NCBI RefSeq assembly: GCF_000255115.2
Contig: NC_018068.1
Span: 2,017,977-2,081,976 of the forward strand
Direction: 5' to 3'
Length of the DNA stretch: 64,000 nucleotides
Source: Desulfosporosinus acidiphilus SJ4
Lineage (GTDB): Bacteria > Bacillota > Desulfitobacteriia > Desulfitobacteriales > Desulfitobacteriaceae
The position numbers and the translations under genes are program-made. The notes under the pieces were generated by a model. It was not told the DNA's origin. It was given only the letters and a program-made list of their open reading frames with translations, and ran no database searches. The stretch's first letter is position 1. Every line of letters begins with the position of its first letter. Shown here piece by piece: positions 1 to 64,000 of this stretch.

Positions 1-81
1 AGTTCACCTCGATACTTTAAATTCTCTTAAGAAGAGACAATTCCTTTAACCTGTTCGAATATAATTATTTTCTATGGGATA

Positions 82-398
82 TTGTCAAACAATGAACAAA
101 CAAGTATTATACTAAGCATTCGAAGTCTTATTAGGGTGAAATATCTTGAATTATGAAAAAAATATTTACCAGATATGAATAAGACAGGAATATCGAGCTT
201 AATCTCCTAATCTTTATATATTCTTTATGCTTTAGGAGGTTATATTTAGACAATTTTTATGGGCTTTCAGGCTATAATAAGTCAGCATTGGGATTATGCA
301 CTCTCAACTCTATGCCAGCCAAAACTTGCAGCATGGAGAAAGGGTTGGTTCTAAGGATGAACTTTGGTGCTGAAGCCTTATGAGCAGGTGATTGAATA
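82..398 (+). promoter_or_regulatory. Promoter and long structured leader of the kdpDE-kimA module
   Basis: A sigma-A-like promoter is visible: TTGTCA at 82-87, a 17-nt spacer and TATTAT at 105-110. About 280 nt of untranslated leader follow. The leader holds a two-part stem (TCTTATT at 125-131 with AATAAGA at 177-183, and ATATCT with AGATAT inside it). A second hairpin pairs CTCCTAA (203-209) with TTAGGAG (232-238), which would hide an AGGAGG sequence at 235-240. A 31-codon ORF (259-354) lies between this site and kdpD, but its spacing to the AGGAGG is poor. The layout suggests post-transcriptional control. I do not recognise a c-di-AMP (ydaO) aptamer here, although such aptamers control kimA in Bacillus. 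Confidence 0.4.
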
Positions 399-3074
399 AT
401 GAAGAACCAAGGAAAACTGACTGTGTTTCTGGGCGCTGTCGCTGGAGTAGGAAAGACCTATGCCATGCTGGAGGCAGCAAAAGAACGATTATCCGAAGGT
501 ACGGATGTGGTCATTGGTTTTGTGGAAACCCATGGCAGCCTTGAAACAGAGACCGTACTAAAGGGGATTCCTTATATTTCCTCGAAAACTCAGGAATTTC
601 TGGGTAAGTTAGTTCAAGAAATGGATTTAGAAGTTCTCTTAGAACGCCACCCCCAACTGGTTGTGGTCGATGAATTAGCCCATACCAATATCCCGGGATC
701 TCGGCATAGGAAACGATACCAGGATGTTGAAGAGTTATTGGCCTCAGGAATTGATGTTTATACCACTTTAAATATTCAACACTTAGAAAGCCTTAATGAT
801 GTTGTAGCCCAAATCACGGGTGTTACGGTAAGCGAAACTGTGCCCGATCGTATTCTGGAGATTGCTTCGCAAATTCAGATGGTGGATATTACCCCGGACG
901 AGCTGATTCAAAGGCTCAAGGAGGGTAAAGTTAACGTCCCCGGAGTGGCTGCGGAAGCGATTGAGAAATTCTTTCGTCCAGGCAATATTAATGCCCTTCG
1001 GGAAATGTCTTTGCGTTATACGGCTAAGCGGGTAGACTGTCAGATGGAATCATATATGCGGAATCATGGGATTGCCGGCCCTTGGCCATCCGGAGAAAAA
1101 GTGATGGTTTGTGTCAGCGGCAATCCTTTTTCTACTAAACTTATCCGTACCGCGAAGAGAATGGCAGCGCGACAGAATGCTGAATGGCTGGCCGTGCATG
1201 TAGTACTTCCTGGAGAAATGCAAAAAAACGAAAACGAAAAGGACCTCATGGAAGAAAATCTGCGCATGGCTGAAAAATTGGGGGCGGAAATTGTTACTCC
1301 CCATGGAGATGACATCGTTGAAGAGCTTTTAACCTTAGCTCGTAAACGGAACGTTTCGCAAATCATCATCGGGAAACCGGAACGTGCTCGTTTTCAGGAA
1401 TTGTTTCATGGGTCAGTTGTCGATAAAGTCATCCGCAGAAGCCATGGCATCAGCGTCCATGTAATATCTGGGCGAAAAAATGCTGCAGACCGTAAGCGTG
1501 AAACGATTGCAGAAGATAATAATACTTCGTTAGGCCATCTTTCACGCCGTCAGAGGTATTCTGCAACACCGTATTTAATGTCTGTACTCATGATGTCCGC
1601 ATTGACCGTTGCTGTTTCGCCCATAGAGACATTTTTAGGGCCAGTCAATATTCCTATGCTCTATTTGCTGCCCGTTCTTCTCACCGCCGCGCGCTGGGGC
1701 AGGCTGCCGGCCTTAATTACAGCAGGGATGGGTGTTATTATCTTCGACTATTTCTTTGTGCCTCCTTTTTATACCTTGCATGTCGATGATTTTCGATATG
1801 TAATAAGTTTCGTTATCCTCATGATTGCGGGTATTGTCACCGGGACTCTCTCCGGTCGTTTAACGGACCAGATCAACTATTCACGTCAGCGTGAGCAGCA
1901 AGTATCGGCCTTGTATTCTCTGAGCAGGGATTTAACGGCAGTAGATAAGCTGGAGCGCATATTAGACAGTATTGCCCGCAAGATTGGTGAAACTCTTGAT
2001 GGACAGGTTGTTCTGCTGCTGCCGGATGAACGGAATAATTTGGTTTTGAGTCAGAGTTCTTCCACAGATCATTTTATGACTGAAAGCGAAATGAATGTAG
2101 CATCTTGGGTTTATGAGAGAGGGCAAAAAGCCGGTAGAGGGACCGAGACTTTGAGGTCAGCAAAAGCATTGTATCTTCCGTTAATCACTGAACAAGGAAC
2201 TCATGGGGTCTTAGGAATTTGTTTCTTTCATCAAAATGATATTGTAAGCCCTCAGCAAATTCGCTTTTTAGATGCCTTTGCCGGACTTGCCGCACTGGCC
2301 ATCAATCGTATAAAGCTAGCCGATGAAGCAAGACAGGCTCATGCCTTAGCTGAATCAGAGCGTTTGCGTACCGCCTTATTCAATTCTTTATCCCATGATT
2401 TACGAACCCCTTTGTCCTCAATTATTGGTGCGGCAACAGGCCTTTTAGAAGACGAAGACGTTGTATACTCGCCTGATGCTCGTCACGATTTGCTGCAAAC
2501 AATTCTCCAAGGGGCAGAAAGAATGAATCGGTTTGTCAATAATCTCTTGGATATGGCGCGCCTGGAAAGCGGTATGCTCAAATTACATAAAGATTGGTGT
2601 GATATTCAGGATATCATTGGCGTAGCAATCAACCGTTTGGATATTGTGCTGGCGAAACGTTTACTGGATATTAATATCCCGGCGGGGCTGCCCTTAGTCC
2701 AAGCGGACTATGCTTTGATTGAACAAGTAATCGTGAACTTGTTGGACAATGCTGTTAAGTATTCTGAACCGGTAAGCAAAATCGTGATATCTGTAAAGCA
2801 AGTTGGGCAAAACTTAGAAATTTCTGTAGCGAATCGGGGCAATCCTATTCCTGAAACAGATTTGAGCAAGGTTTTTGATAAATTTTACCGGCTTACGTCT
2901 CCTCTTCAAGTTAGTGGGTCCGGATTAGGCCTTTCAATTTGTAAAGGAATTATCGAAAGTCATAATGGAGATATCTGGGCTGAGAACAACGAATTGGGCG
3001 GCGTAACTATTATATTTACTTTGCCTTTGGAGTACGAACTCTCCGATAAACTTCCCATTGAAGGAGGAGATTAA
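399..3074 (+). CDS. kdpD: Osmosensitive K+ channel sensor histidine kinase KdpD
   Basis: This is the membrane sensor kinase that reports K+ limitation or turgor to KdpE. The 891 residues follow the full family order: an N-terminal KdpD domain with Walker A GAVAGVGKT at residues 12-20 and a DELAHTN Walker B-like motif at 91-97, a USP-like domain (about 230-360), a DUF4118 block of four membrane helices (about 395-490), a GAF-like domain, then HisKA with the phospho-acceptor His666 in SHDLRTP and a C-terminal HATPase with GSGLGLSI. Length is normal for KdpD. The ATG at 399 has only a weak upstream Shine-Dalgarno sequence. kdpE follows within the 3' end, so the two are translationally coupled. 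No kdpFABC genes lie in the window; the adjacent transporter is KimA-like instead. Confidence 0.95.
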   Translation: MKNQGKLTVFLGAVAGVGKTYAMLEAAKERLSEGTDVVIGFVETHGSLETETVLKGIPYISSKTQEFLGKLVQEMDLEVLLERHPQLVVVDELAHTNIPGSRHRKRYQDVEELLASGIDVYTTLNIQHLESLNDVVAQITGVTVSETVPDRILEIASQIQMVDITPDELIQRLKEGKVNVPGVAAEAIEKFFRPGNINALREMSLRYTAKRVDCQMESYMRNHGIAGPWPSGEKVMVCVSGNPFSTKLIRTAKRMAARQNAEWLAVHVVLPGEMQKNENEKDLMEENLRMAEKLGAEIVTPHGDDIVEELLTLARKRNVSQIIIGKPERARFQELFHGSVVDKVIRRSHGISVHVISGRKNAADRKRETIAEDNNTSLGHLSRRQRYSATPYLMSVLMMSALTVAVSPIETFLGPVNIPMLYLLPVLLTAARWGRLPALITAGMGVIIFDYFFVPPFYTLHVDDFRYVISFVILMIAGIVTGTLSGRLTDQINYSRQREQQVSALYSLSRDLTAVDKLERILDSIARKIGETLDGQVVLLLPDERNNLVLSQSSSTDHFMTESEMNVASWVYERGQKAGRGTETLRSAKALYLPLITEQGTHGVLGICFFHQNDIVSPQQIRFLDAFAGLAALAINRIKLADEARQAHALAESERLRTALFNSLSHDLRTPLSSIIGAATGLLEDEDVVYSPDARHDLLQTILQGAERMNRFVNNLLDMARLESGMLKLHKDWCDIQDIIGVAINRLDIVLAKRLLDINIPAGLPLVQADYALIEQVIVNLLDNAVKYSEPVSKIVISVKQVGQNLEISVANRGNPIPETDLSKVFDKFYRLTSPLQVSGSGLGLSICKGIIESHNGDIWAENNELGGVTIIFTLPLEYELSDKLPIEGGD

Positions 3075-3759
3075 CATAGATAAGAAGGGACAACGAATCT
3101 TAATCATTGATGATGAAACCCAAATTCGCAGATTTTTACGGGTTAGTTTGACCAGTCATGGTTACGACGTTCGGGAAGCAGGAACAGGTCAAGCCGGTTT
3201 AGAGGAAGTTGCCATGAATAATGCAGATCTTGTGATTTTGGACTTAGGACTCCCTGATATGAATGGTATGGAGGTTTTGAATAAAATCAGAGAATGGTCC
3301 AAAGTTCCTATCATTATTCTGTCCGTCAAAGAACAAGAAACAGATAAAATCACGGCCCTTGACCACGGAGCGGATGATTATGTAACTAAGCCCTTTAGTA
3401 TGGGCGAATTACTGGCGCGAATGCGCGCAGCGTTACGTCATTCGGAGAGAGTCGAAGAAGAACCGATCTTGAAATTTGATGATTTAGTCCTTGATTTGTC
3501 TCACCGGCAGGTCAAAGTGTCTGACGGAGAAATAAAGCTGACTCCCACGGAATATGAGTTGATGAAAAATCTTGGATTGAATGCCGGAAAAGTTCTCACC
3601 CATAAGTTTCTTCTGCGGACAGTCTGGGGGCCTGCCTACGAAAATGACATACAGTATTTAAGGGTCTTTATGGGGCAGATTCGCCGCAAAATTGAAAGGG
3701 ACCCCTCACGTCCACGCCATATTATTACTGAACCAGGGGTTGGCTACAGATTATTATAA
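3058..3759 (+). CDS. kdpE: KDP operon response regulator KdpE
   Basis: OmpR-family response regulator and partner of KdpD. The receiver domain has the acidic pocket (IIDDE), the phospho-acceptor Asp in LVILDLGLPDMNG (residue 62 from the TTG start) and the conserved Lys in VTKPF. A winged-helix Trans_reg_C domain follows (TPTEYELM, GVGYRLL). The start is unusual. The TTG at 3058 has no Shine-Dalgarno sequence, whereas AAGGAGG at 3061-3067 lies 8 nt before an ATA codon at 3076 that would give the N-terminus M-DKKGQRILIIDDE, as in typical KdpE proteins. The true start may be ATA 3076. The gene overlaps the end of kdpD, which implies coupled translation. Confidence 0.93.
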   Translation: MKEEINIDKKGQRILIIDDETQIRRFLRVSLTSHGYDVREAGTGQAGLEEVAMNNADLVILDLGLPDMNGMEVLNKIREWSKVPIIILSVKEQETDKITALDHGADDYVTKPFSMGELLARMRAALRHSERVEEEPILKFDDLVLDLSHRQVKVSDGEIKLTPTEYELMKNLGLNAGKVLTHKFLLRTVWGPAYENDIQYLRVFMGQIRRKIERDPSRPRHIITEPGVGYRLL

Positions 3760-3832
3760 AGTCACGTTCCAGGAGTTCCACCGGTAAAATGAACCATGAG
3801 ACTTCAATAGTAAAGATCGGAGGAGAATTGAC

Positions 3833-5746
3833 ATGGCTTCTGCCAGTAAGAAATTATTTTGGTTAAAGCTAAGAACCTTAGTATTTGGGCACCCTTTAGA
3901 AACCCAAAGTGCGGAAAGTCATAAAATTGGAGTTTTTGGAGGTATTCCGGTCTTTGGTTCGGATGTCATATCTTCTCAGGGATATGCGCCGGATGCCATT
4001 TTATATGTGTTAATGATTGCTGGCACTGCCGGTTATGCGGCATCGATGAAGGTTACCGGTGCTATCGTGCTGCTTCTTCTCAGTATTTTAATGCTGTATC
4101 GCCGTACCATTCAAAAATATGCCCAAGGGGGCGGCTCATACACCGTTGCCAATGCTTATTTAGGAGAAAAAATGGGGTTGCTGGCCGGCGCAAGTCTCAG
4201 CATCGATTACATTCTGACGGTTGCAGTCAGCGTTAGTTCGGCTGTTGAAAACCTTACCGGCATATTTCGCTGGTTGGAACCAACTCCTCATAAAGTAGTG
4301 GCAGATTGTATTATTATCATTTTTATGACGTTGGTCAACTTAAGGGGTCTTAAAGAATCTGCAAAGCTTTTTGCTATCCCGGTCTACACGTATATCATCA
4401 GTATTTTTGCCCTCGTTGGTTTTGGTTTATTTAAATACTTTGTTTATGGAACTGCCCCTATGCCATACTCCCATGCTATCATCGTGGCTAATTCTCAAAA
4501 CTTAACGCTGTTTGTCTTCCTGAGAGCCATGGCTGCCGGTACCACCGCTTTAACGGGGACTGAGGCCGTGAGTAATGGTGTATCCGCTTTTAAGGCCCCT
4601 GCCCAGAAAAGAGCAATCCATACATTGTTTATACTTGGCTTTATCGTGGCAGTTGGCCTTGTAGGCCTGGTGTTCTTGGCAAGTCAATATCATTTAATCC
4701 CCAGTGATGACAATACAATTATCAATCAACTGGGACTGTTGATTTTTGGCAAAACAATCATGTATTACATTCTCATGGCTGGGATTGCAACCATTCTCGT
4801 CATAGCCGCCAACACACCTTTTGTTGGCTTGCCGATACTCTTGAGTTTAATGGCCCGTGACGGCTATGCCCCTCGCTATTTCAAAAATCTTGGGGACCGT
4901 CTGGTATACAGCGCTGGGATTTGGACCTTGAGTATTATAGGATTAGGATTGATTATTGTTTTTGATGGAGATACCCATAGTATGCTGCCCTTATATGCCA
5001 TCGGGGTCTTTATCAGCTTTTCCCTAACGGGATTTGGTTTAGCCAAACATTGCCTCCAGACGAGGCCTAAGGGTTTTTACAAAGATTTAATAATCTTCTT
5101 ATTTGGCGGACTAATCTCTTTCTTAGTGTTTGTTATTTTTTTAATTACTAAATTTAGTGAAGGTGCTTGGTTGGTAGCCATTATTATCCCCTTGCTTATG
5201 TTCTTCTTTAATGTTGTGGCAAAAGTATATAAACGTGAAATCCAATACATTAAACCGACTAAAGATGACATCGAGGCGTTTAATAAAGAAATAGCCAGAA
5301 TTGCCCATCGTCGAAGTCATATTGAACTCTCAGAATACCGAAGTAAAATTGTTGTCCCGGTGTTTGACTTGAATAGAATAGTACTTAAGGCTCTCCAATA
5401 CGGCTATGAGTTAACGCCTTTGATTTCGGCAGTGCACATAGCTTCAGACAAGGAAAGAGCAGAGAAACTCCAGAGACATTGGAAGGAAAACAATATTCAA
5501 ATCGATTTAGCCATTGTAGATTCTCCTTACCGAGCTACCGTTCATGATTTACTAAACTACTTGGATACTCTTGAAAAAGATCCTAATTTCTCCACCGTCA
5601 CTTTAGTTATTCCTGAATTTGTCCCGCCTAAGATCTGGCAGAATTTCCTGCACAACCAGACGGGTCAATTGATGAAATTGCTGCTTTTATTGCACAAGAA
5701 TATTTTGGTGACCAGCGTTCCTTTTCATACGCCTGTGGATCAATAA
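3833..5746 (+). CDS. kimA: KimA-like high-affinity K+ uptake permease (APC superfamily)
   Basis: The 637-residue protein has about 12 membrane helices and a soluble C-terminal region of about 150 residues. It matches the KimA (formerly YdaO) type of APC transporter in several places: QGGGSYTVANAYLGEK, LSIDYILTVAVSVSS, ALTGTEAVSNGVSAFK and the tail LHNQTGQL. KimA imports K+ with protons and is controlled by c-di-AMP in Bacillus. The gene has a good ribosome binding site (GGAGGA before the ATG at 3833) and lies only 73 bp after kdpE, so KdpDE probably controls this permease directly. Its family is well supported. The K+ substrate is inferred from similarity to KimA and from the neighbours; a general amino acid permease is the alternative. 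Confidence 0.85.
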   Translation: MASASKKLFWLKLRTLVFGHPLETQSAESHKIGVFGGIPVFGSDVISSQGYAPDAILYVLMIAGTAGYAASMKVTGAIVLLLLSILMLYRRTIQKYAQGGGSYTVANAYLGEKMGLLAGASLSIDYILTVAVSVSSAVENLTGIFRWLEPTPHKVVADCIIIIFMTLVNLRGLKESAKLFAIPVYTYIISIFALVGFGLFKYFVYGTAPMPYSHAIIVANSQNLTLFVFLRAMAAGTTALTGTEAVSNGVSAFKAPAQKRAIHTLFILGFIVAVGLVGLVFLASQYHLIPSDDNTIINQLGLLIFGKTIMYYILMAGIATILVIAANTPFVGLPILLSLMARDGYAPRYFKNLGDRLVYSAGIWTLSIIGLGLIIVFDGDTHSMLPLYAIGVFISFSLTGFGLAKHCLQTRPKGFYKDLIIFLFGGLISFLVFVIFLITKFSEGAWLVAIIIPLLMFFFNVVAKVYKREIQYIKPTKDDIEAFNKEIARIAHRRSHIELSEYRSKIVVPVFDLNRIVLKALQYGYELTPLISAVHIASDKERAEKLQRHWKENNIQIDLAIVDSPYRATVHDLLNYLDTLEKDPNFSTVTLVIPEFVPPKIWQNFLHNQTGQLMKLLLLLHKNILVTSVPFHTPVDQ

Positions 5747-5792
5747 GAGTTTTGAGAATAGCAACATCAGATGACATTTTGCAACTAAAAAA

Positions 5793-5836
5793 TAGCCAGC
5801 AGAGGACTTGCTAACTTCTGCTGGCTATATTATTTC
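5793..5836 (+). terminator. Terminator after the potassium module
   Basis: An 11-bp perfect stem (TAGCCAGCAGA at 5793-5803 with its complement at 5817-5827) with a 13-nt loop and a T-rich tail. It lies 46 bp after the kimA stop codon. Confidence 0.75.
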
Positions 5837-5950
5837 ATGGGGTATTCGGGAAAATTGCTTAAGTTTCCCTTAGAAAAGAATTGATTTTTTTACTTTGAGT
5901 CATAATACCTCGGAAAAACAAATCAAATCTGCAAAATAGGGGAGAACATA

Positions 5951-7426
5951 ATGGAGAATAAACATAAGGGTCTGTCTGCAGGACATCTTACTATGATGGC
6001 TTTAGGAAGTGTTATCGGAGGATCGTTTTTTTTGGGTACGTCGGTGGCCATGAATGCAGCGGGGCCTTCAATTTTAGTATCCTTTATTTTGGCAGGAGTT
6101 TTAGTTTATTTCATACTCTTTGCATTATCTGAAATGACGGTCGCTGATCCATACGGGGGCTCTTTCAGCACTTTCGCAGCCGATGAACTGGGCGAAGGAA
6201 CAGGGTTTGTTGTAGGATGGGTCTACTGGACAGGCACAATTTTTTCTATGTCCAGTGAGGCCACAGCAATCCCGATTCTTCTGCGCCAATGGTTTCCACA
6301 TATTCCTCTAGGACTCTCGGGAACTATCATTATTATCGGAGTCACACTTCTAAATCTCTTAGGATCACACCGTCTGAGTAAGCTTGAAAGCGGTCTCTCT
6401 TCTATAAAATTATTGGCGATTGTTTTTTTTATCATTCTGGGGATTGCTCTGATCATTGGAATCGTTCCGGGTATGCGTTCAATCGGAGCCGGAGAATTGG
6501 TCCGCGAACCTTTAATGCCCGGAGGCATACAAGGAATTGCCGGAAGTATGTTAATCGTCATTTTTGCCTATGCCGGTTTTGAAATTATTGGTTTGGCTGC
6601 TTCAGAGGCTGCGAATCCACTCAAGACAATCCCTAAAGCAATTGCTTATACTGTCTTGTCTCTCGTTGGGTTATACATTCTCTATGCTGCTGTTCTCATG
6701 CCCTTGGTTCCTACCGCTCAGCTAAGTGATAATGTGAGCCCGATGGTTATGTCTCTTAATCGCCAAGGAATACTGTGGGCCGGCAGCGTTCTAAATGGTG
6801 TATTGATTTCTGCAAGCCTTTCGGCAATGTTAGCCGCTGTTTTCGGATTAGGACGCATGATTAGGGCTTTAACTTATGAAGGACATGCCCCAAAGTGGTT
6901 AGAGGATAATACTGATGTTCCGCATCGCGGAATTATAGTTTCCGGTTTTGCAATGCTTCTGGGCTTAGGTTTTGGCCACTTGTTTCCAAGTGTTTATCTC
7001 GTTTTGATTACTTCAGGTGGTTTTGCGCTTTTGTTTACCTATGCTGTCATTATGGCCTGTCATATTCGTTTTCGGCGGAAGAAGGGATGCCCTCCTGATG
7101 GGAAATGTCAGATGCCTGGGTATCCGTACACATCCTGGTTTACACTCATAAGCATGATTTTAGTATTTATTAGTATGCCCTTTATCCCGGGACAAAGCTC
7201 CGGTCTGGTAACCGGTGTAGTTATGGTTTTCTTGTATTCTCTTGCCTATTGGGTGATGAAATTAGTCCGAAGTAAGAATGCAGACAATAGATCATTAAAA
7301 GTTCAGGGCATGCCCATTAAACACTATCAGAGAGGATTCTCTACAGAGTTCTCAGAGGAATTAATGCAAAAAGATAAAGATACGTCAGAAATTCTCCAAG
7401 AAAAAAAGAGGTGTCCTAAGACTTAA
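5951..7426 (+). CDS. Amino acid permease, APC family
   Basis: A 491-residue integral membrane protein with about 12 helices. The first helix contains the APC glycine motif (ALGSVIGGSFFLGTS), followed by a conserved helix 2-3 region (LSEMTVADPYGGSFS) typical of the amino acid transporter (AAT-like) branch of the APC superfamily. It should import an amino acid by proton symport across the cytoplasmic membrane; the substrate cannot be told from sequence. The start has a GGGGAG ribosome binding site 6-7 nt upstream. It lies downstream of a terminator, so it is probably transcribed separately from kimA. The C-terminal tail (about 60 residues) is charged and cytoplasmic. Confidence 0.85.
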   Translation: MENKHKGLSAGHLTMMALGSVIGGSFFLGTSVAMNAAGPSILVSFILAGVLVYFILFALSEMTVADPYGGSFSTFAADELGEGTGFVVGWVYWTGTIFSMSSEATAIPILLRQWFPHIPLGLSGTIIIIGVTLLNLLGSHRLSKLESGLSSIKLLAIVFFIILGIALIIGIVPGMRSIGAGELVREPLMPGGIQGIAGSMLIVIFAYAGFEIIGLAASEAANPLKTIPKAIAYTVLSLVGLYILYAAVLMPLVPTAQLSDNVSPMVMSLNRQGILWAGSVLNGVLISASLSAMLAAVFGLGRMIRALTYEGHAPKWLEDNTDVPHRGIIVSGFAMLLGLGFGHLFPSVYLVLITSGGFALLFTYAVIMACHIRFRRKKGCPPDGKCQMPGYPYTSWFTLISMILVFISMPFIPGQSSGLVTGVVMVFLYSLAYWVMKLVRSKNADNRSLKVQGMPIKHYQRGFSTEFSEELMQKDKDTSEILQEKKRCPKT

Positions 7427-7456
7427 CCTCCTTTTAGTTGAAAGAAATCCATTTTC

Positions 7457-7942
7457 TTATATACAATGTACTCCTAGAGCGTTCCACGTTTTTCTGCCGA
7501 CGATTCCGTCTTGAACTAATCCCATGTTTTCTTGAAAAGACAGAACAGCAGTTTTAGTTATGGGTCCAAAAACTCCATCAACCATACCCGGGTAGAATCC
7601 TTTGCGTTTTAGAATCTCTTGAAGTTCTATGACTGCCGGTCCGGTATTCCTTTCATACAGGGTTGGACAATGGTCAACCGGTACGGAACCGCAATGAATC
7701 CCTAAAGCGTTCCACGTATGCTTACCGACGACTCCGTCTTGAACTAAATTGTTCTGGGCTTGAAAAGCTAATACTGCCGATTTTGTTATCGGGCCAAAGA
7801 TACCATCCAAACTCCCTGGAGGGTAACCATTGGCCATTAAGAGCTCTTGCAATTTAAGAACTTCAGGGCCTGTAGATCCTTCTTTTAGAATGGGACAAGA
7901 AGAATAATGCGGAAAATAATGTTGACCATGGCGTTGATCCAA
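7457..7942 (-). CDS. Protein with two peptidoglycan-binding (PG_binding_1) domains
   Basis: About 161 residues, made almost entirely of two tandem PG_binding_1 repeats. Each repeat carries the family pattern (VLKLQELL..GY.PG..DGIFGPIT..AVLAFQ and VIELQEIL..GFYPGMVDGVFGPIT), and both end in a WNALG motif. Such domains dock enzymes onto peptidoglycan, but no catalytic domain and no signal peptide are present. Related stand-alone proteins occur in spore-forming clostridia, so a cortex or spore-coat role is possible. The start is taken as the TTG at 7942, 8 nt after GGAGG; a TTG at 7948 is only 2 nt from it. The gene is convergent with the permease gene. Confidence 0.8.
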   Translation of the reverse strand: MDQRHGQHYFPHYSSCPILKEGSTGPEVLKLQELLMANGYPPGSLDGIFGPITKSAVLAFQAQNNLVQDGVVGKHTWNALGIHCGSVPVDHCPTLYERNTGPAVIELQEILKRKGFYPGMVDGVFGPITKTAVLSFQENMGLVQDGIVGRKTWNALGVHCI

Positions 7943-8202
7943 AATCAACCCCTCCTTTTTTTAACTAGGCAATCGTCTGCGCCTTCGCGCTTATTAAGTT
8001 TTCTTTACATTGTATGTACTGTTGAAGATCTGTGTTAAAGAGGAGGAAGTGTTAATTTCCATGTTTTTTACAATTTTGAAGAAACGATCGTACTTTGTTT
8101 CTTTTTAAGAAGCATCATTGTATTTATATTACATATTTTACCATTAAAGAGGGTGCTAAGATGGGCTATTTAGAGCTAGTTTGACGATTTAAAAAGCGAA
8201 TG

Positions 8203-8292
8203 TTTACATGTACCATATACCGTGTTATAATGCTACTGTATTTTTTACCAATTGAGAACAGTGGCGTTCCCAAAGGAGCGTTTTTTCTATTT
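8203..8292 (+). ncRNA. Possible short transcript with consensus promoter and immediate terminator
   Basis: A near-consensus promoter (TTTACA 8203-8208, 17-nt spacer, TATAAT 8226-8231) is followed after about 50 nt by a GC-rich hairpin (GCGTTCC..GGAGCG) and a run of six T at about 8284-8289. No ORF fits between them. The expected product is a very short RNA or an attenuated leader. A near-identical terminator motif occurs at 20089-20112. Confidence 0.35.
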
Positions 8293-8383
8293 CCGAAAAT
8301 ATCCGATGGAAAGTGACAATCTAATATTAATACGTTAATTTTGTCCTATAGACAAAAAAACAAAGGCTATGGGACATTGCGCA

Positions 8384-8411
8384 ATAAGATCTCCGGACGC
8401 GGAGATCTTAT
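8384..8411. terminator. Strong hairpin, likely terminator
   Basis: A 12-bp perfect stem (ATAAGATCTCCG at 8384-8395 with its complement at 8400-8411) closed by a 4-nt loop and followed by a T-rich stretch. No recognised gene lies directly upstream, so it may end the short transcript from the 8203 promoter or stop read-through. Confidence 0.5.
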
Positions 8412-8463
8412 CTATTTTGGGGATCTAATATTTTTACCATTAAAGAAGCTCAGGCGGTGACAC

Positions 8464-8589
8464 CTAGGCAGTTAAAGTTATAAATGGTACGGAATTAGCG
8501 GCTGGTTGGAGAAGCCTGCGGAGTCTGCGGATTTCCTGAATAGTGATCGACAATAAAAAAATAATAACGAACAATGCCGTAATAATCAT
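8464..8589 (-). CDS. Small hydrophobic protein (41 aa)
   Basis: An ATG at 8589 is preceded by GAGGAG at 9-nt spacing. It opens a 41-residue frame with one hydrophobic segment (residues 2-16, MIITALFVIIFLLS) followed by an arginine-rich stretch (EIRRLRRLL). This is the layout of small single-pass membrane peptides, including some type I toxins, but I do not recognise the family. It lies alone in a hairpin-rich noncoding region upstream of an IS110 element. It is too short for statistical support; the ribosome binding site and the hydrophobic/basic pattern are the only evidence. Confidence 0.4.
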   Translation of the reverse strand: MIITALFVIIFLLSITIQEIRRLRRLLQPAANSVPFITLTA

Positions 8590-8665
8590 CCAGTTCACTC
8601 CTCGTATAATTAATTTAGTTCCTGCCCCACGAGTCCAAAAAACTAATGGAACGTGGGGTATTTAA

Positions 8666-8912
8666 ATGACCAAAGAAAACTGGAAATTCAGTTGGTTGGT
8701 CATCATCAACAAGATGCGCGCAGAATAACGCATACCCCATGCAGTCGTCGTGCCTGTGGGCAGTGTGGACAAGTCAACCCCAAAGCACACTTCAAATTCG
8801 ACTTGTCCAAAGCCTGAGGGAAAGCTCTTTTAAGATAGACCCATAAGGGCTTTTCCATAGGCTGGCACTGTCCACAGGCTCAGGATAAGGAATACCTGAG
8901 TAATGATTCCTT
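8666..8912 (+). ncRNA. Candidate structured RNA of unknown class
   Basis: The stretch folds almost continuously. One hairpin is TGACCAA (about 8667) with TTGGTCA (about 8696), holding AACTG/CAGTT inside. An outer stem of about 13 pairs joins the GCCTGTGGGCAGTG arm near 8751 to the complementary CACTGTCCACAGGC arm near 8867-8880. Inside it lie two branches: GGACAAGTC/GACTTGTCC, and a 10-bp stem (GGGAAAGCTC with GGGCTTTTCC, two G-U pairs) capped by a 19-nt loop. A CTCAGG/CCTGAG hairpin follows. The three-way junction is unlike 6S RNA, SRP RNA, tmRNA or RNase P. It could be part of the IS110 left end or an independent RNA. Which strand is transcribed is not proved. Confidence 0.4.
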
Positions 8913-8979
8913 AAGTCGTTCTTTGACAACAAAAAAGTATTTAAGTTTGTTGGGGTTTCAGGCAAAATGATACCGTGAG

Positions 8980-9225
8980 GTTCGTTCTGGTAAGGCCTTT
9001 CACTCCTTGAGGCTATGACCTCTTATTAAGTCTGACTGCCAGCCCACAATTTGAACTTTTAACTCGAAGGTTGCACAGCTTAAAGGGAACCCCTCCGATG
9101 GTAGCAGATCGGTTGGATCCGAGGTCTTTTTAAGACAAGTGCTGATTCGGCGAGGTTGTTGACCTGTTGTGGTGCCTGGTCCCAACGTTAATCTTACAAA
9201 TTCTTCGACTCGGAAAGTGAGGTGA
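8980..9225 (+). ncRNA. Candidate IS110 bridge RNA region
   Basis: In the IS110 subgroup the noncoding left end upstream of the transposase encodes a bridge RNA that pairs with donor and target DNA (established for IS621). Here 8980-9225 contains a string of small stem-loops: GAGG/CCTC near 9009-9022, CCGAT/ATCGG near 9095-9112 and GACC/GGTC near 9161-9181. The loops between them could act as guide loops. The assignment rests on position and local pairing only; I could not align the loops to element ends. Confidence 0.3.
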
Positions 9226-9231
9226 TTTTAC

Positions 9232-10473
9232 TTGAGTTTATTTGTCGGTATAGATGTGAGTTCCAGTGATTTTAAAGTGCGAATCTTAGATGAGCGTGGT
9301 AATGAACCAGTTAAAAGGCTAAGGGTTTTGAATGATCAGCCTGGTTGTGAGCAAGTTGCCCGATATCTCTCTGAAGCCTGTAATAAAGAGAATGAGGACC
9401 GGCTGGTTATTGGTTTAGAGGCCACTTCCGTGTACAGTTGGCCGTTACAAATGTTCTTAGCGGAAGACCATTGTTTAGCACCTTTACAGCCCCAAATTTA
9501 TTCCTTTAACCCCAAGGTCGTTGCTAATTTCAAAAAGGCTTATGTGGACCTTCCGAAGAACGACTGGATTGATGCCTGGGTCATTGCCGAACGTTTACGC
9601 TTCGGCCGGCTCCCGGAGGGCTCTCAGGTCGATTTCCGCTACTTACCGTTACAGCGACTCACTCGCTTTCGTTGTCATCTGATCGAGATGATCTCCAGAG
9701 AGAAGAATTATTTCCTCACGAACTTGTTCTTAAAGTTTAGCACTCTTGCCCAAGGTACGGTTTTTAGTAATACTTTCAGCGTTACTTCTGAATCCTTGAC
9801 ACTTGAGTTTTTTTCTCCAGAAGAGGTTGCGGCTCGACCGCTTGATGAACTGATTGATTTCCTCATGGAGAAAGGAAGAAGTCATTTCGAGGATCCGGAA
9901 GCCAAAGCCAGAGAGTTGAAGGAAGCCGCTCGCAAGGCCCATCGACTACGTGGAAGCCTATTGCAACCCATTAACCTTATCCTAGCCACGAGCATCGAAA
10001 CCATCCACACTTTAGAGAAACAGGTCAAGAAAATCGATAAGGCGATCGAAGCTGAAATCAGGCATTTCCCTAATACGCTCATTACCATTCCCGGTATTGG
10101 CCCTGTGCTTTCAGCTGGTATTATTGCTGAGATTGGAGACATCCGCCGTTTTCCGAATGAAGGAGCCTTAGCAAAGTTTATTGGGCTAACCTGGCGTTCT
10201 CACCAGTCCGGTGATTTTACAGCCGATGACACGCCCTTAACTCGAACCGGCAACACCTACTTGCGAAGTTATATCATCCAGGCTGCTAACCTAGTACGCC
10301 AAAAGGAACCAGAGTACAAAGCCTTCTACCAACGTAAATTCTCGGAAAGTAAGACTCACCATCATCGCCGTGCTCTCGTGCTTACTGCACGCAAACTCGT
10401 CCGTATGGTTGATGCTCTGCTACGCAGCAACCAAATCTATATGCCACATGGCAATAGGGGGATTGCAAACTAA
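9232..10473 (+). CDS. IS110-family transposase (DEDD / Tnp_20)
   Basis: A 413-residue transposase. The N-terminal RuvC-like DEDD domain starts with FVGIDVSSSDFKV (first Asp at residue 8), followed by GLEATSVY and a DLPKNDWIDAW segment that supply the other acidic residues. The C-terminal transposase_20 domain is marked by LITIPGIGPVLSAGIIAEIGD and RSHQSGDF, where the Ser is the likely nucleophile. Length is normal for the family and the frame is intact, so the element could be active. The TTG start at 9232 is preceded by GAGGTG at suitable spacing. Confidence 0.9.
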   Translation: MSLFVGIDVSSSDFKVRILDERGNEPVKRLRVLNDQPGCEQVARYLSEACNKENEDRLVIGLEATSVYSWPLQMFLAEDHCLAPLQPQIYSFNPKVVANFKKAYVDLPKNDWIDAWVIAERLRFGRLPEGSQVDFRYLPLQRLTRFRCHLIEMISREKNYFLTNLFLKFSTLAQGTVFSNTFSVTSESLTLEFFSPEEVAARPLDELIDFLMEKGRSHFEDPEAKARELKEAARKAHRLRGSLLQPINLILATSIETIHTLEKQVKKIDKAIEAEIRHFPNTLITIPGIGPVLSAGIIAEIGDIRRFPNEGALAKFIGLTWRSHQSGDFTADDTPLTRTGNTYLRSYIIQAANLVRQKEPEYKAFYQRKFSESKTHHHRRALVLTARKLVRMVDALLRSNQIYMPHGNRGIAN

Positions 10474-10714
10474 GCATGAACTACGAGAATTGAAGTCCCA
10501 TTTTTGTAACTTGTTTCCATTTCATTTTGGGAATAAGAGGGTTTTTTATTGCCTTTTTTGCCAACGGATAACTAACTTACTGAAAAATTGACTCACTTAG
10601 GGTCTTGACATATTACCGAAGGACTTTTTCAGTGATGCAAACAGTCATATTGAAATTGAGAAGTGATGTTTGATATAGTCTATTCAGCATGTCCTAGAAT
10701 GTTAAAAATAAAAT

Positions 10715-10736
10715 ACAGGACAATTAGCTGTCCTGT
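10715..10736 (-). terminator. Terminator for the small minus-strand gene
   Basis: An 8-bp perfect stem (ACAGGACA/TGTCCTGT) with a 6-nt loop. Read on the minus strand it is followed by a T-rich run, directly after the stop codon of the 48-residue gene at 10749-10895. Confidence 0.65.
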
Positions 10737-10748
10737 AAGAGTTGATGA

Positions 10749-10895
10749 TTAATCATGACTAGGGTCTGTATTCTCATTAGTGGGAATATCCGTTTTTTTG
10801 GATATTCCTTTTGTTTTTGGTGTAATAATTCCTGGTTGAGGTGTATTCTTTTTGGGTAGAAAATTTGTATTGTTGCTTTTTCCTAATGTTGCCAT
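10749..10895 (-). CDS. Small hypothetical protein (48 aa)
   Basis: The ATG at 10895 has AAGGAG 8 nt upstream and is preferred over an in-frame start farther out. The product is hydrophilic and rich in Lys, Thr, Asn and Pro (MATLGKSNNTNFLPKK...), with no membrane segment or recognised motif; it is probably largely disordered. A terminator directly downstream supports a real monocistronic gene. Small Asn/Lys/Pro-rich proteins of this sort are common in spore formers, but no function can be named. Confidence 0.5.
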   Translation of the reverse strand: MATLGKSNNTNFLPKKNTPQPGIITPKTKGISKKTDIPTNENTDPSHD

Positions 10896-11032
10896 GTTCC
10901 ATTCTCCTTTTGCATCAAACTCTAATCTTATCTTCTGCAAAAGAGATTACACTTAAGACGTTAATTTCTTCCAATAGCAAAACCTGTTGGCACCTCGCTG
11001 CATTCCCACTTTTGCATGCCTAATCATTAAAG

Positions 11033-11069
11033 AAAGGCGTTGTCACTTTAGTGAAATGACAACGCCTTT
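11033..11069. terminator. Bidirectional terminator
   Basis: A 13-bp perfect stem (AAAGGCGTTGTCA at 11033-11045 with its complement at 11057-11069). It lies just beyond the stop codon of the minus-strand gene at 11101-11370, with a T-rich tail on that strand. Confidence 0.8.
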
Positions 11070-11100
11070 GGTTATTTGCAAGGGTAATATTACGATCTGA

Positions 11101-11370
11101 TTAGTCAGCAATCACATAACGTCTCCAGGGAATCCGTTGAGGATCTATCTGGGCTAGAAAATCCACAAGATCTTTCTGACCGTAATAAGCTGATTTTCCT
11201 TGCCAATCATGACCTAATAGGATGATCGGCATATCAGGGAAAAGATAACGATAAGCATCCAGCGCTTTTTCGTTTTCGCTGATATTTTGAACGACATCAT
11301 GGTTGACCACAACAATAGCGAATTTAAGACCCTGCTCGTTAACAACAGCACCAGTGATTTGATAACTCAT
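11101..11370 (-). CDS. Hypothetical protein (89 aa)
   Basis: The ATG at 11370 has AAGGAG with 8-nt spacing and a strong terminator follows the stop codon, so the gene is very likely real. The 89-residue soluble protein has alternating beta and alpha character (FAIVVVNHDVVQNI, MPIILLGHDWQGKSAYYG, LVDFLAQIDPQRIPWRRY). I do not recognise a named family. Similar short alpha/beta proteins occur as stand-alone genes in Peptococcaceae. It is monocistronic. Confidence 0.7.
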   Translation of the reverse strand: MSYQITGAVVNEQGLKFAIVVVNHDVVQNISENEKALDAYRYLFPDMPIILLGHDWQGKSAYYGQKDLVDFLAQIDPQRIPWRRYVIAD

Positions 11371-11706
11371 TCCAACAACTCCTTAATAAATCCAAGAATC
11401 TAATTTGCCCTAACAAATATCTAAATTCGACATAAATAAAGAAACACCTGTCAGTTAAAGTTGTCTAAATGTTATGACTACACTGCAATCAATACTGCAA
11501 TTGAATAAAATCAAAGTCTAGTATACCCGAAGATTTACTTCAATAATCAAGATTCACATTCTTTATAAGTTATTTCCCTCAGTTGGTCACATTTTATCCT
11601 ACGCGTTTCGGTGGTGAACAAAGAAGTTATTACCGCTAGCAACAGGCAATCCTTTTCAAGCTAGATTGGGATTAGGCATTTCAAACGAATGAATACAATA
11701 AAAAAA

Positions 11707-11769
11707 CTTTTCACCAACGAAAAACTCCCGGCGGCTACGGCTGTGCGGGAGTTTTTCGTTGGTGAAAAG
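11707..11769. repeat. Perfect 24-bp inverted repeat
   Basis: Two perfectly complementary 24-nt arms (11707-11730 and 11746-11769) enclose a 15-nt GC-rich loop. The left arm begins CTTTTCACCAACG and is preceded by a run of six A. No gene ends here; the nearest are 335 bp to the left (pointing left) and 150 bp to the right. The stem is longer than usual for a terminator, so a miniature transposable hairpin or a very strong bidirectional terminator are both possible. Confidence 0.7.
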
Positions 11770-11918
11770 GCTGTATGAACTCATAAAGGACAAATGGCAT
11801 TGATTAAACATAAATTAGTATATATTGCATTAAGATAAACAAATACAAAATAAACAGAAAATGCAAACAGTCAATAGAATCCCTAGTTGCTTTTTCGACT
11901 GCTGGGGGGGAATAGAGT

Positions 11919-12251
11919 GTGATAGTCCGTTGGGAACGTGATGATTTAACAGAGCTAATCAAGGAATTAATGCCTGCTCATCTAGAACTGGAAACTTTAT
12001 CTGCAAAACGAATATATTTTTTCCCCAACTTAGAGAATACGGTCGGATTTGCTGAAGCAGTTATATCCATTTTAATGACCTTCTTTTTAAATAACAGCCA
12101 TTGTTCGTTATTAATTGTCCAAGCAGACGAGGAGTACAATATTGACCTTAATATTTATCGTTTTCTAATAACAAGAGAACCCCATAATAATGAAATTGTA
12201 CTCAGTTACAAGGTTCTGCCTGAGAACTTTCTTCCGGAATATTTCTATTAG
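11919..12251 (+). CDS. Hypothetical protein (110 aa)
   Basis: A GTG start at 11919 has a G-run ribosome binding site about 8 nt upstream. The 110-residue protein is soluble, with an amphipathic first half (DLTELIKELMPAHLELE) and a more hydrophobic middle (AVISILMTFFLNNS). I recognise no family. It stands alone between the perfect inverted repeat on the left and a decayed 270-bp spacer on the right. Confidence 0.5.
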   Translation: MIVRWERDDLTELIKELMPAHLELETLSAKRIYFFPNLENTVGFAEAVISILMTFFLNNSHCSLLIVQADEEYNIDLNIYRFLITREPHNNEIVLSYKVLPENFLPEYFY

Positions 12252-12518
12252 GAGATCAGCCTAATTCAATCTAAATTCCTATAATACGAAAATGATGGAC
12301 AACTACAGGGCTTCCATAAGTATGAACGGATTAAAATAGGTTGAGTTTTGGAATTGGGTATTATGAATGCCGCATTTTTGACTTCCGGATTAATATTTTC
12401 GGATATCAGTATTTAGGGAAGGAATATTTAGGAATTTGTTGAATTTTAGATCAAGGTAATTTATGGCATCTTAGCAGTCAGTCGGAGACATTAGTATTCA
12501 AAATAAGGTGGAATAAAT

Positions 12519-13007
12519 TTGAAAAGAGTTCTGAGGTGGCTTGGGTTAATAGCTGCCATCATCGTAATATCAGTATTATCCGTAAAAATTGTAGAATACA
12601 ATTCCTTGGTAAGTAGGAATACCAGAAATTTGGAACGTATTTTATCTCAAAATACATATTCTGAGAAGGGAAATGTAAAAAATTTAATTACATTCGACTA
12701 TGATAAAATGTATGTTTTTCTGCCCTATCTACCGCGGGATGAAATGGAAAAACAAATTGGATTTAAATACCCTAAATTGATCCAGGCATTGAACGAAGGA
12801 ATTAATAACATTTTGTTTGTCAAAGATGACAAGCCGGTTGCCTATTTATTTGGGTATCCCAGTGATACCGGATATTATATTAATATTCCTAGTGGCGAGT
12901 ACACAAAGGCGCAAATAGAAGCCACGACATATCAATCGAAAACTAGAGAAGTCGGCAACTCATACGGAACTCCTAAAAAATATGTAAATTATCTCTTGAC
13001 AGATTAA
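12519..13007 (+). CDS. Membrane-anchored hypothetical protein (162 aa)
   Basis: The TTG start at 12519 follows AAGGTGG at good spacing. One N-terminal membrane helix (residues 5-25, LRWLGLIAAIIVISVLSV) leads into an extracytoplasmic domain of about 135 residues (ITFDYDKMYVFLPYLPRDE, LFVKDDKPVAYLFGYPSDTGYY). It is the first gene of a + strand run of four small membrane genes (12519-14324), which may be an operon. No known family was recognised. Confidence 0.65.
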   Translation: MKRVLRWLGLIAAIIVISVLSVKIVEYNSLVSRNTRNLERILSQNTYSEKGNVKNLITFDYDKMYVFLPYLPRDEMEKQIGFKYPKLIQALNEGINNILFVKDDKPVAYLFGYPSDTGYYINIPSGEYTKAQIEATTYQSKTREVGNSYGTPKKYVNYLLTD

Positions 13008-13041
13008 TAGTCAAACACGTCACATGAAAGGGAGGGTTCTT

Positions 13042-13479
13042 GTGAAAAGATTCATGGGCTATCTATTTTATACTCTAGTCGTCGGAGTCATTGTGTACTG
13101 GGGATTTTTATTGGGTCAGAGCTTAAGAGCTCAAGCCAGAAGAACATTTTACCCATATCCTTTATATGTTTTTATGGCCTTATATCCAATAGTGCTTGGA
13201 ATGGTTTTCGCAGTGCCCGGTTTAATTGGGCGTATACGACAAAAAGGGAAATGGCGTATTGATTGGCCGATGCTTCTTCCGGTTGGCGTCCCGACATTTC
13301 TTTTAAATATAAATATTATATTGACTTGGTTATTTCATATATCTCTTATAAATTATGCTTGGTATCTTTTAATATTAACAGACCCAAGAAGTCTTGATAT
13401 TAGTGGGATTGTATGTGGCTTTGTCATATTATCATCCTTAATTCGTAAACCTTTAGATGAAGACAATGTGTTCAACTAA
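13042..13479 (+). CDS. Multi-pass membrane protein, hypothetical
   Basis: About 145 residues with three or four predicted membrane helices (YLFYTLVVGVIVYWGFLLG, PLYVFMALYPIVLGMVFAVP and two near the C-terminus). GTG 13042 is chosen as start because GGGAGG ends 6 nt upstream; an in-frame ATG at 13024 overlaps that site. It lies 34 bp after the previous gene and is probably cotranscribed with it. No family recognised. Confidence 0.6.
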   Translation: MKRFMGYLFYTLVVGVIVYWGFLLGQSLRAQARRTFYPYPLYVFMALYPIVLGMVFAVPGLIGRIRQKGKWRIDWPMLLPVGVPTFLLNINIILTWLFHISLINYAWYLLILTDPRSLDISGIVCGFVILSSLIRKPLDEDNVFN

Positions 13480-13529
13480 CAGAAACGAGTGTAGGATTTT
13501 CTGAAAGTAACAAGGAAGTTTTTGAGGAT

Positions 13530-13865
13530 ATGGTTTGTAAAAGAATTCAATCTAGCGTCTTAATTCTTTGTATTTGTCTTATAGTTCTTGGGATTACTTA
13601 TGTTTATCGAACTCCATATGGAGTTACACCGGAAAAGGCAATCAATGCTTTCTTAGACTCCCGCACAAATTATTATCGACTATTAGAGGAAACGAAGGAA
13701 TCGTCTATTGGCTCGAACGTCATTCGCTATGTAGTGACGGTGGAGTGTAAATACAATTGGCTTGGGGGTCATGATGGCAGAGGCGATGGGTTAAACATAT
13801 ACTTTTTTGATATAACGAAGTCGGATAAGGGCTGGTATGTCTCTTCGGCTAATAGCGGTCCTTAA
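13530..13865 (+). CDS. Small membrane-anchored hypothetical protein (111 aa)
   Basis: An N-terminal hydrophobic segment (residues 8-26, SSVLILCICLIVLGITY) acts as signal or anchor, followed by an extracytoplasmic domain of about 85 residues ending in DGLNIYFFDITKSDKGWYVSSANSG. The overall shape resembles small uncharacterised Firmicutes exported proteins. It is third in the row of small envelope genes. No catalytic motif seen. Confidence 0.55.
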   Translation: MVCKRIQSSVLILCICLIVLGITYVYRTPYGVTPEKAINAFLDSRTNYYRLLEETKESSIGSNVIRYVVTVECKYNWLGGHDGRGDGLNIYFFDITKSDKGWYVSSANSGP

Positions 13866-13925
13866 AATAGATAATCAATTAAGGCTCCAGTCATAACTAA
13901 TTGATATTTAAAAGGGGTTATAATA

Positions 13926-14324
13926 TTGGGTTTTTGGATTTTTATGCTGGTTATGAATTTACTAATTCCCTTTACAATGATTGGGATGGGAAAATATTTT
14001 ATTAAAAATGTGCCCAAAGAAATCAACTCTGTTTTTGGGTACAGAACTTCTATGTCTATGAAAAACAAGGATACTTGGGAGTTTGCACATCATTATTGCG
14101 GAAAGGTATGGATAATAATAGGTAGCATCATGCTTATTCCATCTGCACTAGTCATGTTATTTGTAATTGGGAAAACCGACAATAGTATAGGTGTGTTAAG
14201 TTTGATACTTTGCAGTATCCAAACCGTTTTCATCGTTGGTTCAATAGTTCCTACGGAGATGGCTTTGAAAAGTAATTTTGATGAACATGGTAATAGAAAA
14301 AACAGCATAATTCCAAGGGCGTGA
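13926..14324 (+). CDS. SdpI-family membrane protein
   Basis: A 132-residue membrane protein with about four helices. The cytoplasmic loop FGYRTSMSMKNKDTWEFA matches the hallmark of the SdpI family (GYRTP.SMKN.DTW.FA). The best known member is the Bacillus immunity protein against the SdpC toxin; many others are uncharacterised. The TTG start at 13926 follows AAAGGGG at 9 nt. Neighbouring genes encode small envelope proteins but no SdpC-like toxin was recognised, so an immunity role is not demonstrated. Confidence 0.75.
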   Translation: MGFWIFMLVMNLLIPFTMIGMGKYFIKNVPKEINSVFGYRTSMSMKNKDTWEFAHHYCGKVWIIIGSIMLIPSALVMLFVIGKTDNSIGVLSLILCSIQTVFIVGSIVPTEMALKSNFDEHGNRKNSIIPRA

Positions 14325-14417
14325 CTTTTTCTTAATCTTATCGGGTTTTAACAAAAGCTGAAAATAGTTCCGAAAGAATACTCAGGAGTTTGTGATTTTC
14401 GATGTTTAAAGCTTTAA

Positions 14418-14597
14418 TTCTTTAGTGTCATCGTACTTGTTTATTTTTCGTTACCTATAATTCTTGTTTTGAAAGTGGTTAGATGTAAGTATTTAGGTAG
14501 GATTAAGAAGGAGATTGCTATTTTTTTAATTTTTGTAGCTTTCTATTTTATTACCGCCATATTATTAATGTTACTTGAAAATAATATAGGACAATAA
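14418..14597 (+). pseudogene. Possible remnant of a two-helix membrane protein
   Basis: A frame open from 14418 to the TAA at 14595-14597 encodes two hydrophobic segments (VIVLVYFSLPIILVL and IFLIFVAFYFITAILLMLL) separated by a basic loop, but has no convincing start codon or ribosome binding site. It looks like the tail of a membrane gene that has lost its 5' end. Low-confidence reading. Confidence 0.25.
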
Positions 14598-14610
14598 AGA
14601 TGGATCAAAA

Positions 14611-14943
14611 ATGAGGAAATGGTATACTGAATCTGGGCCCTGGGGCGGCGAAGGCGCTAATAGCTATAACTTCTCCATGAGTAAGGTAAACTTCGATATG
14701 AGTTAATAGACGTGAAGAACCTATTTGTTCCTGTCGGGGCATCCAATGAGTGTTTAACCACAGGAATAGAAGAGAATCAATTACAAACGAAATAGACAGA
14801 AATAGTTTGGAATTACAAGACGCAAGAATTTATGCGATCCAAAGATCCTAGATCCGCACTCCATATATTTGCGAATGATTTTATTAATTTTAAGGTGATA
14901 AAAAGAATGCCTCGATTCTATGAAGAACCTTATGGGAATGCAT
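14611..14943 (+). pseudogene. Frameshifted gene fragments
   Basis: Short protein-like pieces follow one another in different frames: an ATG at 14611 opening MRKWYTESGPWGGEG up to a TAA at about 14704, then NLFVPVGASNECLTTG, then MRSKDPRSALHIFANDF ending at about 14943. Together they resemble one decayed gene of about 110 codons with several disruptions. The family is unknown. Confidence 0.3.
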
Positions 14944-15132
14944 AATACACTTTCTTCCGTTTTTAACCCTTCAGAATAGATGATGCCGCCTCATTGTGGG
15001 CGGCATTTCTAGATTAATCCTTTACTTGATGAATTCTCATTACCTAATAAGGTAATCCAACATAATCGTGCAGAAAAAGTCGGATAGATAATTATAACTC
15101 CTGATATTCTATTGATGAGAGGAGGTCATGGC

Positions 15133-16014
15133 ATGAATTCCTTAAAAAGGATGAATGACGCACTAAATTACATTGAAGAAAACCTAACGAATGAAATTGA
15201 TTTTAATGAAGCAGCAAGATTGGCTTTTTGCTCAGAATATCATTTTCAAAGAATGTTTTCTTTCCTTGCAGGTATCACGCTTTCAGAGTATATTCGCCGC
15301 AGACGGCTTACACTTGCGGCCTTTGAACTCAAAAACAGCAATCTTAGAGTCATCGATGTGGCGATTAAATACGGATACAACTCGCCAGATTCATTTACGA
15401 GAGCGTTTCAAAGCTTGCATGGAATAACTCCATCAGAAGCGAAGCTTAATGGTCAACTACTAAAAGCATATCCCAGAATGACCTTTCAATTGTCCATTAA
15501 AGGAGGAAATGAGATGAACTATCGAATCGTAGAAAAAGAGGCTTTTCGTATAATTGGTATCAAGAAAAGAGTTCCCGTCATTTTTAATGGAGTCAATCCG
15601 GAAATTGCCTCTATGTGGCAAAGTCTTAACAAAGAATTGATTCGTAAACTTATCGAACTTTCCGATATAGAGCCCTTGGGGTTAATCAACGCATCTGTAA
15701 ACTTTTCAGAAGAACGCAAGGAAGAAAAGGGAGAGCTTGATCATTATTTAGGAGTGGCAACGACAAGGGAATGTCCGGAAAACCTTGCTCAACTCGAAGT
15801 TTCTGCTTCAACTTGGGCTGTATTTGAGTCGGTAGGACCATTTCCCGATACATTACAAAATGTTTGGGGCCGCATTTATGCCGAATGGTTTCCTTCTTCA
15901 AACTATGAACATGCAGAAGGACCAACAATCTTATGGACAGAGCAAAAAGATGTGACCCAATCGCCCATTAGAACTGAAATATGGGTACCGATTCTAAAAA
16001 GTAATAATAATTAA
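15133..16014 (+). CDS. AraC-family regulator with GyrI-like effector-binding domain
   Basis: The N-terminal 110 residues hold two AraC-type HTH motifs ([20 protein letters not shown] and [18 protein letters not shown]). The C-terminal half (from [17 protein letters not shown]) is a GyrI-like/SOUL-type domain that binds small molecules ([27 protein letters not shown]). This fusion is common in Firmicutes multidrug-response regulators. ATG 15133 is preferred because GAGGAGGT ends 7 nt upstream; an upstream in-frame TTG lacks a site. The gene is monocistronic, with a strong hairpin after its stop. Targets are unknown. Confidence 0.88.
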
Positions 16015-16058
16015 CATGAAATATGATGTATCATAATTCCCAATTGTAATGACCATTA

Positions 16059-16099
16059 TGTAAAAATCCTCATCCACGCAAGCGATGGGGATTTTTACA
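16059..16099. terminator. Terminator hairpin
   Basis: A 16-bp stem with one G-U pair (16059-16074 with 16084-16099) and a 9-nt loop. The T run is inside the 3' arm and the A run inside the 5' arm, so it can work in both directions. It follows the AraC-type gene. Confidence 0.75.
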
Positions 16100-16218
16100 T
16101 TGGTATGAGTGTTTTCCTTGTCAATTCTTTCATTATGTGGCAGGAGAAAAGGTGCAGACTAATCGTCAAAAAGTACTTCTTCATTATCTTTCATGAACTT
16201 AAATTCCTCTGCATTCAA

Positions 16219-16340
16219 GGATGTGGGTCGCCTGGCATTTGTTTGGAATGGTTTGAGGCCCTATACCAGATTGGGAAGAAGACCAGTTCGGCTATTATGG
16301 GTATATCTGGCACGACGATTTTGCGTGGTTTAAAACCTAA
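16219..16340 (+). pseudogene. Fragment of a decayed gene
   Basis: A frame ending at TAA 16340 encodes a strikingly protein-like tail (GPIPDWEEDQFGYYGYIW, then HDDFAWFKT), but it is cut from any start by a TGA directly before it; the residues just upstream are protein-like in a neighbouring frame. It reads as the 3' remnant of a frameshifted gene of unknown family. Confidence 0.25.
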
Positions 16341-16362
16341 GTTCACATTGGGATATAACGGT

Positions 16363-16404
16363 CATTGACCACTTGTTATTTCTTTGTGGGTCAATGTTTT
16401 TTTT
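16363..16404 (+). terminator. Terminator with eight-T tail
   Basis: CATTGACCAC (16363-16372) pairs with GTGGGTCAATG (16386-16396, one bulge) and is followed by eight T. It probably belonged to the decayed gene just upstream. Confidence 0.7.
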
Positions 16405-16631
16405 GGACTATTAATTATCTGTAGTGTTATGTATCTGTTTAAGATTCTTTTAACTCCGCAAGGTGTAAAATATTAGAACCTTTTTCGCAAGCAATTATTG
16501 TCAAACTATAACATTTAAATTTAGAATATACATATCTGGGGATTAAGGGGACTATAGAAGAATTTCCGCCAACGGGAAATTATTTATTAAATTACCTTAT
16601 AATATTTACATCAGAGGGGTGAAAATATTTT

Positions 16632-17207
16632 ATGAAAAAAGTTGTTATCCTTAACGGAAGTCCCCATGAACATGGGTGTACGGCAGCTCTGGCTGATGTG
16701 GTTAGTAAAGAGGCTGCTGACCTGGGAGCTGAGGTTAAGTCTTATTATCTGAACGGCATGAATATAAATAGCTGTCAGGGGTGCCGCGCTTGCACGGACA
16801 AAGGACAATGCATACAGCAGGACGACATGCGGGAAATATTTGATGAGATAGCCAGTGCCGATGGGATTATCTTCGCGACTCCAGTCTATATGTGGCAGAT
16901 GTCTGCACAATTAAAGACGGCGGTTGATAGGTTGCTGCCGTTCCTCCGTCCTGGTTATACCACCAGTCTCGAGCCCGGAAAAAAGGTTCTGCTCGCGGCA
17001 ACCCAGGGAAGGCCTGATACAGACTTATTCCGGCACTATTTTGAGCATGTAGGGAATAACCTTTTATTCCTTGGTTTTGGATCGTATAAAATCCTTATAG
17101 CCGGTGGGACTCGACAGCACGAGGATTTGACCAATCAGACCGAATTACTAGAAGAAGCCCGGCACATGGGCCGATGGCTCGCGAATGAGCCCTTTGCAAA
17201 TAGCTAA
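16632..17207 (+). CDS. Flavodoxin-fold FMN-dependent oxidoreductase
   Basis: A 191-residue protein of the NADPH-dependent FMN reductase/iron-sulfur flavoprotein group. The N-terminus VVILNGSPHEHGCTAAL is the FMN phosphate loop, IIFATPVYMWQMSAQLKTAVDR is the conserved second FMN contact, and CQGCRACTDKGQC resembles the cysteine cluster of iron-sulfur flavoproteins, although its spacing is not the full cluster motif. It is cytoplasmic and probably reduces quinones or other acceptors. AGAGGGG lies upstream of the ATG. No operon partner overlaps it. Confidence 0.85.
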   Translation: MKKVVILNGSPHEHGCTAALADVVSKEAADLGAEVKSYYLNGMNINSCQGCRACTDKGQCIQQDDMREIFDEIASADGIIFATPVYMWQMSAQLKTAVDRLLPFLRPGYTTSLEPGKKVLLAATQGRPDTDLFRHYFEHVGNNLLFLGFGSYKILIAGGTRQHEDLTNQTELLEEARHMGRWLANEPFANS

Positions 17208-17383
17208 GTAAAATGCTAATTTGTTCCATAGGATAATAGGTTTAGCATCCTCAGTCGTAATAAGGAATGCCACGTATCCGTCAGTGTTACGCCTTTATAT
17301 AAGGTGGCAGCATTGAATTCCGTTTAATACTTTCCATCGCGAATATTTAAAACATGAAATTATGTAAGTGAGGAGTAAAGAGA

Positions 17384-17836
17384 ATGAAGAAGATTATCGA
17401 AAGATTAAATTACTTAAGCGAAGTTCTTCCGAGTAAGATAAATCAGTTTTCAGAAGTTGAATTGATGGCAAAGCCAAACGGCAAGTGGTCAAAGAAAGAA
17501 ATCCTCGGGCATTTGTGCGATTCTGCCACAAACAACCACCATAGGTTTGTCAGGATGCAGTTTGAAGAGCAACCGTTTGTTGTTGTACCCTATAAGCAAA
17601 ATGATTGGGTAATAGTTCATGACTATCTCAATACACAGACTGGTGACATTGTAACGTTTTGGACTGCTGTAAACCTACAAATTATTAACGTAATCTCAAA
17701 GATTCCGGAAGAGAAATTATCGTATCTTTGCGATTTCGGCAATAATAAGGTCTTTACGTTTTTGGAGCTTATTCAAGATTATATGAGGCATATGGACCAT
17801 CATCTGATTCAAATCTTTGGTACTTCAGACCTTTAA
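17384..17836 (+). CDS. DinB-fold family protein
   Basis: A 150-residue helical protein. The WSKKEILGHLCDSATNNHHRF segment and the C-terminal HMDHHLIQI supply the three His (helix 1 and helix 4) that bind a divalent metal in the DinB/YfiT-like four-helix fold. Relatives are thiol-dependent transferases or of unknown role. A GAGGAG-type site precedes the ATG at 17384. The next gene starts 54 bp downstream, so the two may be cotranscribed. Confidence 0.8.
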   Translation: MKKIIERLNYLSEVLPSKINQFSEVELMAKPNGKWSKKEILGHLCDSATNNHHRFVRMQFEEQPFVVVPYKQNDWVIVHDYLNTQTGDIVTFWTAVNLQIINVISKIPEEKLSYLCDFGNNKVFTFLELIQDYMRHMDHHLIQIFGTSDL

Positions 17837-17889
17837 TTTCCGTAGAGAACTTTATTAGGTTGACAATCTATCGAAAATGGGAGGATGTT

Positions 17890-18294
17890 ATGAGTAATGA
17901 TATAATGAATTACTTGGACAAAGACAGATTCGCAGCATTTGTTGGGATTAAACTTGTTGAGGTTAAACCTGGTTATGCAATCGCTCGCCTGGAAATTACA
18001 GATGATCATCTAAATGCTGTAAATATTGTTCAAGGAGGGGTGATTTTCACCTTAGCAGATTTTGCGTTCGCAGCGGCATCAAATTCTCATGGACAAGTCT
18101 CTTTAGGAATTAATGCAAATATATCCTATTTTCAACCACCCCAAGGTAAAATAATTACTGCCATAGCGAAAGAAGTCTTTATTAATAAGAAAATCGCAAG
18201 TTATAACGTAGAAATATTCGATGAAGATGAGAAAATCATTGCCCGGTTTACCGGCATGGTATATAGAAAGAAAGATGAGCTTCCTATAGATTAA
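17890..18294 (+). CDS. PaaI-family hotdog thioesterase
   Basis: A 134-residue protein with the hotdog acyl-CoA thioesterase pattern. HLNAVNIVQGGVIFTLADFA carries the GG turn and catalytic Asp region of PaaI-like enzymes (the usual HGG appears as QGG). It would hydrolyse acyl- or aryl-CoA thioesters in the cytoplasm. ATG 17890 follows GGGAGG at 7 nt; the upstream in-frame TTG at 17860 lacks a site. It is likely coupled to the DinB-fold gene. Confidence 0.82.
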   Translation: MSNDIMNYLDKDRFAAFVGIKLVEVKPGYAIARLEITDDHLNAVNIVQGGVIFTLADFAFAAASNSHGQVSLGINANISYFQPPQGKIITAIAKEVFINKKIASYNVEIFDEDEKIIARFTGMVYRKKDELPID

Positions 18295-18340
18295 CCTGAA
18301 ATTACGCGGTATGTTAATGAAGGTTCGGGAGCCTTGGAAT

Positions 18341-18372
18341 GGGCCCATCTCCTTAATCGGAGGCGGGCTTTG
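18341..18372 (+). terminator. Probable terminator
   Basis: GCCC-ATCTCC pairs with GGAG-GC-GGGC around a short loop and runs into TTTGTTGT, 50 bp after the thioesterase gene. It is less regular than the other hairpins. Confidence 0.45.
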
Positions 18373-18473
18373 TTGTATAAATATTTTTTATAGTTAACTT
18401 CAAAAGATGTTATTTGTCTTTTCTATCAGTAAGTATTATCATTACGAATGTCAATACAGCCATATATCTACTT

Positions 18474-18501
18474 TCCCCCTCCTAGAGAGGGGATTTTTTT
18501 T
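18474..18501 (+). terminator. Terminator with eight-T tail
   Basis: A TCCCC..GGGGA stem with a short loop is followed by a run of eight T (18494-18501). It faces the convergent minus-strand gene. Confidence 0.65.
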
Positions 18502-18625
18502 GTAAGTCTGCAGATCTATCTCTCGCTTGGGCTTTGTATCAAATATACTCGAAATCGGAGTCTCTGAATAGCTGTAAATATTATAAATTGGTTCGAAACT
18601 ATCCTCAATTTTTCCATTCCTTTAA

Positions 18626-19720
18626 TTAATTAAAATTGGCCCTCATCTTCCATAGCGAAAATCCCCAAAGGAAGGGTATCCAAACGAACGCAAAAGGAAA
18701 CATTAGCTTATTTTCTACAAAAAACAGTTCTGCAGTTAAGGTAGCTCCTTCCGTAAACCATAAAGCGATTCCCAAAGCAACAGCACTCACTGCAAGTCTC
18801 CATTTAAACCCCTTTACGTTAAATACGGTTTCGATGCCCCAAGTCGTCATAAAGATAAAAGCACAAGATTTTATAATTAAGGCTCCAAGCCAGACCCCCA
18901 TAAACATAGATTCAACACCCGAAATCGTCTTGCTTAATTCCACCATTTTCCCGAGTGTAAGTATGCCAAATGCTAGACGATTAGTTTCTTCTGGACCAAA
19001 AACAAGAATTTGGATCAACACTATAAGAGTTTCTAAAATTCCTACCATGAAAACAGCTCGCCAAACTCCGGTTTTCATTTGGGCTTGCTCTTGCTTACCG
19101 TTTGGCAGAAAGGTAAGCAGTCCCGCTAAGAAGAGGATATATTCCATTGGGAATTGGATTACTCTTAGAGCCCCCCAAAAAAGGGGTTTTAATCCATCGC
19201 TTAAAAAGGGCAAAAGTTCTCCTTGTTCAATCCTCGGTATAGCAAGACCAATATTCAGAATTTGTGAAATTATAATTACAGGGAAGATAACTTCGGAAAA
19301 GCGCGCAAATGTCTCAATACCAGAGTTTACTATGTAGAAAGCAATAAGAAGACCACCTAGATTGAACACCCAACGAGGTGTTAACGGCATAATCGATTGC
19401 TCATAAGTGAGCCCTATCGCGCCTAACGATAAACCGCTATAGTAACCGCAGACTAAAATATATAAAATTCCTATAATTTTGCCTATCCATTTACCAAAGA
19501 GCTTTTCTGAAATCTGCAACAAATTTGTATTCGGATATTGCGATGAAAGTGAAAGTACCATTAGGCCGTAAGGAATCGCCATGACAAATGTCGGTAAAAT
19601 AACCATCCAGCTGTCCCGCCCACTTGCTACTGTAACAAAGTTTGCTAAAAGGATAAAACTTCCTCCCATGAGTACAGCAGCCCCTAAGGACCAGAATTGA
19701 TGTGTCGAGATTCTTTCCAT
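18626..19720 (-). CDS. GerAB-type spore germination permease
   Basis: About 364 residues with ten predicted membrane helices. It belongs to the endospore germination permease family (GerAB/GerBB, APC-like), which forms the B subunit of nutrient germinant receptors in the spore inner membrane (ISTHQFWSLGAAVLMGGSF, then YPNTNLLQISEKLFGKWIG). The ATG at 19720 is preferred (AAAAGG 5-6 nt upstream); a GTG lies two codons farther out. The usual partners gerAA and gerAC are absent on either side, so this is an orphan B subunit. It supports a spore-forming host. Confidence 0.85.
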   Translation of the reverse strand: MERISTHQFWSLGAAVLMGGSFILLANFVTVASGRDSWMVILPTFVMAIPYGLMVLSLSSQYPNTNLLQISEKLFGKWIGKIIGILYILVCGYYSGLSLGAIGLTYEQSIMPLTPRWVFNLGGLLIAFYIVNSGIETFARFSEVIFPVIIISQILNIGLAIPRIEQGELLPFLSDGLKPLFWGALRVIQFPMEYILFLAGLLTFLPNGKQEQAQMKTGVWRAVFMVGILETLIVLIQILVFGPEETNRLAFGILTLGKMVELSKTISGVESMFMGVWLGALIIKSCAFIFMTTWGIETVFNVKGFKWRLAVSAVALGIALWFTEGATLTAELFFVENKLMFPFAFVWIPFLWGFSLWKMRANFN

Positions 19721-19952
19721 AGTCACCTTTTTCCTTGATCTGCAGTGCTAAAAGGAAAATATAACGGCGAAATATATTTGATCAATTAAACTAATAGAGG
19801 ATGGCTATTACCTGTCTATGTACTTCTAGTAACTAATAATGCTCAAGAACGCAAGGGTGTATCAGCCTGAGGGTGAACGCCCCTCTTCTTAAGAGTTAAG
19901 CGTATTTTTGTCCGAATACAAGTAGATTATACCCAATAGAAATCTGTTCGCG

Positions 19953-19990
19953 ATAAAATTTAGCAGCCCTATCAGGCCGCTAAATTTTAT
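19953..19990. terminator. Hairpin, probable terminator
   Basis: A 12-bp perfect stem (ATAAAATTTAGC / GCTAAATTTTAT) with an inner GCC/GGC pair, followed by a T-rich stretch. It lies in the 750-bp gap beyond the start of the germination permease gene, where no other gene is visible. Confidence 0.5.
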
Positions 19991-20088
19991 GATTTTGTTT
20001 TATGGAGTTCTTTCCATTGATTTAATACCAAGAGCTTCTTCTTAAGGGTCTACGGAAAGAAGATAATGAGCTTAATTATATAAAGAAA

Positions 20089-20112
20089 GCGTTCCGAAAG
20101 GGACGCTTTTTC
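20089..20112 (+). terminator. Terminator resembling the one at 8263-8289
   Basis: AGCGTTCC..GGGACGCT followed by TTTTCTATT. The core GCGTTCC-(3-4 nt)-GG-RCGC-TTTTTCTATT recurs almost unchanged at 8263-8292, in both places without an annotated gene directly upstream. Confidence 0.6.
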
Positions 20113-20199
20113 TATTGCCTTATAAATTTAGGGTCTTGCGCGAGACAAAATTCAATTACCATAATGTGGATCATAGATAGGAAACAGGAGGGAATCTAG

Positions 20200-20253
20200 G
20201 TGTACCATCCATATCCTCAAGACTTCCTTATGTCCGCCGAGAGCTATTCCTAA
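20200..20253 (+). CDS. Mini-ORF (17 aa), possible remnant
   Basis: A GTG at 20200 has an excellent GGAGGG site 7 nt upstream and a possible promoter (TTGCGC, 17-18 nt, CATAAT) before it, but the frame stops after 17 codons (MYHPYPQDFLMSAESYS). The strong expression signals suggest the start of a small spore-type protein cut short by a stop codon, or a real micropeptide. Confidence 0.3.
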   Translation: MYHPYPQDFLMSAESYS

Positions 20254-20310
20254 AACTGTAAGACGTCAGATTAACGATTCAATTAGGACTTAAAAGTTAA
20301 TAAAAGGAAC

Positions 20311-20429
20311 TGTTGCATAATGAGTATTTATACGTTTTTATAAATAAAACCCCGCATATAAATGGGTGATTTTAACCACAATTTATGCAAGGTCTTGTTT
20401 AATGGGGGGCGCTTATGCATTTTGCAACA
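20311..20429. mobile_element. MITE-like remnant (119 bp)
   Basis: Near-identical terminal inverted repeats: TGTTGCATAATG at 20311-20322, and the complement of TGTTGCAAAATG ending at 20429 (11 of 12 match). They enclose about 95 bp of noncoding DNA. Ends of the form TGTTGCAAAATG are seen on several IS families. There is no transposase, so this is a non-autonomous or deleted copy. Confidence 0.5.
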
Positions 20430-20476
20430 TCCCCTGGTCTTTTAATTCCTGCCAGAATAAAGAGTATAGTTAACAA

Positions 20477-20782
20477 CTAGACAACAGGAAAGCCGATATA
20501 CTCTGAGATGTATCCAATTTGTTTATCTGAAAGAGAAGTGAATTCCCGGTTCTTAGTTGCAGTAAAAACACAAGCCCCAAAGATCCAACCTTGTCGGTCA
20601 TCGAAAAAGTTCTTTTTCAGTCCTAGCATTTCCGCTTCATCATTACATAAGCACACTATATCGTCTGTTAACGGGACTATCTCTATCAAATCTCCAACTA
20701 ACTCCTGAAAGTCTTCAAAAGTGCCTTCTATCTCCTTCAATTGCAAAGGCTGATTCAGTGGTTCTCTGAACAACACTCTCAT
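20477..20782 (-). CDS. DUF3846 domain protein
   Basis: About 101 residues. The pattern is that of DUF3846: an N-terminal strand MRVLFREP, then IEGTFEDFQELVGDLIEIV, IVCLCNDEAEMLGL and a GWIFGACVFTA strand. The family is found almost only on plasmids, phages and conjugative elements; its function is unknown. ATG 20782 follows GGAGG at 8 nt, and the upstream ATG overlaps that site. Its presence marks the 20-22.8 kb stretch as accessory DNA outside the main element. Confidence 0.75.
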   Translation of the reverse strand: MRVLFREPLNQPLQLKEIEGTFEDFQELVGDLIEIVPLTDDIVCLCNDEAEMLGLKKNFFDDRQGWIFGACVFTATKNREFTSLSDKQIGYISEYIGFPVV

Positions 20783-20997
20783 TCCTATTACCTCCATTTT
20801 TATTGCGTGATATTTAATACTACATCAAATAAAGTATAATTCCAATATAAAATTCTAAGAGGATGGGTTATGAGAGAGAAGATAGCCTACATAATTTCGC
20901 AGCGTGCGTGGTTGCAAAAGAAAAAGTAAAGAAGCAAGCAAGGCTAAATCACCTTCTTTCCTATTGACGATACTTTAGTGGTAAAAGGAGCCTCATA

Positions 20998-21243
20998 ATG
21001 AATTAATTATTTCTGTTTAAGTATCCAGATGGTAATCTTTTTGGTGTAGTGAAACCTACGAATTTATATGAACTAGCAAGCATTAAAGATTTGTTGGATG
21101 ATATTCAACAACAAACTAAAGAACTAAAAAGCAGCACTCACGATGGTTATTTAATCCCTTGGGGGCATAATGAAGAAACATTGATAATAGAAGAAGGGTG
21201 TTTTAACTGGAGTGATAAAGGTTTTTATTACGAAGTAAAATAA
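20998..21243 (+). pseudogene. Hypothetical gene with a stop at codon 3
   Basis: ATG 20998 has AAAAGGAG 7 nt upstream, but the third codon is TAA. After it the same frame stays open for 78 codons: LFLFKYPDGNLFGVVKPTNL, YELASIKDLLDDIQQQTKEL and a Trp-rich end. The protein-like reading begins right after the stop, so a nonsense mutation of a real gene is likely. A GTG at 21049 could give a 64-residue product but lacks a binding site. Confidence 0.5.
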
Positions 21244-21547
21244 TTTTCTGATGGAGTTTCAAATATCGCTTGATTAAATTACGAATCAGAAGGTTAAAAA
21301 ACAAAGTATCAGCAGATGTGCTACCAAAAGATGCTTGCTGATAGAGATATACAGCAAACCATGTCACGGAAAGGTAATTAAAAATTTTATGAACCGTAAA
21401 CAATATGGAGGGATAATTATGGACAATGCATAGAGCCAGAAAATTAACAATGTAAAATCAGCCAATTACTTCCTGTCATATTAGCTGAATAAAAGTAAAT
21501 TCTATATAAGCATAATAAATTTAAAGAGGGGGAGGTAATAACACAAC

Positions 21548-22141
21548 ATGAAAAAAATAAAGGATAGAGATACCCTTTCAATTGTTTCAGGAATGATTGG
21601 ACTTGCTGGATTGATGCTTACTGATGGAATCTCTCAAAAAGCAAAAATATCTAAAAGGTCATTTAGACAAGCTGCCGCAGGGGTCTTCGTATCTAAGAGC
21701 GAAGCGAAAAATTTAAGGGGTCAGGTTCTTGGCGTAATAATGAACTCCGCTGTGAGCATTCTTGGGGCCAATTACATTATCAACCGTATGTCGCAAAACG
21801 GACGCGATAAACTTGTTTCTAAAGGTATTACATCGGGTATTATCTTTGGAGCAATTGCTACGGCTATCCCAAATCTTGCCCCCTGGAATAAGATGAAGCC
21901 AAGAGATGCGGCAAGTAATCTGTCCTATGTTTTTAGTAACATAGTTTTTGGGTTACTTGCAACTTTTTCAGCTGCTAAATTAGGTCACGATTCACTGTTT
22001 GACCCCCCGCCTCAAAACAATTATTTAAAACCGACAGAAAAAACAAGTGAACAAATAAAGGAATCGAATAGAAATACAGTTCAACCGACATACTCAGATG
22101 TAAATCTCAATAAAGAAGATGGAGCTTCAAAATTTATATAA
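21548..22141 (+). CDS. Hypothetical membrane-associated protein (197 aa)
   Basis: The 197-residue protein has three moderately hydrophobic segments (TLSIVSGMIGLAGLMLTDG, IIFGAIATAIPNLAPW and SNIVFGLLATFSAAKLG) and a polar C-terminal tail of about 50 residues. An AGGGGGAGG site lies upstream of the ATG at slightly long spacing. I know of no named family. It stands alone in the accessory stretch before the integrated element. Confidence 0.6.
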   Translation: MKKIKDRDTLSIVSGMIGLAGLMLTDGISQKAKISKRSFRQAAAGVFVSKSEAKNLRGQVLGVIMNSAVSILGANYIINRMSQNGRDKLVSKGITSGIIFGAIATAIPNLAPWNKMKPRDAASNLSYVFSNIVFGLLATFSAAKLGHDSLFDPPPQNNYLKPTEKTSEQIKESNRNTVQPTYSDVNLNKEDGASKFI

Positions 22142-22213
22142 TTATATCTTCTCTTAGCATAAGGGTTCGCTTTTTTTACAATAATACGAATCGTATATAC
22201 CAAGTTATACCTT

Positions 22214-22417
22214 GTGGGAGATGTATTGGAAGCCAAGACCATCGGTAGCAACAACAAGAATGTTGCTGTGCTGCTACGAAGGATCGAGCACGTAGATAAC
22301 GATTATGATGTGTTCGTGATCGTTGAGGAAAGTGTAGAAACGGTCCGATATAAAGCAACCTTCAATGCTATAAAATTCTTTTCTGCCGGCCACTCATCAT
22401 TCAGAAGCACAGAGTAA
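22214..22417 (+). CDS. Short hypothetical protein (67 aa)
   Basis: A GTG start at 22214 without a clear ribosome binding site opens a 67-codon frame (IGSNNKNVAVLLRRIEHVDN, DYDVFVIVEESVETVRYKA). Its beta-rich, regular character looks like real coding sequence, but it may be a truncated piece. It is close to the equally short fragments at 22.5-22.7 kb. Confidence 0.4.
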   Translation: MGDVLEAKTIGSNNKNVAVLLRRIEHVDNDYDVFVIVEESVETVRYKATFNAIKFFSAGHSSFRSTE

Positions 22418-22592
22418 TATGTGTGGTCACTAAGTAAAAAAGTTGGTAAATTCTTTCCGGTTCAATTCTAAATTTAGGAGTGTGTATAGAATTTTGGCAA
22501 ATACCGAAAGACTGTATATAAAAGTGGCAAACAAATCTTGAGACCGAAGAATCTCATTGGGTAGTGTTTCCTAAAGAGTATTATGCAGGGCT

Positions 22593-22718
22593 GTGAACTT
22601 AGATGCCGAGATCAAGAATGAGATAAGTAGGGCACAGGCAGATTCGAAATACTCAGGTGAGGAATACCGGAAGATCCTATCCAGCACCCGTAGAAAAATG
22701 GTGTTTCAAGAGATATGA
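22593..22718 (+). CDS. Small ORF (41 aa), probably part of a decayed gene pair
   Basis: A GTG at 22593 opens a highly charged 41-residue frame (MNLDAEIKNEISRAQADSKY...). It overlaps by 4 nt the stop of an upstream protein-like fragment (ETEESHWVVFPKEYYAGL) that itself lacks a start. The coupled arrangement suggests the remains of two small accessory genes. Confidence 0.35.
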   Translation: MNLDAEIKNEISRAQADSKYSGEEYRKILSSTRRKMVFQEI

Positions 22719-22847
22719 GGTGTTTCTTCGTAAAAAAAACGCACTAGACCACGAAAATAATACGTTAAAATACGGATGATTAGTGGATTTGTGTATGGAA
22801 CAACAAAAAACGCGATTCCCTTACGGAAATCACGTTTATAAGCGATG

Positions 22848-22873
22848 TGGTGCGGTCGAGAGGACTTGAACCT
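22848..22873. repeat. attL: 26-bp copy of the tRNA-Leu 3' end
   Basis: The 26-bp sequence starting TGGTGCGGTCGAGAGGAC is identical to 61524-61549, where it is the complement of the T-arm, acceptor and CCA of a tRNA-Leu. It stands 75 bp from the integrase stop codon. It is read as the left attachment site of a 38.7-kb integrated element. Confidence 0.85.
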
Positions 22874-22920
22874 TTCATGATTGTCTGGGATGAGCCTGCA
22901 CCAGGGCTTGGATGAAATAG

Positions 22921-22946
22921 GACTGAATTTTTGACTGAATGACTGA
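22921..22946. promoter_or_regulatory. Integrase/excisionase arm-type repeats (left)
   Basis: Three direct GACTGA repeats spaced 9-10 bp: GACTGAA (22921), TTGACTGAA (22931) and TGACTGA (22940). A matching trio lies at 61348-61377 just inside the right end. The placement inside both ends is that expected of arm-type sites of tyrosine integrases. Confidence 0.6.
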
Positions 22947-22949
22947 CCC

Positions 22950-24014
22950 TTAAAGCAGGCTAGTGATGGTTCCGCCTTTTCTTAGGCTATGGCTATAGAT
23001 TCCCGCTGTGGTCGCTGGGACTTGGCCAAGTTGTTCGGCCACTGTGGTAATAGATGCACCAGAATCTAGCATAAGGGAACCTACACCATGCCGGAGATCA
23101 TGTATTCGAATGTGATGGAGTCCGGCCTTTTTTAAAACCTCCTGCTTGGTCTTGTACAGGGCCTCATAGGGCAGAAAGTCGCCATTATCACTTTGAAAGA
23201 CGAAATCATTATCATTAGCTTTGTTATTTTGAGACATTGCTTTTTTGTATTCCCTAAGTTCTTCGGTTGTTTCCGAATCAAGTTGGAGTTCTCTTTTGCT
23301 GTTTTTGGTTTTGGTGGCCTTCAAATATCTTGATTTTGAATTGACCGCTTCGACAATCTTGATTTTTCCATCATGCGAAAGGTTTTTCCACTTTAGACCC
23401 ATTAATTCGCCAATTCTCATTCCGGTTATAGCTAAAATTTTTAAAGGCAGATAATGTTTGTAAAGTTTGGCGGTTTGAATAAAAAGTTTTAATTCATCAC
23501 TTTTAAGTACATTTCTGGAAACATGTTGGATCATTGGGGGTTTTATGCCTACCATAACATCCCGAGACAAATACTTTTTCCCGGCTCCCCAATTCAAAGC
23601 CGTCATGAGCGTTCGGTAGTGATTTTTAATTGTTCTCGCTGATAAGCCGCTACCATCTAATTCTTTGAGACGTTCCGCAATTATTACCGAATTCACAGTA
23701 TATAACTGTAAATCCCCCAATAAATCTTTGAGTTTTTCGGCGTGACGTTTGTATTGGTCATAAGTGCTTTTCTCAATTTGCTTTTGAATGTCATGTAGCC
23801 ATGTGATCAATAAGTCCTCTACGGATTGGATAGTGGTCTTAGATGAACCGACCTTAGTTTTGAAATCTAACTCCAGTTTGTTAGCATGAAGTTTGGCCTG
23901 GGGTTTCGAGCCATAGAAAGTCTCGTAATGAAATTGTTTTTTACCCTCACCATCCTTCTTTAAATATATCTGAATTTGCCATACGTTAGTTCCTCTATTT
24001 CTTAATTGTGCCAT
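22950..24014 (-). CDS. int: Tyrosine site-specific integrase
   Basis: About 354 residues in the layout of Tn916/phage-type integrases: an N-terminal arm-binding domain (WQIQIYLKKDGEGKKQFHYE), a SAM-like core-binding domain (residues about 65-150) and a catalytic domain with Arg in ITGMRIGELMG, the HxxR box in IHDLRHGVG and the nucleophile Tyr in AGIYSHSLRKG. It lies directly beside attL and reads toward it, as usual. ATG 24014 was chosen over upstream in-frame starts because it begins the family sequence MAQLRNRGT. It overlaps the end of the excisionase gene by 20 bp, so the two are coupled. Frame intact. Confidence 0.92.
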   Translation of the reverse strand: MAQLRNRGTNVWQIQIYLKKDGEGKKQFHYETFYGSKPQAKLHANKLELDFKTKVGSSKTTIQSVEDLLITWLHDIQKQIEKSTYDQYKRHAEKLKDLLGDLQLYTVNSVIIAERLKELDGSGLSARTIKNHYRTLMTALNWGAGKKYLSRDVMVGIKPPMIQHVSRNVLKSDELKLFIQTAKLYKHYLPLKILAITGMRIGELMGLKWKNLSHDGKIKIVEAVNSKSRYLKATKTKNSKRELQLDSETTEELREYKKAMSQNNKANDNDFVFQSDNGDFLPYEALYKTKQEVLKKAGLHHIRIHDLRHGVGSLMLDSGASITTVAEQLGQVPATTAGIYSHSLRKGGTITSLL

Positions 24015-24249
24015 TCGGTTTACGCCCCCTTTTCGGGGGTTGAGCTTTGCTAATATTATACGATAGATTATTGACATTTTCACCAGAACTAGAAATAAAT
24101 TCCGCTAAGGCATCTGATGATATTCGCGTCCTTCTCTCAGACAATCGTATAGCTTTAAGTTTGCCCTGACTAATGAGATCGTAAATGTAATTCGTTTTCG
24201 ACCTTAACATGGTAGCAACTTCCGGCACTGTATAGAAACTTATAGTCAT
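23995..24249 (-). CDS. xis: Excisionase-like DNA-binding protein (HTH_17)
   Basis: An 84-residue protein with the winged-helix HTH_17 pattern of excisionases: a VPEVATMLRSKTNYIYDLIS recognition region, then LKAIRLSERRTRISSDALAEF. Its 3' end overlaps the integrase start. Proteins of this type bind arm regions and turn the integrase toward excision. The C-terminal Lys/Arg-rich tail is typical. Confidence 0.82.
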   Translation of the reverse strand: MTISFYTVPEVATMLRSKTNYIYDLISQGKLKAIRLSERRTRISSDALAEFISSSGENVNNLSYNISKAQPPKRGRKPNGTIKK

Positions 24250-24724
24250 TTATAAAAACCACCTTTCACTTATAGTGGTTTTTGTCCAACAAGAAATTGA
24301 TTGGCGAAATTATTAATTTGGCTGATTTCATATGTTCTTTTGGAAAAAGGGCGACTAGTATGGTGAAATTTAATTCTAGTATTGACGGTTTATTGGTTGA
24401 GACAAGATATATGTTTCCGCAATCACATCACGTTGAAACGGTCGTTCGTTTGAAAGCGTTAACATGATTAATAGTAGCTTATCGGTTTTCGGAAATAGTG
24501 TTTAAATTTGTAACAACTAAGTAGGACCATCTTGAGGCTGTGAAAATTAGAAACAGTAATCGCCATATTGTTCCATATTTTTATGAATGGTCTGGCGAAT
24601 TTGTTTTTAAAAATAAATTTACGATCGATTAGAAGGAATATTTGGAAATATGTTGAATGCTTGGGGATATACTTTAGTGATTTTCTCAAACTCAAGTAGA
24701 TTAACATTTATAATTGGAAGTGGA

Positions 24725-27700
24725 ATGATGTTAGTACATGATAAAAAATTAACATTTACTGAACTAATGAATTATAACGTAGATAATCAAGGAGTTTTTG
24801 ATTCTATTTTAGAGAATATTCATTCACTTATACCTTTTGTAGGGGCTGGCCTTTCTGCTTTTGTTTATCCGAATTGGCACAAGTTCCTTGAAGATATTTT
24901 TAAAAAGATTTCTAGTCCTGAAAATGATGAGTATTTCATTAAGTTACTCAACGAATATAAATACGAAGAAGCAGCTACTCTTCTTAAATATGAACGTGGA
25001 AATGCTAATTTTTTTGATGATATTAAACAGACCTTTGGCAGTAATAAACTAAATGATATTACTCTTAATCAAGAATTTCACAAACAAGCAGTGTATCTAT
25101 TGCCATTTTTATTTAAAGGTCTTCTTATAACAACCAATTTTGATCAAGTTCTTGAAAAAACCTATAATTTGAATGGTATTCCATTTAATTCAATAGGTCA
25201 CCCAGGGCATAATGAAATGCTTAATTGGGCTTTAAGAACTCAAAATCAAACAACGCTATATAAGTTTCATGGCGACATATCAGAAGTAGGCAAATTAGTA
25301 TTAACTAAAGAAAGCTACGATTATTATTATAATCCATCAGGCGATTTGGTTCGTGAACTAAGTAAATGCTTTAAACAGAGAAGTATGTTATTTCTAGGTT
25401 GTAGCTTAAATACCGATCGAACCATGACTGTTCTTGAAAAAACGTTAGAAGATGGTTTTGTAAATTATGCAATTATTGACTCTGACGCTCAAAATATTAG
25501 AGAAAAATCGCGTAAACTGGCTAACAAAGGTATCCGTGCTATTCTATATCCTAAAGGACAACATGGTTCAGTCCGTATGATACTTGAAGGATTACTCGAA
25601 AGAATGAATAAAACAGCCTTTCAAAGATTAACTTATTACGAAAATCAAATTCACAATAAAGTTGATAATCGATTTGTTTATACCGCTGAGTCCGTTGGTT
25701 TTTTTGGTCGTGAAGAAGAAATAAAAAGGTTAATTGAATTCTGTACTGCTGATTTAGGTGACCATTATGTAAAATGGTGGGCCATAACAGGTGCTGGGGG
25801 AAGCGGCAAAAGCAGATTAGCATATGAGGTTCGAAAAGAATTAGTCTCAAAGAATTGGGATGTAATTATTCCAAAACAGTATGATTTTAACGGATTGCAG
25901 AAAATTTCAGAAAACCTTAATAAAAATACATTGTTTATTCTTGATTATGTATATGCCTATGCCAAGGATATTGGTAAGTGGTTCGAGGTTTTGTATAATA
26001 CTCCAAGCACTATAGTAAAACGCATTATTCTAATTGAGCGTGACGGAACTAATATTATTAACTCTTCTTGGGTAAATCTAATGAAAGACGGTACAATTTC
26101 AAGTCGAACTATTGACGATACTTGTTACCAAAAAAATTTTTTATTTCTTAATAATTTGGAATCAAAAGCAATTCTAAGAATAATGTTAGATTTTGCCAAG
26201 AACTATAACAAATCATTATCCGATTATTCGGTAAGTATATTGTATAAGATACTTCAGGATATTGACCCAGAATTAAGCAGACCTTTATACGCTTTATTCT
26301 TAGTTGATGCATTCTTAGAAAACAAAAATCCATTAAAATGGAAACGAAATGATGTTTTAAATTATATTATTGAGAGAGAGACTAAGCGATATCAAAATGA
26401 ATTAAATTTTATATCAAACGATCAAAAGTTTAAAAAAGCCTTTCTTCGAATTAAAGTATTGGCAACAATATTGCGCGGATTAAATATTCAAACAGAAGCG
26501 TTAAATTTTTGCAATAATGATTGGCAGGTTTTATGTAGTAAATCAGAAAATTACGATAGCACTGAGGAAATGTTGCTAGATACGAATTTGATTCGGAAAG
26601 ATAATGTTAATGATTATATTTTCACACCTATTAATCCCGATTTAATAGGCGAATATTTTGTTCTTAGCGAATTACTAAAAGAAAAGAAGAATAATGTAGA
26701 AAATATTATAAATAATTCTTGGAAAAAACCCGTAGAAGCATTCCAATTCTTTAGTAAATTATTTATTGACTACATTGACATTATGCACGAAAGAAAAGAC
26801 CTCATTAAATTAATGATTGAACCAATCCTTGAGGAAAACAATATCTTTCAAGAAGGGTTATTTTCGCTATTTTTAGTGCATTTAACTTTAGTAGCTGATA
26901 AGAGTATCATAGAGTCTGTAATTGTTAAACTCAGAGCACTGGCAAAAAGATACAAACATAATGCAATATTCCTTAAAAGGCTTGCAAATGGGTTGTCTAA
27001 TTTAACTGATAAGCAAGATGAATTAGGTGCAATGGCTTCTGTAGCTGAACTGAGACTATTAGTAAAGAAATACCCTGATATTGCCGATATTGTGATCTCA
27101 TATGCTAATGGACTTGTTAATTTATCGGTAAAACAAGATGTAACAGGTGCGAATACAACTGTGACGGAATTAAGAGCATTACTAAATGAATATGACAATA
27201 TTATATGGCTTGCAGTAGCTCTTGCAAGAGGTTTAAATAATTTGTCTATAAAGCAGAATGAAATCGGTGCATCTTCTACTGTAGGTGAATTGAAAATATT
27301 AGCAAATAACTATCCTTATCTTTCAGAGATTGTGGTGGAATTTTCAAAAGGCCTATTAAATTTGACCACTTTGCTAAATAAAAATGATGCGTTATTGGCA
27401 GTAAATGAACTAGGTGATCTAATTAAGAAGTATCCCCAAAATATTGATGTGATAGTTGGATATGCAAAAGGGCTAGCAAATTTGGTAATCAAACAAGATG
27501 AAACAGGCTCGATGTCAACAATTAATGAGTTAAAAGCTTTGATAAATGAATATTCGAACATTGAGGGAGTTATCGGGGAACTTGCGAGAGGTTTACTTAA
27601 TTTGTCTGTTAAGCAAGATGAGTCAAAGGTTACTGAAACAATTGCTGAACTAAAAGCATTGTTAAAAGAACACTGTGATAATAAAATAGTCATTAAGTGC

Positions 27701-28687
27701 TTTGCAAGCGGGTTGGCTAATCAATCTCGTAAGCAAGATGAAGAAGGTGTGGCTGCAACCACTACGGAATTAAGGCTTTTAGCTCATGAATATCCGGAAA
27801 ATGTTAATATCAAAGAGTGTCTTGCAAAAACTTTGAATAATCTCGCTAATAAACAAGATGAAACCGGTGCAACCATAACCGTAACTGAGTTGAAGGAATT
27901 GGTAGAGGAGTACTCTGATAATCAGGAAATATTGGTTAGTTATATTTATGGACTAAATAATCTGTCTATTAAACAGGATGTAGCTGCCTTAACTATAACA
28001 ATTAACACATTGAGATCTATGAAAAATAAGTACCCAAATAATATTGAGGTTATTAAATCGTTAGCAAATGCTCTTTTAAATTTGTCTTATAAAGAAGACA
28101 ACGAAACGGTGTTAGTTATGACAATTGCCGAACTTAGAAAACTTGTTGCTACCTATAGCTACAACATGGAGGTAGTTGTATATTTGGCACAGGGCTTAGT
28201 TAATTTATTAGCTAGGCAAAATGAGGTAAGTGCAAAAGATACAATTGAAGAAATAAAAATGTTGGCTTTTAAATATCCGGACAATGAAAATATAATAGTT
28301 GCCTTGGCAAATGGGTTATTTAATATGTGTTATAAACAAAATGAAGTAGACGGAACAGTTACAGTTAATGAGATAAGAGCCTTAGCTAAAAAATATTCAC
28401 ATATTGTGGAAGTTATCGGAATGCTCGCAAGGGCCCTAAATAATTTATTGGCAAAACAAAATGAATTGAATGCATTAATTACAATTGCTGAAATTAAAGT
28501 GTTATTCCAAAAGTACCCCAATATCGATGAGGTTGTACTAGCCTTAGCAAGAGGGTTATTCAATTTGTCTAGTTTGCAAAATGAAAAAGATGCAAACATA
28601 ACTATTTCAGAACTTCAAGAGTTAGCTAAAATGTATCCCACAAATTATGATATTAATGAAATTCTCTTAGAAATAAATCAAGGATAA
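24725..28687 (+). CDS. SIR2-STAND NTPase with about 14 tandem C-terminal repeats (Avs5-like defence protein)
   Basis: A very large protein (about 1,320 residues from ATG 24725, which has GGAAGTGG upstream; an ATG at 24650 is also in frame). Domains: an N-terminal SIR2-like NADase (PFVGAGLSA near residue 37, LLITTNFDQVLE near 135, FHGD near 182, FLGCSL near 222), then a P-loop NTPase with Walker A TGAGGSGKS (near 355) and Walker B TLFILDYVY. From about residue 755 to the end there are about 14 repeats of 39-40 residues with consensus GLxNLSxKQDExGAxxTVxE followed by LKALxxxYPxNxxVVxxLA. SIR2-STAND proteins (Avs5 group) are anti-phage sensors that deplete NAD+ on recognising a phage protein; the repeats are the likely sensor. 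It stands alone on the + strand. The antiviral role is inferred. Confidence 0.82.
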   Translation: MMLVHDKKLTFTELMNYNVDNQGVFDSILENIHSLIPFVGAGLSAFVYPNWHKFLEDIFKKISSPENDEYFIKLLNEYKYEEAATLLKYERGNANFFDDIKQTFGSNKLNDITLNQEFHKQAVYLLPFLFKGLLITTNFDQVLEKTYNLNGIPFNSIGHPGHNEMLNWALRTQNQTTLYKFHGDISEVGKLVLTKESYDYYYNPSGDLVRELSKCFKQRSMLFLGCSLNTDRTMTVLEKTLEDGFVNYAIIDSDAQNIREKSRKLANKGIRAILYPKGQHGSVRMILEGLLERMNKTAFQRLTYYENQIHNKVDNRFVYTAESVGFFGREEEIKRLIEFCTADLGDHYVKWWAITGAGGSGKSRLAYEVRKELVSKNWDVIIPKQYDFNGLQKISENLNKNTLFILDYVYAYAKDIGKWFEVLYNTPSTIVKRIILIERDGTNIINSSWVNLMKDGTISSRTIDDTCYQKNFLFLNNLESKAILRIMLDFAKNYNKSLSDYSVSILYKILQDIDPELSRPLYALFLVDAFLENKNPLKWKRNDVLNYIIERETKRYQNELNFISNDQKFKKAFLRIKVLATILRGLNIQTEALNFCNNDWQVLCSKSENYDSTEEMLLDTNLIRKDNVNDYIFTPINPDLIGEYFVLSELLKEKKNNVENIINNSWKKPVEAFQFFSKLFIDYIDIMHERKDLIKLMIEPILEENNIFQEGLFSLFLVHLTLVADKSIIESVIVKLRALAKRYKHNAIFLKRLANGLSNLTDKQDELGAMASVAELRLLVKKYPDIADIVISYANGLVNLSVKQDVTGANTTVTELRALLNEYDNIIWLAVALARGLNNLSIKQNEIGASSTVGELKILANNYPYLSEIVVEFSKGLLNLTTLLNKNDALLAVNELGDLIKKYPQNIDVIVGYAKGLANLVIKQDETGSMSTINELKALINEYSNIEGVIGELARGLLNLSVKQDESKVTETIAELKALLKEHCDNKIVIKCFASGLANQSRKQDEEGVAATTTELRLLAHEYPENVNIKECLAKTLNNLANKQDETGATITVTELKELVEEYSDNQEILVSYIYGLNNLSIKQDVAALTITINTLRSMKNKYPNNIEVIKSLANALLNLSYKEDNETVLVMTIAELRKLVATYSYNMEVVVYLAQGLVNLLARQNEVSAKDTIEEIKMLAFKYPDNENIIVALANGLFNMCYKQNEVDGTVTVNEIRALAKKYSHIVEVIGMLARALNNLLAKQNELNALITIAEIKVLFQKYPNIDEVVLALARGLFNLSSLQNEKDANITISELQELAKMYPTNYDINEILLEINQG

Positions 28688-29030
28688 TTCCACTTAATAC
28701 ATTACAAATCAAGAAGCGCACGTTGCTTAAATTTAAGTTAGCTAACATATGCTGCGAAATGCAGCACTCAGGCAGGTCACGTTTGATGGCTTTATATAGT
28801 GTATCCATACTTAGTTACCCCGGTTGGTCGTTACCCCCTGCGTACCATAGGTGCGTCAATAGGCCTGCTCATACCTAGCCTTCCTGATATTGGGAATATC
28901 CATTAATGCCGGTATATGACCGAAAGCGTTATCGAAGGGCAGAAGGCGATGGGGTGTGTGAGTATAATTAACATGTGGATAGAGTAATTCTGAATGAACT
29001 ACAAATCCAACGCAAATTGGAGAGCTTTAA

Positions 29031-29451
29031 TTGATTCAAGGGATAAACCATTTGACCATTATTGAAAAGAATATAGAAATCGCTTCGACTTTCTTTCGCT
29101 CAATCTTTGACGCAAAAGAAATATACCCAAGCGAATGTAAGAACTTTTTCATTATCAAAGGAGAAGTTTTTTCTAGTTAATGATTTGTGAATTGCAGTAA
29201 TAGAAGGGGAATCCTTGCCTGAGCGTACATATAATCATATTGCATGCAGGATAGAAGATGAAGAACTTGATTATTATGATGTAATAATTAGAGAACTTGG
29301 GCTAGAACTTAGGCACCCACGTTCAAGAGTTGATGGTGAAGGTCGTTCATTGTATTTCTATAATTTTGATAAACATCTTCTTGAATTACATACAGGAACT
29401 CATTCAGAAAGACTATCTCGGTACTCTTTGGATGCTTGTGAACGGGCTTAG
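29031..29451 (+). pseudogene. fosX: Broken fosX-like fosfomycin resistance gene
   Basis: TTG 29031 (GGAGAG 7 nt upstream) begins IQGINHLTIIEKNIE... as in FosX epoxide hydrolases. The frame shifts near 29140, continues as FSLSKEKFFLVNDL, meets a TGA where the family has Trp, and then runs to 29451 as IAVIEGESLPERTYNH, GEGRSLYFYNFDKHLLELHTG and HSERL. These hold the FosX metal-binding and active-site segments (vicinal oxygen chelate fold). Two separate lesions, one frameshift and one nonsense, inactivate it. A C-terminal piece of 78 codons from 29215 remains open, but cannot form the complete metal site. Confidence 0.8.
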
Positions 29452-29883
29452 CTTGCTTACAGATATACCATCAGTACAAAATCCCCCCTCCGCTTGCGCC
29501 CTCGCTAGCCTCAAGAAAAAGTAATCGCTACGATAATGAACGATAGCTGTGGTTGAAGCGGTGGAGCGTTGGGTAAGGGGGCGCCAGAGCGACCCTTCTA
29601 GTAGGGAGCGTTGTATAAAGGAACCCTAACAGGTAATGCTGCGGGATGTTCTTACCTATCCAAAGGCGCTAACCGAACCGGAAAGCTGGAGGCCGAGGGA
29701 TGCGTCACATCGAATCGATTCCCCTGCTTCCCAAAAGAAGCCATTTTCGAAGCTTGTTACGGTGGCTTGTAGTCACAGAATACTTAGATATGTAATCATC
29801 GGAATGGCCGGTATTTTTGATATATGCAAATATTCACCAATAACTAGATAAATCGGGTAACATACAGAGAAAGGTATTAGAAA

Positions 29884-31104
29884 ATGTTAAGTTCAAAACA
29901 AATCCAAATACCAAAGTTAACATTAGAAAGCCAAAACCTAGATTCATGGTCAACAACAATTAAAGGTTTTTTGATTTCTGCTCAACACTTTGTTTTAAAC
30001 GAATTAGAAAAACGAGTAAAACGTGATGATAGTTCATCGCCCATAGTTATTGCAGGTATAAGGGTCATTAAACAAGTTTTGCCCTGTCCAGTTGAGCGGT
30101 ATCGTATGGATACATTTTATATATTACGGTTACGACTGGGTAAAGGTGCATACGAGTATAATGAAAATACCCGACCAAGTGAGTTATTTGATACGATGAT
30201 AGATGTAGATTCCCAATGGAATGAGAGCTACGATCCAAGAAGTCATGATGTTTGGATTAAAGTACCAAAGGGTAAAAGTTTTGAAAAATATTTTAATGTG
30301 TCAATGCTACAAGAGGCTATAGAATCTTTGATAAGAGATGAACAGGATATGTTAATAGATTTACGTGGTCAAGCGCTGAGTACTATTGGTTTTCGACCAT
30401 TAGAGCTACGTATTCCAAGTGGAGAGCCGGACAAACGAATAAAGGCTGTCACCAGAATAATTGGTTGTGAAACGACCGAAATTTCGGGATATGATTTAGT
30501 AAGCGATATGCAAAAAAGTTCACTACTTAAGACTTGTCCTGATGAAATTGAACAAGTCATGCACCGCGCGAGATTGTTATATGTAAATGCTTATTACGAA
30601 TGGGAATTTTTTACCATCTCGGTTCATTATGCAGTATTGGCTTTAGAAGCCTCTTTAAGGGCGTTATATGACGAATGGCTTGGAGCTGGATGTGTTGAGG
30701 TTTCTGCAGAAATTGAAGGAAAGCAAGTTGTTGAAAGAGTATACGGGCCTCGTGAAAACATATTAAATTGGGCAAATGGACAAAAAGCAAGAAAGATTAC
30801 TGTCAAAGGTGCTCCGTTTCCACGGAACAAACCCCATCTTCTTGACCATGCAGTGAGAATTGGAGCACTATCGCTTTGGGAAAAGGAGAGGTGTTCTTAT
30901 TTATTACATCTTAGGGATGTATTTTCCCACCCTAAGGGGACTTTTACAGACTGGATCAGTTGGGCTAGTGGAGACATTTTAGAATCAAGCTTATGGATCA
31001 ACCTCATGTGGGCTAGATTTTATAGAACATTGCCCTATGAATTTGCCTGGAAAAAGAAACCGATAATTAAGTTAAGCAATAAAAATCAAATCACCTCCTC
31101 TTGA
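29884..31104 (+). CDS. HEPN-motif protein (406 aa), possible RNase of a defence or toxin system
   Basis: The family as a whole is unknown to me. The C-terminal third has a helical HEPN-like layout: a hydrophobic helix pair (FTISVHYAVLALEASLRALY) and, later, CSYLLHLRDVFSHPKG, in which R-DVFS-H matches the RX4-6H signature of HEPN ribonucleases. The first 200 residues are alpha/beta and unrecognised. AAAGG lies 9 nt before the ATG. It lies between the fosX remnant and an SF1 helicase gene on the same strand (305 bp apart). The role is inferred from the motif; nuclease activity is not shown. Confidence 0.6.
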   Translation: MLSSKQIQIPKLTLESQNLDSWSTTIKGFLISAQHFVLNELEKRVKRDDSSSPIVIAGIRVIKQVLPCPVERYRMDTFYILRLRLGKGAYEYNENTRPSELFDTMIDVDSQWNESYDPRSHDVWIKVPKGKSFEKYFNVSMLQEAIESLIRDEQDMLIDLRGQALSTIGFRPLELRIPSGEPDKRIKAVTRIIGCETTEISGYDLVSDMQKSSLLKTCPDEIEQVMHRARLLYVNAYYEWEFFTISVHYAVLALEASLRALYDEWLGAGCVEVSAEIEGKQVVERVYGPRENILNWANGQKARKITVKGAPFPRNKPHLLDHAVRIGALSLWEKERCSYLLHLRDVFSHPKGTFTDWISWASGDILESSLWINLMWARFYRTLPYEFAWKKKPIIKLSNKNQITSS

Positions 31105-31409
31105 CTCTTGCTAAGTTCAAGAAGCCGCCGTGATAAGGTAGCTAGTAGTAGTCGAGTGCCATGTTAATTTCCCTCGCTTCCCAAAAGAAGGTTACGTTTC
31201 AGGTTGGGGAAAGAAATACTGGGTGACATAAACAGGGCAGGGGAACAGAGATGAAATTCCTCTGGTATCCTCGACGGTGTTGAATTCAGGAGGTAAAGAA
31301 GTGGGACACAGACGTGAACAAATGGATTATACGCAATTAGGCTAACCTTAGCTGATGAGTCTTTAAGAAAATACTGGGATTTTATTGAAATATTGATTAG
31401 GAGAGCAAC

Positions 31410-34400
31410 ATGGATATCAGAACACTACAATACTGGCATAAGCTAGAGCATTTTAATCCTTACTCACTACAGGAACAACATAATGAAAATATAAAAACCT
31501 TTTCGATACTGAGAGCAGAGTTATTTCCGAATTTTCGAGATCCTGTTATCAAACCCGGAAAAGTGATCCGATACTATAATGTCTATTTTGGGATTTTCAA
31601 AATAGATGGCGCGCTTAAAGCATTGGAAAAAGGAATGGGCAAAAAGATGCGCTTTCGAGATACTGGTGACGATGAAAGCTGTTTTTGCAGCTTCAGCTTA
31701 GATACACAGGGGATATTTAACCCAGACAGCTTTCGTGTTTCCTCCTTTCCATGGGCAATTCACAGAGTACGCGACGGGAAAATTGTTATGGACGAGTGGG
31801 ATCAGGCATTCCATTCCTTTGAGACCTCTATGTTTCTTTATCTTAAGGATAATAACGAGACTATGACTTATGATTTCCTTCTAAAGGCACGTAACTACTT
31901 CGCAAGCTACCTTAACTGGGAGTTGGACTTCAGTGATGTATGGCTGCGCATCGATATGGTAATCGGTGACAAGCAGGACCCCGAAGAAAATAAAGCTATA
32001 GCTGATGGTGCTGGTGATGAAATAGTGGAGCAGGCGGAACCTGATACCCAGGCCGATGATGAGGAAACCGATGCTCAAATCAAACAAAATGATCTGTTTA
32101 ATAGTTTTTTTGTGCGCGATCTTGAGCGGATTATTGCAGACGTCAGTAAGAATGAATCCGTATGTGGGGAGAGCTTTCGTAATTTTTTAGAGCACGGAGC
32201 CAGAAACAGGATTGATATTGAACACAGCCCAGACGTACTGCTTGAACTGATGGCTCCACGAAATCTTCCGAAGGGGCGGTGGCCTAGTGATTACGGGTCC
32301 CGTTTTATGCAACAGGTCAATGTTAATGCATTTCTGGCGGATACGATCTATGAACAGCCTCTCTTTTCGGTCAACGGGCCACCTGGGACAGGAAAAACAA
32401 CGTTGCTCAAGGATATTATAGCAGCAATTGTTGTGAACCGAGCGAATGCCATGTGCAATCTCGCCACCCCTGATGATGCATTTGCAGAAGAAATCTGTCA
32501 AATCGAAACTAAAACTAACAAAGGGTTGTACATCAACCATGTGTTCGAATTAAAACCTGAAATAAGGCGTTATGGAATACTAGTAACTTCGAACAATAAC
32601 GGAGCAGTGGAAAATATTACACATAGCCTTCCCTCCATTGTTGAAATACCAAAAGAGTATAATCTGGAGGAATACCAGTATTTTTCAGAGGTTTCCGACC
32701 TTCTCTTTGGCGAAGGGAAAACATGGGCGTTGAATGCTGCTGCCTTGGGCAACCGTAAAAATTGCACACGGTTTGTTGAGAGTTTTTGGCCACTTAATAA
32801 GGATTCTAAAGATGCAGTTAGGTATGACCTGAACAAAATGCTGAGGGAACGCATAAAGAAAATCTCGAAGCAAGATTGGGACCGGTCTAAAGCTAGGTTT
32901 CAGGCGGCCCTTGTAGAGTTTGACAAGGAATATGTGCAGATAGAGTCGATATATAAACATGTTTTGAAATACCGTCAGTTACAGGTTGATTTACAGGATG
33001 TTGACAAAGAGATAGGCAAAGTAAAAACATCCGAAAATGCAATTTCTGAGCAATTAACTTTTCAAAAGCAAGAGTTGGAACGGTTGCAACAAGAAATCGG
33101 TCGTTGCCGTACATCATTAGAAGAAATGAGGAAAAGCGACCCGTTACTCATCATTAAGTCCTTGTTCTGGCGCAGCCGATGGTGCAACACATATCGAGAC
33201 CTTCAGCGTCAGCTCCAATCTTGCGTAATGCACCAACAGAAGCAAAACAAGGTGGTTATCGAAATCGAGCAGGCAAAACAAATACTAAAAATTAATATAG
33301 AGAGTCTGGGTCAAAAACGTGTAAATTTGGAGTCTGAGTTAGCAGTTGAACGAGAAAAGCTAGAGCAATTTCGAGCAAAGACCAGTTCACATTTTCGTGT
33401 TGATGAATATTTTTTCGGCAACGCTAATGAGGAGTTGAGCAAAACATCTCCTTGGGGATACAGTGATTTGAATCGACTCCGGGAAACGCTATTTTTGGAG
33501 GCGTTACAATTACATAAAGCTTTCGTAGAAAATTCAAAGCTACTGCGGGATAATCTGGATGCTTTTGCAAAACTAATGCGGAGGCAAATACCTGCGATTA
33601 AAGCAAAAACTGCTGCATCTGCTTTGCTGCAAAGTTTTTTTCTGATTGTCCCGGTAGTTTCTACGACTTTCGCGTCGGTAGGGTCGTTTCTGAAGGACAT
33701 ACCCCCAGAGGACATCGGATATCTTTTCATAGACGAAGCGGGTCAGGCCATGCCCCAATCGGCTGCTGGAGCTATATGGCGTGCCAAAAAGGTCATTGCT
33801 GTGGGAGATCCACTTCAAATTGAGCCAGTAGTCACGCTACACGACAGTGTTATCGATGCACTGGGAAGATACTATTCGCAGGACATCATCATCACCGATA
33901 AGTTCACCAGTGTACAGAGCTTAAGTGATCTTGCCAACAGGCTGGGTGGCTTTCGCACTCTGGAAGAACCTGACGATTTGTGGATTGGTGCTCCATTGAT
34001 AGTGCATAACAGGTGTCAGCCCAAGGTATTCAAGATCTCCAACGAAATCGCGTACAACAACAAGATGATTTACGCATCCAAAAAACGAGATTATGCCGAA
34101 TGTACCTGGCTGCATGTGTGCGGAAATAGCCGAAATGGTCACTATGTACCCGAGCAAACTAAAGAGATTTTGCCGATCATCAAGAAATGTTTTAAAGAGT
34201 ATGCTGATAAAAATGATCCTTCACAAAAGTATCCTTCTCTTTTTCTCATTTCTCCATTTCGTAGTGTCCGAGCAGGTCTTGCGACTTTTTTCAGGAACAA
34301 CCTATATGGCGAATTAGAACAAATGGGTATTGCTGTAAACACGCATGTTGTCAGAGCTTGGATCAGTAATTGTATTGGAACCATCCATACTTTTCAAGGC

Positions 34401-34601
34401 AAACAAGCGGATACAGTTGTGCTGTGCCTTGGTGTTGATTCGGGAGGTAAAGGCGAGGGAGCTGTCCAGTGGGCATGTCAACGACCTAATATTCTCAATG
34501 TAGCTGTCACCCGTGCGCAAGGGAATCTGTATATAGTTGGAGATAGGTCAGTCTGGGGAAACAGAGATTATTTTGAGACCGCTTTGACGTACTGCACATA
34601 A
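31410..34601 (+). CDS. Superfamily 1 DNA2/NAM7-like helicase
   Basis: A 1,063-residue protein with the split ATPase of the AAA_11/AAA_12 helicases. Motif I is NGPPGTGKTTL (near residue 325), followed by a long coiled-coil insertion (about 500-660), motif II YLFIDEAGQAMPQ, motif III GDPLQIEP, and the C-terminal motifs IGTIHTFQGKQADTV and LNVAVTRAQGNLYIVGD. Start: ATG 31410 with AGGAG at 6 nt. Helicases of this type occur in several bacterial defence systems, and its neighbours (SIR2-STAND, HEPN protein) make that role plausible, but it could also serve element maintenance. The first 300 residues are not recognised. Confidence 0.8.
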   Translation: MDIRTLQYWHKLEHFNPYSLQEQHNENIKTFSILRAELFPNFRDPVIKPGKVIRYYNVYFGIFKIDGALKALEKGMGKKMRFRDTGDDESCFCSFSLDTQGIFNPDSFRVSSFPWAIHRVRDGKIVMDEWDQAFHSFETSMFLYLKDNNETMTYDFLLKARNYFASYLNWELDFSDVWLRIDMVIGDKQDPEENKAIADGAGDEIVEQAEPDTQADDEETDAQIKQNDLFNSFFVRDLERIIADVSKNESVCGESFRNFLEHGARNRIDIEHSPDVLLELMAPRNLPKGRWPSDYGSRFMQQVNVNAFLADTIYEQPLFSVNGPPGTGKTTLLKDIIAAIVVNRANAMCNLATPDDAFAEEICQIETKTNKGLYINHVFELKPEIRRYGILVTSNNNGAVENITHSLPSIVEIPKEYNLEEYQYFSEVSDLLFGEGKTWALNAAALGNRKNCTRFVESFWPLNKDSKDAVRYDLNKMLRERIKKISKQDWDRSKARFQAALVEFDKEYVQIESIYKHVLKYRQLQVDLQDVDKEIGKVKTSENAISEQLTFQKQELERLQQEIGRCRTSLEEMRKSDPLLIIKSLFWRSRWCNTYRDLQRQLQSCVMHQQKQNKVVIEIEQAKQILKINIESLGQKRVNLESELAVEREKLEQFRAKTSSHFRVDEYFFGNANEELSKTSPWGYSDLNRLRETLFLEALQLHKAFVENSKLLRDNLDAFAKLMRRQIPAIKAKTAASALLQSFFLIVPVVSTTFASVGSFLKDIPPEDIGYLFIDEAGQAMPQSAAGAIWRAKKVIAVGDPLQIEPVVTLHDSVIDALGRYYSQDIIITDKFTSVQSLSDLANRLGGFRTLEEPDDLWIGAPLIVHNRCQPKVFKISNEIAYNNKMIYASKKRDYAECTWLHVCGNSRNGHYVPEQTKEILPIIKKCFKEYADKNDPSQKYPSLFLISPFRSVRAGLATFFRNNLYGELEQMGIAVNTHVVRAWISNCIGTIHTFQGKQADTVVLCLGVDSGGKGEGAVQWACQRPNILNVAVTRAQGNLYIVGDRSVWGNRDYFETALTYCT

Positions 34602-34801
34602 AAGCGCGTGTAAGAAGACGACGTGATGCCAAACCTATCTTCGAGAAAGAACATAGAGTAGTTCCGGATTTTTAATAAAATATTAGTGGATATTCAAACA
34701 ACATGAGACTTCAAATAAATATCTAATAGTTCTAGTGGATCAGTGGTTAAATTAATGATATTTAAATGATAATAGTCAGCCTTTACTTTCTTAAAAATTA
34801 A

Positions 34802-34833
34802 TGACATCCCTGGGGGGTGTCTTTCTATTTTAT
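34802..34833 (+). terminator. Terminator
   Basis: GACATCCC pairs with GGGGTGTC (loop of a few nt) and is followed by TTTCTATTTTATTTT. It separates the helicase gene from the recombinase promoter. Confidence 0.65.
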
Positions 34834-34852
34834 TTTGGGTCTCAACTCAACG

Positions 34853-34904
34853 ATCGTAGTCATAACTTAACAGTATTGACTACGATTTTCCGATGGTGTA
34901 TAAT
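34853..34904 (+). promoter_or_regulatory. Recombinase promoter with overlapping 10-bp inverted repeat
   Basis: TTGACT (34876-34881), a 17-nt spacer and TATAAT (34899-34904) form a strong promoter 65 bp before the resolvase start. ATCGTAGTCA (34853-34862) and its complement TGACTACGAT (34877-34886) form a perfect inverted repeat with 14 bp between the arms; the right arm covers the -35 box. It may be an operator or part of a res site, which would give autoregulation. Confidence 0.65.
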
Positions 34905-34968
34905 CAAGGAATAGATCGTATTCAAAACTAATAGTCAAAACGACATCTAAGAAATGAGGCCCTGAACC

Positions 34969-35574
34969 ATGATTATCGGATATGCCAGGGTATCGACCAA
35001 AGGGCAATTGAAAGACGGTTATTCCTTGGAGGTACAACAACAAGAGATTCTCGGCAGATATGAAAATGCACGTGTAGAACTTGAGCAATTCACAGGTACT
35101 ACAACAGAACGCCCTGTATTCACCAAGCTAATTAGTGAGTTAACACAGGGAGATACCTTGGTTGTCTCTAAACTCGATAGATTAGCACGCAACACTGTTG
35201 AGGGCATCCAGATAGTACAAGAGCTATTCGATAAAGGAGTAGCTGTACACGTCTTAAATGTTGGTCTGCTTGAAAATACTACAATGGGCAAATTCTTTCT
35301 AACAACATTGCTTGCAGTTGCAGAGATGGAGCGGAACACCATTATAGAACGTACACAGACAGGTAAGGCCATTGCCAAAACAAAGGCAGGATTCAAGGAA
35401 GGTAGACCAAAGGAGTACACAGAAACACAGATAAACATGGCGTTAGATTTGTTAAAGGAAAATTCTTATACACAGGTGGCCAAGATGACTAGAATCAGCA
35501 AAGCGACACTGACCAGAGAGCAACGAAAGAGGAAAATGGAATTCGAGAAAAAAACAATTAGGAAGGAGCCTTAA
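34969..35574 (+). CDS. Serine recombinase (resolvase/invertase family)
   Basis: A 201-residue small serine recombinase. The N-terminal IIGYARVSTKGQ holds the catalytic Ser9; LVVSKLDRLAR and AVAEMERNTIIERTQTG are the other conserved segments. A C-terminal HTH (SYTQVAKMTRISKATLTRE) binds the crossover site. Length is normal. It may resolve multimers of the element or invert DNA. GAGG lies 9 nt before the ATG. The stop is 3 bp from the next gene, so both form an operon. Confidence 0.9.
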   Translation: MIIGYARVSTKGQLKDGYSLEVQQQEILGRYENARVELEQFTGTTTERPVFTKLISELTQGDTLVVSKLDRLARNTVEGIQIVQELFDKGVAVHVLNVGLLENTTMGKFFLTTLLAVAEMERNTIIERTQTGKAIAKTKAGFKEGRPKEYTETQINMALDLLKENSYTQVAKMTRISKATLTREQRKRKMEFEKKTIRKEP

Positions 35575-35577
35575 ACT

Positions 35578-36186
35578 ATGTTTCGATTTATTGATCAAGG
35601 AGAGGAAATCCCCTCCTCCAACTCTTTGCTTTTGCGCGATCTACAATCGGACGATTGGATCGCCGGTGACAGCCCCCGCGATCTCGTAGCAGGGTTTCTG
35701 CGTAATCCCCAATACAGCGAGATTGACGATGGTGCGGTAGCCGCGTATATGCGGAAACGTATGGGTGATGACTTGCGGGACAATGCTCCACTTGTATGGG
35801 GTCGCGTGTTTAAGACTAAGATATGCTTCAGTACCGATCGGGAGTTTTTGAAAGGCCTTGTTTTAAACGGTGTAGCGGCAATCTATGAACGTGGCGGGTC
35901 ATACCGGATACGGTCAGAGACACCAGAATTACCGCTGATCGAAAAACATTGCTCCAATTGTGCCTTTGACAAAGGTGATGAAAAATGTTCACAGTTTGAG
36001 GCTTGGGCTGATGATAATGGAGTTAATTGCATGGGTTACGCCCGTAAAGATTTTCCGTCTGACGACGCAGATTTGCTATTAGTCGATTACGGATATCCAG
36101 AAATATTCAAGGATAATTACTGGCAGCCATCCACGCCGGAGGAAATTAATGAGTTTTACCAGGACTCCGAAAATGAAGATGACTAG
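35578..36186 (+). CDS. Hypothetical protein cotranscribed with the recombinase (202 aa)
   Basis: ATG 35578 follows the resolvase stop by 3 bp and has AAGGAG at 9 nt. The 202-residue acidic protein has a central CSNCAFDKGDEKCSQF segment plus a later Cys (VNCMGYARKDFP), which may be a metal site of four cysteines. The N-terminal half contains RDLVAGFLRNPQYSEIDDGA. I recognise no family. The tight coupling suggests a role linked to recombination or element maintenance. Confidence 0.7.
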   Translation: MFRFIDQGEEIPSSNSLLLRDLQSDDWIAGDSPRDLVAGFLRNPQYSEIDDGAVAAYMRKRMGDDLRDNAPLVWGRVFKTKICFSTDREFLKGLVLNGVAAIYERGGSYRIRSETPELPLIEKHCSNCAFDKGDEKCSQFEAWADDNGVNCMGYARKDFPSDDADLLLVDYGYPEIFKDNYWQPSTPEEINEFYQDSENEDD

Positions 36187-36215
36187 AGAAGGGTTCAAGG
36201 CCCTTCTCTTTTTTT
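36185..36215 (+). terminator. Terminator of the recombinase operon
   Basis: A 9-bp perfect stem (AGAGAAGGG / CCCTTCTCT) with a 7-nt loop and a T run. It begins just inside the last codon of the upstream gene. Confidence 0.85.
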
Positions 36216-36216
36216 G

Positions 36217-36248
36217 CCCTCACTTTGTCCTCTAGTGTCCTCGCTTTG
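36217..36248 (+). repeat. Two outlying iteron-like copies
   Basis: CCTCACTTTGTCCTC and TCCTCGCTTTGTT resemble the GTCTCCACTTTGTC iterons found after the replication gene (39061-39500). The next 370 bp up to 36.6 kb are very AT-rich and hold no gene, so this may be a secondary control site for the replication gene. Confidence 0.4.
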
Positions 36249-36629
36249 TTAAACTATATTTATTTAATAAAAAATATCAAAAAGTAGTCAACAACTCCTA
36301 GGAGCCGTTTTAAGGATTTTTTTGCTTGCAGGGGTATTGTAACACCTAAAGTGATGTTTTAATGGCTTAGAAGGGCAATTCTGTGGTTGTGGTGGCAATA
36401 TTATGGATTTATTGGCTGTTGTTTATAGTTTAGCAATATTTTATCATATATTATTACGTTTAATGACAATAATAATGGTAGTGATATTTTATCAAATAGA
36501 ATATTAAGCTTAATATTTAAAAATGTCTCTTAAATAATTTAAACTTATTGTAACGGTCTGTTGTATTTTTTAAAAATATGCTTTAATATAAAAATATAAA
36601 TTAATATAACCAGAATGGAGTGAAAAACA

Positions 36630-36809
36630 ATGATCATGACTAAAAACCAACTGTTAAAGGAATTCCACATCTCTCGACCTACTTTGAGAAAACTCGAAGT
36701 GGATGGCCTCCCCCGGATGCAGATAGGTACAAGTCGTAGTTTCAGGTACGATGTAGATGAGGTGAAGGCATATCTCAAACAAAAAGCCAAACAACCCTCG
36801 GTCACTTAA
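36630..36809 (+). CDS. Small HTH_17 DNA-binding protein (59 aa)
   Basis: ATG 36630 has ATGGAGTG upstream. The 59-residue protein is a single helix-turn-helix of the excisionase/MerR type (KNQLLKEFHISRPTLRKLEV followed by the wing GTSRSFRYDVDEVKAYL). It lies directly before the replication gene and is probably its local regulator or an accessory origin-binding protein. Confidence 0.7.
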   Translation: MIMTKNQLLKEFHISRPTLRKLEVDGLPRMQIGTSRSFRYDVDEVKAYLKQKAKQPSVT

Positions 36810-36882
36810 AAGACCGGGGGTTGAAGTGTTTTTTGAGGGAAGTGATATTATTTAATATTATCTAACTTTAGGACAAAAATAA

Positions 36883-36901
36883 AAGACCGTTGGCAGCGGT
36901 C
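36883..36901 (+). promoter_or_regulatory. Hairpin in the leader of the replication gene
   Basis: AGACCG pairs with CGGTCT around a 7-nt loop, ending just before the ribosome binding site of the DUF927 gene. There is no T run, so it looks like a translational control hairpin, not a terminator. Confidence 0.4.
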
Positions 36902-36912
36902 TCACAGAAAGG

Positions 36913-39057
36913 ATGTATGTACTCATGAGTAATGATACCACTGTAAGCGCAAATGGTCAATCCCAACACCAATTATCGGGGATTCGCCGTTGTGTTACCG
37001 GCGGTGACGAAATTGCCGAGGCGATCCAAGCAGTAGCAAGTTTAGACGAACTAAAGTCAATTATAAAAAATAATGTAACGCTGATTAACAAAATTCGGTC
37101 ATTTTGTCGGCGAGAAAATATTACAAGTATGAATGCCATCCTGAGAGATATCGGAAGAATGTGGAAACAATTTGTAGATTTAACCGATGATCCGGAATTT
37201 CACCGTTTCCAAGACTTTATGTTGGATTTACTCAGCAATAACGAAGAAAGGAATTATTTAGGCATTTTATTTGTTGAATATTTGGGGTATGTCAAAGCTG
37301 AAAAAAACCTCGAACGTGGTGAACCAGTTAAACCATTTTACCCAAATGCGACCATTGATATCCCCGATGATTTAACATTGCCTAGTATTTTATACTCAAT
37401 TGATAACCGAGGAGGAGTTTGGCGGCAAAACTCGTTGATTTGTAGCGGTGCGCTCATAATTACTAAACGAATAATTTCCTTGGACGATGAAAGGTATACT
37501 TATGAATTGGCGTTTCAAACCGAAATAGGGAAATGGGCAACAGCTAAAATACCGTCCGATTATTTGTCAGACTCCAAAAAATTCACACCGTATATTGGTT
37601 ATGGAATTCAGGTTGGAACTAATACAATAAAGGCTGCGATGGAATATCTTTCGGCTTTTACTCATTCAAATGGTGATAACATACCCACTGTCCAAGGAAC
37701 ATCTCATTTGGGATGGAATAAAGACAAAATATTAATCGACACCCAAAACCCAAATTTAGAAATCATTGTGGAACCACATTTAAACCCAACCCTTAAAGCT
37801 ATTATCTCTAAGGGGACTTTGGACGAATGGGTCGAGAATGTCTTTAATATTGCAATGGAAGATCGGACCAATGGGAAGTTTTTATTGGGGCTTTGTTCAA
37901 CACTAGGGTCGCTTTTCCTTGAACCGCTGGGCAGGCCAAACGGCTGGTTTTTGCACCTTCATGGAGCATCGCGCAGCGGGAAATCGACCACGATGAAAGC
38001 TATTGCGTCGGCGATTGGCTATCCCATTAATCAGGGTGTTTGGCGGTCGTGGGACAATACGAAGGTTTACCTCGAACGATATTGTGCCTTCATGGGTTCG
38101 ATCGGGGTGTTCCTCGACGAAGCTAAAGCCGAAATGAAAAATATCATTCAGGAAACTGTTTATATGATAGCCAATGGTATGGGTAGAGGGCGCGGAACGG
38201 TCGGTGGCGTAGCGCAAACTTTAACTTGGAAGTTAAATGTTGTTTCAACCGGTGAGTTTGACCTTAAAGAAACGGCCAATCAAGAGGGTTTTGAAAATCG
38301 GATTATAAGTTTAACACCAAAGCCTGGGTGTTCGTTTTTTAAAAATGGCAACTGTACGGCCACAATCCTTGAGGATAACATGGGGAAATATTATGGCACA
38401 TTAATAAAAGCGTATGCACCATTGGTCGAGGATTTAGGGCAGGACGAAATTGTTATCAGGTTTAAAGAGGCTAAAAACCTACTTCTGGCAAGACTCGATG
38501 ACGAACATAAACAATCCGGTAGGGTCCACACATTTTTGGATTATTTCTCGATAATGTTAGTTGCTTTAGATCTTTTTATGGCCAAGATATTAATATTGGA
38601 GCCCGAGCAAACCCATGATTATTTTGAAGTTTTTTTGATCGAGTTTGACGAGTTTCTGGGTGGCATTGTTGAAACGCGAGAGGACCGGTCCGAAAAGGTA
38701 GTGAATGCAATACGTTCGTTGTTTTTTTGCAACCGATCAAAGTTTAAGGCAGATGGTAAGGGATTTGAACCGTCAGTCGGAGGCTGGTGGGGTAAAATTA
38801 TCTCCATTGACCAGAACTCGGTGACGGTGGGAATTAGGCCAGAAATTGTTGTAGACCAATTAAAACGCTCTGGGTACTCAGTGTCAGAATTTGAGCGGGC
38901 GGCAATTGCGAGTGGTGAGTTCATCCGCTGCGGGGATAAAAAACACATGCTGCCAGAATTCAACATCAACGGCGGGAAAATCCGTGGCTACAAGCTGAAG
39001 TTCGAGGCAAAGGCAGAGGAAGAGGAAGTGACAGACCAAAAAGACAAGAAAAAATAA
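36913..39057 (+). CDS. DUF927-domain ATPase, probable replication protein
   Basis: A 714-residue protein with the DUF927 helicase-like core: SILYSIDNRGGVWRQN, TSHLGWNKDKILID, Walker A HGASRSGKSTTMKAIA and VFLDEAKAEMKNIIQ as Walker B region, then an ANGMGRGRGTV loop. DUF927 proteins are phage- or plasmid-borne and act with primase/helicase functions. The location directly upstream of opposed iteron arrays argues that it is the initiator or helicase of an element origin. The start may be ATG 36913 or 36925; AAAGGA is too close to the first and somewhat far from the second. Confidence 0.75.
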   Translation: MYVLMSNDTTVSANGQSQHQLSGIRRCVTGGDEIAEAIQAVASLDELKSIIKNNVTLINKIRSFCRRENITSMNAILRDIGRMWKQFVDLTDDPEFHRFQDFMLDLLSNNEERNYLGILFVEYLGYVKAEKNLERGEPVKPFYPNATIDIPDDLTLPSILYSIDNRGGVWRQNSLICSGALIITKRIISLDDERYTYELAFQTEIGKWATAKIPSDYLSDSKKFTPYIGYGIQVGTNTIKAAMEYLSAFTHSNGDNIPTVQGTSHLGWNKDKILIDTQNPNLEIIVEPHLNPTLKAIISKGTLDEWVENVFNIAMEDRTNGKFLLGLCSTLGSLFLEPLGRPNGWFLHLHGASRSGKSTTMKAIASAIGYPINQGVWRSWDNTKVYLERYCAFMGSIGVFLDEAKAEMKNIIQETVYMIANGMGRGRGTVGGVAQTLTWKLNVVSTGEFDLKETANQEGFENRIISLTPKPGCSFFKNGNCTATILEDNMGKYYGTLIKAYAPLVEDLGQDEIVIRFKEAKNLLLARLDDEHKQSGRVHTFLDYFSIMLVALDLFMAKILILEPEQTHDYFEVFLIEFDEFLGGIVETREDRSEKVVNAIRSLFFCNRSKFKADGKGFEPSVGGWWGKIISIDQNSVTVGIRPEIVVDQLKRSGYSVSEFERAAIASGEFIRCGDKKHMLPEFNINGGKIRGYKLKFEAKAEEEEVTDQKDKKK

Positions 39058-39060
39058 AGT

Positions 39061-39500
39061 GTCTCCACTTTGTCAACTCTTTTTTCGTTTCGTCTCCACT
39101 TTGTCATCATTTTTTTGTGTGTTATCTCCACTTTTTCACGTTTTGTCTCCACCTTTGTCTCCACTTTTGTCACATACGTAAAGAGCTGAAACCCAACAGC
39201 CACGAGGGTTTCAGCTCTTTGTTGTTTATTTTGTCTCCACTTTGTCCACCTTTTCGAGAATATATACTATATATTTTTCGATGTGCAAATAACCCCTAAA
39301 GTATATCCTAAATCAAAACAGTGGACAAAGTGGAGACAGTGGAGACCTAATTATAGCTGAAACCCCTATGGGAGTGAGCTTGTGGCGTTTTAATTGATGT
39401 GACAAAAGTGGAGATAAAACCTTAAAAAGTGGAGACAAAACTGTGACAAAGTGGAGATATAGAATGACAAAGTGAGGACACAAAATGACAAAGTGGAGAC
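39061..39500. repeat. Opposed iteron arrays, likely replication origin
   Basis: Six copies of GTCTCCACTTTGTC or close variants run forward (39061, 39092, 39124, 39145, 39157, 39233). About six run in the reverse complement GACAAAGTGGAGAC (39324, 39401, 39424, 39445, 39466, 39487). Between the two arms is an AT-rich core (39247-39320, including ATATATACTATATA). The forward arm is interrupted by a terminator hairpin at 39182-39219 (AGAGCTGAAACC with its complement). The plan, iterons of opposite orientation around an AT-rich stretch next to a replication gene, fits an origin. Confidence 0.7.
39182..39222 (+). terminator. Terminator within the iteron region
   Basis: A 12-bp stem, AGAGCTGAAACC (from 39183) with GGTTTCAGCTCT (to 39218), runs into TTGTTGTTTATTTTG. 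It should end the transcript of the DUF927 gene. Confidence 0.7.
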
Positions 39501-39501
39501 A

Positions 39502-39556
39502 TAACAACAATAACAACAACAACAACAACAATAATAATAATAATAATAATAATAAT
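39502..39556 (+). repeat. Trinucleotide microsatellite (AAC)n-(AAT)n
   Basis: About 55 bp of uninterrupted triplets, first ACA/AAC-type and then TAA-type, directly after the last iteron. Such long triplet runs are unusual in bacteria and could unwind easily or vary in length. The 500 bp that follow (to 40.05 kb) show no gene I can support. Confidence 0.85.
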
Positions 39557-40059
39557 ATCTTTTGCGGAAAATTTTCCCAATTTATTACAGCGATTTTTTG
39601 TGGCCTTTTTTCCTAACCCCTCACCCAAGGTCAATCGCAGTATGTTTGTGGTCTTTTATCCCTCTCTCATCGCCACGCAATCGCCCTTCGGCCCTCCAGG
39701 GTACGAATATACCACCACACCGCTCGAACTCGATCTCAGAGCAAAACGCGCAATTTGTCGAACCTGAAAGCGTTGGTGCAGGCTGGTTTCAGAGATAGAT
39801 AGATTTCATGGTCTGGTATTTTTGTTTTATCTTGGATTATTTCCGGGACCTTAGGAGGGAATAGAGGAAAGGTGTAGAAGTTTAATGAAGATACTCCTTT
39901 CGCCGAAGAATGAATGTGTAGCTGCGTGGACATAACCACTTTGTTAGTAGGATAGACGTGACTAAGGGCTAATTCAGAGTGGCCCGAATGTCTATAACTG
40001 GAAGTTGGAGATGTCATAATAAGTTATGCCCACAGCGAATTCGTAGGGGCTAAAAAGAA

Positions 40060-40560
40060 TATTTCTCGATATTAACTTGTAAACAAAACTCCTATCTAAA
40101 CAAAAACCGGCTAACGCCGGAGGGTCTAAAACGGACTGAAAGTCCAGGTAAGGCTAAAGCCTGCTAAAAGCTACCTTTGGCTAAATACCAACTGAAGTAC
40201 GTAACTGAAACTCGCGTTTCAATTTTGAAGTTATCTTCGTCACCGTCTGTTTACTGATTTTCGATATAGTCTCTAATTATCTGATCTGTGACAGTGCCAA
40301 CTGTTGCACAAAAATACCCTCGTGCCCACAAATGTTGACCCCAATTTCGCTTTTTAAAATTAGGGAATTCTTCTTGAAGTAATCTTGATGATCGCCTCTT
40401 GAGATACTGTGCTAACTTTGATGATGAAAGCTGAGGCAGACACTCGATTAGAAGACCGTATGGCTACCTTTTTGATAGTCGGCCATATCATTCACCTCTT
40501 AGATGAATGATATATTCCAGCTGATCCTATAGTAATCATGCTAAAGCTGGCGAAGGTTTT
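40060..40560 (-). mobile_element. IS200/IS605-family remnant
   Basis: The remains of tnpA (below) are flanked on the left by a hairpin-rich end with three subterminal stems: CCGG..CCGG near 40111, GGACT..AGTCC near 40134 and AGGCT..AGCCT near 40153. This is typical of single-stranded transposons recognised by TnpA. On the right, a 9-bp palindrome near 40488-40515 precedes the tnpA start. Boundaries are approximate. Confidence 0.6.
40251..40486 (-). pseudogene. tnpA: tnpA (HUH Y1 transposase) with internal deletion
   Basis: The gene starts at ATG 40486 (AGAGGTG upstream) as MADYQKGSHTVF, the normal N-terminus of IS200-type TnpA, and then meets a stop. The C-terminal half appears in another frame: KLAQYLKRRSSRLLQEEFP, NWGQHLWARGYFCATVGTVT and a stop at 40251. 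About 50-60 codons that include the HUH motif are missing, so the enzyme is inactive. Read with family knowledge of TnpA. Confidence 0.8.
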
Positions 40561-40653
40561 GACCTGGCACTTGGAAAATAAAATATAAACGACATACTGA
40601 CCGTGAAAAACGTTAGACCCATAAACACGAGTAAAACTTAAGGAGGGTAAATT

Positions 40654-41496
40654 TTGAAAAAAGAAAGTGCTAAGGGTTTGTGGAAAGCATCAAATAAAAT
40701 GGAGTTTTCGGCGAATCTGACAATTTCAGAAATGCTTGCTCCTTATAACAAGCCTATAGAAAACTGTTATGAATGCGGCGTCGAAGTTCCAACATTACCT
40801 TGTAAACGTTCAAAAGAAATAGACCTCTTATTATCTGCATTGTTTTTAAAGCGTTCGCTAACTGATTTGAGAGCCATTTGGCTTCTTTTGTTACAAGGTT
40901 ATACTTCACAGGCAGGATCAATAGCTGCTGCAACTTTTGAAAATGCCCTAATGTCTTCGTGTATAGCCGGAGATCTTGGACGGGCAGAAAAGTTAAGTAA
41001 ATCTGAAACGGGAGAATCACCTTGGAAGGTCGTTGACTTATGCAAGATAATGGCAAAACAGTCGGAAATAGAGGCAAAAATTATTAATAAACCGTATTCG
41101 CAAGCTAATTTTGAAATTGAATGGATGGAATTATACGGTTCTTATAAATGGTTGTGCAAGATTAAGCATCCAACAATTCCGTCAACTTTACATGATGCAT
41201 TTGCTGCATCGGTTAAATCTGAAGAATATGTTGTAATGGCGGTTCCAGATTTAAGACCTGATGATTTACCAAATAAATTTACTATTTTATCAATAACGAT
41301 AAGTAGAATTCATGCGGCGATAAGGAATTTTGCATTTTCTTGTGAATTGAATTATGAAGATGATAGAGTACAGAAATGGTTACAAGGATTTAATTCAATT
41401 ATCCCGGCGAGCATTGAAGCTTACAAATCATTAGGAGATTTGCAGTTACCGTTTACGATTGAAAATTCACAATTGTCAAAAAAATTCCAAGCATAG
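40654..41496 (+). CDS. Hypothetical protein (280 aa)
   Basis: TTG 40654 follows AAGGAGG at 7 nt. The 280-residue protein is helical: a region with LLLSALFLKRSLTDLRAIWL, then YTSQAGSIAAATFENALMSS, and a YGSYKWLCKIKHPTIPS segment. The pattern resembles HEPN-like abortive-infection or DUF5677-type helical proteins, but I cannot assign a family safely. It is AT-rich, monocistronic and on the same strand as the cassette genes that follow; the first boundary-type sequence (GTTAACGCTG..ATTATCG) comes 20 bp after its stop. Confidence 0.6.
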   Translation: MKKESAKGLWKASNKMEFSANLTISEMLAPYNKPIENCYECGVEVPTLPCKRSKEIDLLLSALFLKRSLTDLRAIWLLLLQGYTSQAGSIAAATFENALMSSCIAGDLGRAEKLSKSETGESPWKVVDLCKIMAKQSEIEAKIINKPYSQANFEIEWMELYGSYKWLCKIKHPTIPSTLHDAFAASVKSEEYVVMAVPDLRPDDLPNKFTILSITISRIHAAIRNFAFSCELNYEDDRVQKWLQGFNSIIPASIEAYKSLGDLQLPFTIENSQLSKKFQA

Positions 41497-41646
41497 GGAA
41501 ATTCATGGGGTAAGTTAACGCTGTCCAATAGTGTATTATCGATAAGTATGATACCCTAATGTTTATTTGGGTATTTGGGTTTGTAGCTATTTTATCTGCA
41601 AAGAATAACATGAATTTGGAGTATGTTGAAAACAGGAGAAATGTCT

Positions 41647-43038
41647 ATGCTTGATAAGCGTTGTATATATTGTGACACTGATAATGATTTATCCGAATCA
41701 GACATTATCCCAGATGCACTCACTAATGCAAGAATAACTAATAAAAATGTTTGCCGAGTTGATCACAATAATAAATTCAGCGATATGTTTGAGAGCAAAG
41801 TTATTGAAGCTCTTTCTTTTATTACTAACGAATTAGATATAAAGTCGAGCAAGGGGAAAAATTATGCTCGATACGCAGCAACTGTTAAAATTGATGATGT
41901 TGATTATGAAACTTATATCTCGTCTGAAAAAGACTTATTTAACGGACGTGTCCTAAAGTCTGCTGATAAGAAATTTCTTATGAGTTCCCTTGAACGAGCA
42001 AATGAAATAGCGAAAGATCAGAGTAAAGTTAAACCAATAGATATAAATACACTTGTTATTGAAAAAACAGTAAATGTCAACTTAGAAATATATTTTGATC
42101 CTGCAATATTTCGTTTGGCGGCTAAAATCGCTTTTGAATGGTATTGTGCAAAAAATAGTGTATCTGGGTATCATGATGATTTCGACAATATTATATCTTT
42201 TATTAATACCGGTAATTGTGAAAGTCCTGTAAGTATTGTTCAAAATTCTAAAATTTATGATTTTGTGGGCAATCAAATCAACTTTGGAAGTCACTGCCTG
42301 CTTTCCTTTCAAGACAAGCAAAACAGAATAAATGTTATTGTTAATCTTTTCGGTATCGTTATGTATAAAGTTATTGTCTGTAATCACACTCCTGAATTTT
42401 GCACTAACAATTTGATATACCAAGAACTATGCACAGATTCCTCGCGTAAAGAAATTATTAATCAGTCGCTAATGGATACAGAGAGAACCTATCAAGAATA
42501 TCTAACCAGCGACGCGCATTTTATCCCTGTTAAACTGCCAAATGGGATAACATTTATGCTACCAGCAGAAATACCTGAAGTTGATATTCTATTATACATG
42601 TTTGTTTGTAATGCTGTGAGGGGTTTTCAAGAAATAAACGACGAAACTGTAACCCCTAATAAAACAATAATAGACATTCTTTTAAAAAACATCAGCAGAA
42701 TAACTGAAGCCGCTTTACTTCACAAGAAATCCATAAAAAGATTTGTTAAAGAACATTTTAAGGCTGGGCATAAACCCAATAAGATTAACCCAGCATCCAG
42801 TAACAAAAAAGACATCTTTATGCTTTATATTCTAATGGTTATCGGGAAAAGTGGAGTTAAAAAAATAGATGATAATGCATTGCAGCAAATCGCCAAGGGT
42901 GCTTTCAATATTGGTGCTAACGAAGAGATCCTTATTAGCGATGAATTAGTAGAGAAACTTAAAATAGGAATATTAGAAACACTTGAATATTCATCGTTGA
43001 TAGAACAGGGAGCAACAATAATTGAACAATGGGAGTAA
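41647..43038 (+). CDS. HNH-like zinc protein (463 aa), hypothetical
   Basis: ATG 41647 has AGGAG 8 nt upstream (two earlier in-frame ATGs are less well placed). The N-terminus CIYCDTDNDLSESDIIPDAL plus VDHNNKFSDMFE looks like an HNH-type treble clef of the kind found in restriction-like proteins (CxxC, then DH..NN). The remaining 380 residues are alpha/beta and unrecognised. It could be a nuclease of a defence cassette. The 675-bp gap after it holds an antisense gene fragment and no other supported gene. Confidence 0.55.
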   Translation: MLDKRCIYCDTDNDLSESDIIPDALTNARITNKNVCRVDHNNKFSDMFESKVIEALSFITNELDIKSSKGKNYARYAATVKIDDVDYETYISSEKDLFNGRVLKSADKKFLMSSLERANEIAKDQSKVKPIDINTLVIEKTVNVNLEIYFDPAIFRLAAKIAFEWYCAKNSVSGYHDDFDNIISFINTGNCESPVSIVQNSKIYDFVGNQINFGSHCLLSFQDKQNRINVIVNLFGIVMYKVIVCNHTPEFCTNNLIYQELCTDSSRKEIINQSLMDTERTYQEYLTSDAHFIPVKLPNGITFMLPAEIPEVDILLYMFVCNAVRGFQEINDETVTPNKTIIDILLKNISRITEAALLHKKSIKRFVKEHFKAGHKPNKINPASSNKKDIFMLYILMVIGKSGVKKIDDNALQQIAKGAFNIGANEEILISDELVEKLKIGILETLEYSSLIEQGATIIEQWE

Positions 43039-43119
43039 TTCTTTTTGGTGATTGACTGACAGTACCCGAAAACAACTTCGGGCACCGGCAAAAGGATGGA
43101 GCATGTGAAACTTCCAGGA

Positions 43120-43251
43120 TTATGATATGCCCATTAGGTTAAAACTGGATACCGTCTGTCCAAAATCACTGACATAAATGGCCAGCCGTTTGTAACGTTC
43201 ATTGAATGACCTCCAATGAGTAAATTTACGGCGGGCCTCCTGTAGATGCAT
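43120..43251 (-). pseudogene. C-terminal gene fragment (43 codons)
   Basis: On the minus strand an ATG at 43251 opens a protein-like frame, MHLQEARRKFTHWRSFNERY then KRLAIYVSDFGQTVSS, ending at 43120. It probably is the end of a longer, lost gene; protein-like traces continue upstream in other frames. Family unknown. It is the only minus-strand coding trace among the cassette genes. Confidence 0.35.
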
Positions 43252-43743
43252 TAATCTATCCTACGTGCTCATGGCAACAATTTGTGGTGCAAGCAGGAAG
43301 CCTTGATCAGTCTATAACATCGGGCTAATAGCACCAAGACACTTCGACCTTATGCCACTGCAAAAGTATTTCCACTAGAACCCAGTTTTCATTCATTTGA
43401 TGGTGCGGCACGAAGGCCACATGGAGGTCTATAATGCGAATGTGAAAATTACAGTAAATCGATGAAAACGGGAGTAAATTGAACCCTTACATTTAGGTAA
43501 AAACACGCTGCCAGCCTGCAAAAGGGTAGAAATCAAAAACACTTAAATTGTCACTCACGGTCAGATATGGTCCAAAATGAGGAATTTACTTTTTCATAAA
43601 TATGCGTAATGTTGGTGATAGGACCCAAGGAGTAAAATAAAGGTAAATATTGCATTACTGCCGAATGATTTCGAAGTTCGTTAAAATTGTTATAGGCTAT
43701 GTTCGGATTCTAAATGACTTCGAGATGTTGGGGAGGATTTGTT

Positions 43744-44214
43744 TTGAATACGATCTTGCTACGCTCAGAGAAAATGAGGTTTCATACCAACATGAGACTG
43801 GTATTCGAGGCTATCGGGAATAGGCAGCTCGAATTTAATTGGTTAGTCACCAGCCTAGAATGTAATCAGTACCCCGTCGATCTACTGAAACAAAACGTTG
43901 TATGGATTACTGGGGAAGAACTCACCGATATGGTTTTGAAGTATGACATTCAATTTATTTGGGGAGTTTTCTCTGCATTCAGGAAAGGTATTACTTTTGA
44001 CCCTGAAAACTTGGCGGTAAAACCCTATGCCGACGGTAATTCTAATTTTTGGGTTAAAAAGCCTACAATTCAGCATCCCCTTGCTACAGCAGAGATCGTT
44101 TGTTTCGATTCAACCCTAACATTACTTCTTAGCAAAGATGACGACTTATCTATTAGATTCCGAAACTACTTTAAGGAAGCGATTGATCTAATCTACTATA
44201 ATTCCAAGCAATAA
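43744..44214 (+). CDS. Hypothetical protein (156 aa), cassette-type gene
   Basis: TTG 43744 has GGGGAGG about 8 nt upstream and lies 50 bp after a boundary motif. The product is a soluble alpha/beta protein: MRFHTNMRLVFEAIGNRQLE, FNWLVTSLECN, IQFIWGVFSAFRKG and a C-terminal helix with FRNYFKEAIDLIYYN. It may belong to a Firmicutes DUF (DUF2691-like), but I am not certain. No catalytic motif is evident. Confidence 0.6.
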   Translation: MNTILLRSEKMRFHTNMRLVFEAIGNRQLEFNWLVTSLECNQYPVDLLKQNVVWITGEELTDMVLKYDIQFIWGVFSAFRKGITFDPENLAVKPYADGNSNFWVKKPTIQHPLATAEIVCFDSTLTLLLSKDDDLSIRFRNYFKEAIDLIYYNSKQ

Positions 44215-44330
44215 ACCCGTTATTCAAACAAAGGCTGGGTGCCCTTTTCATAACGCTCTTTATAGGACGCAAGCTAGGAGTAAAATCAATATAAAATATC
44301 AAAGGGCCATGTCACTGAAGGGGGACAAAC

Positions 44331-44855
44331 ATGACTGATTATCGAAGATCAGTATTAGAGGCAATTCTACCTCGCATTACATTGAGGCATTCAAAATTAC
44401 TACCCTCTGAAGAAAAGATTGGATGGTTACCAGTCTTACTTTGTCATGAGCCGGATTTATATATGGGTTTAATGGATGATGGCAGTTGGGTATTTGAGGG
44501 AAGAAGTGGTCTACACCTTCTAAGTGAGCCTCGGTCATTTTTTCGCGTTATTGTTCTTCTAGAGCAACCTATAAACGTAATTAAAGAAAAAATAATTGAT
44601 TTTTTTAAGGACTTAGATATAATCATTGATTTTGATGAATTATTTCCTTCTTTTGAGATAGTTAGAGCAGGACTTGAAGAACAACGACCATATTGGTCTG
44701 AGTTAGCCTTTAAGTGGTACGATGAATTAAACCTTGAAAAACAAAAGAAGTTAAAAGACTCTTTAGTGATAGTGGAAAACTCAAGAGTAATTACTCAGAG
44801 CTTACGCTATAGAGCAAGAAAAGAATTAAGAAAACTGAATAGGAGTGAATTTTGA
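44331..44855 (+). CDS. Hypothetical protein (174 aa), cassette-type gene
   Basis: ATG 44331 follows AGGGGGAC at 5-6 nt. The soluble protein has an alpha/beta N-terminal half (LPVLLCHEPDLYMGLMDDGS) and a helical, basic C-terminus (YRARKELRKLNRSEF). I recognise no family. It is bounded by variant boundary motifs near 44262 and 44884. Confidence 0.6.
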   Translation: MTDYRRSVLEAILPRITLRHSKLLPSEEKIGWLPVLLCHEPDLYMGLMDDGSWVFEGRSGLHLLSEPRSFFRVIVLLEQPINVIKEKIIDFFKDLDIIIDFDELFPSFEIVRAGLEEQRPYWSELAFKWYDELNLEKQKKLKDSLVIVENSRVITQSLRYRARKELRKLNRSEF

Positions 44856-44964
44856 GGGCTTGCTGGTTTAACATAATCTGTTTTATCGGACGCAACTTAA
44901 AAAAGAGGTAATTCTTTATTGTTGGATAATAACTTTGTTATTGTACTGAAAGGAGATAACTTCA

Positions 44965-45231
44965 TTGATGAGAAAAAAACAAGCATACATTATTTTTCTA
45001 GTGGTGTTAATTGTCGGATTTGTATTGACATTAAATAGTATTTGGTTAGGCCAAGAGCATGCTAGTAGTATCGTACAACAACAGGGTGGTAGCATAGATA
45101 CCAATACATACGTGGTCTATCTCCAAGAATCGATAAGAATCTTTAATGGATTAGGAATTATATTAATACTAATTGGAGGCTTAGGAGAGGTACTTCTTTT
45201 TACCCGTGGAGATAAATTCGATAAACAATAG
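44965..45231 (+). CDS. Two-helix membrane protein (88 aa), cassette-type gene
   Basis: Two membrane helices (AYIIFLVVLIVGFVLTLNS and LGIILILIGGLGEVLLF) flank an extracytoplasmic loop of about 35 residues. AAAGGAG lies upstream of the TTG/ATG pair at 44965-44970. No family recognised. Two boundary motifs follow within 120 bp of the stop. Confidence 0.6.
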   Translation: MMRKKQAYIIFLVVLIVGFVLTLNSIWLGQEHASSIVQQQGGSIDTNTYVVYLQESIRIFNGLGIILILIGGLGEVLLFTRGDKFDKQ

Positions 45232-45369
45232 CAATCAGCAATACGCGGGTGCTATTGTCATAACCTTCATTATCGGACACAAATAGGATTGTATCGCAAT
45301 TTCCTTCGCTATTACCGAACCTCGCAAATTCCATATTACGATTAGGCTAATAATGGTAAACTGCAGGCC

Positions 45370-46425
45370 GTGTTTGATTACAGACCATCAAATATACGGA
45401 AGGAGTGGGTTCCTATCAAATCGAAGATACCTGAATGGAAGGTTTACTTTGATGGCAACTTTTGGGGACATCATGACCGTGAAAGAGCCGGCAAGGAAGT
45501 TTCTCTCGATAAGCAGTTTGTCTGGGACGATGAAGTCTGGCATATCCCGGCGATTTACACCTGCACTAAGGGTTTGGTTGTGGACTTTTGCAAACAAGTA
45601 CCATCCGAGCGCATTCGTTTCTTTATGGACAAATGGAATCTATCCATTGAGGACGGCGGAAGCAATTTTACCGATGAACAGCGTATGCAGATTGACGCAG
45701 AAAATCCGCTAGCCATCAATATAAATCGGAAAGTTGTCTTGAACGGAACTGTCCTTTCAGGCACTCATAACTGTGGTTTGTCATGGAATCCCTGCTTCCC
45801 AGAGGGCAATTGCACTGAGGCCAAGAACGTGATCCGGCATTATGGCCTTAATCCTGCCTACGGTTGGTCAATCTGGCGTGCCGCTTTTCCATGGGCGAAA
45901 AAACGCAAACCGCAGATCACGACGCTCAGGATAACACTAATGCAGGGGCCTGTTGCTATACCGGGACCGCACTTCCATGTGTCAGCGCCCGGCGAGCGCA
46001 TCGAGTTTACACACCCGATCACTGGCGCACAGCATACGCTGATCGTGCAGGAATATGCGCAGCACGAAATGTCACGTGAGCTTTTTCACAGAAAAAATCA
46101 GGAGTTCCCGACATACTGTATGGTGATGAGCTATACGCTCTCGCCGGACCTGCCTGATGGAGCTTTCACTGTCACTGATTGTCTTCGTTCCGACCAACCT
46201 CGGCAGAAGATCACCAATCCCAATGAGCCGCAGGTATTAACCGGCAATTGCGTAGGTTTCATTGGCGTTGCATATGGATCGCCTGCTATCAATTACGGCG
46301 GTAGAGAACAAAGTAAGGTCCATGTAATCTGTTCCGCACTGCACTTTAAACCGGTTGATGATGTGGAATGGCGCATGGTGTTTCAAGAAAAAAACCGTAA
46401 AGATGTTATGGTAGAGCTGATATAA
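45370..46425 (+). CDS. Hypothetical protein (351 aa), cassette-type gene
   Basis: GTG 45370 begins about 25 bp after a GTTAGGC-type boundary, as cassette genes do, but has no obvious ribosome binding site. The 351-residue protein is rich in Trp, His and Cys (GNFWGHHDRERAGKE, SWNPCFPEGNCTEAKNV, IPGPHFHVSAPGERIEFTHP). The HFHVSAPGE stretch looks like a metal-binding beta-sandwich site. Its GC content is clearly higher than that of its neighbours, pointing to a separate origin. Family not recognised. Confidence 0.6.
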   Translation: MFDYRPSNIRKEWVPIKSKIPEWKVYFDGNFWGHHDRERAGKEVSLDKQFVWDDEVWHIPAIYTCTKGLVVDFCKQVPSERIRFFMDKWNLSIEDGGSNFTDEQRMQIDAENPLAININRKVVLNGTVLSGTHNCGLSWNPCFPEGNCTEAKNVIRHYGLNPAYGWSIWRAAFPWAKKRKPQITTLRITLMQGPVAIPGPHFHVSAPGERIEFTHPITGAQHTLIVQEYAQHEMSRELFHRKNQEFPTYCMVMSYTLSPDLPDGAFTVTDCLRSDQPRQKITNPNEPQVLTGNCVGFIGVAYGSPAINYGGREQSKVHVICSALHFKPVDDVEWRMVFQEKNRKDVMVELI

Positions 46426-46503
46426 AAAGATTAAGAACGGATGTTGAAAGTCCTTCAGTAAATGAATAAGAATAAACACATTGAAAAATGAGGAATGAGT
46501 TAG

Positions 46504-47088
46504 TTGAAAGGACACATATTTTTGCCTTTATTAGTTGTGATTCTTCTTTCAGGGTGTGGAAGTAGACAAGATATAATAGGTTCAAAAGGTACTGCGATGG
46601 TATCTGGTAATCAAACGCAGATTAATACAAGCAATACGAATGTTACTCCGCCTACAGTCAATTCCTTTGAGAATGCAGATAGCGGATATAGCCTTGCATC
46701 ACTAAATATAAAACTGCCATTAAACTGGAAAATTGACAAATCAAATAAAGCCATGTATTTCTTTTTAGATACGAGCGAACAAAATAGGGGCTGGATTTAT
46801 TACCAGAACTACGATGTTAATTTTGGTTTTCAGCAGATCAGACCTAATCACGCCTCTTTAGTTAAACAAGAAAAAATTGATATCCCTTTAGGACACTGCA
46901 GTCTTTATACAATGGATGCTGACAATGGTACAGCTGCTTCTGGTATCACCGGAACGCATTATGATTACTATGCGATTATTAGCATAAAGGACAAAGTCAT
47001 TTATACAATAGAATTTAGCCTGAATGATAAGGAACCTGAAACTAAAAGCCAGTTTATTAAAATCTTAAAAGATCTAAGTATTAAATAA
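46504..47088 (+). CDS. Lipoprotein, hypothetical (194 aa)
   Basis: TTG 46504 (GAGGAATGAG upstream) begins a lipoprotein signal, MKGHIFLPLLVVILLSGCG, with lipobox LLSGC and Cys18. The mature domain has a PsbP/photosystem-like or DUF-type beta fold (YSLASLNIKLPLNWKIDKSN and DKVIYTIEFSLNDKEPETK). It would be anchored outside the membrane. There is no boundary motif between this gene and the one before (78 bp gap), so the two may form one cassette. Confidence 0.7.
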   Translation: MKGHIFLPLLVVILLSGCGSRQDIIGSKGTAMVSGNQTQINTSNTNVTPPTVNSFENADSGYSLASLNIKLPLNWKIDKSNKAMYFFLDTSEQNRGWIYYQNYDVNFGFQQIRPNHASLVKQEKIDIPLGHCSLYTMDADNGTAASGITGTHYDYYAIISIKDKVIYTIEFSLNDKEPETKSQFIKILKDLSIK

Positions 47089-47162
47089 AATATGGCTAAA
47101 AGTTTGAGTTTGATACCTCTAGTTATTCCGAAGAACCGTGTAACTTTGGGCTGAATATTGCG

Positions 47163-47393
47163 GTGGTAGATAGAAGCCACAAATGTAGAAGGTACCGTAT
47201 GCTATATATGTGCAGTAAGTGCGGTGAAACTTTCAAGATAACATTCCTTCAGTACATCCTTGGGCCATGCATATTGGGCCCCAAACTATTAAAGTGCCAC
47301 TACTATGGCAAATGGTCTTTTTGCCCAATAACAACTGATCGATCTTCCAATACTCATATATCCGTTAGGCATTTTGCGGAAAAATCATTTTAA
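47163..47393 (+). CDS. Small zinc-ribbon-like protein, possibly degenerate
   Basis: GTG 47163 lies 16 bp after a boundary core. The product contains YMCSKCGETFKITFLQYI and LKCHYYGKWSFCPI. In relatives the second motif would be CP.CGKWS, so one cysteine pair has become C-H-Y-Y here. The frame runs through the next boundary motif near 47361, so the real end may have been lost. A short Cys-rich protein in origin, perhaps no longer functional. Confidence 0.45.
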   Translation: MVDRSHKCRRYRMLYMCSKCGETFKITFLQYILGPCILGPKLLKCHYYGKWSFCPITTDRSSNTHISVRHFAEKSF

Positions 47394-47445
47394 AGAGACA
47401 AAAAGATTTATAAGAACAAGTAACAAACTAGAGGGGGCGCTTACT

Positions 47446-47778
47446 GTGGCTACCAGTCAATTGACAACATGCAAAACATGTTCGAAAGAAGTGGCAAAGC
47501 AAGCCAGTATATGTCCTTATTGCGGAGCAAAACTTAGAAAGAGCGTCTGGGGGAAAGTTTTAATCCTTCTTGGTGTTTTCCTTGTAATGAGCGTTATATA
47601 TCTCTTTCTTGCACTGCCGATTGATATCAAGTCTACTATTTCAAATGGCTCTTCTTCTACGACCACGGAGAGCATAATCGGAATCAAGTTACCGTCTTAT
47701 TCGTTGATAGTTGTTATTGCTCTCGCTCTAGCATTGTTTGGACTTTCTATATATTTTTATAAACATAACAGAGAATAA
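47446..47778 (+). CDS. Zinc-ribbon membrane protein (110 aa)
   Basis: GTG 47446 has AGAGGGGG about 8 nt upstream; a longer in-frame ATG at 47374 overlaps the boundary motif. The N-terminus is a zinc ribbon (CKTCSKEVAKQASICPYCGA, two CxxC). Two membrane helices follow (VLILLGVFLVMSVIYLFLAL and SLIVVIALALALFGLSIYFY). Such zinc-ribbon membrane proteins are common in Firmicutes and have no defined role. Confidence 0.7.
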   Translation: MATSQLTTCKTCSKEVAKQASICPYCGAKLRKSVWGKVLILLGVFLVMSVIYLFLALPIDIKSTISNGSSSTTTESIIGIKLPSYSLIVVIALALALFGLSIYFYKHNRE

Positions 47779-47960
47779 ATTATCTATAAGAGCTTATCCA
47801 CCCCTTCGTACCTTATTTGGTCGAGGGACTTAACTTTTCACAACGCTCTTTATTGGATCCCAAAAGGGGGATGTAAGTCTAGCCGGAGAGTGTTGGGAGG
47901 GCAATGTATCGGAGTTGATTCGGATCAATTGAGACTGAATTAATGTAATCAAGATGGGAT

Positions 47961-48755
47961 GTGATAACTACGGAATTGATAAGACGTGAAGCTATTCGTA
48001 TAGCACGATTGGCAGGAGATAGAATCAGAGAACTTCGAGAAAACAATCAATATGAAGAATCTTTAAAAGATGGTTATGAGCTTGTAACCACTGCTGATTT
48101 AATCTCTAACGATCTAATTAAAACGGAAATCTCTAAAATATTTCCTGATCACAATTTCGTATCGGAAGAGGATAACGTTCAAAAAGAAATGTCTATTCAG
48201 AATCCTACATGGATTATTGATCCGATTGATGGTACGGTAGGATATGCCAACAATCAATATCAAGTTGCTGTCTCTATCGCTTTTGCAGTCGAAAATGAAG
48301 TAAGGGTCGGGGTAGTATATAATCCTTTTCTTGATGAAATGTTCTATGCTTATAAGAACTTTGGAGCTTTTCTAAATAACAAACTCATAAAAGTAAAAGA
48401 TGTTGATAATTTGAGAGAATGCGTAATTGGCACGGGCTTTCCCCATAAAAGAGACAATATCCGAGATGTTATTGTACTTTTAGAAAATATTTTACCCAAG
48501 GTGAGAGATATTAGGAGATTGGGTTCACCAGCGTTAGACATATGCTGGGTAGCATGTGGGAGAATGCAGGGGTTTTATGAAGGAAAATTGCACCCATGGG
48601 ATGTTGCTGCTGCCAAACTTATTGCTATTGAAGCGGGAGCAAAAACTGGATACTATGGGCAAAGAATAATAGTTCCGGATTGTCTTAACGGAAATAGTAT
48701 CATTGTTTCAAGCCCGGGAGTTTTTGATGAGTTTCAAAAGGTTTTATCTAAATAA
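47961..48755 (+). CDS. Inositol monophosphatase family protein (SuhB-like)
   Basis: A 264-residue phosphatase with all metal-binding motifs: SEEDN, WIIDPIDGTVGYANN and PWDVAAAKLIAIEAGAKTG. It would dephosphorylate inositol phosphates, 3'-phosphoadenosine phosphates or similar small molecules with Mg2+. GTG 47961 is the start. Its metabolic nature makes it an odd neighbour for the small hypothetical genes around it, as expected for a cassette collection. Confidence 0.88.
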   Translation: MITTELIRREAIRIARLAGDRIRELRENNQYEESLKDGYELVTTADLISNDLIKTEISKIFPDHNFVSEEDNVQKEMSIQNPTWIIDPIDGTVGYANNQYQVAVSIAFAVENEVRVGVVYNPFLDEMFYAYKNFGAFLNNKLIKVKDVDNLRECVIGTGFPHKRDNIRDVIVLLENILPKVRDIRRLGSPALDICWVACGRMQGFYEGKLHPWDVAAAKLIAIEAGAKTGYYGQRIIVPDCLNGNSIIVSSPGVFDEFQKVLSK

Positions 48756-48895
48756 ATAGAGATTGTTGTGGATACACATTCCGAACATATTCAGACACCT
48801 AAATCGTCAGTATTCCGTCCACCTTATCCCCCCTCCACCCTGGAATTATTGCATAGAAATATCTTCAGTTAATTGGGAAATGGAAGGATCATAAT

Positions 48896-49325
48896 ATGGA
48901 TTACCAATTGGAAGTTTCGGTTGACTTAACGAATCAAAAGGTTCAATTTGCTGGGATTACTCGATCAAATCCGGCAATTACTATTGACAGCAAACCACCA
49001 TTAGGAGATGGACAAGGTTATACACCTCTTGAATTGCTACTAATAAGCCTAGCATCATGTAGTGGAACTACGATTGTGACGTTGCTTCGAAAGATGAGAA
49101 AGAATAACTTTGGACTTAAGGTTAAGGCAAAGGGTATAAGGCGAGATCAAAATCCAAGTTCACTTTCAAAAGATTTTTCTTGAATATGTAATAAATTCTG
49201 AGAACGTTGAAAGTTCAGAAGTGGAGAATGTGATTAAGCTTACTGAGGAAACATATTGTCCTGTATGGGCAAAGTTAAGAAATAATGTTGAGGAAATACC
49301 GAAATTTCAGATTGTTACTCGATAA
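48896..49325 (+). pseudogene. Frameshifted OsmC-family gene
   Basis: ATG 48896 (GGAAGG upstream) opens MDYQLEVSVDLTNQKV and GYTPLELLLISLASCSGTTI, the OsmC/YhfA pattern with the active Cys in ASCSGTT. The frame ends at 49183. A shift near 49155 restores the family sequence VHFQKIFLEYVINSENVES and EETYCPVWAKL (second active Cys) up to TAA 49325. A single indel therefore breaks a peroxide-type OsmC protein between its two cysteines. Confidence 0.8.
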
Positions 49326-49552
49326 CTACAATATTGCGTCATGTTCAATGTCGGGTCCAAAGCCTGGCAGCTTTCTTCTTGTATATAAAAATCAGTAACT
49401 TAACTTCGCTAAAGACTCATTTAATAAACTTCACAAAATTCATATAGCAGTTATGCTAAAAATGGACAGTTGATGTTGTAGAATAAATTTGGGTTAACTA
49501 ATTATGGCAACGTGATTTCTAACCAAAGGCTTATTTTGGGGGAGGGATATTA

Positions 49553-50461
49553 ATGGTCAGTAGAAATCCTAGTGGCACAGCATTTATGATGGCATTTCTA
49601 CGAGGATTTCACGCAGTTAATGATAATGCAAAAATATTTAATGATCCACTTGCTTATGATTTAATACCCGAGGAAGTTAGGGAAGCATTTAAACAGCATT
49701 TAATTAAATCCGCCGCAGAAATGGCCCCGGAGCTAGCAAAAGAATGTACTAATGCCGAAACCTCGTTACGCCTGGCTGTGAGAATCATGGCTGGTCCCGT
49801 CCTAGCCAGAGCGCGGTTTGTTGAAGAGCGACTTGAAGAAGCCATCCGGAAAGGTATAAGACAATATATAATTCTGGGTGCAGGACTTGATACCTTTGCT
49901 TATCGTCGTCTTGATCTGACAGATCGACTCCAAGTATTCGAGCTTGATTTGCCTTATACGCAAGAAATAAAATGCCAATTATTAGGACGTCTAAACCTTG
50001 AAAAACCGGATTTCCTGCACTATATTCCGGTAGATTTTACTAAAGACAATCTAGCCTCGGCCCTTTCAGAATCTAAATATGATTCAGGTCAAGTGAGTTT
50101 TTTTAGCTGGATGGGAGTGACCCATTACCTGCCAATTGAGTCTGTATTGTCGACTCTCAAGGCTATTATGCGGTTATCAAGTAGCGGTAGCGAGATTGTA
50201 TTCGATTATTACGATAAATCAGCATTTGATCCTGACAAAGGCTCGAATCGTATTAAATATATTATGAAAAATACAAAGACTATTGGAGAGACAATTATCA
50301 CAGGATTTGATCCATCAAAACTTAGTATGGAATTTGCTCTTCTGGGATTACGACTGCTGAATAATTTAGGTCCTGACGAGATACAACAGAAATATTTCAA
50401 GGAATGTAATGAAGGCTACGCAGCAAGTGAACATGTACATTTGGCCCTTGCTACGTGGTAA
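49553..50461 (+). CDS. SAM-dependent methyltransferase (TIGR00027 / LCM-like)
   Basis: A 302-residue class I methyltransferase of the leucine-carboxyl-methyltransferase-like group: QYIILGAGLDTFAYRRLD is the SAM-binding motif I, LQVFELDLPYTQ the acidic second strand, and SFFSWMGVTHYLP the post-II motif. Such enzymes probably modify small molecules or antibiotics; the substrate is not known here. ATG 49553 has GGGGGAGGG 8-9 nt upstream. Boundary motifs occur about 100 bp before its start and 43 bp after its stop. Confidence 0.85.
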   Translation: MVSRNPSGTAFMMAFLRGFHAVNDNAKIFNDPLAYDLIPEEVREAFKQHLIKSAAEMAPELAKECTNAETSLRLAVRIMAGPVLARARFVEERLEEAIRKGIRQYIILGAGLDTFAYRRLDLTDRLQVFELDLPYTQEIKCQLLGRLNLEKPDFLHYIPVDFTKDNLASALSESKYDSGQVSFFSWMGVTHYLPIESVLSTLKAIMRLSSSGSEIVFDYYDKSAFDPDKGSNRIKYIMKNTKTIGETIITGFDPSKLSMEFALLGLRLLNNLGPDEIQQKYFKECNEGYAASEHVHLALATW

Positions 50462-50696
50462 ATTAAGGTCAGGTTATTGATTAGAGTGTATCCGAACTTC
50501 GTAGTAGGCTAATAATGGGTATATGAACGATTAAAGTACTTACAATTTTATATTAACTCATCTAACCTCTCACGTTTTTACATTTTCATATATCAATCAG
50601 GCTAAAAATTAAAAGTTCAGAAAGACCGAAAATACCTAATTTATGTACTTATATACTTTAACTTTATCAGGTTAATCTATTAGAAGGAGGTATCAT

Positions 50697-50993
50697 ATGG
50701 GAGTAACGCCGGATGGATGGAAGAACAAAGGTGGAACTGGAAAACGGTCATGTAATTGTGGGTCATGGAAGCAGCATTGGATTAACGCTTCGGGTAAATC
50801 TTGGCCCTCAAAATGCTCCATTAAAGACTGTTCAAACGATGCAACTTTAGGTGCGCATATTATTAATTCCAGTGTATCAGGAGAACAAATTGTTCCTGCA
50901 TGTGATTCTTGTAATAAGCTAAGCGGCGAATTTTCACTAAAAGTTGGAATTACTCTTATATCTGCAAATAAGCAAAATACATGTGAAAAATAG
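50697..50993 (+). CDS. HNH-like zinc protein (98 aa), cassette-type gene
   Basis: ATG 50697 follows AAGGAGGT at 7 nt. The cysteine pattern CNCGSWKQHW, CSIKDCSNDATLGAHIIN and VPACDSCNK, with a His in the middle, looks like a small treble-clef or degenerate HNH domain. The family is not named by me; function unknown. Directly flanked by boundary motifs near 50602 and 51130. Confidence 0.7.
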   Translation: MGVTPDGWKNKGGTGKRSCNCGSWKQHWINASGKSWPSKCSIKDCSNDATLGAHIINSSVSGEQIVPACDSCNKLSGEFSLKVGITLISANKQNTCEK

Positions 50994-51338
50994 TTTTTAA
51001 AGACTAAATTTGATTAACCTGATGAAGTTTTTTTAATTTGGACGATTTGAGAAAAAAAACTACCTCTGTCAATCAATAATATTACTATAAAGGTGGGAAT
51101 GCTCCCATTCCCATTATCTATAATTACACGTTAGACTAATAATTCAAAGTGAAATGTCTATGATGGGTTAGTAATGGATTGGAAGCGGCAAGAACAAAAA
51201 TGATTTAGATATATAATAAGAAATATTGAAATAAAGAAAGAGAATAGTTCTGTGCTAACTTTAGAGTAATCTCATGGAATAGTTGATTCTAGAAGTATTA
51301 TTTATTTCTTATATATAGTCTTCCGAGAGGAGGAAAGT

Positions 51339-51722
51339 ATGGAGCATTCTATCACATTGGATTTTGTAAAATGTCCTTATTTAAAGAAACAACATATTAT
51401 AAATTTTTACCATGTATTTGAAAGCTATTTAAATAAAGTCGAAAATATCAGCGATTTTAGAAGTAGCAATTCTTTTGAAATAGGACTAGAACGAGAAGAA
51501 TTAAGAACAACTTTTGTTAGTTTTAAAGAATTTAATAATGAGATTTTGGGCAATTCAAAAATTACCTACTTACAAGGATTTTTCATGAGAATAAAGGATA
51601 ATGAGAAGTATATAATTACTTTGTTCTATGGTCCTGGTAGTTTTTTCGTTACTGTTACAGGAGAAAGTAAACTATGGGCTGATGAAACTTCATCAGGAAT
51701 CAGAAAAGCTTTTCATAAATAG
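51339..51722 (+). CDS. Hypothetical protein (127 aa), cassette-type gene
   Basis: ATG 51339 follows GAGGAGG at 6 nt. A soluble alpha/beta protein: SITLDFVKCPYLKKQHIINF, then YIITLFYGPGSFFVTVTGES. No family recognised. The small membrane gene at 51753 follows after 30 bp, probably in the same cassette. Confidence 0.6.
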   Translation: MEHSITLDFVKCPYLKKQHIINFYHVFESYLNKVENISDFRSSNSFEIGLEREELRTTFVSFKEFNNEILGNSKITYLQGFFMRIKDNEKYIITLFYGPGSFFVTVTGESKLWADETSSGIRKAFHK

Positions 51723-51752
51723 GTTCGTAAGAGATCATTTTTGATTAAGAAA

Positions 51753-51884
51753 ATGTCCGAAGATGTTACTAATCAAAAGTTAACTCAAGAGAAAAAAGAA
51801 ATATATAAAGATCCAATGTTCATTGTTGGAGTATTAACCTTAATAGTAACTTCACTGGGAGTTTATCTTGCATATTTTCGATAA
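51753..51884 (+). CDS. Small single-pass membrane protein (43 aa)
   Basis: An ATG at 51753 (an upstream in-frame TTG at 51741 is possible) opens a 43-residue frame: a charged N-terminal half (NQKLTQEKKEIYKDP) and one C-terminal membrane helix (MFIVGVLTLIVTSLGVYLAY). The tail-anchored plan is regular enough to be real, but the binding site is weak. Confidence 0.45.
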   Translation: MSEDVTNQKLTQEKKEIYKDPMFIVGVLTLIVTSLGVYLAYFR

Positions 51885-52220
51885 ATGTGGTATTTCCGAC
51901 GGGTAGCAGATAACACGCGATTCAGGACTAGAAGTATGTGGTTTAGACGTTGTGGGAGCTAAACGTTATATGAATTGACCGCAAAGCTGCATCGTCCTTA
52001 TCCAGACTGTTCATAGTTTGAAGATTATTTATTCTAAGTTCCCATTGGGCTAATAATGATAAGTTCCGATAAACCAGGTCAAGGAACAAAAAGCAGGAAA
52101 CTGCAACGCATTCGAGGATATTGCGAAGCATGGAAAAGTAGGGATATAAACAGGAATTTATGAATGTTCATAATTCATGCAAAAGGCAGATCAAATAAAT
52201 TTGGCAGGAGAAATTTTGAC

Positions 52221-52733
52221 ATGGTTATTTTGCGAACACCACGTTTGTACATGCGGAAAATACAAACAGATGATTATAGGTCTGTCTGCTCAATTTTGCA
52301 GGACATTGATGTCATGTATGCTTGGGAACATGCCTTTTCTGATGATGAAGTAGTGCAGTGGATTGATGAAAATATTATGAGATATTATAGGGACGGCTAT
52401 AGTTACTGGGCAGTAATAGAAAAAGCGTCTGATATGTTAATTGGAGTCACCGGGTTAATTTCTGAACAAGCGGATGATGAAAACTATGTTGGAGTTGGCT
52501 ATATTTATCAAAAATCATATTGGGGAAACGGGTATGCCTTTGAAGCCGCTTCTGCTTGTGTTGACTATGCTTTTAATGTTTTGCATCTAAATGAAATTAC
52601 GGCTCAAATTCGACCGGAGAATACGGCTTCAAGAAAAGTGGCTGAAAGACTTGGTATGTCTATGAAGAAGCAGTTTCTTAGACGTTATAAAAACAAAGAC
52701 ATACCTCATCTTCTTTATAGCCGTACAATATAG
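52221..52733 (+). CDS. GNAT-family N-acetyltransferase (RimJ-like)
   Basis: A 170-residue acetyltransferase. LRTPRLYMRKIQTDDYRSV is the N-terminal RimJ/RimL-type motif, GYIYQKSYWGNGYAFEAA the acetyl-CoA pyrophosphate loop, and RPENTASRKVAERLGM the conserved C-terminal part. It could acetylate protein N-termini or small molecules. ATG 52221 has AGGAG 10 nt upstream, and the longer in-frame start at 52164 has no site. Common in gene cassettes. Confidence 0.85.
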   Translation: MVILRTPRLYMRKIQTDDYRSVCSILQDIDVMYAWEHAFSDDEVVQWIDENIMRYYRDGYSYWAVIEKASDMLIGVTGLISEQADDENYVGVGYIYQKSYWGNGYAFEAASACVDYAFNVLHLNEITAQIRPENTASRKVAERLGMSMKKQFLRRYKNKDIPHLLYSRTI

Positions 52734-52818
52734 CATTGTTTTTGTCACAGTTTATATCAACAATGTGAAGCTACAAATTCCAATTTGTTGAGTTTTGGCG
52801 GAAAAGGGGAGGGAATCT

Positions 52819-53211
52819 ATGGAGGAGATCGCCTTTTGTGGGAATAATTGTACCGCGTGTCCAAGATATACTGCTACTGTGAGTGGCGATATCTTAAGAA
52901 TTAAAGCGGTAGCAGAATTATGGTATCGTCTCGGTTACCGCGATACGATTGTATCGGTCGACGAAATTATGTGTTACGGATGTCCCACCTCAAGTTTTTG
53001 TAGGTATGAAATACAGCAATGTGCTTCTGAAAAGAAAGTGAACAACTGTGGAAGTTGCAAAGAATATCCTTGTTATCTTATGATTAAATGTTTTGAACAG
53101 ACGCAAAAGTACGCCGAGAGCTTAAAGTGGAAATGCACGGAAAAAGAATACCGCTGCTTGGAAATAGCTTTCTTTTCAAAAAAGGAAAACTTGGATAGTG
53201 CTAATAAATGA
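52819..53211 (+). CDS. DUF3795 cysteine-rich protein
   Basis: A 130-residue protein of the DUF3795 type: FCGNNCTACPRYTA, then IMCYGCPTSSFCRYEIQQCA, NNCGSCKEYPCYLM and a late Cys. The many paired cysteines suggest a zinc or iron-sulfur site. Function unknown; the family is common in clostridia. ATG 52819 follows GGGGAGGG at 5-6 nt. The last boundary motif lies 65 bp after its stop. Confidence 0.8.
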   Translation: MEEIAFCGNNCTACPRYTATVSGDILRIKAVAELWYRLGYRDTIVSVDEIMCYGCPTSSFCRYEIQQCASEKKVNNCGSCKEYPCYLMIKCFEQTQKYAESLKWKCTEKEYRCLEIAFFSKKENLDSANK

Positions 53212-53347
53212 ATATGTGTTTTGGCACAGACTTTCGCTGAACTCCCATTAGTTAACTTCACAAAATCCATATCCCCGTTAGGCAAAAATGGGGAAGGTGA
53301 ATGACTTTAATACAGATGTCGAATTCATGGATGTACTGAGTATAAAC

Positions 53348-53380
53348 AAAGTGGACTAGTATCACACTAGCCCACTTTGC
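53348..53380. terminator. Hairpin after the repressor gene
   Basis: CAAAGTGG..CTAG pairs with CTAG..CCACTTTG around a 7-nt loop with one mismatch. It lies just after the minus-strand repressor stop and separates it from the cassette array. Confidence 0.55.
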
Positions 53381-53395
53381 TGTAAAAATAGATGC

Positions 53396-53968
53396 TCATA
53401 GTTGTTTTAGTACTCTTACGGCTCGTCCGATGGCTTGTTCACGTTTTTCAATATCGGTTGCTAAAAATACCTGTGGGGTCCCGGAAATTGTTTCCTCGAC
53501 TAAATAGTCTGTTTCTTTTATTTCCGAATGGGCTTTGATTTTAGAAAAAAATAGGATATCCCCAGGTCCATACTCACCAACACATTCTTTTAATACAACC
53601 GTCAAAATTGGAGAGAATTCCACGGGCAGTAGTGATGTGTTTCCAAACTCGTCAATGACCTTTGGTTTGGATTCAACAACAACTCCGTTCCCTGGTGCGA
53701 CTGTTCGGCTAATCTGGTTCAATTTTTCCATGATATCGTAAAGGACAGTATTCTGATCTTCAGCCGTTTGAGCTCTGCCGCAAACCTCTGCATAAGTGAC
53801 CCCCAGGACATCCAGTATAGGGCGGAGCGATTCCGGGCTTGTATCAGGATATTTATCATTTTCAATCATTGACACCCGGCCTTGAGCGACATCTGCTTTC
53901 TGCGATAATTCCACTTGTGTTATGCCTTTTTCAATTCGAATTTTTTTAATTTCGCTACCGATTTTCAT
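53396..53968 (-). CDS. XRE-type repressor with LexA/S24-like C-terminal domain
   Basis: A 190-residue CI-like regulator. The first 60 residues are a clear XRE helix-turn-helix (KIRIEKGITQVELSQKADVA, QGRVSMIENDKYPDTSPES). The C-terminal half has the beta-rich fold of S24 repressors (LKECVGEYGPGDILFFSK) but I see no obvious catalytic Ser-Lys pair. It faces the rightward toxin/HTH region across a 280-bp intergenic stretch, as a prophage repressor would. It probably controls the right half of the element. Confidence 0.8.
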   Translation of the reverse strand: MKIGSEIKKIRIEKGITQVELSQKADVAQGRVSMIENDKYPDTSPESLRPILDVLGVTYAEVCGRAQTAEDQNTVLYDIMEKLNQISRTVAPGNGVVVESKPKVIDEFGNTSLLPVEFSPILTVVLKECVGEYGPGDILFFSKIKAHSEIKETDYLVEETISGTPQVFLATDIEKREQAIGRAVRVLKQL

Positions 53969-54172
53969 AATTGTTTTTCAGCCTTTCAGAGTCAGTTTAA
54001 TTATGGAACGAGAGAGTAAAATTATGTAATTCAGCAACGATTAGCAAATGAAGTTGTTGTTTGATAAACAATACTTGATAAAGTGATGATCAATTTCTGA
54101 TATTCTATCATATATTATTAATCCGAGTCAAAAATAAATACAAATAATATCTAATGGCTTTATAGTAACTCA

Positions 54173-54181
54173 TGATATAAT
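54173..54181 (+). promoter_or_regulatory. Extended -10 promoter of the toxin gene
   Basis: TGATATAAT (TG-N-TATAAT) lies 65 bp before the toxin start codon. The -35 region is poor, as is usual for an extended -10 promoter. AT-rich repeats (TTGATAAA, TTGATAAAG) between 54060 and 54110 could be repressor sites. Confidence 0.45.
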
Positions 54182-54245
54182 CAGCTTGTACAACTCAATA
54201 AGGGCAGGGTGGGCGGCCAATAACTCCCGAGAGGGGGTGAGGCTT

Positions 54246-54326
54246 ATGAGTGTGTATCAAACAATTTCACTAATGATTGCATTCGCGACGTTAGTCGTTT
54301 TGATACTTAAGACAAAACAAAAGTAG
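54246..54326 (+). CDS. Putative holin-like type I toxin (26 aa)
   Basis: The reading frame MSVYQTISLMIAFATLVVLI plus LKTKQK matches the pattern of the putative holin-like toxin family (Hol_Tox, TxpA/BsrG-like): a short N-terminus, one membrane helix and a Lys-rich tail. GAGGGGGTGAGG precedes the ATG. Such peptides damage the membrane when not silenced by an antisense RNA. A terminator hairpin follows the stop, and a minus-strand promoter points into the gene from downstream. Confidence 0.8.
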   Translation: MSVYQTISLMIAFATLVVLILKTKQK

Positions 54327-54474
54327 CCCACCGCTGAACAAGTGGCTACTTTTGCCATCCCTAATTGCCGCCCCTTTGCGGCTGAGTTGTACGGCCAGGA
54401 TGTTCCCGCATCCTGGTTTTATTTTATGCAAATTTCTATGAGTTAATTATATATCTCTTTAAAAAATTGAGCAA
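54320..54474 (-). ncRNA. Antisense RNA (RatA-like) of the type I toxin
   Basis: On the minus strand TTGCTC (54469-54474) and TATAAT (54446-54451) with a 17-nt spacer form a strong promoter, giving a transcript from about 54439 leftwards. It would overlap the 3' end of the toxin mRNA and stop at the shared hairpin (AAAAGTAGCC..GGCTACTTTT, about 54317-54352). A CCAGGATG/CATCCTGG stem-loop near 54396-54417 lies at its 5' part. This is the arrangement of txpA/ratA modules. Position and length are inferred. Confidence 0.6.
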
Positions 54475-54523
54475 GTACGGGAGGTGAGACACTTTATCGT
54501 ATTTAAATTACCCTGTGACAGTC

Positions 54524-54563
54524 TTTAGTATGAGTTGACATGAGTAGATATGAGTAATATAAT
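54524..54563 (+). promoter_or_regulatory. Consensus promoter with three ATGAGT repeats
   Basis: TTGACA (54535-54540), a 17-nt spacer and TATAAT (54558-54563). Across it run three direct ATGAGT repeats at 10-11-bp spacing (about 54530, 54540 and 54550), so a protein could bind one face of the helix over the whole promoter. It drives the HTH gene at 54582. Confidence 0.7.
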
Positions 54564-54581
54564 AATTACAGGAGGTGAATC

Positions 54582-54758
54582 ATGGAAGATAGATTACTCA
54601 CGAAGGAAGAGGTTTGTGAGTGGCTTAATATCAGCCGAGCCACACTCGATAGATGGCGCAATCAGGGTTTGCCCTATTTAAAGACTGGGAAACTTGTTAG
54701 GTTCAACAGAGGTAAAGTTCAAGAGTGGCTTAATCAGCAGACTCACAACCAAAAATGA
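54582..54758 (+). CDS. HTH_17 excisionase-like protein (58 aa)
   Basis: ATG 54582 follows GGAGGTG. A winged HTH of the excisionase type (LTKEEVCEWLNISRATLDRW, RNQGLPYLKTGKLVRFN). Probably a small DNA-binding regulator of the right half of the element. Four other HTH_17 or repressor-type proteins occur within the element, an unusually high number. Confidence 0.75.
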   Translation: MEDRLLTKEEVCEWLNISRATLDRWRNQGLPYLKTGKLVRFNRGKVQEWLNQQTHNQK

Positions 54759-54901
54759 AAAGGAAGCCGCACCCCATCTCCGCAAAAAGACAGTGCAACT
54801 TCCCACATGAAACCAACCTTGTAAAGGCTGAACTTCTCTATAAGTATAGCAGAATGGGCCTCTTTATTACAAGTGTTGGAAAAAGAAAGAGGCGAGGATA
54901 G

Positions 54902-55090
54902 ATGACCACTTTAGAAAGTCAAGAAATGATCCTATTAGGCCGCCAAATAAAAATAGGTCCTGAAGCAGAACGGTTTAAACGGTATGAGTATCTCGTAGGT
55001 GAATTATTGTGGTCCATGCGCGAGGACGGTTTTAAAGAAGGGGTAAGTCATGCAATTAAAATTTTAGACGAAGATTCCAGAATTTCATAG
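54902..55090 (+). CDS. Hypothetical protein (62 aa)
   Basis: ATG 54902 has a GCGAGG-type site 4-5 nt upstream. A soluble helical protein (MILLGRQIKIGPEAERFKRY, VGELLWSMREDGFKEGVSHA). No family recognised. It lies 143 bp after the HTH gene and is followed by a terminator. Confidence 0.5.
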   Translation: MTTLESQEMILLGRQIKIGPEAERFKRYEYLVGELLWSMREDGFKEGVSHAIKILDEDSRIS

Positions 55091-55106
55091 CAGTCTTAAA
55101 TTCTTG

Positions 55107-55142
55107 AAAATCCGTAGTATATAGCTATGGATTTTCTTTTAA
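55107..55142 (+). terminator. Terminator
   Basis: AAAATCC pairs with GGATTTT around a loop of about 15 nt (with an inner TAGTATATAGCTA pairing) and runs into CTTTTAATTT. Confidence 0.6.
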
Positions 55143-55391
55143 TTTAGACCCTTGTACCCTACCACTATGGTCTCCTTCTGTAAAATAAAATTTCATAAAT
55201 TATCAAGCATCGTCAAAAAGGCCCTTCTAAGCCTCTGAAATTAATGAAATAATGAATACCCCTTGCCCCCTCCTGAAAACGGCAGGAAGGGGGCATTATG
55301 CATGTCTCCGTGAAATGTAGCGGATATCCAATGACCTTCAATATCATTTGAATCATTATCAAAATTTATATTAAAGAAGAACTATTAAAAT

Positions 55392-55454
55392 TGATAATAT
55401 GTGAAAATACTAATTGAAATATCAATTAAAATTTGATATTGTTGAGGTATAATA
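55392..55454 (+). promoter_or_regulatory. Promoter with repeated AATTGATAT-type operator boxes
   Basis: TATAAT at 55449-55454 lies 31 bp before the next gene. Upstream are several ATTGATA / TATCAAT boxes, including the near-palindrome AATTGAAATATCAATT, which suggests a dimeric repressor. The -35 region is not consensus. Confidence 0.4.
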
Positions 55455-55484
55455 TTTTACTAAAGAAAGGATGTAACAAAACAA

Positions 55485-55688
55485 ATGAAAAACGAAACAA
55501 AATGGGAAGATCTACCGATTATGCTCAGCCCTATACAAGCGGGGAAAATTCTTCGACTTAACCCTGAAATGGTCCGAACGTTGGCCAAGGCGAAGGCTAT
55601 TCCTGCCATCCGTCCAACGTCTAAGTTTCTGATTCCACGCGACGCTTTGAAAGAATGGATCGAAAAAAATTCACAGGTAGTGGAGTAA
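55485..55688 (+). CDS. HTH_17 DNA-binding protein (67 aa)
   Basis: A 67-residue excisionase-family protein: LSPIQAGKILRLNPEMVRTL is the HTH, followed by the wing AIRPTSKFLIPRDALKEWIE. AAAGGATG lies about 12 nt before the ATG. It is first in a run of genes leading to the secreted-protein cluster and may regulate it. Confidence 0.7.
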   Translation: MKNETKWEDLPIMLSPIQAGKILRLNPEMVRTLAKAKAIPAIRPTSKFLIPRDALKEWIEKNSQVVE

Positions 55689-55825
55689 AATGGAAATTTC
55701 CACGAGGAATAATATCAAATAATATCTCTAAATCCTGCGTTTCAATTCATAATCAATCAAAAGAGACACGCGATTTTGAGGAGGTATTCACAAAGCCTAT
55801 GAAGAAGAAAGGTGGTGAGATATCT

Positions 55826-55945
55826 ATGCCGGGGTTTATGACGCTTGAAGATTTATGTAAGAGCGGAAAAATTGCCTACTTAAAGCTTGGAGATGCCGTT
55901 TTGATTAAGATAATTGATGAGAGGGAGAATGATGACGATGACTAA
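55826..55945 (+). CDS. Small hypothetical protein (39 aa)
   Basis: ATG 55826 has AAAGGTGGTGAG upstream. The 39-residue frame (MPGFMTLEDLCKSGKIAYLK plus an Asp-rich end) resembles a shortened HTH_17 unit. It overlaps the start of the secreted-protein gene by 17 bp, so translational coupling is likely. Confidence 0.45.
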   Translation: MPGFMTLEDLCKSGKIAYLKLGDAVLIKIIDERENDDDD

Positions 55946-56798
55946 GATTAAAAAAATCCTGTTAACTTCTTATATATTGATTACCCTTATTTTCACAGCC
56001 GTTGCCCCAGCCTTCGCGTATTACGGGGCTACCGGTGTCAGTGGGGAGATTTGGCCTCCGGTACTCACGGGGTGGACAATTGCTACTGGCGGGGGAAATT
56101 CAACGATTAACTGGCATTTTAGCGACCCACTTTTTGGTGGTTCGACCGGTGGCGGTATCCCCGATCTCTCGGCTCAGTATCCAGACTGGGATAAGCCGAA
56201 CAACATGGATATTGTTCTTTGGGCACAGAACCATCATTATCAAATGCCGCTGAATAGTAGGTTTTATTGGTTCGCACTTCACCCGACCGATAAACAACCA
56301 ACAAACTACACAGGCCCAGCCCCATGTTCTTACACACCGCAAATTCAATCTATCATCGATGCTTCGGGCTACACTCCTGCTGATTTTTATAATGCGGGAA
56401 AGGCTCCGCTGAGTGGTTCAGCACCTAAAGCAACTACAACTTCATCGCCAGTCTCAACTCCAGCTCCAGCACCTAAAACAGTATCAACCCCAGTTGCTAC
56501 TCCCGAACCCCCTGTTGTCTCTGGTCCTCCTGCACCCGTCGTTTCAAAAACTCAAACGCCAGTGTCACCAGAAGTTGCAAAGCAACACTCTGACCCAGTG
56601 AGCGACCCTTCATCATTAACCTATGCAACTATCACCAAAATCGACAATGCAAAACAAGCTGCGGATGATAAAGCCCAAACGGATTCCCTAAATAGGAAGC
56701 GATATATAGTGTATGGTCTGTTAGCGTTAGCACTTGTGGTTTCGATTGGTTTTGTTCTTTCTATCTATATCCGTGAATGGAGGACCAAAAGGAAATGA
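55929..56798 (+). CDS. Secreted, C-terminally anchored protein with Pro/Thr linker (289 aa)
   Basis: A signal peptide (ILLTSYILITLIFTAVAPAF-A) precedes a globular domain of about 110 residues (SGEIWPPVLTGWTIATGGGN, MPLNSRFYWFALHP). A Pro/Thr/Ser/Ala-rich stalk (about residues 165-215, with APAPKTVSTPVATPEPP) follows, then a C-terminal membrane helix (YIVYGLLALALVVSIGFVLS) and a basic tail. This is the plan of a type I surface protein. GAGGGAG precedes the ATG. Its stop overlaps the next start (ATGA). No family recognised. Confidence 0.7.
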   Translation: MMTMTKIKKILLTSYILITLIFTAVAPAFAYYGATGVSGEIWPPVLTGWTIATGGGNSTINWHFSDPLFGGSTGGGIPDLSAQYPDWDKPNNMDIVLWAQNHHYQMPLNSRFYWFALHPTDKQPTNYTGPAPCSYTPQIQSIIDASGYTPADFYNAGKAPLSGSAPKATTTSSPVSTPAPAPKTVSTPVATPEPPVVSGPPAPVVSKTQTPVSPEVAKQHSDPVSDPSSLTYATITKIDNAKQAADDKAQTDSLNRKRYIVYGLLALALVVSIGFVLSIYIREWRTKRK

Positions 56799-59284
56799 GA
56801 AAGTTAATTTCTATCCTTACGGCCCTCCTAATCCTGGTCTTTCCCGCCATAGCATCGGCTCAATGTGGGATTACAACTTGGGATTTCGACCCACAACGGA
56901 CGGCAACCAGCATATCCAGTTCCAGTACCGATCCATGGGTTCTCGCGCAGGGATCAGGAAAGGTCGTGTCCTATGCTGGGAAACCCGTGGTCGTTCATAT
57001 TCCCTCGATCGACGAATCGTATGCGCCTAACCCGGTAACGGGAGACGTTCCTAAAACTGGCGTATTTACCTTTAACCAATTCTCATCAACGACTGCCATA
57101 ACAGATCCCATCGGATACACGATGTACCAGTATACCTGGGATGATGGAGGATGGGGACATGTATGGAAGTATACGATTAAATCCGGTGATCTCGCCGAAG
57201 GCAATGTGATTACTTTAACAGCAGCCGACTTAATCGCTGCATTTCCTTGTGGCTATTCAGGAGGAACAAACTTTGCGAACGCCCCGTCGGGTGTAACCAT
57301 TTCAAACGACGGGAATTTTGTGGCCGTCGGAGCTGGCAATAAGCTTTATTGGTGGCCCATCGGAAATCCGGGGGCAACGCTATATAGTTTTATAAACGGC
57401 AACTCTGACTTCGACATGTGCGAAGCTTCACCAATTATCACCCCCAACGGCTATATTGCCGTCGGATGTGATAATGGCGGATTTGTTTCCACCGACCTCT
57501 CTGGCAATACTCATAATTTCCTCACCTCTGACTCAGTTCTTGGCTCAGGCGATTCTTCCGAAGCAATTACCTCATCGCCATCATGGAACCCAATATCAAA
57601 TACCATATGGTTCGGTATCGACTCATATTCTGCACCAAGGCTCGTTTCCTTTGATCCATCAAACGACACAAGCACAATCGTTGGTAAAGGCACTATTTTA
57701 ACTCCAGTTTTTTCCCCAACGCCCGTGGATAAGGTGTCCGGAGATGTGTTTAATACGGATTACGGTGGAAATGCTTATCGTTGGAGTTCATCCGGCAATC
57801 TTATTCAAAAATGGATAACTCCGAACGGGGTAACGCACGTATGTTCAAACATGGCGATAGCGAGAGACGAGAACGGGAATGATCATGTAGCATGGAAAGA
57901 TATGAACCGTCAGCTTGAAAACGCCATTACTCCATCGGGGTCATTCTGGGTTGAATCGGGTGGAACAAATGCTCATGATGTAATGGATCCGAGCTTCGTG
58001 ACCAGTTCAGTAGGCGACTATATAGGTGAGGCTTTCGTTGATCCGTCCTCAGGGGAGGTATATTATTCGCCACAACCGAATAGCGCAATATCTACAAACC
58101 CCCATTCCTACGTACCCATTAATCAAAATAATTATGGCGTCATAGGCGATTACATCGACATGGTTTACGACGCTGATATCGGTCCTGTAATGAGTCCAGC
58201 AAAATCAACGTCCTATACCTGGTCCAACGATGCAAATGGTTCGCCTGGGATTTTGATTTATCTCCTGAGCCCCGTTTCTCTTGAAATGTGCGTCGCTGGT
58301 CCAAGTGGGGTCGTATATGCGCCGCCAAACAAGACGATCACGGGTTTACCTGGAGATACAGAAAATATTACAATGTTCGCACCGGGGTTAGATTTGAGTG
58401 GTGATACCAGCGATGGTTATGGTGTTATTCATATCACCGGTTTCCCGGATGGTAGTTCAGCAGATAAACAGGTAAATTTCGACTGCAATACCACAGACCT
58501 GATAACCGGTTCAGGGAGTGCAGCGGCTTTCGATTCGACTAGTATTACCTTGCCGACGTCTAGCGCTAATTACACGCTGACCTTAACTGAGACGCTCTAT
58601 GTCAAAGATCATAGTACCGGAGTAATGGAACAAAAAGATTATCCATCACCGACGATAACGATTAATGTTCCTGTAGTTGGTGTTGCCAGCCCGGGCAATC
58701 TCACAATATCGTCTTATCACAATGGTGACACAAACAATTCGGGCATAGACGCCGGGGGATACCCAAACTTGGTAACTGGTAACCCGTTGAAATTCAATTA
58801 TGGCGACACAATGTTGGCTGATCTTGTAATCCCGGTCCCAGCGCCACCAGCCGGATGGCAATATTATTCATCAGTTTTAAGCGGGTTCATAACATATCCA
58901 GTAAATACGCCAAAGCCGACCGGCACAGCGCAAATTGGGGAGCCACTGACGATTGCTTCAACAAAAACAGCGACCTTTTCAAAGAGTACGAGGGCTGGAA
59001 GTCAAGAAAATGGGGCATCGGTGAACGACAGTATTGCCAGTTTTCCTGTAGAATGGCCTACGTGGAGGCCACCGATTGGACTGCCAGGGTACGATTGGGA
59101 CTCAACATTAACAGCGACATGGACGCAAACCGTTACCTATGTACACCATATTAATACACCTGTGGGGGGGTTCTCACAGTATAGAACTTATACTCATAGT
59201 GATAGCACCCCATCACAGGAGTTACAGAGAACAGGTACGGATATTTACTATATTCCCGCAGCGAGGGAGCCGTGGATGAGATAA
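56795..59284 (+). CDS. Large secreted beta-propeller-like protein (829 aa)
   Basis: ATG 56795 overlaps the previous stop by 4 bp and has AAAAGGA upstream. A signal peptide (LISILTALLILVFPAIASA-Q) leads into repeats of Trp/Gly-rich beta strands with PQQ- or WD-like spacing (SGVTISNDGNFVAVGAGNKL, YWWPIGNP, NPISNTIWFGIDSYSAPRL, TDYGGNAYRWSSSGNLIQKW). C-terminal immunoglobulin-like parts follow (about residues 480-800). There is no anchor. It may be an adhesin held by the two flanking membrane proteins. Family unknown. Confidence 0.7.
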   Translation: MRKLISILTALLILVFPAIASAQCGITTWDFDPQRTATSISSSSTDPWVLAQGSGKVVSYAGKPVVVHIPSIDESYAPNPVTGDVPKTGVFTFNQFSSTTAITDPIGYTMYQYTWDDGGWGHVWKYTIKSGDLAEGNVITLTAADLIAAFPCGYSGGTNFANAPSGVTISNDGNFVAVGAGNKLYWWPIGNPGATLYSFINGNSDFDMCEASPIITPNGYIAVGCDNGGFVSTDLSGNTHNFLTSDSVLGSGDSSEAITSSPSWNPISNTIWFGIDSYSAPRLVSFDPSNDTSTIVGKGTILTPVFSPTPVDKVSGDVFNTDYGGNAYRWSSSGNLIQKWITPNGVTHVCSNMAIARDENGNDHVAWKDMNRQLENAITPSGSFWVESGGTNAHDVMDPSFVTSSVGDYIGEAFVDPSSGEVYYSPQPNSAISTNPHSYVPINQNNYGVIGDYIDMVYDADIGPVMSPAKSTSYTWSNDANGSPGILIYLLSPVSLEMCVAGPSGVVYAPPNKTITGLPGDTENITMFAPGLDLSGDTSDGYGVIHITGFPDGSSADKQVNFDCNTTDLITGSGSAAAFDSTSITLPTSSANYTLTLTETLYVKDHSTGVMEQKDYPSPTITINVPVVGVASPGNLTISSYHNGDTNNSGIDAGGYPNLVTGNPLKFNYGDTMLADLVIPVPAPPAGWQYYSSVLSGFITYPVNTPKPTGTAQIGEPLTIASTKTATFSKSTRAGSQENGASVNDSIASFPVEWPTWRPPIGLPGYDWDSTLTATWTQTVTYVHHINTPVGGFSQYRTYTHSDSTPSQELQRTGTDIYYIPAAREPWMR

Positions 59285-59304
59285 AGAAAGGGTTGATTTG
59301 CGAA

Positions 59305-59946
59305 ATGAAAAAATCAATAATGCTTCTTGTTTGTTCTGTTTTAATTTTGTTTTCGGGCGTTTCAACAGCCCAAGCATTTGATGATAGTCAGCATAATCTT
59401 GTTGGCGGAGTTGATGCTGCTTATCAAGTGGTCACTCCTGGTCACTCTTACACATTGGGTTACAAACTTTATGGAGTTGATTTGACGAGTGCCTGCAAAT
59501 TTAAACTAGGAGAAAATCCCGAAACAACCCTATAAAATAAAGATCACCCAACAACAAATGGAATTATATGGACTTCGCAACCTCCAAAAAATGCAAATTG
59601 TGGTGTCTCTACCTATGGCAGCTTATCTGGTAATGTTTTTGTAATGCGCCCATTATCAGAAATCCCATTAGATTGTCGAAATGAGGAAGATATAACTGGT
59701 TTAATACCGTATAATTTTTCATCTGTGAAACCTTTATCTGTACATGTTCCGACACGAACTACTTTAACTGGAGTTAGCGGTGGTGGGGATTTAATTCGTT
59801 TTAGAATCCCTGGGAATGGACACACCCCAATACCGGCAAAAGTGAACATAAAAATAATAATTTTGGGGGCTATTGGCATAGCACTGGTGTTCGGTGCTGC
59901 TGTTTTTGCGATTAAGAGTAAACAGAGGAGGTCACACAATGATTAA
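59305..59946 (+). pseudogene. Secreted, membrane-anchored protein interrupted by one TAA
   Basis: ATG 59305 opens a signal peptide (SIMLLVCSVLILFSGVSTAQ-A) and 76 codons, then TAA at 59533-59535. The same frame continues unbroken for another 136 codons: NGIIWTSQPPKNANCG, YNFSSVKPLSVHVPTRTTLT, a C-terminal membrane helix (IIILGAIGIALVFGAAVFAI) and a basic tail at 59946. Without the stop it would be a 213-residue type I membrane protein like the first gene of the cluster. Either a recent nonsense mutation or read-through. Confidence 0.75.
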
Positions 59947-60182
59947 ATTTATCCGTTGACCTAGAAAGCCTTATACTTTGCGAAAGTCCTATACTTTATA
60001 GCTTTATTCATTAATTAATTCATTAAATGTCATGAACAATCTCAGCCATACTCTCGCAAGGCTTTCACGGATTTACTAATGAGGTTAAAAACGCTGTTTT
60101 TTCATGACTGATTGACGCTTTGAATCATCATTTGAAATGATTAATAAATGTGTATTTATACCTAGCCTATCATTGCACGAAT

Positions 60183-60231
60183 GAAAGTAGTTTTGATTTG
60201 TATGGACATAACGCGAATCAAAACTATTTTC
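60183..60231. repeat. 16-bp inverted repeat in a gene-free stretch
   Basis: GAAAGTAGTTTTGATT (60183-60198) and its near-complement (60216-60231, one mismatch) enclose 17 bp. The gap from 59947 to 60533 holds no gene. A smaller palindrome (CGAAGT..ACTTCG) lies near 60279. It could be a terminator or a regulator site before the small paralogous genes. Confidence 0.55.
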
Positions 60232-60533
60232 AACGACTAAACATTCACTGCCACAACGGTTTCAGGCGTTTTAAAGTGCGCGAAGTATAGCACTTCGAAA
60301 TAGGTGAGAGGCTCCTGAAAATGTCTACAATCTAGACTCATATTTTATTTCGTTTAATATTTAATTACCTATATATAAGCTATTAAATATTGAATGTTTA
60401 TACGATATGGATAAGCTATTAATTTTTACTAAAAACACTCTATAACAACCTATCCTCACTGGGGGAAAATGACATATCATTTTCGCTCAATTTCAAGGAT
60501 AATGTTTGATTAAATATCAAGGGGAGCTGTACG

Positions 60534-60746
60534 ATGACACAAAAAAACAGAGTTATATCAGACCGAAATATGGAAGTTGAAATTATGGGAGATATACTCG
60601 AAATCAGGATTAATCTTGCACGATCAATCGGTATGACCAGGAGCGAAAAAAATTTTTTGCTCGCCTCGTCCAAAGGTACTCTTCAGATTGGTCGTGATCG
60701 CGAGGAGAAGATGGTTCTTACAGTCTATCGACCGAAGCCGGCATAG
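60534..60746 (+). CDS. Small protein (70 aa), paralogue of the next gene
   Basis: ATG 60534 follows AGGGGAG. The sequence VEIMGDILEIRINLARSIGM, TRSEKNFLLASSKG and EKMVLTVYRPKP is repeated in a variant form in the following gene, so the two are tandem paralogues (roughly half of the positions alike). Beta-rich, cytoplasmic, family unknown. Confidence 0.7.
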   Translation: MTQKNRVISDRNMEVEIMGDILEIRINLARSIGMTRSEKNFLLASSKGTLQIGRDREEKMVLTVYRPKPA

Positions 60747-60783
60747 GATTAATCGGATAGCTATTGAGAAATGAGGGCTGATA

Positions 60784-60972
60784 TTGCAGGCGAAAAACAT
60801 TGATGCAGAAATTCAGGGAAGTTTTTTAACAATACGAATAGATTTAACAAAATCCTTCGGCGAAACAAAAAGCGGAAAATATGTTCTAATAGCTACAACA
60901 GACGGAATTAAACCAGTGGGAGATGGGCGCACTGAAAAAATGACGATAACTGTATATCGCCCTAAGCCTTGA
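60784..60972 (+). CDS. Small protein (62 aa), tandem paralogue
   Basis: TTG 60784 follows GAGGG. It repeats the plan of the gene before it: AEIQGSFLTIRIDLTKSFGE, TKSGKYVLIATTDG and EKMTITVYRPKP. The conserved IRI.L..S.G.T, LIA.T.G and TVYRPKP blocks mark a small beta fold. It is followed 27 bp later by the last gene of the element. Confidence 0.7.
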   Translation: MQAKNIDAEIQGSFLTIRIDLTKSFGETKSGKYVLIATTDGIKPVGDGRTEKMTITVYRPKP

Positions 60973-60999
60973 GTCAGCTCTCAAAGAGGAGTGGTTCGC

Positions 61000-61299
61000 A
61001 TAAAAATAGTAATAGATCGTTCCTATGCTAATTTCAGCCTTTCCGAGGAAGCCTGGACCGCCTACGGGAAGGAAAGACCTAAAGACTTAAACAGTATTGT
61101 CTTCCGATCCGATCCCGACCTGATTCGTGTGGTCGAGCAACTTGGGGAAAGGGCAAACGGTCAGTCACAGTTCGGTCCGAAAAACAAATTAGAAATTGTA
61201 GAAGTCCCAGATGAGATTCCGGTTCGCATTGAATCTTATGATGGGAATGAGTGGGTGGCTGAGGAACATAGGGTTTGGGGGAAGGACGAAAAGATATAG
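61000..61299 (+). CDS. Hypothetical protein (about 99 aa), possible ATA start
   Basis: The frame is open from a GTG at 60991, but that codon overlaps the GAGGAG ribosome binding site (60986-60991). The ATA codon at 61000 sits exactly 8 nt after it and would give M-KIVIDRSYANFSLSEEAWT, a natural N-terminus. The protein contains a KPKDLNSIVFRSDPDL-like core and LEIVEVPDEIPVRIESYDG. This type is known from phages and clostridial elements as an uncharacterised family. A terminator follows. Confidence 0.65.
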   Translation: MKIVIDRSYANFSLSEEAWTAYGKERPKDLNSIVFRSDPDLIRVVEQLGERANGQSQFGPKNKLEIVEVPDEIPVRIESYDGNEWVAEEHRVWGKDEKI

Positions 61300-61307
61300 A
61301 GCACCAA

Positions 61308-61339
61308 AAAACTCACCTATTTAAAAGGTGAGTTTTTAA
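61308..61339 (+). terminator. Terminator at the right end of the element
   Basis: AAAAACTCACC pairs with GGTGAGTTTTT, an 11-bp perfect stem, with an 8-nt loop and T-rich end. It closes the last operon before the right attachment site. Confidence 0.85.
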
Positions 61340-61347
61340 TCTGATTC

Positions 61348-61377
61348 TTGACTGAACCTGACTGACTCTTGACTGAA
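61348..61377. promoter_or_regulatory. Integrase/excisionase arm-type repeats (right)
   Basis: TTGACTGAA (61348), TGACTGA (61359) and TTGACTGAA (61369), spaced about 10 bp, in the same direction as the trio at 22921-22946. They lie about 150 bp inside the right attachment site. Confidence 0.6.
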
Positions 61378-61523
61378 TGCTACCGAATACTTAGCGATAT
61401 TTACGGGTTTTTATTAGGTATTTTGCTCAACCCCCGTTATAATTGAAACCCGCTAATCCGCTTGTAGAGTGGCTTGTATCAATGCTTTCAGGGTTTTAAC
61501 CCAAAAGTTTTTGGACATAAAAA

Positions 61524-61549
61524 TGGTGCGGTCGAGAGGACTTGAACCT
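61524..61549. repeat. attR: 26-bp tRNA-Leu 3' end
   Basis: Identical over 26 bp to the left copy at 22848-22873. It is the 3' end of the truncated tRNA-Leu described next, and so the right border of the 38.7-kb element. Confidence 0.85.
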
Positions 61550-61599
61550 CCATGCCCTTGCGAGCACTAGAACCTGAATCTAGCGCGTCTGCCAGTTCC
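61524..61599 (-). tRNA. 5'-truncated tRNA-Leu (anticodon CAG), pseudo-tRNA
   Basis: Read on the minus strand, the sequence from GGAACTGGCAGACGCGC through the anticodon loop TTCAGGT (anticodon CAG), a long class II variable arm, the T-arm TTCAAGT and the encoded CCA is a normal tRNA-Leu. Before GGAACTGG, the expected acceptor strand GCGGTCG and the start of the D-stem are missing; the bases there (AGATTTGGACA) do not pair with the 3' acceptor strand CGACCGC. It is therefore a 3' fragment, as left at the far end of an integrated element, not a working tRNA. Confidence 0.75.
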
Positions 61600-61726
61600 T
61601 GTCCAAATCTCTGAACGCTTACATACATAAGGATTATAGAGTTTTTAAATAACTGAAAAATCTAGTGGGGAACTAATTACCTGTAATTGTTTGCTATTTT
61701 AGCACATAACTTGTCATAAATAAACT

Positions 61727-61963
61727 ATGTATAAAAAGAATAACAAAAATAAAAATTTTATACGTTTAGAAAATCCCGCAAACTTGCTTATAGCAATACT
61801 TTCACTAATTATCCCTAGTGTGCTTAATATGGATAGTATTATCTCAAACAATAAATCAAAATATTGTCCTACTTGTGCTAAGGAAATTAAATTAGAAAAT
61901 GATAGGAAAATCCAAAAAGAAAGATATTATAGTAATAAATTCTCGCAAATAGAAAACGCTTAA
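61727..61963 (+). CDS. Small Cys-motif protein (78 aa), possibly decayed
   Basis: ATG 61727 (no clear binding site) opens a Lys/Asn/Ile-rich protein that ends with KYCPTCAKEIKLENDRK and a Tyr/Lys-rich tail. The CPTCAKEI motif is repeated at about 62035-62060 in another fragment, so it belongs to a small zinc-type gene family. The surroundings are about three quarters A+T. Confidence 0.4.
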   Translation: MYKKNNKNKNFIRLENPANLLIAILSLIIPSVLNMDSIISNNKSKYCPTCAKEIKLENDRKIQKERYYSNKFSQIENA

Positions 61964-62029
61964 AAGTCACATATATCAATACTTTTAAAGAATAGATGTA
62001 ATTTTGTATATATGAATATAATAACAAAT

Positions 62030-62120
62030 TAAAATATTGTCCAACTTGTGCAAAAGAAATTGAGAAAAGTAACTGGGTGGAAAGAAAAAGGAGACAAAGA
62101 AATAAAAATGTCACGAAATA
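62030..62120 (+). pseudogene. Second CPTCAKEI gene fragment
   Basis: NKLKYCPTCAKEIEKSNWVE followed by RKRRQRNKNVTK and a stop (about 62118) repeats the C-terminal part of the gene at 61727, without its own start. Further short echoes (ending in a tag like AAAATAGAAAACGCCTG) are found near 62800 and 63100. Confidence 0.4.
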
Positions 62121-62147
62121 GAAACGCCCTGAAATTCAATTATAGAA

Positions 62148-62886
62148 AGGGTTTGACGATATATAAAACAAAACGTATTAATAATGGTAAAGAAATAACA
62201 TAGTATTATCAATGCTTCCAGATTACATTGTACTTTGTTTCTCAATGGTCACTTAGGGAAAGAAATATCAAATGTTAAGAAAGCAGTGAAGTTTTAGAAG
62301 ACCCTTATACACCAACCCTTTCAGGATTCATCAAAATCAAGAACATAGCAATATTAGTATTTGTACTTTATTTCTTAATGTCCTATAAGGGAAGAAATAA
62401 AATTTAATCGCGTTTTAATCAAAATTATCAAAATTAGTGTAAATCATAAAAATCACACCCTTCAATCCCTTATGTGGCAATGGTTTCAGAAATTAGTTAA
62501 ATTGCTGTATATGGGTATATAAGCATTTTTCACGTAATTAGTTAAAGCGGATTCTACAGTCCTACTCGCACAACGGTTTCAGGGCTGTCTATCTTCCTTG
62601 TATATGGTATATAAACAAATTCAAAATATTTGCTTATTATGATACTAATAGTAGCCAATCAAATAATATAATCAAATTAAATAATCATTCTAATTATGAA
62701 TACTAATAGTTGTCTACCAAATAATATTTACATTTAAAATTACCAATGGCTGGTAAAGTGATAAGTATATTATATTAGTGTTTTTGTACATAAAAAGCGA
62801 GAAAATAGAAAACGTCTAAAACTGGCTTGTGACAAGGGTTTGATAATACATAAAACAAAACGTATTAATAATGGTAAAGAAATGAC
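62148..62886 (+). repeat. Direct repeat of about 52 bp, two copies
   Basis: 62148-62199 and 62835-62886 match at all but about four positions (AGGGTTTGA, then AAAACAAAACGTATTAATAA). In one frame they encode KTKRINNGKE, so they are probably remains of a duplicated gene. A short tag (AATAGAAAACGC) precedes each and recurs near 61948 and 63098. No intact gene can be supported from 62.1 to 63.7 kb. Confidence 0.6.
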
Positions 62887-63294
62887 AAATGTGAAGTTTT
62901 AGAAAAACCTCTTAACCCATATCCAACAATCATTTCAAGGTTTGTTACAGCCATTCTAATATGGATATAGTTAAAAATCGTGGAAGGAAAACAGAAATCC
63001 TCTGTATCCCCACAGATACAAGCGATTCCAGTCACGCTCTAGCCGTTGTAATGTGGATAGTATTTTAATAAAAAGTAAAAAAAATAAAAATGTTCGAAAA
63101 TAGAAAACGCCTGTAACTACACTCCTGTAATACTTACAGAGGACACATGTATTTTCTTAACTTATGATATATAGTATTATTTTTTTTATTTAACTTCTTA
63201 ATTAACTTTTTAACTCGATTATCCTCCACCTTCAGCAAGTGGATTATAATACATTACTAGTTGAAAAATTTAAGTCATTTTATTCCGTTGCGTC

Positions 63295-63397
63295 TCGTTG
63301 GGTAGCTAGACCTGACTCCTCCAAAACAAAGGAAAGACGATAAGCATAGTGAGTATTCTATGCAAAGGTGCGACCTAGTTGTTGCACCTTCTTCTTT
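63295..63397 (+). ncRNA. Possible structured leader RNA ending in a terminator
   Basis: A more GC-rich island in AT-rich DNA, with an inner hairpin (GCATAG..CTATGC near 63345) and a strong terminator-like stem (AAGGTGC..GCACCTT, 63365-63389) followed by CTTCTTTATG. I cannot match it to a riboswitch class I know. It could be a leader of the small genes at 63.74 kb or a small RNA. Confidence 0.35.
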
Positions 63398-63738
63398 ATG
63401 TTTAAATATCAATTCTAAGTTTCAAAACACCATCAATTGATGGTAAATTTATACCTATCTTTCTTAGTTGGTATAATTCTATACCCATGATAAAAAAGTA
63501 TAGAAAAATCAATTTAAATGACCTTCTAAGGCGTTACAAAATGATACCCCTTACAATTACCCTACTTAACATTTTAAACTCAATACAGCCGATTTAAAAT
63601 GAAATATTGATTTTTACCATACCCGCAAACCCTTGATATAAGCCATTTTTAAAAATGCCATTTTTTCATCATTAAGGGGATTCCACCCCTCTTTTGATGA
63701 ATTAAATATATCCCAAAAAACGAATGGAGGTGAAACAA

Positions 63739-63873
63739 ATGACAAGTAAAATTGTAAGATTTATAACTATTAATTTTTCATTAAATCCAAAATATTACAT
63801 TGTAAAATATGGTTTGGAAGATATTGCTAAAACAATTGAAGATTTCAGAAACGATTTAAACAAAAGGAGATGA
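63739..63873 (+). CDS. Small protein (44 aa)
   Basis: ATG 63739 follows GGAGGTGAAACAA. The 44 residues (MTSKIVRFITINFSLNPKYY then IVKYGLEDIAKTIEDFRNDL) form a basic, partly amphipathic peptide. Its ribosome binding site and first codons are echoed by the next gene (GGAGATGAAACAAATG), so the two are related in layout. Unknown family. Confidence 0.6.
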   Translation: MTSKIVRFITINFSLNPKYYIVKYGLEDIAKTIEDFRNDLNKRR

Positions 63874-63878
63874 AACAA

Positions 63879-64000
63879 ATGAGATTAATTAGATTTATGA
63901 GACATCCAATAAAAAATGCATTAATAGCAATTCAAGTAGTTGGTTCTATATTGCAGGAATACCCAAAACAAACCTTAATCTTTATTATAGTTTATTGCCT
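63879..64000 (+). CDS. Small hydrophobic protein, runs off the window
   Basis: ATG 63879 follows AGGAGATGAAACAA and starts 6 bp after the previous stop. The visible 40 residues (MRLIRFMRHPIKNALIAIQV, VGSILQEYPKQTLIFIIVY) have a basic start and at least one hydrophobic segment. It is cut by the window end. Confidence 0.55.
   Translation, partial: MRLIRFMRHPIKNALIAIQVVGSILQEYPKQTLIFIIVYC

What the first reader, a model, noticed from the sequence alone, without database searches (positions are those of the whole stretch)
24725..28687. SIR2-STAND defence protein with 14 near-identical sensor repeats
The NAD-cleaving SIR2 domain, P-loop NTPase and a C-terminal array of about 14 repeats of 39-40 residues (GLxNLSxKQDE core) form an Avs5-like architecture. 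The repeat array at about 26987-28660 is regular at DNA level too (117-123-bp period), so it could expand or contract and change what the protein recognises.
Basis: partly seen in the sequence, partly recalled or inferred. Interest (0 to 1): 0.68.

Follow-up and report, generated by a model that had tools for sequence, protein, structure and literature searches.

The report
SIR2-STAND immune sensor, evolving repeat array
A bacterial gene on a mobile element encodes an immune-type sensor that probably destroys the cell's NAD when its 14-repeat arm grips a foreign protein, and across its relatives the number of repeats and five residues per repeat change fast, as in fungal immune receptors.

Summary
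The gene is real: 24725-28687 (+), 1320 aa, with an intact SIR2 NADase domain (GAGLS, TTNFD, HG), a STAND-type NTPase and 14 C-terminal repeats. The repeats are not near-identical. They are 40 residues long (one is 41), average 40% protein and 54% DNA identity, and third codon positions are at the codon-usage background, so this array shows no sign of recent expansion or contraction. A family of 15 same-architecture proteins, mostly from gut Clostridia, carries 3 to about 28 repeats. Sister proteins with 73% identical cores have 6 and 12. In many relatives, but not here, the repeats are recent DNA duplicates. Between those duplicates five positions per repeat, all on one face of the first helix and close to the known TPR ligand-contact positions, change faster than silent sites (omega 1.6-2.0). 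The rest is conserved. Foldseek's best full-length match is Avs5, but the NTPase is closest to nSTAND5, not nSTAND3, and sequence similarity to Avs5 is confined to SIR2. Best reading: an Avs5-like, NAD-depleting sensor of a separate lineage, carried by a 38.7-kb element in tRNA-Leu. Fungal NLRs show the same repeat evolution. I found no description of it for a bacterial SIR2-STAND protein.

The parts
24725..28687 (+). SIR2-STAND repeat protein gene, 1320 aa (the ORF could start at 24650, 1345 aa; 24725 fits the starts of relatives, which lie a few residues before the ITFxEIM motif)
24758..25618 (+). SIR2 NADase domain, about aa 12-298; GAGLS aa 40-44 (24842-24856), TTNFD aa 136-140 (25130-25144), HGD aa 182-184 (25268-25276)
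   Evidence: Pfam PF13289 E 1.9e-23; motifs invariant in 15 relatives; VIA Z 23 to ThsA over aa 12-296
25652..26869 (+). STAND NTPase and following helical region, about aa 310-715; Walker A GAGGSGKS aa 356-363 (25790-25813), Walker B FILD ending at D407, arginine R439, RP motif aa 519-520
   Evidence: nSTAND_NTPase5 is the best family for all 12 relatives, above cut-off in L022; VIA matches to NLRC4, plant NRC, Apaf-1 and MalT
26867..26986 (+). degenerate first half-repeat
   Evidence: 4.6-bit repeat-HMM hit, helices in the model
26987..28684 (+). 14 repeats of 40 aa (repeat 10 has 41), two 17-aa helices each: alpha-solenoid sensor arm
22950..24083 (-). tyrosine integrase of the element carrying the gene
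   Evidence: Pfam Phage_integrase E 1.1e-22
23995..24249 (-). small HTH_17 protein, excisionase-like
22848..22873 (.). att copy, 26 bp, equal to the reverse complement of the tRNA-Leu(CAG) 3' end; left end of the element
61524..61549 (.). second att copy; right end of the 38.7-kb element and left end of the next element

Best explanation
The gene encodes a single-protein, NLR-like immune sensor. At rest, the C-terminal alpha-solenoid of 14 repeats holds the STAND NTPase closed. A polypeptide from an invader, most likely a phage protein, lies along the inner face of the solenoid, contacted by the first helix of each repeat. A conserved asparagine in each repeat may hold the ligand backbone while neighbouring variable residues read its side chains. 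Binding lets the NTPase exchange nucleotide and oligomerise, which brings the SIR2 domains together and switches on NAD+ hydrolysis, stopping growth or killing the infected cell. Across the family, specificity appears to be rewritten by duplicating and deleting whole repeats and by diversifying selection at five positions per repeat. Shown here: the domain order, intact catalytic residues, the fold prediction, repeat-number variation between relatives, recent duplication in relatives' arrays, and the positional excess of amino-acid change. Inferred: ligand type, binding face, oligomerisation, NAD loss and phage defence.
For: SIR2 domain with all catalytic motifs invariant in 15 relatives. SIR2 profile matches ThsA, DSR2, KomC and an AVAST5-filament chain in the PDB. 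Foldseek top hits for the whole chain include EfAvs5 (rank 1) and the AVAST5 filament (rank 3), then DSR2 and NLRs. NTPase core shared by relatives with different N-termini (L037, L038), i.e. effector exchange typical of STAND proteins. Repeat number 3 to ~28 in relatives. Synonymous-site identity among repeats 0.57-0.78 against a null near 0.4 in L005, L022, L024, L027, L037 and L038. Repeats closer within an array than to the sister array. Columns 3, 7, 8, 37 and 40 have omega 1.57-1.96 with bootstrap intervals above 1, the remaining columns are constrained, and the column choice holds in cross-validation. These columns lie on one face of helix A with spacing 0,3,6,10,11, against 0,3,7,10,11 for the concave ligand positions 2,5,9,12,13 of TPRs (PMC1261162). 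The gene lies beside the integrase in a tRNA-Leu element that also carries a Mokosh-like helicase.
Against: No experiment. No ligand and no phage association. No intraspecific comparison was possible. The repeats of this particular protein show no recent duplication, and one of the five fast columns (column 8) is a conserved lysine here. With unfiltered, disjoint adjacent repeat pairs omega at the five columns is 1.17 (p 0.07), probably from saturation. The helical-face test on its own is weak (p 0.046).
Confidence: 0.68

Rival explanations
1. It is an ordinary Avs5: a sensor of one conserved early phage protein such as the jumbo-phage activator JADA, with the repeat array acting mainly as a structural and autoinhibitory arm whose repeat number matters little.
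For: Same domain order and top fold match; Avs5 C-terminal helices are also poorly conserved and essential for activation (PMC12931631).
Against: NTPase closest to nSTAND5 rather than nSTAND3; no NTPase-level or Avs5-model match; the long 40-aa array with positional diversifying change does not fit a single conserved ligand.
Confidence: 0.15
2. The five fast columns reflect relaxed constraint at solvent-exposed positions plus gene conversion, not selection for new binding specificity; the arrays are scaffolds.
For: Unfiltered adjacent pairs give omega 1.17, p 0.07; overall omega of young repeat pairs is below 1; Nei-Gojobori counts on 40-codon units are noisy.
Against: Edges selected without using silent sites or the five columns still give omega 1.57-1.96 with bootstrap intervals above 1; other exposed columns of both helices stay well below; the pattern resembles known TPR ligand positions.
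Confidence: 0.22
3. The system is not an antiviral sensor but a kin- or element-recognition device, for example guarding its host integrative element against competitors or discriminating neighbours, as fungal het-d/het-e NLRs do.
For: It is carried next to the integrase of a mobile element with a second element in the same tRNA gene; the same repeat evolution in fungi serves allorecognition (PMC12881547).
Against: SIR2-STAND relatives with tested function are antiphage; no contact or secretion genes were seen beside it.
Confidence: 0.12

Closest known systems
Avs5 / AVAST type 5 (PaAvs5, EcAvs5, EfAvs5)
   Same: SIR2-NTPase-helical repeat order; GAGxS, TTNxD and HG motifs; best Foldseek match of the whole model
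   Different: NTPase closest to nSTAND5, not nSTAND3; no sequence match outside SIR2; 14 regular 40-aa repeats instead of a few TPR/Sel1/PPR motifs
Fungal NLRs with highly conserved TPR/ANK/WD repeats (Podospora het-d/het-e family; PMC4986451, PMC12222747)
   Same: Tripartite STAND protein; repeat-number variation, within-array homogenisation and fast change at concave positions
   Different: Bacterial; SIR2 effector; 40-aa two-helix repeats; variation shown here between species, not between strains; the window's own array is old and not homogenised
DSR1/DSR2
   Same: SIR2 NADase with a long alpha-helical C-terminus; SIR2 Z about 21
   Different: No STAND P-loop NTPase (own knowledge); DSR2 senses a phage tail tube protein (abstract of PMC10981675)
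Diversity-generating-retroelement STAND sensors (PMC10907252)
   Same: STAND sensor proteins with hypervariable C-termini
   Different: Variation there comes from a reverse transcriptase acting on a C-type lectin domain; none of the window proteins I scanned is a reverse transcriptase

Membership tests
Avs5 (AVAST type 5) | N-terminal SIR2_2 (PF13289) with GAGxS, TTNxD and HG or NG | tested here: met
   PF13289 E 1.9e-23; motifs invariant in 15 relatives, HG version
Avs5 (AVAST type 5) | nSTAND3 NTPase (PF20720) | tested here: not met
   nSTAND3 16.5 bits against cut-off 27.2 and matched by 2 of 12 relatives; nSTAND5 matched by 12 of 12, above cut-off in L022
Avs5 (AVAST type 5) | match to the Avs5 family model (PADLOC PDLC02170) beyond the SIR2 domain | tested here: not met
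   no hit for the window protein at E<=10; relatives hit only over SIR2; NTPase profile finds no Avs5 chain in the PDB
Avs5 (AVAST type 5) | whole-chain SIR2-STAND-helical-repeat fold | tested here: met
   Foldseek ranks 1 and 3 are EfAvs5 9jap and AVAST5 9nc9, E about 1e-11; chain-wide TM-scores are low (0.17-0.28), so domain order rather than one rigid superposition
Avs5 (AVAST type 5) | activation by jumbo-phage JADA, filament formation, NAD loss | not testable with these tools
   needs experiments; described for Avs5 in PMC12931631 and PMC12700824
STAND NTPase, nSTAND5 class (PF25199) | Pfam gathering score reached | tested here: inconclusive
   window 22.5 bits (25.6 for the NTPase part) against cut-off 34; relative L022 34.6
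STAND NTPase, nSTAND5 class (PF25199) | P-loop, Walker B and STAND-like fold between effector and repeats | tested here: met
   invariant G358 G359 G361 K362 S363, D407, R439, R519 P520; VIA Z 14-16 to NLRC4, NRC1, NRC2, MalT and Apaf-1
TPR repeat family | Pfam TPR model reached in the repeats | tested here: not met
   no TPR family listed for the window protein; relative L022 passes TPR_20 and TPR_14
TPR repeat family | tandem helix pairs forming an alpha-solenoid | tested here: met
   two AF2 models, 17-aa helix pairs; matches are to ARM, HEAT and TPR solenoids alike, so the sub-type is open
NLR with highly conserved, diversifying repeats (fungal type) | repeat-number variation between close relatives | tested here: met
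   6 against 12 repeats at 73% core identity, 9 against ~28 at 54%; within-species variation not tested
NLR with highly conserved, diversifying repeats (fungal type) | high internal identity of repeats (about 85% over 100 aa) | tested here: not met
   window mean 36-40%; L022 mean 76%, best pair 95%
NLR with highly conserved, diversifying repeats (fungal type) | positive selection at ligand-face positions | tested here: inconclusive
   omega 1.57-1.96 at five columns in relatives' young repeats, but 1.17, p 0.07 without filtering; that these columns are the concave ligand face is inferred

The most novel reading that the evidence does not exclude
A bacterial NLR lineage whose sensor is an evolvable modular polypeptide reader: each 40-aa repeat presents a fixed asparagine to the ligand backbone and five fast-evolving residues to its side chains, and lineages rewrite what they recognise by duplicating, deleting and diversifying repeats, with repeat number setting the length of foreign polypeptide read. 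This would be a bacterial counterpart of the fungal NLR repeat system, wired to NAD destruction.
Probability: 0.3. Interest if true: 0.82.

Novelty: new variant of a known kind. Interest (0 to 1): 0.6.

Why it matters
How bacterial STAND sensors change specificity is an open question. The characterised Avs proteins appear to read conserved phage folds. A family in which repeats are visibly duplicated and diversified at defined positions gives a direct handle: swap or delete repeats and map the ligand. It would also show that repeat turnover with diversifying change, known from fungal NLRs, arose in bacterial NAD-depleting sensors, and it supplies about 15 natural variants with different array lengths.

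Tried and rejected
Near-identical repeats with ongoing DNA-level turnover in this gene: rejected. TetR_C_22 and TetR_C_15 Pfam hits at the repeats: taken as spurious summed partial hits, each to about 35 aa of a 113-aa domain; the AF2 models show a regular solenoid. Diversity-generating retroelement: none of the window proteins scanned is a reverse transcriptase, and changes at the fast columns involve all base pairs. Relatives in phage or viral collections: none. Plasmids: mostly SIR2-only hits, plus one repeat-region and one NTPase-only hit. A first genome-contig scan with the single protein found nothing; the profile scan gave 47 loci. Pooled omega over all repeat columns is below 1, so selection is claimed only for the five columns. 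Positive selection was tested three ways because the first filter (low silent change) biases omega upwards. HMMER against the PDB with the repeats gave only weak TPR hits.
Full report
Observation. The ORF at 24725-28687 is open for 1320 codons. Pfam finds SIR2_2 at E 1.9e-23. The repeat array begins at 26987 and holds 14 units, 13 of 40 residues and one of 41, preceded by a degenerate half unit. Autocorrelation at lag 40 is 0.367 against a shuffled maximum of 0.113. The claim of near-identity fails: mean protein identity is 40%, DNA 54%, third positions 43%, the last close to a codon-usage null of 0.40. Tandem Repeats Finder sees nothing there.

Relatives. One full-length relative was found among 398 phylum genomes (L005, 34% over 1100 residues) and another in the family of that genome (L019). 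A profile scan of genome contigs returned 47 loci. Fifteen proteins, window included, share SIR2, NTPase and repeats. The family is rare: only one full-length member turned up in about 390 genomes of the class and in the overlapping draw from the order; the other matches there were partial. In the window's own family of 45 genomes no other copy exists.

Architecture. GAG(x)S, TTNxD and HG of SIR2 and the P-loop, D407, R439 and R519-P520 of the NTPase are invariant or nearly so in 15 relatives. The SIR2 profile matches FAM118B, ThsA, DSR2, KomC and an AVAST5 chain in the PDB. AF2 on residues 1-1154 gives pLDDT 86.5 and pTM 0.64. Foldseek's best whole-chain match is EfAvs5, with SAMD9 second, the AVAST5 filament third, then DSR2 and NLRs; chain-wide TM-scores are low because domains are placed differently. 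VIA-align gives Z 23 for SIR2 to ThsA and 14-16 for the NTPase to NLRC4, plant NRCs, MalT and Apaf-1. A single-sequence AF2 model of the whole array (pLDDT 85.8) is a continuous alpha-solenoid resembling ARM, HEAT and TPR solenoids.

Avs5 or not. Avs5 is defined by PF13289 plus nSTAND3 plus C-terminal helical repeats (PMC12931631). Here nSTAND5 is the best Pfam family for all 12 NTPase sequences and passes its cut-off in L022, while nSTAND3 does not. The NTPase profile finds no Avs5 chain in the PDB even at E 5. The PADLOC Avs5 model misses the window protein and covers only SIR2 in relatives. So it works like Avs5 in outline but is not filed as Avs5.

Modularity. L037 and L038 carry the same NTPase and repeats behind an unrelated N-terminus. 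L006 is a 348-aa protein made only of these repeats. A Streptomyces plasmid protein joins an nSTAND5 NTPase to repeats, with a lipase-like gene immediately upstream.

Repeat evolution. Repeat counts run from 3 (L019/L028) to about 28 (L023). On the core tree, L031 (6) and L024 (12) are sisters at 73% core identity, and L022 (9) and L023 (28) are sisters at 54%. Within arrays of L005, L022, L024, L027, L037 and L038, third-position identity is 0.57-0.78 against nulls of 0.36-0.44, so repeats there are recent DNA copies. Repeats of L024 are 72-88% identical within the array (one terminal unit aside) but at most 72% to its sister's: concerted evolution. The window array and L023 lack this signal or show it only weakly.

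Selection. Between young repeat copies, columns 3, 7, 8, 37 and 40 (column 1 = G of GLxNL) carry most amino-acid change, while columns 2, 5, 9, 21 and 24 hardly change. Columns picked in half the arrays keep omega above 1 in the other half (mean 1.9). Because that first filter favours low silent change, I repeated the test choosing pairs only by amino-acid change outside the five columns: omega 1.57-1.96, bootstrap intervals above 1. Without filtering, on disjoint adjacent pairs, it is 1.17 with p 0.07; saturation is the likely cause, but the claim is therefore moderate. In the window's own array columns 7, 37, 40 and 3 rank in the upper third of variability, column 8 does not.

Where the fast positions lie. 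DSSP puts all five on the first helix of each repeat; they share one face (permutation p 0.046). Their spacing, 0, 3, 6, 10, 11, is nearly that of TPR positions 2, 5, 9, 12, 13, the variable concave ligand-contact residues (0, 3, 7, 10, 11; PMC1261162). A conserved Asn (column 4, 136 of 171 repeats) points to the same face. In OGT and SPINDLY, asparagine ladders on the inner TPR helices bind the substrate backbone (PMC9715652). The equivalence of register is my inference; the ladder residue there is TPR position 5 or 6, not 9.

Setting. A 26-bp repeat equal to the tRNA-Leu(CAG) 3' end lies at 22848 and 61524, with the intact tRNA about 19 kb beyond. Two integrative elements therefore sit in tandem in one tRNA gene. 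The first, 38.7 kb, carries the integrase, the SIR2-STAND gene and a helicase matching MkoC of Mokosh at E 7e-60. The second carries proteins that look like phage terminase, portal and capsid, plus its own integrase (read by eye).

Comparison and verdict. In Podospora, NLR TPR and ANK repeats show repeat-number polymorphism, concerted evolution and positive selection on concave sites (PMC4986451). I found no paper in the held library that reports this for a bacterial SIR2-STAND protein, but most subscription journals and all preprints are outside it. The finding is a new variant of a known kind; the family, more than this one copy, is the interesting object.

Noticed in passing
window 22848-61549 and G000:C3 to 2098786: Two tandem integrative elements in tRNA-Leu(CAG), with 26-bp att copies at window 22848, 61524 and about 80724; the second element (19 kb) carries proteins that look like phage terminase, portal and capsid.
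   Followed up: partly
window 31410-34601 (+): 1063-aa superfamily 1 helicase matching PADLOC MkoC (Mokosh) at E 7e-60, next to an unannotated 406-aa gene at 29884-31104: possibly a second defence system on the same element.
   Followed up: no
window 39061-39557: Dense short tandem and mutually complementary repeats (GTCTCCACTTTGTCA / TGACAAAGTGGAGAC, then an ATA run) downstream of a DUF927 gene; perhaps an iteron-like origin.
   Followed up: no
L006 1474-2520 (-): A stand-alone 348-aa protein made almost wholly of the same 40-aa repeats, about 9 units.
   Followed up: partly
L037 5443-8562 and L038 5308-7908: Same NTPase and repeat array fused to an unidentified N-terminal domain of about 200 aa instead of SIR2: candidate unknown effector.
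   Followed up: partly
L078 1303-8060: Streptomyces plasmid protein of 1783 aa with an nSTAND5 NTPase and long repeats, preceded by an overlapping lipase-like gene: possible two-gene version.
   Followed up: partly
L023 1173-6878: About 28 repeats in a 1901-aa protein, the longest array seen, with old, non-homogenised repeats.
   Followed up: partly
window 9232-10473 and L077 13286-14527: Transposase-like ORFs with the same translation lie outside the first element and inside the second element.
   Followed up: no
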